A model generated the notes under the pieces. That model had not been told where the DNA came from and did not search any database. It was given only the letters and a program-made list of their open reading frames with translations. 21,571 nucleotides of DNA from a virus: positions 1 through 21,571 of IMG/VR virus record IMGVR_UViG_3300042311_000916, one strand, 5' to 3'. Below, in pieces: positions 1-21,571 of this stretch (position 1 is its first letter; each line of letters begins with the position of its first letter). Both the position numbers and the translations under genes were made by a program.

Positions 1-648
1 GAGCTGCGGTGCAACCCATGCGGTGTCGTGGTCGGCGCCCGAGGCCTTCGTGAGCACTTGGCCCGTGGTGCCACCTGCGGGGACGCCAACGCCATCGTCT
101 CCATCGGTGCCCGGTGTGCCCGGTGTACCGACAAGCGAAGCGAGCCACGCGGCCTCCGTGCCCACAAAGCCACTGTCCAACGCGAGTTGGTACGCACTCG
201 CCCCGTCATCGCCATTGGTCCCCTGCAGTGACGCGACCCACTCGCCTTGAGTCCCGACGAAGCCTTCTGTGAGAGCGATGTCGTATGCGCTTGCGCCGTC
301 GTCGCCGTCAGTGCCTTGCAGCGACGCGACCCACGCGCTCTGTGTCCCGACGAAGCCCTCGGCGAGAGCAAGCTGATAGGCGCTTGCGCCATCCACACCG
401 TCTTCACCGTCGTCCCCATTGGTGCCCGCAAGCGACGCGAGCCAAGCGGCTTCGTCGCCGCTGAAGCCCTCAGCGACTGCAAGCTCGTACGCGCTCTGCC
501 CGGTGTCGCCCTTCGCGCCCGCGGGGCCCACGGTCGTCTCGGTCTGGATGAGCGTGCGGTCCGTCGTGGACTCTTGCACGAGCGTCTTCCCGCCCGCCTC
601 GGTGATGAGCGTGCGCGACTCCTGCTCGAGGACGAGTGTCGTGGTCAC
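1..648 (-). CDS. Collagen-like tail fibre protein, 3' end beyond the window
   Basis: This frame stays open for 216 codons from a GTG start to the left edge, so the C-terminus is missing. The start forms a GTGA overlap with the stop of the upstream LamG-like gene. Residues 1-40 are Thr/Glu-rich (LVLEQESRTLITEAGGKT). A Gly-rich collagen-like stretch begins at about residue 41 (GPAGAKGDTG). Four units of the form GxSAYxLAxxxGFxGxxxxW follow, each joined by a G-x-x-G-D-D linker. After the repeats comes GGTTGQVLTKASGADHDT, a segment widespread in phage tail fibres. Such proteins form trimeric fibres or fibre connectors, and the receptor-binding part would lie outside the window. Its position after the amidase and LamG-like genes fits a distal host-recognition gene. 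Family call is confident, exact role is inferred. Confidence 0.82.
   Translation of the reverse strand, partial: MTTTLVLEQESRTLITEAGGKTLVQESTTDRTLIQTETTVGPAGAKGDTGQSAYELAVAEGFSGDEAAWLASLAGTNGDDGEDGVDGASAYQLALAEGFVGTQSAWVASLQGTDGDDGASAYDIALTEGFVGTQGEWVASLQGTNGDDGASAYQLALDSGFVGTEAAWLASLVGTPGTPGTDGDDGVGVPAGGTTGQVLTKASGADHDTAWVAPQL
91..501 (-). repeat. Four tandem SAYxLA/collagen-like repeats in the fibre gene
   Basis: Four protein-level repeats begin at residues 50, 87, 118 and 149 of the fibre protein. The variants are SAYELAVAEGFSGDEAAWLA, SAYQLALAEGFVGTQSAWVA, SAYDIALTEGFVGTQGEWVA and SAYQLALDSGFVGTEAAWLA. Each is followed by a short collagen-like linker such as GTNGDDG or GTPGTPGTDGDDG. Unit length varies from 31 to 37 residues because the linkers differ. 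The DNA copies are diverged rather than identical, but such arrays are prone to gain or lose units by recombination. Confidence 0.85.
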
Positions 649-2372
649 AGCGCCCACTCGCGGCGTGCCCACTTCGCGAGCCCACTTTGCTCGGCTGCGG
701 TTAGTGCACGGTTCCACACCGCGAAAGCGGCGACGCGACCGTCAAAACCGTTTGCGAGGTCCTGGCGGTTTCCGATTGTGATGTCGTTGGTCCCAGCAGA
801 GTAGGTAGTGCTCGTGCCGTCCGCAATCATCGATCCTCTGGACCAGAGCGAAACAGCTGCAACGTTTCCCGAGCGAGAGAAGCCGTCTGCCCTCCAACCC
901 TTTGCGGTGAAAGTGCCTAACCCATCGCCTGCGAGATAGGGAGATTCGCCACCGCTTTGACCAAAATCAAAAGGCTGCGGCGTGCTTCCGTTGCACTTGG
1001 CAAGCACTGAAGAGAAAGATGCGGAAAGGGCGAGATTTACAGAGATCCCGCTCCACGCTACGCCGGTCATTCCTGCATCGTGTACGACGCGCAGACGATC
1101 GGCGCGGGTCGCCTTGACAAAGAACCAAGCGTCAGACCCGGGCCCGCCGCCTGAGATGAAGGCCGGTGCGGAACCAGCCCCATCAACCGTCGCGAATCGT
1201 CCGGTGCCGAAGAGATCGGCAATGCCGTTTGTCGTGATGCGCCCTGACGCCAAAAGATTAGCGGAGGAGGCGCGGCCGTAGAAAATGCCGCTCGTCGGAA
1301 TGTCGAGTGGAGAGCACCAATCCACCGTTGAAGCCGCGTCGACCTGCAACGCGAAAGTCGTCGCCGACAGCGCACGCCCGACGATCTGCGAGAGCGCTCC
1401 AAGGCCCGAAGGCGCCGCGGTGGTGACCGCGCCGATTGCCGATGTCGACAGGTAGACGGGGAGGCCTGCCGTCAGCCCCGATGCAGGAGCGATGCCCGAC
1501 ACGACGACGCGAGCGAGCACGGTGCCGCCTGCGTCACCGGTGCCGCCCGTGAGGCACTGACCGATGTATCCAACAACAACGCTTCCGGCGCGTGCGTCGG
1601 ACCGCTGCACGCGGCCTGCGACCAGCGCAACCGCGTCCCCTGTGGCGAGCGTTGCGCCGCTTGTGATCGCGATATCTTGAACCGCCTGAGAGCCAGGCGG
1701 ATGCACGTGGTCACCGCGGGCGTACTCGGTCGACGTACCAGGCCATGCGACGCCAGACGCGAGCGGGTTTTCGTCCGAAGGCGCCGCGTCCATCACCCAC
1801 ACAGCTGCGCCCGTGGTCGCGTCGCGGCAGATCCACATGTCGCCGGCATACAGCCACCACGAGCCCGTGGCGTAGCCATGCGCTTCGTCGTCGGTGACGG
1901 TTGGCGCTGCTGCTCCATCGGGCTCGATTCGGATCGATGTGTAGACGCCAAGCGGCGTGCGCATCAGCAGGCGCGTGCCGTCGCCCGTGAACGTCGGTGG
2001 AGGCGCAACGGGCGGGTCGGCCGCGAGCTTCGTCACGTCAACGACAGCTTCGAACTCCAGCGGAGGAACGTGCAGCGTGGTGACGATGCCGAGCGAGTCC
2101 GTGACCTGCACATCGAAGACGTGGAGGCCTTTCGTTGCGCCTTCGGTCGTAGCCGCGTCGACGCGGAGCTCGTACGAACCGCGCGTGAGCGCTGAGGTCT
2201 GGTCCGCAAGGATGATCGTCGGCGTAGCGAAGAGCGCACGCGTGGAAGCGATGCGGATCTGACACGAGATGTCGCTGTAGACAGAGAGGTCAACGCCGAC
2301 GTCACCCGACATCTCGCGCAGGAAGAAGCGCCACGTGTCGCCGATAGGGCGTGGTTGCAGTCGGACGGTCAT
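645..2372 (-). CDS. Baseplate/receptor-binding structural protein with BppU-like N-terminus and LamG-like C-terminus
   Basis: The protein has 575 residues and starts at an ATGA overlap with the amidase gene. Residues 1-115 look like the Ig-like N-terminal domain of BppU-type baseplate proteins (start MTVRLQPRPIGDTWRF, later SYELRVDAA). Residues 205-227 carry PGTSTEYARGDHVHPPG, a common tail-fibre segment with an HxH motif. Residues 230-346 resemble a Gly/Val-rich beta domain common in phage fibres (SGLTAGLPVYLS). Residues 355-575 end in DGRVAAFAVWNRALTAAEQ, the typical close of LamG or concanavalin-A-like lectin domains. A role in binding a surface glycan and attaching to the baseplate is inferred. 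The three-part layout is clear by eye, but the domain names need a profile search. Confidence 0.72.
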   Translation of the reverse strand: MTVRLQPRPIGDTWRFFLREMSGDVGVDLSVYSDISCQIRIASTRALFATPTIILADQTSALTRGSYELRVDAATTEGATKGLHVFDVQVTDSLGIVTTLHVPPLEFEAVVDVTKLAADPPVAPPPTFTGDGTRLLMRTPLGVYTSIRIEPDGAAAPTVTDDEAHGYATGSWWLYAGDMWICRDATTGAAVWVMDAAPSDENPLASGVAWPGTSTEYARGDHVHPPGSQAVQDIAITSGATLATGDAVALVAGRVQRSDARAGSVVVGYIGQCLTGGTGDAGGTVLARVVVSGIAPASGLTAGLPVYLSTSAIGAVTTAAPSGLGALSQIVGRALSATTFALQVDAASTVDWCSPLDIPTSGIFYGRASSANLLASGRITTNGIADLFGTGRFATVDGAGSAPAFISGGGPGSDAWFFVKATRADRLRVVHDAGMTGVAWSGISVNLALSASFSSVLAKCNGSTPQPFDFGQSGGESPYLAGDGLGTFTAKGWRADGFSRSGNVAAVSLWSRGSMIADGTSTTYSAGTNDITIGNRQDLANGFDGRVAAFAVWNRALTAAEQSGLAKWARREWAL

Positions 2373-3061
2373 CGCGTGCCCCCGTCGATAACGTCGAGCA
2401 TGTAGCCCATCGCGTCGACCTTCGTAGAACCTGGCATTGAGCCGTGCTCGCCAAAGCCCTTGAACAGATGCATCTCTTTGATGCTCAAACGCCTTCGCGG
2501 CGCTGCGATTCGCGGGATGTCGATCTCACCATCGGTCTCTTCGCCGAGGTCGCACATCGCATCGAAGAGCCAGCGCGCAGCCTCCATCATCGCGGGCGAA
2601 GGCGGCATGCACTCGACACGATGACCGCCCCAGGTGCGCAGCTCTGGCGCGTGTGCGATGCCAAGTTTCCGCGCCTGCTTCGACGAGCCCGCCCACATGA
2701 ACTCGGTGGCGATGCTGCGCTCAATAACGTCGCGTCGACCAACGTGCACCGCAGCGCACGCGCGAAGGTCCAAGTGCTGGAAGATGAGGCCATCCCACGC
2801 GACGGAGAAGTTCACGCTTACCGAGAGGTCTCCACCCGACTCGCCCTTGCGGGCTTCCATCGCATCGAAGAGCTTGCGCCCCGACGTGAGCCCCTCGCGG
2901 TGCGGGCCCGCCGTCCAGTGCGAGATGTGCAGGTTGACCGGAAGCTTGCGCGGCCTCGTCTCGCGGCCCTTCGCCCACATCGCAGTCGGGTCACGCAGCA
3001 CGCGATCGAAGCGCGTCGAGAGCACGCGACCGCCGTGGATGATGCCGCGAGGGAAGGTCAT
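2369..3061 (-). CDS. N-acetylmuramoyl-L-alanine amidase (endolysin, Amidase_2-like)
   Basis: This 230-residue enzyme should cleave the amide bond between N-acetylmuramic acid and L-alanine in peptidoglycan to release progeny. The motif NLHISHWTAG (residues 43-52) supplies the first likely zinc histidine, H48. The segment SVNFSVAWDGLIFQHLDL (residues 82-99) matches the family's core strands. It is followed by VHVGRRDVIERSIATEF with H106 as a second ligand candidate. GEHGSMPGSTKVDAMG (residues 204-219) matches the C-terminal catalytic region, usually H, then a basic residue before Asp. I chose the ATG forming ATGA with the DUF6527 gene. A longer in-frame extension upstream lies entirely within that gene and is unlikely. 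No signal peptide is seen, so export probably needs a holin. Confidence 0.85.
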   Translation of the reverse strand: MTFPRGIIHGGRVLSTRFDRVLRDPTAMWAKGRETRPRKLPVNLHISHWTAGPHREGLTSGRKLFDAMEARKGESGGDLSVSVNFSVAWDGLIFQHLDLRACAAVHVGRRDVIERSIATEFMWAGSSKQARKLGIAHAPELRTWGGHRVECMPPSPAMMEAARWLFDAMCDLGEETDGEIDIPRIAAPRRRLSIKEMHLFKGFGEHGSMPGSTKVDAMGYMLDVIDGGTR

Positions 3062-3315
3062 GCCATCACCACTTTCCCTGCCGTGATGAAGTAGTGCGCC
3101 TTGCAGGTCTGCGCGTTGCTGATCGAAGGCGAGAGCGTGGGCTTGTCGCCGTCTTCCGTGAGCGTCCACTGGCCAGCGCCGAGCGGCGTCACGACGCCTT
3201 CGCCACATCCACATGGGCAAAGATGTCGAGCCACCTCGTACTCACGCGAAACATGGAGCACCCCAGGCTCAAGCGTGCGGGGGATGTGGAGCGCGTGCTT
3301 TGTGACGATGTCCAT
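3058..3315 (-). CDS. DUF6527 family small putative metal-binding protein
   Basis: The protein has 85 residues and starts at a TGATG overlap with the upstream gene. Its hallmark pattern is LCPCGCGEGVV (Cys33, Cys35, Cys37), then W-x-L-T, PTLSPSI (residues 59-65) and C-K-A-H-Y-F-I (Cys71, His74). This order is typical of DUF6527 proteins, which are frequent in phages and are sometimes misnamed ammonia monooxygenase. The Cys/His spacing suggests a bound metal, probably zinc, but this is inference. From memory, DUF6527 proteins also occur in bacterial ubiquitin-like (Bub) operons, where a peptidase role has been proposed. Nothing else of such an operon is present here. It lies directly upstream of, and coupled to, the amidase gene. 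Confidence 0.72.
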   Translation of the reverse strand: MDIVTKHALHIPRTLEPGVLHVSREYEVARHLCPCGCGEGVVTPLGAGQWTLTEDGDKPTLSPSISNAQTCKAHYFITAGKVVMA

Positions 3316-4025
3316 CAGTCGCCCTCGCCCGGTTCGCTCCACGCGCCCTTTGGCGCTTCGACTGGCACCGCGACCATCACCGGCCGAAGCTCGGCGCGTG
3401 GGGCAGGTACGGTGTCAGCGGTGCCGCTCGGCTTGGCTACCTGCTCACGGAGATGCGCCAACCAATCGCGGGGCACGAACCCGTATCCACCTTCAACCAC
3501 ACGCAGCTTCCCATGCATCCGCGCAGCCTCGATCTCACCAACCGAAAGCTCGCCCGTGCCAACAAAATCGGCAGGGCTTGGCGAGGTGTCAGCGGTGCCC
3601 ATTTCGCGCAGGAGCTTCGCGGGGATGCCCGCGTCGCGCGATGGCCCCCAGGTGCCGCCTGGCGCGGACAGGGCTTGGACGTCATCGAGAGCAAGCGTCG
3701 TCGACACGAACGCCGCCGACTCCGTGAGCGCGTGACGCTCTTCGCGCGTGAGCGAATCGCTCACAGCAAGGCGCTTGAGCACGTCGACGTGGTGACCCGA
3801 CATGCGCGGATTCGCCGCTGCTGCTGCGTCTGCACGGGCCTTGCGCTCGGCCGCGAAGATGCCCTGCACCATCTCCGTCGCAGCGCCAACCGGGTGCCCC
3901 GTGGACCGCACGCGGGCGAGCGTCTCGGCGAGCGAAGTGCCGCCCGTGACGGCTGCGAAGATCTCTGGGAAGTGCTCGGCCAGCTTCGGCAGTAGCGCGA
4001 TGAAAATCGTTACGAGCCAGTCCAT
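3315..4025 (-). CDS. Membrane-anchored protein of unknown function in the lysis block
   Basis: I do not recognise this 236-residue protein. The chosen ATG overlaps the previous stop as TGATG, and the longer in-frame extension lies inside the upstream gene. Residues 3-27 (WLVTIFIALLPKLAEHFPEI) begin with a short hydrophobic stretch that could be a membrane anchor or amphipathic helix. Residues 55-120 are helical and charged (ERKARADAAAAANP, SDSLTREERHALTE). Residues 150-195 contain VGTGELSVGEIEAARMHGKL and YGFVPRDWLAHL. The C-terminus is rich in Pro, Ala and Val. It sits between a two-helix/lipobox protein and the DUF6527-amidase pair, so a lysis-related or membrane role is plausible by position only. 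Confidence 0.6.
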   Translation of the reverse strand: MDWLVTIFIALLPKLAEHFPEIFAAVTGGTSLAETLARVRSTGHPVGAATEMVQGIFAAERKARADAAAAANPRMSGHHVDVLKRLAVSDSLTREERHALTESAAFVSTTLALDDVQALSAPGGTWGPSRDAGIPAKLLREMGTADTSPSPADFVGTGELSVGEIEAARMHGKLRVVEGGYGFVPRDWLAHLREQVAKPSGTADTVPAPRAELRPVMVAVPVEAPKGAWSEPGEGD

Positions 4026-4741
4026 CACAGCCCCCCGATTGCAGGAATGGTGATGCCGATCGTCGCGAGCCGCTGGCCCGCCTCGGTCCATGCCCGAGCG
4101 GCCGCTTCAAGCGCGAAGCGAAGTGTCGCCATGACCTGGCCCTCGTCGGCCAGTGCCGCGAGTTCGATGGCGTCGGCGTAGGTGAGCACAGCCGCGACCG
4201 CAGCTTCTTGAGCGTGGCCCGCAGCGGTGCAGTCAGCTTCGCGCGCAGCGAGACATGCGTCGTCGGCGCACTCGTGAGCGAGCCGGGTGCACGTCACCTC
4301 AATCGCGTCGTGGGTCATCTCAAGCGTGTGGCGTGCGATGAGCGCCGTCGTCGCGTGCGTCTGGAGCGCTGACGGCGAGCACCCGAGCAGGAGCATAGGG
4401 AGCATAGCGAGCGCGACACGCGGCGAGAGAGTCACGCGCACGGGCGTGCGTGGAAGCGGCTTCGTCGGCGGCTCCTCGGCAAGCACTTCGCCACCCTCGT
4501 CAGAGTCATCATCGTCATCGCTCTTGCGGGGCAACTCGATGCGCTTCGGCGCTGTGGGAGGTGGCACCGCGAAGGCCTGCCGTGCGACCGCTGCGCCCAC
4601 CGTCGCGAGCGTGCTGAAGATGGTCAAAATCGTGATGCGCTCGTCTGGCTTTGCCAGCGCGAAGATGCCGACGACACCAGCGATCGCGACGCACATGAAG
4701 ACGACCGAGGGCCAAGAGTGGACGTAGCGAAGAGGGTTCAC
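4025..4741 (-). CDS. Two-helix membrane protein with an internal lipobox (possible holin/spanin-type fusion)
   Basis: The protein has 238 residues from a GTG that forms GTGA with the upstream stop. Residues 12-30 (SVVFMCVAIAGVVGIFALA) and 36-53 (ITILTIFSTLATVGAAVA) are good transmembrane helices. Residues 66-100 form an acidic and Pro-rich linker with DDDDDSDEGGE. Residues 108-124 then read like a lipoprotein signal (VALAMLPMLLLGCSPS) with Cys121 as the possible lipid-modified residue. The tail, residues 125-238, is Ala-rich and helical with four cysteines. This layout could be a holin-like N-terminus joined to a lipoprotein. Internal starts at GTG (4441) or ATG (4405) could yield the lipoprotein alone. 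No clear ribosome binding site precedes them. Function is inferred from topology and position. Confidence 0.6.
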   Translation of the reverse strand: MNPLRYVHSWPSVVFMCVAIAGVVGIFALAKPDERITILTIFSTLATVGAAVARQAFAVPPPTAPKRIELPRKSDDDDDSDEGGEVLAEEPPTKPLPRTPVRVTLSPRVALAMLPMLLLGCSPSALQTHATTALIARHTLEMTHDAIEVTCTRLAHECADDACLAAREADCTAAGHAQEAAVAAVLTYADAIELAALADEGQVMATLRFALEAAARAWTEAGQRLATIGITIPAIGGL

Positions 4742-4947
4742 TTCGCCTCCGGAATCATCGCGCGCACGGCGCAATCCTTCGCCTCAAGCAGCTTGCGCAG
4801 ACCCGCATGCATCTCAGCCGGATCGCCGCCTCGCGCAATCATCTCGTGAGCGATGGAGCGGAAGGGCGCGACAATGTCTTGCAGGTTCTGTGGCAAGTGG
4901 CCGCAGTCGAAATAGCGGAGCGTGGAAGGTGGGCGTGGGGCGTTCAT
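4738..4947 (-). CDS. Small conserved phage protein (RYF...HLP...LRKLLEAKDCAVRA type)
   Basis: This 69-residue protein starts at an ATGA overlap with the coiled-coil gene. It carries STLRYFDCGHLPQNLQDI near its start and LRKLLEAKDCAVRAMI at its C-terminus. That pairing is familiar from short uncharacterised proteins in many phages and prophages, where relatives read like RYF-x-Y/C-x-HLP-x-x-LQ. No membrane segment or signal is visible, and the sequence is predicted to be mostly helical. Function is unknown. The coupling to neighbours on both sides suggests a shared late-expressed role with the lysis block. Family recognition is from memory of the motif pair. Confidence 0.68.
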   Translation of the reverse strand: MNAPRPPSTLRYFDCGHLPQNLQDIVAPFRSIAHEMIARGGDPAEMHAGLRKLLEAKDCAVRAMIPEAK

Positions 4948-5408
4948 CGTGTGACTCCAAATGGCTGCGTGTGGTCGATGCGGGCGAGGCTTGGGGGCGT
5001 GTGCTTGGGCGGACGGCCAGCGCGAACAGCCGCGTTGAACGCGTGGAAGTCCGAACGCATCGCCTCGATTCGTTCGTGCGCTTCGTCGCGTTGCTCGCGC
5101 GCGATGCGGAGGTCGGCGTCCTTCGTCGCAACGGTCGCCTCGAGGATGTTGATGCGTTCGGTGAGCACGCCGATTTGCCCCTGCTGCGTCTCGACGGTCA
5201 TGCGGATGACATACGCATCGCTCTCCGTGATGCGTGACTGCGCTTCTCTGACGCGAGCTTCCGCGAGCATCCGCTCGGTCTCGGCGTTGAGTTTTGCGAC
5301 AGCAGCAGCGTTGCGCGACTTCAACGCGAGCGAGCCCTCGCGTAAAGCAAGGGCGGACGCGCCCACGAAGGCGCTACTGCCGAGCATTGCCGACAGCCAC
5401 TCAGGCAT
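4944..5408 (-). CDS. Coiled-coil protein with hydrophobic N-terminus, lysis-block candidate
   Basis: The protein has 154 residues from the chosen ATG. Upstream in-frame GTG (5414) and TTG (5444) are alternatives. The ATG is preferred because a weak AAAGAG lies 8 bases before it. Residues 3-22 (EWLSAMLGSSAFVGASALAL) are moderately hydrophobic and may anchor it in the membrane. Residues 30-120 form a long charged helix with coiled-coil character (LNAETERMLAEARVREAQ, GQIGVLTERINILEATVA). The C-terminus is Pro/Arg-rich. An N-terminal anchor plus periplasmic coiled coil is the plan of inner-membrane spanins, but the anchor is weak, so this is only a suggestion. It opens the lysis block after a 76-base gap. 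Confidence 0.62.
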   Translation of the reverse strand: MPEWLSAMLGSSAFVGASALALREGSLALKSRNAAAVAKLNAETERMLAEARVREAQSRITESDAYVIRMTVETQQGQIGVLTERINILEATVATKDADLRIAREQRDEAHERIEAMRSDFHAFNAAVRAGRPPKHTPPSLARIDHTQPFGVTR

Positions 5409-5484
5409 CGGCACGGCTCTTTGGGCGAATGTGCATGGCGCCAAGAGTGCGATTGCACTTCAGCGCAGAGGCAACATTAGGCCG
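5409..5484 (-). other. Intergenic gap before the lysis block
   Basis: This 76-base gap separates the tail genes from the coiled-coil gene and is the longest untranslated protein-gene junction in the window apart from the tRNA interval. It contains a CTAATGTTGCCTCT motif (minus strand) that recurs near 10300. It also has a small 5-bp inverted repeat with a 4-base loop (5446-5459), with no T-tract. I see no convincing sigma70-type -35/-10 pair. A promoter or processing site before the lysis genes is possible but not shown. Confidence 0.4.
5467..5480 (-). repeat. 14-base motif CTAATGTTGCCTCT, copy 1
   Basis: The motif lies 4 bases after the stop codon of the gp48-like gene and matches 13 of 14 bases with a second copy at 10299-10312. 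Both copies sit at gaps between genes on the same strand. It is more AT-rich than the surroundings. Function is unknown. Confidence 0.4.
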
Positions 5485-7827
5485 TCAGACGGAGCGCGGC
5501 CCGAGAGGGAAACCAGCCTCAATCCAGCCCACCAGGTACCGAATGGAACCGGTGTCGTTGCGGACCTCAAGCGCACCATCGGAAGCGCGCGCCGAGATGA
5601 CGAGCGACGACCCACCCAAGAGCGCAACGTAGTCGCCGCTGGCGTATGCACCACTACTCCGACCGCTGCCAAAGTACGTGGCCATGTGATGCTGTGTGGC
5701 AGCGCCCGAAGACACGTAGTCGTCCTGCGGGAACCCTGGCCGGATGTCCGCACCACTCTCCGCAACGAAGACCACCGCGAAGCGGTCGCGCCAGTCGTTC
5801 GCGTCGTCGACCACCACGCTTGCGCCGCTGCTCACGGTGACGGCAAAGATGCGGCGCAGGCGACCTGCAACGGGCTGCCGCCGCTCAAAGCGTGGCTGGT
5901 CTTTGCGCCCGTCCCGACGAGCGAGCGAGAACGCGATCGGCACCCTTGGCGAGCCGCGCACGCATGGCCCGAGCGGCATCACGTTGACGGGCACAGGTGT
6001 CTCACCCGGCACGGGCTCAACTGCGCGCCCCTGGGTCAGCATGCCCGCGTCCTGGATGCCGTTGAGCGTCTCGCTCTGGACGAGCGTGGTGTCTGATGCG
6101 GACACGGGGTTTGCGATCGTAGTCGCTGCAGAGCGGACACCGAGACGGTCCGTCGCATGAACGATCACAAGCGCTGCCGAGTACGGCTCGTCGGGGTCTC
6201 CGGTCGAGATGTGTTCGATGAGCAGCGCACCGTCAGAATCACGCGCACCGATGCGAAGGTAGCCGTCGAGCTGCATGTGATAGGGCAGCGTCGACGTGTT
6301 GCCCTGCGCGACGCCTGTGCCTGTGTAGGCCACGCGGACCGAGCTTGACGGATAGGTCACGAAAACAGTGTCCGAGGGGCCACCGGGAAAGCCTACCGGC
6401 GCCGCCGTCTCAAGACCCACCGAAGCGGCTTCGATGAAGAGCAGTCGATCGCGCCAGTCCTGCGTCGTGTCAGCGACGAAGACGTTGGCACCTGACACCG
6501 GCTTGACGCTGTGCGCGAGGACGAACTGCCGCGAGACGCCGCCGCAAACGGTCGACGGGAACGCACTCCAGTTGTCCACGGAACCGTTCGCGCGATGCAC
6601 GCCCGCGCTATCTCGAACCGCCTCCCACCACGTCTTTTTGAACACGTTTGCGGCCAGCGTCGCGCCATCCGCAAACGTCGTGAGCTCTGGCGCTCGTCCT
6701 CCGGAACGCACGTCTTCGGACAGCTCGATGAAGCCGCAAATCGTGTGCGCTGATGCGCTCGATGACGTGAACTCGATTTGTGAAGCCGTTGCGCGAAGCC
6801 CTCCGAGCACGCTCCCGTCTGAGAAGACCGCGTCGTACCCAGACGATCCATCGCCCGTGTACCAGAGCTTTTCTTGCAGCGTCGAGCCGTTCAAAAGCGT
6901 GTCCAGCGTCTGGCCCGGTCGCATGTCCGAAGTGGACGCGGCGAGGTGCATCACGACACGCGCGAGCCGGTATCGGTGATCGCCCGTCTCAAGCGCAACA
7001 GTCGCGCCCGCGCTGACGTGCCGCGCAAACGCGATGAGCTTGCCGCCCGCTTTGCACTGGATCGAGTTCGCCGTCTTGTTGCACGCGGACACAAGCATTT
7101 GCGCTTGGATAGCGTTGAGGTCGCGAGCCGTGAGACGCGAGAGCGGCCCGTAGTTCTTGAGTCGCGACGGGTAGCGGTTCTGCACGCTCGTTCCGACCGC
7201 GAGCGCGCAATCTCCCATCACCTCGGTGCCGTCCCATTTCGCACGGTCACTCACGACGATCATCTCTTGCGGGCTCGCGTGGCCCATGTGCCCATACTGC
7301 ATCACGGGTAGACATCGACGCAGGATGTCAACGGCCGCACGACGGTCGACCGCTCCAAGCTTATCGCTCACGTCGAAGGCGAGCTGAAAGACGGCGTCAG
7401 GCGTCGCGCCATCGGTGACGACGTTGCCGCGCGTGATCGAAGCGATGTTCGCTGTGATGCCAAGCAAGGCCACCGCAGCCTCGATGTCCACTGCCGAAGC
7501 GCCACGCAGCGCTCGAGCAAGTGCGGCCAGGCGCACCTGGCGCTGCTCCTCCGTGCGCGCCGCATCGTTGGGTACCAGGTGTCTTCGCTCGTGCGCCGTG
7601 AGGAGCTCGATGGAGCCTTGCGGAAAGACGCCGGCCCCGGCTGCTTCGAGGGTCATCTGCGAGTGCGCGAGGACGAGCGCCAACGCGGCGAGCTCACGCA
7701 CTCGGTAGGAGTCGGCATCGTCGGAGTACGCGCCAACGCCCTGCATGCCGATGAGCGTGCTCAAGTTTTGGTCTACGGCAGAAGCGTCGCCGAGGAACCC
7801 GAGTCCAAGACTGAGCGGGAAATCCAT
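5485..7827 (-). CDS. gp48-like baseplate protein fused to fibre-like repeats
   Basis: The protein has 780 residues from the ATG that overlaps the previous stop as TGATG. Residues 40-190 resemble Mu gp48/DUF2313-type baseplate wedge proteins. They show an ELLTAHERRHLVP segment, then a region with regularly spaced Arg (RTEEQRQVRLAALARALRG) and a small alpha/beta domain. It stands where Mu encodes gp48, directly after the J-like gene except for one small insertion. The rest is unlike gp48, which is about 200 residues long in Mu. It holds three diverged copies of a beta-rich domain at about residues 270-370, 434-561 and 660-775. Copies 2 and 3 share DWRDR followed by a GFPGGPSDT/GFPQDDY-type segment and then SDGAL. 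The protein probably joins the baseplate to fibres. The wedge assignment is moderate. Confidence 0.65.
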   Translation of the reverse strand: MDFPLSLGLGFLGDASAVDQNLSTLIGMQGVGAYSDDADSYRVRELAALALVLAHSQMTLEAAGAGVFPQGSIELLTAHERRHLVPNDAARTEEQRQVRLAALARALRGASAVDIEAAVALLGITANIASITRGNVVTDGATPDAVFQLAFDVSDKLGAVDRRAAVDILRRCLPVMQYGHMGHASPQEMIVVSDRAKWDGTEVMGDCALAVGTSVQNRYPSRLKNYGPLSRLTARDLNAIQAQMLVSACNKTANSIQCKAGGKLIAFARHVSAGATVALETGDHRYRLARVVMHLAASTSDMRPGQTLDTLLNGSTLQEKLWYTGDGSSGYDAVFSDGSVLGGLRATASQIEFTSSSASAHTICGFIELSEDVRSGGRAPELTTFADGATLAANVFKKTWWEAVRDSAGVHRANGSVDNWSAFPSTVCGGVSRQFVLAHSVKPVSGANVFVADTTQDWRDRLLFIEAASVGLETAAPVGFPGGPSDTVFVTYPSSSVRVAYTGTGVAQGNTSTLPYHMQLDGYLRIGARDSDGALLIEHISTGDPDEPYSAALVIVHATDRLGVRSAATTIANPVSASDTTLVQSETLNGIQDAGMLTQGRAVEPVPGETPVPVNVMPLGPCVRGSPRVPIAFSLARRDGRKDQPRFERRQPVAGRLRRIFAVTVSSGASVVVDDANDWRDRFAVVFVAESGADIRPGFPQDDYVSSGAATQHHMATYFGSGRSSGAYASGDYVALLGGSSLVISARASDGALEVRNDTGSIRYLVGWIEAGFPLGPRSV

Positions 7828-8294
7828 CAGCCTAGCCACCAGTGCGTGCCGTCTGAGTAGACGCGCCAATGGCCTCGCGTGGCCGCGTTCGAGCTGGGCA
7901 GCGTGAAGTCGTCTCCAGCTGTCGCACCCTCAACCGAAGTCGCACCGTTGTGCGGCCGCATGTTGATTTTGTTCGCAGCGACGTTGACCTTCTTCACTTC
8001 AACGATTTGCCCAGCAGGAGAGGGCGCAGGCAGGGTGAGGTTGATCTCGCCCGCATCGTTGTTGACCTGGTGAATGTCGTACGAAGCGCTGACCGCTTGG
8101 TCTGCGGTGATAGTCGGACTGACGCGGATTCTCCGTGCGTCACCGAGAGCATGCGCCTGAAGCTCCATCACCCCGTTTTTGATGTTGTTCCACTCGTCCG
8201 CAGGAATCTGGCGAACGCGGTCGATGACCGCACGCGCATCCGTCTTGTCGCGACCTCCAGACCCGTCCGTTGGCGTGAGCTGTGTGACCGTCAT
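7827..8294 (-). CDS. Small beta-rich tail protein of unknown function
   Basis: This 155-residue protein is coupled on both sides (ATGA at its start, TGATG at its end). Residues 15-60 are charged and helical (DKTDARAVIDRVRQIPADEW). Residues 60-155 look like a beta domain found in phage tail or fibre proteins. The segment has INLTLPAPSPAGQIVEVKKV, then a NKINMRPHNGATSVEG stretch and a final YSDGTHWWLG. This LPxP...G...VKKV...DGTxW pattern recurs in fibre tips and adhesin-like phage proteins, so a surface-exposed baseplate decoration is possible. It is inserted between gp47/J-like and gp48-like genes, which are adjacent in Mu. I do not recognise a named family. Confidence 0.65.
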   Translation of the reverse strand: MTVTQLTPTDGSGGRDKTDARAVIDRVRQIPADEWNNIKNGVMELQAHALGDARRIRVSPTITADQAVSASYDIHQVNNDAGEINLTLPAPSPAGQIVEVKKVNVAANKINMRPHNGATSVEGATAGDDFTLPSSNAATRGHWRVYSDGTHWWLG

Positions 8295-9880
8295 GCGACC
8301 TCGACGAAGCGAATGGTGAGTTGGGCAAGCTGCGCGAGCTGCTGTGCGCTCGGCGTGATGTCTGCTGCGGGCTCAGCAAGCGTGACGTTGGCAACGCCAG
8401 GCACGCCCATCAGCGCCTCAATGATCGCCGCCATCGTGAGTGTGTCCGTCCATTTTTCAGTGGGCAGCGGCCAGCGCTCGTAAGCCCACGACGCACCACT
8501 TCGTGCGGAAGGTCCAAGGCCATCGAAGAGCGCCAGAATCGCCGCGCGAATCGGCTCTACAAGCGTCCCGCCTGAGATCACGTTCGGGTCGGTGACGAGC
8601 GGCACAAGCGGCAAGTCCGCATCGACATCGATGAAGTGTGGGGCTGCCGAAGAGAGGCCTGTGACTCCAACGTGAAGCACCCTCCAGCGCCCACCAACCT
8701 CTTGCTGCACTTGGATGCGGTCGCCAATCTCGATGCCAGTCGGCGCTGTCGTGATTCGGATGCGGCGCGTGGTGGAGCCCGTGTCGATCGCGAACGGCCC
8801 TACGCTGAAGTCGCGCTCGTAGCCGCGCTCTGTCGTGACCGTCACATCGACGTTCGTGAAGACGCCTGGCGCAAGCGCCTGCACGCTCACGTCGAGCGAC
8901 TCTGGAACGACTGCCTCGATGGCCTGGCGAATGCGCGTGAGGCTCGTCGAGGGGAGCAACCGCGCGCCGGGGACGCCGATCGGGAACACATCGACGGTGC
9001 CAAGGCCGCGGAAGCCGGGGAACACGACGGCGTCTTCAACACGCGTGCCTGCGACCGTTCGTGCGAGCTCGCGAATGTGCGAGGCGTTGCCGCAAGCGGG
9101 AGGCACAGCGTCGATGTCCATCACTCGTGCGCGAAGAGCTTCGCGCACTTCGACATCGCCGCCACCGCCGAGCTCTGCAATGTGTGCCGTTGGTCCAACG
9201 TCAGTTGGAGGCGCCACCATCGTGAGCAGGTCGCCGATCGGCTTGTTGCCCGCGATGCCAATCGCTTCCGCTTCGATGTCGACCACGCAGCCGATGGTTG
9301 CGGTGATCGCCGTGCCGCTTGCCGGTGTGACGGGAAGGGGCTCGTAGAGGTCGACGCACGACACAGCCGTGAGCACGTCTCGAATGGCCCGAGGCTCACC
9401 ATTCACCGTGAGGATTTGGCCCTCGAACATGCCTGTCGTGCTGGGGTGCACAACGAGACGAAACGGCGTGCTGTCGGGTGCGACCGTCTTGCCAGTAAAG
9501 CTTGGCGTGTCGGTCAGACCGCCGAGCGCCGAGATGAACCGCGTTCCATCGCCATGCGTGAATACTTGGCCCGGTGGAATCGCGACGCCCGTTGCCGTTG
9601 CGACGATCGCAACCACGCCAACCGACTTCGCCGCGGGCTGACGGAACGTGCCGCGCGCCTTCGCGTGCAAGAGCAGGTTCTCCTCGTCCGCCGACTCCGG
9701 AAAGATTTGGCGCGCCACGTATTCCGCGGTCGCCTGCTGGCCCATCGCAAGTGCCGCAGCCATGCGCACGGTCGTGTCGTAGTCGCTGCCTGGGCTCACG
9801 TCTGCGTCGGGAATCAGCGCGCGAATCGCGCCTCGTCCAATCGCCTCGAGCTCGTCGAGCGTCTTGGTCTCAATCGGCAT
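8291..9880 (-). CDS. Baseplate J-like wedge protein (Mu gp47, T4 gp6 type)
   Basis: The protein has 529 residues and starts at a TGATG overlap with the gp46-like gene. Its N-terminus has the usual J pattern: TLDELEAIGRGAIRALIPDA, then SPGSDYDTTVRMAAALA and a region ending in SADEENLLLHAKARGTFR. This is followed by AIPPGQVFTHGDGTRF, the strand-rich segment of the J core, and by EAIGIAGNKPIGDL further on. J proteins form the wedge ring around the hub and trigger sheath contraction. Length is somewhat above the usual 380-400 residues of Mu gp47, mainly from C-terminal material after about residue 380. Identification by motif order and position is strong. Confidence 0.88.
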   Translation of the reverse strand: MPIETKTLDELEAIGRGAIRALIPDADVSPGSDYDTTVRMAAALAMGQQATAEYVARQIFPESADEENLLLHAKARGTFRQPAAKSVGVVAIVATATGVAIPPGQVFTHGDGTRFISALGGLTDTPSFTGKTVAPDSTPFRLVVHPSTTGMFEGQILTVNGEPRAIRDVLTAVSCVDLYEPLPVTPASGTAITATIGCVVDIEAEAIGIAGNKPIGDLLTMVAPPTDVGPTAHIAELGGGGDVEVREALRARVMDIDAVPPACGNASHIRELARTVAGTRVEDAVVFPGFRGLGTVDVFPIGVPGARLLPSTSLTRIRQAIEAVVPESLDVSVQALAPGVFTNVDVTVTTERGYERDFSVGPFAIDTGSTTRRIRITTAPTGIEIGDRIQVQQEVGGRWRVLHVGVTGLSSAAPHFIDVDADLPLVPLVTDPNVISGGTLVEPIRAAILALFDGLGPSARSGASWAYERWPLPTEKWTDTLTMAAIIEALMGVPGVANVTLAEPAADITPSAQQLAQLAQLTIRFVEVA

Positions 9881-10269
9881 CAGCCCACCATTCTTTGCTG
9901 GAAGCGCACAGAGCGCGGGTCGCCTGCCGTGTCGCGGAACGAAAGCGTCGTGTCCAGTCGCGCGCCGGTCTCATCACGCAGCACTTCGGCCACGGCCGTG
10001 ACGTCTCGAATCTCACGAGCGCGGACCATGTCTTCGACGCACTCCAGCGCGTACGCCTCGGCCCGCTGCGTGACGCCTCGTGCGGTCCGCTTGATGAGGT
10101 GAAGGCGCGAGCCAAGCAACGGATTCACGGCGCACGTACCGCGACGCGTGGCCATGCGCAGATACACCTTCGCCGCGCGCGTGGAGTCGCTCCGAGGACC
10201 GCCACGCTCTACGACGTAGTCACGAGTCTTCGGGTCAATCCATCGTCGTGCGGCGCCGGGAATCGACAT
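9880..10269 (-). CDS. gp46-like baseplate wedge protein (Mu gp46 / T4 gp25 type)
   Basis: The 129-residue protein has the small wedge-protein pattern: IDPKTRDYVVERGGP near the start, YLRMATRRGTCAVNPLLGSR in the middle, and a helical C-terminal half (QRAEAYALECVEDMVRA). The central R-G-x-x-x-x-N-P-x-x-G-S-R segment matches the gp46/gp25 group, in which the equivalent part packs against the J-like protein. It overlaps the J-like gene by one base. Its own start is preceded by a 39-base gap without an obvious ribosome binding site, unlike most genes here. No upstream in-frame start exists before the gap ends. Position between spike and J agrees with Mu. Confidence 0.78.
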   Translation of the reverse strand: MSIPGAARRWIDPKTRDYVVERGGPRSDSTRAAKVYLRMATRRGTCAVNPLLGSRLHLIKRTARGVTQRAEAYALECVEDMVRAREIRDVTAVAEVLRDETGARLDTTLSFRDTAGDPRSVRFQQRMVG

Positions 10270-10298
10270 TGCCGCGATCGTCGGGGGCGATGTCGTGG

Positions 10299-10312
10299 AG
10301 GGGCAACATTAG
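10299..10312 (-). repeat. 14-base motif CTAATGTTGCCCCT, copy 2
   Basis: This is the second copy of the motif at 5467-5480, with one mismatch. It overlaps the TAA stop codon of the cysteine-rich gene and runs into the gap before the gp46-like gene. Its placement at another non-overlapping junction is the main reason to list it. Confidence 0.4.
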
Positions 10313-11043
10313 AGGCAAGCGGAGTCGGGCGGCAGTGGCGCGGTTCCTTCACGCACCATGATCGCAACGCGCTCTGGCGTGCAGCACACGGGAACGCAGC
10401 CCGCCCCAGCAACGTTTCGACAGCAACCGAAGTGCGACCGTAGCGTTTGGTCCGTTGATGCGGTTCCGCGACGCGTCTGCTGTGGTGGATTCATGCACGC
10501 CGAAATGGCGCTGGAAACCGCCGCGAGAGCTTCGCCTCCGGCCCCATCGGCCACTTCTTCGATCGCCTCTTCTGACGACACCGGCGCAGACACAGCGTTC
10601 ACCAGCTCTGGATGGTCGCGATGCGCCTGGAGGTTCTGCTGATACACACAAAGCTCCATCGCCGTCTGCTCTGCGTTGAGCTCGAAAATCTGCACCACGT
10701 CGGCGGGGCCCGTGGCGATCGCGCTTTGAAGCGCCTCAAGCGCTGGCTCGCACCGGGAAATGCCGCTCGCAAAGCACTCTGCGCGCTGTGCCCCTGGCAG
10801 TTCTCTGCAAGCCTGCATCTGACGGCAAGCGGTGTTCAACGCGTCGAGCGCTGGCCAACCAACGCGGCCGGTCCACTCCCAAGAGTCAGGCAATGAAGCA
10901 GGGCGATGGTCTTCGCTCGGCTGAGGCGTGGAGCTTGGCGCTCTTTCTCTTCCCTCGTGCTCTGTCTGCGTCGACAGCCACCCAACAACACCAACCACAA
11001 CGATCACAAGTCCGCCGATCACCGCACCCGTCTTTGCATCCAT
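10309..11043 (-). CDS. Cysteine-rich, signal-anchored protein of unknown function (putative moron)
   Basis: I do not recognise this 244-residue protein. Residues 7-23 (AVIGGLVIVVVGVVGWL) form a single N-terminal membrane helix after a short charged start, so the remainder probably faces the periplasm. Residues 30-55 are a Pro/Ser linker. Twelve cysteines follow: positions 73, 79, 90, 98, 132, 183, 207, 208, 216, 220, 221 and 243. Two CC pairs (HFGCCRN and VPVCCTP) suggest disulfide bonds or a metal site. The gene is flanked by gaps of 37 and 39 bases and lacks a clear ribosome binding site, whereas most neighbours overlap. It breaks the usual spike-gp46 order. A later insertion with a role at the host surface, such as superinfection exclusion, is an inference. 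Confidence 0.66.
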   Translation of the reverse strand: MDAKTGAVIGGLVIVVVGVVGWLSTQTEHEGRERAPSSTPQPSEDHRPASLPDSWEWTGRVGWPALDALNTACRQMQACRELPGAQRAECFASGISRCEPALEALQSAIATGPADVVQIFELNAEQTAMELCVYQQNLQAHRDHPELVNAVSAPVSSEEAIEEVADGAGGEALAAVSSAISACMNPPQQTRRGTASTDQTLRSHFGCCRNVAGAGCVPVCCTPERVAIMVREGTAPLPPDSACL

Positions 11044-11080
11044 GGTCGCGATGATGCTTGGCCGTTTGATAGGTGTCGAC

Positions 11081-11704
11081 TCAAACAGCCTTCACCTTCG
11101 TTGCCCCAACGTCGGCCGCAGAAGTTGGAATGCCGATTGGGAACGAACCTGGCCACTTGGTCTTGAATGCCGTTTGAATCGCTGCACCTCCATCGTTTGG
11201 CACCGGAATCCCACCCGCCAACGCATCCAACGCTTCGGCAATGTCATCGAGACGGGAGTTCACTGCGGGTGCAAGCGCGACCGCATCGCTTGCGCTTGTG
11301 CTGCCCAAGCGAACTTCGACGCCTTCGACGTAGACGTGTCCGTTCGCCTTGAGCCAAATGCGGCATGGGTTCGCCTTGTCGTTGTTCGTGACCACGACCT
11401 CGCCCTTCTCAAGGTCGACTTGGAAGCGGAAGTCGCGCGTTGCGATCGGCAAGAGCTCGCCATCGCGCCGGATGTAGAGCACCTCAGCCGCACCGTCGCC
11501 GTCTGGGTCTGCGGGTCGGTACTGCATCGCAGAGCATCCCCAGACGTCCGCAGACTCCGTCTCGGCACGGTCCTCCTGGTCAACGTTGCCCTCAAAGTCG
11601 AGAGCGATCGTTTTGTTCGTCGTGCCCCTCTTCGTGCCCGTGATGCGGCCAAAGTCGAAGAGTCCAGCAAGCACCCCAAAAACAAAACCGCGTGTTGCAC
11701 TCAT
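11081..11704 (-). CDS. Baseplate spike protein (Mu gp45-like)
   Basis: The 207-residue protein is chosen from the ATG that overlaps the hub gene stop as ATGA. A longer in-frame reading lies inside that gene. Residues 30-105 look like the OB-fold-type domain (TIALDFEGNVDQEDR, ELLPIATRDFRFQVD). Residues 106-150 carry the beta-helix-like pattern of spike tips: KGEVVVTNNDKANPCRIWLK, then NGHVYVEGVEVRLGS. The following DAVALAPAVNSRLDDIAEAL is the usual helical stretch before the C-terminus. Spikes of this type pierce the outer membrane after contraction. It follows the P-like hub gene as in Mu. Assignment by pattern and order is good. Confidence 0.8.
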   Translation of the reverse strand: MSATRGFVFGVLAGLFDFGRITGTKRGTTNKTIALDFEGNVDQEDRAETESADVWGCSAMQYRPADPDGDGAAEVLYIRRDGELLPIATRDFRFQVDLEKGEVVVTNNDKANPCRIWLKANGHVYVEGVEVRLGSTSASDAVALAPAVNSRLDDIAEALDALAGGIPVPNDGGAAIQTAFKTKWPGSFPIGIPTSAADVGATKVKAV

Positions 11705-12912
11705 ACCGTGATCGCTCCTAGCGGCACGAGCCGCAGTCGTGTTTTCGCGCCCTCTTGGCGAGAGCAAGTGAAGGTGCGCCCGACGACGTAGAAGAGGCCT
11801 TCAACCGCTGCTTCTTCGTCGAGCACATCGAGGACAGTGTCGATCGCGTAGAGCCGCGATCCTTGGCCGTGATGCGGCACGTCGTACTCCAGGAAGAACG
11901 CATCCTCGCGCTGCCTGCCAAGCTCCTCGTCCGCTCTCCGCTGCGCTTCCTCCGTGGTGCGGCAAGAAGGGTCGTGGATGACGACTGGCCGGTGCACGTC
12001 GACGTTCGGGTTCGTGGCGTGTCCGACGAAGCGTGAGCGCGAGCCGTCTTGGCCATGCGCCCGCCCATACACCGTGACCTCGCTTGAGAGCCCGTCCCAT
12101 CGCTCTGTGGAGCCGCCCTCAAGGATGTTGTTCGGCTCTTCCGCTGTGGGCGCGAGCGTGCGCACAAGCCGCATGATCGGCTCTTGGTCGTAGTCCGGTG
12201 CGCCAATCACAAGCCGCCCGCGTGCGTCCACCCAGCACATCACGCCAAAGCGTCGGCAGTGCCGGTCGATGAACTCCCACACGGTCTCGCGCATGCGCGG
12301 CCTGGCGTCGCGGACCGACACGCGTTGAATCTCCGGCTGCGTGAGCCCGCCGTGACCACGCTGTGCGCGCGCAGCCGCGCGAGCGCTTGCACTGCCACCG
12401 GAACGCGCCCTTGCACGTCCAAGTGCTGAAGCGCTTTCGCTCTGCGACATGCCGGTGAGCTCTTGCCGTGCGAGAGCCGTGTCGGTGACGACCTCCATGC
12501 CGAAGTCGGAGACGAGGTCACCGATCAGCGCAACGAGGCGCGTGCTTGACGTGACGGTCAATCGAGGGTCGACCATCGCGCTCGTGAGAAGTCCACCGTT
12601 GTCTCGCCCTTGGATGCGCAGCACGGTCCCACCGCGTCCGCCCGTCACGCTTAGGTTGTCGATGATGCCCGTCATCTGAAGCGCTTCGACCGATGCGCCA
12701 GCGTCCGGCTCCGCGTTGATGTAGACGCTGACCCGCACGCCTTCACGCATCGCTCGCAGGATGTCGCGCCGCTGGCCGTAGGTGCCTGTCATCGGCACCG
12801 TGAGCGAGAACGCGTCCGCGGGAGTCGTGAGGTCGCTCGTGATTTCGTACGACTGCCACGTGCTCAGCTCGGACGAACCAAGCGTGACCGATGCGAAGTC
12901 TCTGCGGCTCAT
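11701..12912 (-). CDS. Baseplate hub protein (Mu gp44/P-like, T4 gp27 type)
   Basis: The protein has 403 residues and starts at ATGA with the N-like gene. Residues 1-110 show the first hub barrel (STWQSYEITSDLTTPADAFS, then MTGIIDNLSV and RIQGRDN). The pair RQELTG and RVSVRDARPRMRETVWEFID flanks an unusual Arg/Ala/Ser-rich insertion at residues 156-188. Residues 213-245 contain FIDRHCRRFGVMCWVDARG followed by LVIGAPDYDQ, typical of P-type hubs. The C-terminus ends in FTCSRQEGAKTRLRLVP. The hub links tube and spike at the baseplate centre. Order and motifs agree with Mu P. Confidence 0.82.
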   Translation of the reverse strand: MSRRDFASVTLGSSELSTWQSYEITSDLTTPADAFSLTVPMTGTYGQRRDILRAMREGVRVSVYINAEPDAGASVEALQMTGIIDNLSVTGGRGGTVLRIQGRDNGGLLTSAMVDPRLTVTSSTRLVALIGDLVSDFGMEVVTDTALARQELTGMSQSESASALGRARARSGGSASARAAARAQRGHGGLTQPEIQRVSVRDARPRMRETVWEFIDRHCRRFGVMCWVDARGRLVIGAPDYDQEPIMRLVRTLAPTAEEPNNILEGGSTERWDGLSSEVTVYGRAHGQDGSRSRFVGHATNPNVDVHRPVVIHDPSCRTTEEAQRRADEELGRQREDAFFLEYDVPHHGQGSRLYAIDTVLDVLDEEAAVEGLFYVVGRTFTCSRQEGAKTRLRLVPLGAITV

Positions 12913-13862
12913 CGCTCAAGCACCTTCAGCACGCTTCCGGACGGATAGCGGTTCGGGTTCCTGGTCGGGTTGCGCTGGATGATTTCCCCTGCGCGAGTAC
13001 GGTCCTGGTAGAGGCGCAGCGCGAGCTCGGCCGCGCTCGTGTCCGCCGTGAGGCGCACCTCGATGATCGCAACCGCTTTGCGCGCCGCCGTCTCGGCAAG
13101 GTCGGCAAGAGCATCGACAAGCTGAAGCGATGCGGCGTATCCACGCCACCCGCCGACTGTGCGGAACGGGGCGAGGCTGGTCACCGAAGCAACACGACGC
13201 CGTGCGATGTCCGCCCGTGCTGCGACCTCATCCACCGAGCGAAGCCCGGTGTTGAGCCCGTCGACGAATGCGGTTGTGAGTGACCCGAAGGTCTGACCCG
13301 CGGGCCACGCCTTCTCCTCGCCTGACTTTGGTGCGCCGGCCTTTTCGAATGCACTGTCGACCTCAGCGTCAGTCACGCCCGATTCCGCGACCGCGTCGTC
13401 GAGCTCAGCCGCTGTCTCGGACGCAACAACGCGAGGTGAACGCCGCGGCGAAAGCACCGTCGAGCGAACCTCCTGCGTGACTTCCTCGAGGCTCACGCGA
13501 ATCACGCCGCCGTTGCGTCGATCTGCGTCCTCGTCGACATCGAAGTCCCAGACCTTGACGTTCATCGGCGCGAGAATCGGGTCGACGTACTCGTGCTCGC
13601 CTTGCTGCGTGTCGTTCTCGAAGAGCGACACCAGTTCACGGAACTTGCTGGGGTAGTAGCTCTCGTCGATGTCGGCGAAGAGCTCGATCTCAAGCTCAAG
13701 CGTGCGCGCCTTGCGGCCCGTGTCGTCGACCGCTTGGCCAGGCGCATGCGGAAACACGAGGTGCGCGCCATCACGGCCACCGCTCCACCTGCGACGAGCA
13801 AGCGGGAACTCGACGCCACCGATGGAGGCCTCTTGAAGGATGTCGTCCCAGGCTTCGCTCAT
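12909..13862 (-). CDS. N-like DNA circularisation/tail protein (Mu gp43 type)
   Basis: This 317-residue protein starts at an ATGA overlap with the tape-measure gene. Residues 1-115 match the N family pattern: W-D-D-I-L near the start, SIGGVEFPLARRRWSGGRD, LELEIELFADIDESYYP and KVWDFDVDE. The C-terminal part has AELALRLYQDRTRAGEII followed by RNPNRYPSGSVLKVL, which is LysM-like and typical of tail hub adaptors. In Mu, N is a tail protein that was historically linked to DNA circularisation. A baseplate role is the more likely one. Mu N is about 490 residues, so this is a short version. It stands between tape measure and hub as in Mu. Confidence 0.8.
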   Translation of the reverse strand: MSEAWDDILQEASIGGVEFPLARRRWSGGRDGAHLVFPHAPGQAVDDTGRKARTLELEIELFADIDESYYPSKFRELVSLFENDTQQGEHEYVDPILAPMNVKVWDFDVDEDADRRNGGVIRVSLEEVTQEVRSTVLSPRRSPRVVASETAAELDDAVAESGVTDAEVDSAFEKAGAPKSGEEKAWPAGQTFGSLTTAFVDGLNTGLRSVDEVAARADIARRRVASVTSLAPFRTVGGWRGYAASLQLVDALADLAETAARKAVAIIEVRLTADTSAAELALRLYQDRTRAGEIIQRNPTRNPNRYPSGSVLKVLER

Positions 13863-15856
13863 TGCCGTCTCCCTGGCTCTGTGGGCGTGCGTCCTGCTGC
13901 GGGCGCGCCACGATCGAAGGCTCGCACCATGCCCTGCGAGAGAGCGTTCACGCTGGCATCATCGAGGGTGACGGTGGACGCCTCGCCGCGAAACATCGCC
14001 ATGTTGGACGCTGCGGTTCGGCGCCCTTGTGCACCTGCGGAACGCCTGCCCTCGCGCTCAAGCATCGCGGCGCCCTCTGCCTGCGTCGTTGTGTTGGCGA
14101 GAGCCTCAGCGGTTGCGAGTTCTGGGTTGTTCATCAGAAACGCGTTGCCAGCGCTGCGCCGGTCGCGCTCGCGCGCGTTGCGTCGATAGTCTGCCGCCAT
14201 CACGCCCGCGCCAACGAGCGCAGAGCCGATGCCGAGGGCCGGAATCGCCATTCCCAGAAGCCCCGCGCCGCCTACTCCAGCAACGCCTGCGCCTGCTGCC
14301 CCGGCCCCTGCACCGCCAAGGCCCAGGGCGCCCGCGATGCCTCCACCTGCCCCGGCCATGTTGATGAGCCCGAGCGTTCCAAGCGCGCCTGTGACGCTGC
14401 CGATCGCGTCACGGAAGAAGCCGAGCGCCTCGGTCGCCATCGGGTACTGCGATGTCAGCTCGGACATCGGCCCGACCATGTCTGTCATGGTGCGGAGCAG
14501 CTCATCGCCATTCGCTGCAAAGTTCGCTTCCGCGTTCGCGCGAATGCGCATCGCTTCGCCTGCTGGGCTCGCATCGATTCGGCTGTTCACGCTCGTGATG
14601 AAGTCATTGCCACGCCCTGCGCTCGCTCCCATGAGCGCGTCGATTGGATTGCCTGTCGTGCGGGTCTGCTCGATGAGAAAGTTGCGTGCGCGTGCCCCCT
14701 GCATGTCGTTGCCGAAGATGTCCTGCATGACTGCCGCGTTCTGCATGCCTGGCGTGTTCGCCATGCGGGAGATGAGCTCGCCAAAGCCAACCTGCATTTG
14801 GCCTTGGTCGTTGAACACGTTTTGATCGCCCAGCGCTTGCTCAAGGTTCCGCTGCGTGTCGGTTCGCGACAGCTGCGACATCATGTTCTCCATGAGCGTG
14901 CGCGCGCCTTCCGGCCCCGCTCCGGACGCGCCAAGCGCTTGCGCCGTGGCCAGGAACTCTGTTGCTCCTGCGGTGCCTCGTCCTGCGTCTCCACGAAGCG
15001 TCGTGAAGGTCGACATGAGCGAGGAGAAGTTGGATGCCACGTCGCCCGCGTTGAGCGAGCCCTGGTTCATCCCATCGGCCATGAGCCCGAGCAGCGTCGG
15101 AATCTCTTCGGACGACACGCCAAGCTGCCGCTGGAACTCGCCGAGCGCTCCAACCATGTCGGCCACTGGCGCGTCGACCGCACGCGCGGCAAGCGCGATT
15201 TGCTCGAGGTTGTCCGAGATGGGGCCAAGCGCGCTGAAGCGCTCCTGCGCCACAGCAAGGCCTTCGGTGAGCTGCCCCGTGTCGGTTCCTGTGGAGCGGG
15301 CCACGCGCTGCACCTGCGTGAACACCGCGTCGGATTGCTGCGTGCTCATGCCAGCGCCCGACGTCGCGCGAATGAGCGAGAGCTGGTTGGCGAGCGTGCG
15401 CTGGATGAGCTCGTCACGCGTAGGCGCGCCAAGTGCTGACGACCATCCTTCGACGCGGCCCATTGCCGCCTGCGCGACGCCCGTCACCGCTGCGCCCACC
15501 GCACGCAGAGCGCCACCTCGCCCGCCGTGTCCTTGTGGGCGCGAGTTGTTCAGCGCGCGCCGCATGTCCCGCTCTTCAGCGCGACGAAGGCGCCCGCGTT
15601 CACGCGACGTCTCGCGCGCCGACTGCAGGATGGCCCTGTCAGCATCCGACTCGGCCCGCACACGTCCGCGCACATCGCGCTGAAGGTCACGACTCAGCGA
15701 ACGCGAGAGCCGGCCTCGCTCTGTCGACGAAGCGCGAGCGCTTGCTGAGGTCGCCCGGTCAGCGTTTCGGCTCTCGTTGACGAGACCGCGGAGAGCCTGT
15801 CGGACCTGGGCCCCGCCGCTTACCTCCATCACCCAGCGCACTACTCCGTTGGCCAT
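13859..15856 (-). CDS. Tail tape measure protein
   Basis: The protein has 665 residues, starting at an ATG with AAGGAG 7 bases upstream. Residues 30-105 form an Arg-rich charged helix (RDLQRDVRGRVRAESDADRA). Residues 140-460 resemble phage tape measures of the TP901 group, with TRDELIQRTLANQL, QLTEGLAVAQERFSALG, and the MVGALGEFQRQLG segment. A long Gly/Ala hydrophobic region (residues 484-556, for example AGALGLGGAGAGAAGAG) fits the membrane-active part. The N-terminal 98 bases overlap the -1 reading frame of the chaperone gene. If about 1.5 angstrom per residue applies, the tail would be near 100 nm, though trimming would shorten it. Confidence 0.88.
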   Translation of the reverse strand: MANGVVRWVMEVSGGAQVRQALRGLVNESRNADRATSASARASSTERGRLSRSLSRDLQRDVRGRVRAESDADRAILQSARETSRERGRLRRAEERDMRRALNNSRPQGHGGRGGALRAVGAAVTGVAQAAMGRVEGWSSALGAPTRDELIQRTLANQLSLIRATSGAGMSTQQSDAVFTQVQRVARSTGTDTGQLTEGLAVAQERFSALGPISDNLEQIALAARAVDAPVADMVGALGEFQRQLGVSSEEIPTLLGLMADGMNQGSLNAGDVASNFSSLMSTFTTLRGDAGRGTAGATEFLATAQALGASGAGPEGARTLMENMMSQLSRTDTQRNLEQALGDQNVFNDQGQMQVGFGELISRMANTPGMQNAAVMQDIFGNDMQGARARNFLIEQTRTTGNPIDALMGASAGRGNDFITSVNSRIDASPAGEAMRIRANAEANFAANGDELLRTMTDMVGPMSELTSQYPMATEALGFFRDAIGSVTGALGTLGLINMAGAGGGIAGALGLGGAGAGAAGAGVAGVGGAGLLGMAIPALGIGSALVGAGVMAADYRRNARERDRRSAGNAFLMNNPELATAEALANTTTQAEGAAMLEREGRRSAGAQGRRTAASNMAMFRGEASTVTLDDASVNALSQGMVRAFDRGAPAAGRTPTEPGRRQ

Positions 15857-16016
15857 CGTCTGACTCCTTCTGCGCCGCTACCGGGAAGCGGCACCGGTGC
15901 CAAAACAACACCTGCTCGTCGGTCAGGTCCTCGAGCGCAGAGCGGACGCCAAAGAAGTGCACAAGCGCACAAGCGTGCTCCGATCGAACGCTGCCAAAAC
16001 CGACGCGGGCGGCGCT
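15759..16016 (-). CDS. -1 frame extension of the tail assembly chaperone (T-like part)
   Basis: After a -1 slip at G GGA AAA, ribosomes would leave residue 152 of the chaperone and add 85 residues, giving a protein of about 237. The extension frame is open from the slip site through the 66-base region between the chaperone stop and the tape-measure start, and it ends inside the tape-measure gene. Its middle part (SALEDLTDEQVLFWHRCRF) uses GC-rich codons and resembles the short T domains of other phage chaperones (LTxEE...W pattern). No independent start with a ribosome binding site is apparent. A GTG at 15962 is possible but less attractive. The arrangement copies lambda G/GT. Confidence 0.68.
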   Translation of the reverse strand, partial: SAARVGFGSVRSEHACALVHFFGVRSALEDLTDEQVLFWHRCRFPVAAQKESDDGQRSSALGDGGKRRGPGPTGSPRSRQREPKR

Positions 16017-16471
16017 TTTCCCAAGGCCTCCGCGAGGGCCTTCACCTCCTCTTCGCTCGCGCTCTTCAGCGGCGCCACGAAGGATTGATGCTCAAGGTAG
16101 AGCGTGAAGAGCAGCTCGACCGTAGGCGCATCGACCTCGCGCCCGACTTCGTCTGCCGATGAGAAGAATGGCGTTGGCTTCTCGTTCTCGGTCGTCTCCG
16201 AGTCGATGAACGCGCGCGCGATGATCTCCCGCGTCTGCATGCGCGCGAGAAGGTCAGGATCCACATCGGTGAGCGTGGCGACGTCCCAACCGTTTTTCTC
16301 CGCGCCCTTCTTCAGCGCTGCGAAGGCGCGAAGCCGGCAGTCGTCGATCTCTTGGTCGGTGAGCAAGCGAACGGCGACCACGACACCTTCGCGGCCGGGG
16401 AACGCGACCGTGCGCGGAGCACGAGCCCCACGCACCACCGCGGTCACTTGGACGTCAGCGAAACGAGCCAT
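15923..16471 (-). CDS. Tail assembly chaperone (lambda G / Mu gp41-like)
   Basis: The unshifted product has 182 residues, with an ATG overlapping the tube stop as TGATG. It carries VRLLTDQEIDDCRLRAFAAL near residues 34-53, a helical core (DPDLLARMQTREIIARAFID) and FTLYLEHQSFVAPLKSASEE. This fits the chaperones that wrap the tape measure during assembly, which usually stand between tube and tape-measure genes. Near codon 152 the sequence reads TTG GGA AAA GCG, creating a -1 slippery heptamer. Direct family similarity is weak by eye, so the call rests on position, helical content and the frameshift signal. Confidence 0.72.
   Translation of the reverse strand: MARFADVQVTAVVRGARAPRTVAFPGREGVVVAVRLLTDQEIDDCRLRAFAALKKGAEKNGWDVATLTDVDPDLLARMQTREIIARAFIDSETTENEKPTPFFSSADEVGREVDAPTVELLFTLYLEHQSFVAPLKSASEEEVKALAEALGKAPPASVLAAFDRSTLVRLCTSLASALRSRT
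16016..16022 (-). promoter_or_regulatory. -1 frameshift slippery heptamer G GGA AAA
   Basis: Read on the minus strand in the chaperone frame, the heptamer has the X XXY YYZ form and differs from lambda's G GGA AAG only in the last base. Both tRNAs can re-pair in the -1 frame. A hairpin with CGCCGCC and GGCAGCG arms (one mismatch) lies just downstream but begins only about one base after the site. It may or may not matter, as lambda needs no clear structure. Confidence 0.7.
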
Positions 16472-16845
16472 CAGAGAACCTTGGGCGGCCCTGCAACAAC
16501 CTCGAAGTTCACCATGCCCGTCGCGTCAGAAGCCGAGCTCGTGTCGACGGTGTCGATGACACCTTGATGCGTGCGCCGCTTGCCGCCGAAGACGACAACG
16601 ATGTCGACCTTTTCGCCCGCGATGCACTTCTCGATGAACTCGTCTTCCATGCCCGCCTTGGGGCATGCGTTCTCCACGCTGAGCCTCGACTGCGCGGGCC
16701 CGCGCGACACGCCAGAGAAGCCCTTCGCCATCGTGATGACAGGCTTGCTGTTGGACATGTACTGAACTTTGACCGACGTCGCCTCAGCCAGCGTCGAGCC
16801 GTTGAACTGAATCTCGCCAGGTCCCTCGTAGTATTCGAATGCCAT
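16471..16845 (-). CDS. Tail tube protein (Mu gp40/M-like)
   Basis: The 124-residue protein starts 6 bases after AAGGAG, a strong ribosome binding site fitting a very abundant protein. The sequence alternates strands in the manner of tube proteins: ATSVKVQYMSNSKPVITMAK, GPAQSRLSVENACPKAGMED, KVDIVVVFGGKRRTHQGVID and the final ATGMVNFEVVAGPPKVL. It polymerises into hexameric rings inside the sheath. Length agrees with Mu M, close to 118 residues. It sits 13 bases after the sheath gene. Placement between sheath and chaperone supports the call more than sequence alone. Confidence 0.82.
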   Translation of the reverse strand: MAFEYYEGPGEIQFNGSTLAEATSVKVQYMSNSKPVITMAKGFSGVSRGPAQSRLSVENACPKAGMEDEFIEKCIAGEKVDIVVVFGGKRRTHQGVIDTVDTSSASDATGMVNFEVVAGPPKVL

Positions 16846-16858
16846 GGGGCGCTCCTTC

Positions 16859-18316
16859 TCAGCCGACCTGCGCGACGTTGGCGCCGAGCTGGTGGAAGTG
16901 GTCGATGACGTTGATCGGGATGTCGGCGTTCATGCGGCCCGCCGTGTTCACATCGAGTTCGACAACGAGCTGCGACTTGAGCGCTTCGGCGCCCTCAAGA
17001 AGCGCCTGCTCTTCTGCCGAGACGAGCTGGATGTAGAGGAAGTCGCGGACCGTGACCGGCGTCGCAACCTTCGCGGGGGGCGCCGTTCCATCGGTCGGAT
17101 GCGCCGAGATTTTGAAACCCTTGTACCGGGTCGCGAAGTTCTGCTCGATGACGTCACCAATGAAGTCCGCGACGTCGACCTTGTGCGAGTCGAGGATGCT
17201 GAAGTCGTCCGCGCCCGTTCCGTCCAGGTGGTAGTTCGTCACGCTGCGCACGATGCGGATTTCGCCGTTCACCGTGACGAGTGGCGTCAAACCGTTGTTC
17301 AGCGCCGAGTTCTGTTCGGCGGCGGTCGGGACATCGTCGAGTGCAGGCTGCGGCTTCAACCCAAGCACCGTGATGCCGTCGAGGTTTGCTGCGCGGTCGC
17401 TCGAGCGCGCTGCGGTGATGGTGCCAGCGAGAGCGGCCGCGACTTCTCCGGGGAGGTCATCGCAGTCCTCAAGCCACGCGATTTCGCCGCGTGCCGCGTT
17501 CACGGCGTCGCTGATCGTGATGGACGCAGCGAGCGTGTCAGGAGAGCAGGCGACGAACCGCCCGCGCTTCCCGTTGATCGGCAGTGCGCCCGTGTTGAGC
17601 ATCGAGCGGAACTTCTGCAGTTCGGTCGTCGTCGTGTAGGGCGCGACGACAAGGTGCCAGCGAAGCGGGGAGGCCGCATCGAGGGCAAGCTGTGGGTCGT
17701 CCATCGTGGCGCCGGTCGTGAAGAAGCCGGTCACCGCGGTGTGTGTGAGCCCGGTGCCGCCTGTGAGCAGAGAGCGCGACGAGATGCGGTTGCCGCGAAT
17801 ACCTGCGCAGCGTGCGGTGGCAGTCACGACGCCGATCGCACTCGTGGCCGTGACCGGAAGGTCCGGACGCGCGTTGATGGCCGCTGCGATGGCTGCAGCC
17901 GCAAGCGTGGGAGTGTCGCCAATCGAGATCGGCGCGATGACTCGCTCGCCCGCAATCCACACCTCGACAGCGCCATCCACCGATGCCGTGGTGCCTGCGA
18001 CGGTGAACGTCTTCGTTGCTGCCGTGCCCGCCGCCGTGACGATGACGATCGACACAGACGCGATGGGGTTGGCCTTGAAGATGGCGATGGCCATTCGATG
18101 CAGTTCACTGCCCTGGCCCGCAAGAAGCTTCACGTCGTCTTTGCCGGCTACCTCGTAGACCTGGTTGACGTTGCCTGTTCCGGCCGCGCTCTTGTTGCCG
18201 ACGAGCAGCACCTTCATCGCGCCTGTGCCAGGCGAGCGAGCGCCCGCACCAAGGCTGATTGCAACGAAGCTGCCGGGGACTTTGTAGGAAGAATCGATCA
18301 CGCTTGCGAGGGTCAT
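16859..18316 (-). CDS. Contractile tail sheath protein (Mu gp39/L-like)
   Basis: The 485-residue protein has a perfect GGAGG 7 bases before its ATG. Motifs of the Mu L family occur in order: KVPGSFVAISLGAG, KVLLVGNK near residue 36, SVSIVIVTAAGTAA, DTPTLAAAAIAAAINARPDL, then AGIRGNRI. Near residues 355-385 stands DDVPTAAEQNSALNNGLTPL followed by VNGEIRIVRSVTNY, a strong signature of Mu-type sheath proteins. The C-terminal domain (LVVELDVNTAGRMNADIPIN) provides the linking strands. Sheath subunits surround the tube and contract on infection. This is the clearest evidence for a contractile tail here. Confidence 0.94.
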   Translation of the reverse strand: MTLASVIDSSYKVPGSFVAISLGAGARSPGTGAMKVLLVGNKSAAGTGNVNQVYEVAGKDDVKLLAGQGSELHRMAIAIFKANPIASVSIVIVTAAGTAATKTFTVAGTTASVDGAVEVWIAGERVIAPISIGDTPTLAAAAIAAAINARPDLPVTATSAIGVVTATARCAGIRGNRISSRSLLTGGTGLTHTAVTGFFTTGATMDDPQLALDAASPLRWHLVVAPYTTTTELQKFRSMLNTGALPINGKRGRFVACSPDTLAASITISDAVNAARGEIAWLEDCDDLPGEVAAALAGTITAARSSDRAANLDGITVLGLKPQPALDDVPTAAEQNSALNNGLTPLVTVNGEIRIVRSVTNYHLDGTGADDFSILDSHKVDVADFIGDVIEQNFATRYKGFKISAHPTDGTAPPAKVATPVTVRDFLYIQLVSAEEQALLEGAEALKSQLVVELDVNTAGRMNADIPINVIDHFHQLGANVAQVG

Positions 18317-18363
18317 GCTTGGGCCTCCGTTGGACGGTATTCAGGGTTGGTGCGGAGGTTCGC

Positions 18364-18546
18364 TCACGCAGTTTCGTCGTCGGCCACCGTGCTCACGGGC
18401 TCGGCCAATGCGACGTCGCCACGTGCAATCGCGCGGCGGTAGTAGGCCGTGTTCGGCACGGTGGTGACTTGCGTCACGCGGCGGCGTGGCTGCGCCTCTT
18501 GAGGCAGCGACTTCCCCTCAACGGGCTTGATGCGAATCATGTCCAT
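18364..18546 (-). CDS. DUF2635-like small tail protein (Mu gp38/K-like)
   Basis: This 60-residue protein begins MDMIRIKPVEGKSLPQE and continues with VTTVPNTAYYRRAIARGDVA. This matches the DUF2635 pattern of an N-terminal IRVKP segment and a later VP-x-x-x-YW-x-RRL-x-DGDV segment. It sits directly before the sheath gene, as in Mu. I chose the ATG 8 bases after GGAG. A GTG at 18552 giving GTGA coupling and the second ATG at 18540 are alternatives. A longer in-frame reading upstream runs antagonistically through the neighbouring gene and is rejected. Exact role is unknown. Confidence 0.74.
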   Translation of the reverse strand: MDMIRIKPVEGKSLPQEAQPRRRVTQVTTVPNTAYYRRAIARGDVALAEPVSTVADDETA

Positions 18547-18548
18547 GA

Positions 18549-19148
18549 TCACGTCTCCGAAACGGCAAGCACTTGCACTTGCGGTTGAATCGATGCGTTC
18601 GCGTCGGGCTCGACGCGGTTGACGTCTGCGAGCAACGAGAGGAACTCCTGCGTCGGCATGTCGGTCACTGGCCGCTGCGTGATGCGAAGCGTCCCGACGA
18701 AGACCGGGTAAGCGTCCTCGCCCCCGCTTGCGAAGCTGTACTTCGCGCTCGCTTGGTCGTGTTCGATGTCGATCACGCCCACGTCGGTGAGCACATCGCG
18801 GCCCTTGGCCTTGCCGATGCGGACGCTCTTCACCACGGCTGCCCACACGGCGCGAAGGATGGGCCAACGCAGGTCCAACTTGGCAAGCGGCGTGGCCGGG
18901 AGGATGTACTCGAACGTCACTTCGCAGCGGGTGTCGACACGCTGCCCTGTGCGCACGTTCGTCTCGCTTGGGACGTAGATGCACATGCACGGCAAGCGCA
19001 TTTGCTCGATGCTTTCGAGTGGCGCCGGATAGCCCTTCGTTGATGCCACGACGGACACTTCGCCCGTGTCGACCAGCGCGCCGATCTCGCTCTCGGCGAT
19101 GAGCCTCAGCGCGAGGATGAGCCCGTCCTGTGCGGAGTCGTAGCTCAT
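18549..19148 (-). CDS. Mu gp37-like head-tail/tail-completion protein
   Basis: This 199-residue protein starts at an ATGA overlap with the gp36-like gene. It shows MSYDSAQDGLILALRLIAES at the N-terminus, a strand with MCIYVPSET, then VDTRCEVTFEYILPAT and LRWPILRAVWAAVVKSVR. The C-terminal part holds ASGGEDAYPVFVGTLRITQR. Long single-domain alpha/beta proteins of this kind at this place (after gp36, before gp38) are the gp37/DUF1834 proteins, which are thought to act as tail terminators or connectors. The assignment relies largely on gene order. Confidence 0.6.
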   Translation of the reverse strand: MSYDSAQDGLILALRLIAESEIGALVDTGEVSVVASTKGYPAPLESIEQMRLPCMCIYVPSETNVRTGQRVDTRCEVTFEYILPATPLAKLDLRWPILRAVWAAVVKSVRIGKAKGRDVLTDVGVIDIEHDQASAKYSFASGGEDAYPVFVGTLRITQRPVTDMPTQEFLSLLADVNRVEPDANASIQPQVQVLAVSET

Positions 19149-19555
19149 CGCCGCTCCGTGCCGAAAGACCACGCCGAGGCATGGATGTCGCCGTCCAACT
19201 CATCGTCGGCGACGGTTGGCCGAAGCCCGTTGACCTCGTCGTCGAACTGCGTCTGGTACGTCTTCGCGTGGAGAGCGAAGACGGAATCCGACGTGGTGAT
19301 CGCTTGCCTGTAGAGCCGAGTCAGTGCGCCGTATGCGACCGCTGCGCGAAGCTCCGTTGGGTCGACGATGTCTGCGTCTGTGATCGGCGGCGCGCGCCGC
19401 GAGAGCATGCGCAGCACGTCGTTGAGCGCTGCGCGCCGAGCAAGCGTGGAATCGTTGCCGAGCGAACGCGAAAGGAGATTCGAGAGCGCCTCCGCGCCCC
19501 CCACTTCTTCGATGAGGTTCTCATCCGTGCAGACTTCATCAACGTTGATGGTCAC
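19145..19555 (-). CDS. Mu gp36-like head-tail connector (DUF1320-type)
   Basis: The protein has 136 residues from a GTG that forms GTGA with the stop of the gp10-like gene. It reads as mostly helical: VDEVCTDENLIEEVGGAEAL, LARRAALNDVLRMLSRRAPP, then a TELRAAVAYGALTRLYRQAI segment, and finally TQFDDEVNGLRPTVADDELD. The pattern of an N-terminal helical region, an L-x-x-AVAYGAL-x-x-LY segment and a C-terminal Y/F-x-x-E-V motif is usual for gp36-like connectors. They join the portal ring to the tail. No aberrant features seen. Confidence 0.7.
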   Translation of the reverse strand: MTINVDEVCTDENLIEEVGGAEALSNLLSRSLGNDSTLARRAALNDVLRMLSRRAPPITDADIVDPTELRAAVAYGALTRLYRQAITTSDSVFALHAKTYQTQFDDEVNGLRPTVADDELDGDIHASAWSFGTERR

Positions 19556-20022
19556 GCGGCACCCGCCCGAGCGAATGCGAGCTGCATCGCCTGCGAGAGA
19601 GTGCGCGTTGCGAACGAGCCCGTGGCGCGAACCGCCTCCTGCATGAACGGGCGCGGCTGCGTGCCTGGGTGGCGAACGCTCCGCGCGAAGATGAATCCGC
19701 CACCGACCACGAAGCGCAGCGACTTGCGACGCTTTGGCTCGATGACATGCGGTCGCGTGCCGTCGTGAACGAACACGCCGTAGTTCATGCCGATGCCCGC
19801 CTTCGTGTCCACGGCGAGCGTTCCGGATGCGAACGAACCGGCGACGGGACCGCGCAGAATGGAGCGGCGCAGCATGCCCGTGCGGTCGCGAAAGAGTGTC
19901 GTGCGGCGAGCCTCGTTGACCACGTGGTCAGCGATCATCGAAAGCGCATGGGGCGCCGCACGTTCGAGTTCGACCTCGACGCGATGCAACGCAGCCCTCA
20001 ACGCTTCCGTCTCGATGCGCAT
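19552..20022 (-). CDS. HK97-gp10-like head-tail completion protein
   Basis: The protein has 156 residues from the ATG that overlaps the previous stop as TGATG. An upstream in-frame extension inside that gene translates its Lys/Ala/Pro repeat DNA in another frame and is rejected. The diagnostic block is GVFVHDGTRPHVIEPKRRKS, then LRFVVGGGFIFARSVRHPGT and PRPFMQEAV. This matches the HK97 gp10 family: a strand with V-x-x-GTRPH-x-I, a basic P-K-x-x-K and HPGTxxxPF. Such proteins complete the neck or tail interface. Clear match by motif. Confidence 0.86.
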   Translation of the reverse strand: MRIETEALRAALHRVEVELERAAPHALSMIADHVVNEARRTTLFRDRTGMLRRSILRGPVAGSFASGTLAVDTKAGIGMNYGVFVHDGTRPHVIEPKRRKSLRFVVGGGFIFARSVRHPGTQPRPFMQEAVRATGSFATRTLSQAMQLAFARAGAA

Positions 20023-20696
20023 CAGTCCTTCTCGGCCTTTGGCTTGGTGGCCTTGGCGGGCTTCTCGGCCTTTGGCTTGGTGGCCTTGGCGGGCTTCTCT
20101 TCCGTTGCTTTCGCTTCTGCACCACGCCACAGAAACGGATGCTTCGCCTCGACTTCGAGGAGGAACAAGCCCTGCTCGGTCTTGTCGTTTGCGAGCAGGT
20201 TTGCTGCCTCGCTGAGCCGTGCGAGCTCTTCGCTCGCGCTGCTTGAATGCGGAAGCGATGTCGAGATCGATGGCGCGTCGGCGAAGTAAGCGATGAACCC
20301 GCCGCCAACCTCTTCAACCTTCACAATCCCAAGTTCAACAAGGTGCTGAAGAGGCGGCGCACTGATGTCCTCTTCCTCTTCCTCCTCTTCGAGGATGGGC
20401 AGAAGCGACAGCCACGGCTCGGCGAGAAGTCGACCGCGGACGCACTTGCGCGCTTCCTCTTCCCAGCCTTCAGCCGGCACCGTCGCACCGTCAACCTCAC
20501 GACGAGCAACAAGGAACTCGTGGCCGTGGCCAGCGAGCAAGCGCTTGAACTGCGGCCAGTCGATCGGCGTCTCAGTCTGACCTTCGACGATGCGCGTGAA
20601 GCCCACGTCATGCGACGCATCTGTGCGCATGAGCACGTGCCACGTCGACGGCTGCTGAAGCTCGCACTCTTGGACTTTGCTGATGTCGACGGCCAC
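20022..20696 (-). CDS. Hypothetical head-region protein with Lys/Ala/Pro repeat tail
   Basis: I do not recognise this 224-residue protein. I chose a GTG start with GGAG 5 bases upstream. A TTG 18 bases earlier has no binding site. Residues 1-90 hold STWHVLMRTDASHDVGFTRI, a strand-rich segment. The middle has an unusual run of glutamates (ILEEEEEEEDI). The C-terminal end carries the segment PAKATKPKAEK twice in a row, encoded by a perfect 33-base tandem repeat. Such basic, Pro/Ala-rich tails occur in DNA-binding and flexible head proteins. It lies next to the capsid gene, after the tRNA, in the place of Mu gp35, but no similarity is seen. Confidence 0.66.
   Translation of the reverse strand: MAVDISKVQECELQQPSTWHVLMRTDASHDVGFTRIVEGQTETPIDWPQFKRLLAGHGHEFLVARREVDGATVPAEGWEEEARKCVRGRLLAEPWLSLLPILEEEEEEEDISAPPLQHLVELGIVKVEEVGGGFIAYFADAPSISTSLPHSSSASEELARLSEAANLLANDKTEQGLFLLEVEAKHPFLWRGAEAKATEEKPAKATKPKAEKPAKATKPKAEKD
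20028..20099 (-). repeat. Perfect 33-base tandem repeat (two copies plus 6 bases)
   Basis: Two identical 33-base units at 20028-20060 and 20061-20093, followed by the first 6 bases of a third, encode the residue block PAKATKPKAEK twice. The identity at DNA level indicates recent duplication or ongoing slippage. Repeat number probably varies between relatives. Confidence 0.92.
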
Positions 20697-20701
20697 TGAA
20701 A

Positions 20702-20705
20702 CTCC
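20702..20705 (-). promoter_or_regulatory. GGAG ribosome binding site deciding the GTG start at 20696
   Basis: GGAG stands 5 bases before the GTG codon. No comparable sequence precedes the alternative TTG at 20714. This favours the shorter reading of the Lys/Ala/Pro-tailed protein. Confidence 0.55.
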
Positions 20706-20722
20706 GCGGTTCAAAGGGTGAA

Positions 20723-20796
20723 TAGCTGCGGCAGGATTCGAACCTGCGATCTCCGGGGTATGAACCCGGTGGGATGGACCGCTTCCCTACGCTGCA
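20723..20796 (-). tRNA. tRNA with CAU anticodon (Met, initiator-like features)
   Basis: A complete cloverleaf of 74 bases can be drawn. The anticodon arm is CCGGG-TTCATAC-CCCGG, giving CAU. The D arm is GGGA-AGCGGTCCA-TCCC, the variable loop AGATC, and the T arm GCAGG-TTCGAAT-CCTGC. The acceptor arms TGCAGCG and CGCAGCT form five of seven pairs, with mismatches at 1:72 (U-U) and 4:69 (A-A). A73 follows, and no CCA is encoded. The mismatch at 1:72 and three consecutive G-C pairs at the base of the anticodon loop are initiator-tRNA traits. The G11-C24 pair is not. It may instead read Met internally, or AUA if the C is modified to lysidine. It lies between the capsid gene and the next structural gene on the same strand. 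Confidence 0.86.
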
Positions 20797-20803
20797 ACAA
20801 GCA

Positions 20804-20840
20804 GCGTCGACGCTGGAGGAGGAGGAACCAGCGCCGACGC
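20804..20840 (-). terminator. Strong stem-loop after the capsid gene (attenuator or RNA-processing site)
   Basis: The minus-strand RNA forms a 13-base-pair stem from GCGTCGGCGCTGG and CCAGCGTCGACGC, with one G-U pair and an 11-base pyrimidine-rich loop. On the plus strand the G-U pair would become an A-C mismatch, so the structure favours minus-strand RNA. It begins 6 bases after the capsid stop codon. The bases after the stem (TGCTTGTTG) are only partly T-rich, so it is a weak terminator at best. It may shield the capsid mRNA end or be an RNase III site before the tRNA. Confidence 0.5.
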
Positions 20841-20846
20841 CCTAAA

Positions 20847-21571
20847 TCAGGCGGTGATGAGCTCGCAGGCGCGAGCGGCCGCGAGGCGCGACTTCAGGCC
20901 GAAGGCGCCACGCCACACGACGCGGTGACGAACGGCTTCCTTCGCCTCGAGCTCACCAACACGACGGATGTTGATGCCGAGGACGCTGCCCTGAGACGGG
21001 TCAAGCGTCGCGATGCGCGCCTCATCGGACATGCCGGGATTGCGCCCTGCGTAGCCGCAGACAAAGCCGCCTGGCTCGAAGTCCATGAGGAGCAAGCTCG
21101 ACAGAGTCGTGCCGCTGCCCTTGACCTCGGTGGACGGGATCCAATCGTTCTGGAGGAATGGAATCCCGCGATACGTCGGCACGGGGCCGTTGATGCCAGG
21201 AACCGCGAGCTCGGAACCCGTGAGACCGCCCGCCGTGCGGAGCAGCGCGAGGAACTTCGCCTTCAGCTTCGAGTTGCCGACGAACGCACGGTCGCCGCGC
21301 GTCTTCACCATGTCGTCGATGAGCATGTCGAGCGTGGCGAAGCTCAGCGCGTCGCCGTTGGCGCCAACAGACATCGCGACCTGCGAGTCGCCAGCGATGG
21401 CGGGAAGCTCCTTGAAGAGCCCATCAGGCTCGTGCGTGGTGCTCGCAAACGTGATGTTTGCTTCCGTGCCAGAGCCAGGAAGCGACGCAAACGTGACCGT
21501 GACGCGGAGCCACTTGTTCGGGTTGTCCGACCGCAGCATGTAGACGCCGTTCGACGGCGTGAGAACCTCCG
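20847..21571 (-). CDS. Probable major capsid protein, N-terminal part beyond the window
   Basis: The reading frame remains open through the right edge (EVLTPSNGVYMLRSDN reads across it), so the internal ATG at 21539 is not the true start. About 241 codons are visible. The pattern LATLxxLIDDMV, then RAFVGNSKLKAKFLALLRTAGG, TYRGIPFLQNDWIP and GTTLSSLLLMDFE matches the C-terminal half of HK97-fold capsid proteins. In that half a backbone helix precedes a Y-x-G-x-P strand and a late strand before the end. The final GINIRRVGELEAKEAVRHRV followed by RAACELITA-type strands closes the fold. I am fairly sure of the capsid role, not of the subfamily. Confidence 0.72.
   Translation of the reverse strand, partial: EVLTPSNGVYMLRSDNPNKWLRVTVTFASLPGSGTEANITFASTTHEPDGLFKELPAIAGDSQVAMSVGANGDALSFATLDMLIDDMVKTRGDRAFVGNSKLKAKFLALLRTAGGLTGSELAVPGINGPVPTYRGIPFLQNDWIPSTEVKGSGTTLSSLLLMDFEPGGFVCGYAGRNPGMSDEARIATLDPSQGSVLGINIRRVGELEAKEAVRHRVVWRGAFGLKSRLAAARACELITA

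Follow-up and report, generated by a model that had tools for sequence, protein, structure and literature searches.

We examined a putative programmed −1 frameshift in the tail assembly chaperone gene of a virus fragment from IMG/VR (21,571 b, 65% G+C), the full length of which is referred to below as the window. At a probability of roughly 90%, we consider that this gene yields two products by tandem slippage at the heptamer G GGA AAA, as in the original prediction, which gained support from diverged homologues, dual-coding in two of them, the order of the genes and a weak structural similarity. Most ribosomes would make a 182-aa protein. In a minority, the tRNA-Gly and tRNA-Lys on GGA AAA would move back by a single base within G GGA AAA and pair anew with GGG AAA, and translation would continue in the −1 frame, giving a 237-aa protein that consists of the first 152 residues and 85 further residues as an extension. 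If the roles are those of lambda gpG/gpGT, the tape measure protein would be a binding partner of both products, and tail tube subunits would be brought in by the extension.

Gene order and protein family

Open reading frames and Pfam/PHROG profile matches placed the morphogenesis genes on the minus strand in the Mu-like order sheath–tube–chaperone–tape measure–gpN–gpP (Table 1). The tail tube assignment is a weak one, based on position, the PHROG match and 31–35% identity to the L012 and L021 genes in the equivalent place. The tape-measure start is preceded by AAGGAG.

Table 1. Predicted features of the tail module in the window and loci of the nested layout in diverged homologues
Feature	Sequence	Coordinates	Strand	Basis or remark
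Baseplate hub, Mu gpP-like	Window	11701..12912	−	phrog_177 1.7e-57, PF21683 6.7e-10
DNA circularisation/baseplate hub protein, Mu gpN-like	Window	12909..13862	−	PF07157 2.6e-5, phrog_184 6.9e-22
Tape measure protein, 665 aa	Window	13859..15856	−	PHROG tape measure matches, E 1.5e-6
Candidate −1 frame extension, gpT-like part, 85 codons and stop	Window	15759..16016	−	Predicted fusion product of 237 aa
Stretch of 66 b from chaperone stop to tape-measure ATG	Window	15857..15922	−	Covered by the −1 frame
Putative tail assembly chaperone, unshifted product, gpG-like, 182 aa	Window	15923..16471	−	ORF between tube and tape measure; homology to L012/L021; fold matches
Candidate slippery heptamer G GGA AAA, in frame	Window	16016..16022	−	Last base of codon 150 and codons 151–152
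Putative tail tube protein, 124 aa	Window	16471..16845	−	PHROG tail tube, E 0.018 (weak); position
Tail sheath, Mu gpL-like, 485 aa	Window	16859..18316	−	phrog_165, E 1.4e-88
Nested layout	L012	7894-8694		
Nested layout	L021	5001-5807		
Nested layout	L026	7222-8046		
Nested layout	L027	4001-4813		

No match was found among the Pfam and PHROG profiles for either the 182-aa protein or the extension of the window, and the homologues described below gave nothing better than E 0.04 against the same profiles. Judged by sequence, the protein belongs to an undescribed family that is absent from the libraries searched, as had been thought probable at the outset. An AlphaFold model of the chaperone, made from four sequences with a pLDDT of 72, was searched by Foldseek. 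Among named viral proteins, the top fold match was the CcrColossus pre-tape-measure chaperone (E 0.0067, probability 0.98), and several others that bear the name tail assembly chaperone came next. No match had an E below 0.001, and no known chaperone structure was found by sequence-profile and fold searches of the PDB. Given the gene order and this weak, model-based match, the best reading of the gene is a tail assembly chaperone in a Mu-like contractile-tail module.

Repetitive sequences were also seen elsewhere in the window. Minus-strand positions 1-717 encode the end of a tail-fibre-like protein with repeats of the type DGASAYQLAL..GFVGT..AWLASL, and a 93-b repeat was located by TRF at 203-390. 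At 20028-20099, a perfect tandem repeat of 33 b encodes KATKPKAEKPA within the minus-strand ORF 20714-20022, the end of which overlaps the next ORF (20130-19552) in a different frame.

Candidate slip site and −1 frame in the window

The figures of the original prediction were all reproduced: the codons TTG GGA AAA GCG create G GGA AAA, a −1 frame of 85 codons follows and spans the 66-b gap before the tape-measure gene, and the fusion would have about 237 residues. The prediction left the strand unstated, and the heptamer lies on the minus strand, read from 16022 to 16016. It ends at residue 152 of 182 and is therefore near the 3′ end of the gene, and the −1 frame closes at a stop 98 b into the tape-measure gene.

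Slip sites of this kind were rare in the window. G GGA AAA is the sole in-frame X XXW WWZ heptamer of the chaperone gene, and the 17 genes examined contained only three in total, the others being GGGTTTC at 17120 in the sheath gene and GGGAAAC at 870, from which the −1 frame runs for just 39 and 40 codons and ends well inside the gene. When the chaperone gene was recoded synonymously, a late in-frame heptamer together with a −1 frame open beyond the stop appeared in 2.5% of the recodings. The +1/−2 frame likewise has no stop for about 59 codons beyond the site.

The codon statistics were mixed. In the overlap of the zero and −1 frames, the −1 frame was the best sense frame with +5.3 bits, against −4.2 and −10.5 bits for the others, the lowest being the +1/−2 frame; in the 66-b gap it was neutral (−0.1 bits), with the +1/−2 frame at −4.1 bits. 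The GC-rich codon usage ascribed to the extension was only weakly confirmed, and an antisense frame scored slightly higher than the −1 frame in both stretches. Over the tape-measure gene, codon statistics favoured the tape-measure frame, and the final ∼30 codons of the extension look like passive read-through.

Downstream of the slip site, the window showed no RNA structure beyond that of shuffled sequences (z 0.4 to 1.5). A lean toward structure was seen in just two relatives, L021 (z −2.0 to −2.7) and L012 (−1.1 to −2.1). A Shine-Dalgarno-like GGAGG was seen by eye 13 b before the heptamer in L012 and L021, and at 4 and ∼22 b in the window. We do not claim it as a stimulator, because the spacing differs in the window and because Glu-Glu-Gly codons yield such a sequence anyway. 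Given the 2.5% recoding chance, the mixed codon scores and the open +1/−2 frame, the case from the window by itself is suggestive but not conclusive, with chance being an unlikely explanation.

Candidate slip sites in diverged homologues

Four near-identical contigs (L001, L002, L004 and L005) were identical to the window in this region (100% for L001 and L002) and were thus uninformative on constraint, and the genome contigs and phage records gave no match when queried with nothing but the chaperone. Diverged homologues were instead reached through similarity of the tail sheath and then through the chaperone of MW202476 (L012), which led to L021, L026, L024 and L027. The zero-frame protein of the window aligned over its length with those of L012 and L021 at 30% identity (blastp E 1e-5 with L012), and its identity to those of L026 and L024 was 27–29%.

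All five diverged homologues had a canonical in-frame heptamer and an open −1 frame at about the matching protein position. The heptamer was C CCT TTA in L012, L021 and L027, C CCT TTT followed by T TTT TTA in L026, and T TTT TTC in L024. The conservation looked for by the original prediction was therefore found for the slip position and the open −1 frame, but not for the letters GGGAAAA, which none of the five retained. In an alignment of five zero-frame proteins (window, L012, L021, L026 and L024), the A-site codon fell in column 188 for all four relatives and in column 181 for the window. The −1 extensions were 63–68 codons long in these four relatives and 67 codons long in L027.

When the codons around the site were exchanged for synonymous ones, an in-frame heptamer whose −1 frame is open arose near this position with a probability of 0.025 for the window, 0.002 for L012, 0.005 for L021, 0.14 for L026 and 0.007 for L024. 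These probabilities were not multiplied, because L012 and L021 are close kin and the others share ancestry. As the slip letters differ among lineages, a kept function is favoured over mere inheritance of a motif, and the turnover of slip sequences (GGGAAAA, CCCTTTA, TTTTTTC and others) at a kept position is good evidence that the shift is under selection.

Probable dual-coding constraint and the extension

Between L012 and L021, the closest pair of relatives, the share of codons with a third-position difference was 43% ahead of the slip site, 20% within the overlap of the frames and 62% beyond the −1 stop (Fisher test of 43% versus 20%, p 0.0009). In this pair, third-position changes are suppressed solely where the frames overlap, a probable signature of dual coding. 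The comparison of L012 with L027 gave 51% before the slip versus 35% in the overlap (p 0.029). Such suppression was absent in the more distant pairs L012 versus L026 and L026 versus L027, possibly owing to saturation of third positions.

The extensions of L012, L021, L026 and L027 have a common core of the type PVGELARFFKVRPSELLRGHL. The core of the window extension, ALVHFFGVRSALEDLTDEQVLFWHRCRF, resembles the L012 extension with a shuffle p of 0.0025, which was the best of about ten pairs tried, and the window extension matched the profile of the relatives' extensions at p 0.03 against shuffles. It did not rank among six-frame ORFs in profile tests against the extensions of the relatives. The window extension is likely homologous to those of the relatives by position and length, with weak similarity in sequence. 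A likeness to a P2 E′-type domain was noticed by eye only, and we do not claim such a domain because profile tests against Mu/P2-like extensions were not significant over six-frame ORFs.

Alternative explanations

The GGA AAA codon pair might have arisen by chance in a G+C-rich gene whose −1 frame is accidentally open, in which case the 182-aa protein alone would be made. With 65% G+C, long open frames are common in the window (147 ORFs of at least 60 aa in six frames), and the single-gene probability of 2.5% and the neutral codon signal in the 66-b gap are compatible with such an accident, as is the finding that some Mu-like phages are without an in-frame heptamer here (L017 and L018 in the corresponding gene, and KS10 according to PMC2628397). 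We nevertheless judge chance to be unlikely, since all the diverged homologues that we examined carry a canonical heptamer, often in other letters, at this position, together with an open −1 frame and a predicted fusion of similar length, and since dual-coding constraint is seen among the closer relatives.

The −1 ORF could also be a separate small gene with an internal start, for which a GTG at 15962 would open an ORF of 67 aa (15962-15759). This GTG is without a well-spaced ribosome-binding site, as a GGAG ends ∼15 b upstream, and a separate gene would leave the recurring in-frame slip heptamers of the relatives unexplained, so that we regard an internal start as very improbable. We give equally little credence to another kind of recoding at or near the site, such as a −2 shift or transcriptional slippage in place of tandem −1 tRNA slippage. 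Mu does use −2 (PMC5009743), the +1/−2 frame of the window is open past the site, and the T-rich runs of L024 and L026 could slip in transcription. Against this, the +1/−2 frame stops early in L024 and L026 and closes before the −1 frame in L012 and L021, while the −1 frame is open in all, and in the window its codon scores are poorer than those of the −1 frame in both the overlap and the gap. Moreover, the longest run in G GGA AAA and C CCT TTA is four bases, and both fit X XXY YYZ exactly. A programmed −1 frameshift at the heptamer accordingly remains our preferred reading.

Two proposed layouts around one slip position

The shift would have different consequences for product length among the homologues. 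The fusion product would be 237 aa in the window, 241 aa in L012, 242 aa in L021, 246 aa in L026 and 233 aa in L024, against unshifted products of 182, 266, 268, 274 and 207 aa, respectively. In L012, L021, L026 and L027, the shifted product (241–246 aa) would be shorter than the unshifted one (266–274 aa) and the −1 frame is nested inside the gene, so that the C-terminal ∼90 residues of the zero frame are coded in the other frame over ∼63–67 codons. No earlier report of a nested, shorter shifted product was found in a non-exhaustive literature search.

The data moderately favour a chaperone family with two layouts around one kept slip position, in which shifting would make the product longer in L024 and the window and would swap C-terminal parts in L012, L021, L026 and L027, while the fusion length (233–246 aa) stays similar and the unshifted length (182–274 aa) does not. 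The nested layout lets one ask whether the shift adds one domain or swaps two. The second product will be missed by gene callers in all of these phages. In L024, the chaperone and tape-measure genes are separated by an additional ORF of at most 186 codons (L024:7616-8176), which by eye resembles a chaperone and might be a second one.

Comparison with known systems

Frameshifting in the tail assembly chaperone gene is described as general in tailed phages in a review (PMC5009743; Xu et al. 2004 as cited there), although not universal, KS10 having been reported without it (PMC2628397). A close known parallel is lambda gpG/gpGT with the slip site G GGA AAG, where a heptamer of the same type likewise lies near the 3′ end of the gene directly before the tape measure, the −1 extension runs toward the tape-measure gene and the longer product comes from a minority of ribosomes (PMC5009743). 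The window differs from lambda in that its heptamer ends in A instead of G, its tail module is contractile and Mu-like, profile searches place its protein in none of the known chaperone families and its slippage is predicted. The seven slip letters of the window are identical to those reported for mycobacteriophage TM4 (PMC4626039, citing Xu et al. 2004) and for the chaperone of Microbacterium phage Bush (PMC11749239), both siphoviruses of actinobacteria, the comparison being one of slip letters.

The Mu gp41/42 and P2 E/E+E′ chaperones are equally located between tube and tape measure with Mu-like neighbours. Mu shifts by −2 (PMC5009743), unlike the −1 shift proposed for the window, and the window has no Pfam or PHROG match to these two families, nor is the similarity of its extension to Mu/P2-like extensions significant. 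Among Mu-like relatives, Bordetella phage PY223 (L019:8180) has an in-frame T TTT TTG and Pseudomonas phage DVM-2008 (L020:7823) an in-frame T TTT TTC, each with a −1 extension that is unannotated in the record. The chaperones of L012, L021, L026, L027 and L024 share with the window a homologous zero-frame protein, the kept slip position and a −1 extension, L024 differing by its additional ORF before the tape measure. In sum, chaperone frameshifting in tailed phages and the GGGAAAA slip site were already known, whereas the protein family and the turnover of slip letters at a kept position are new, and an unannotated protein family is thereby added to a classic recoding system.
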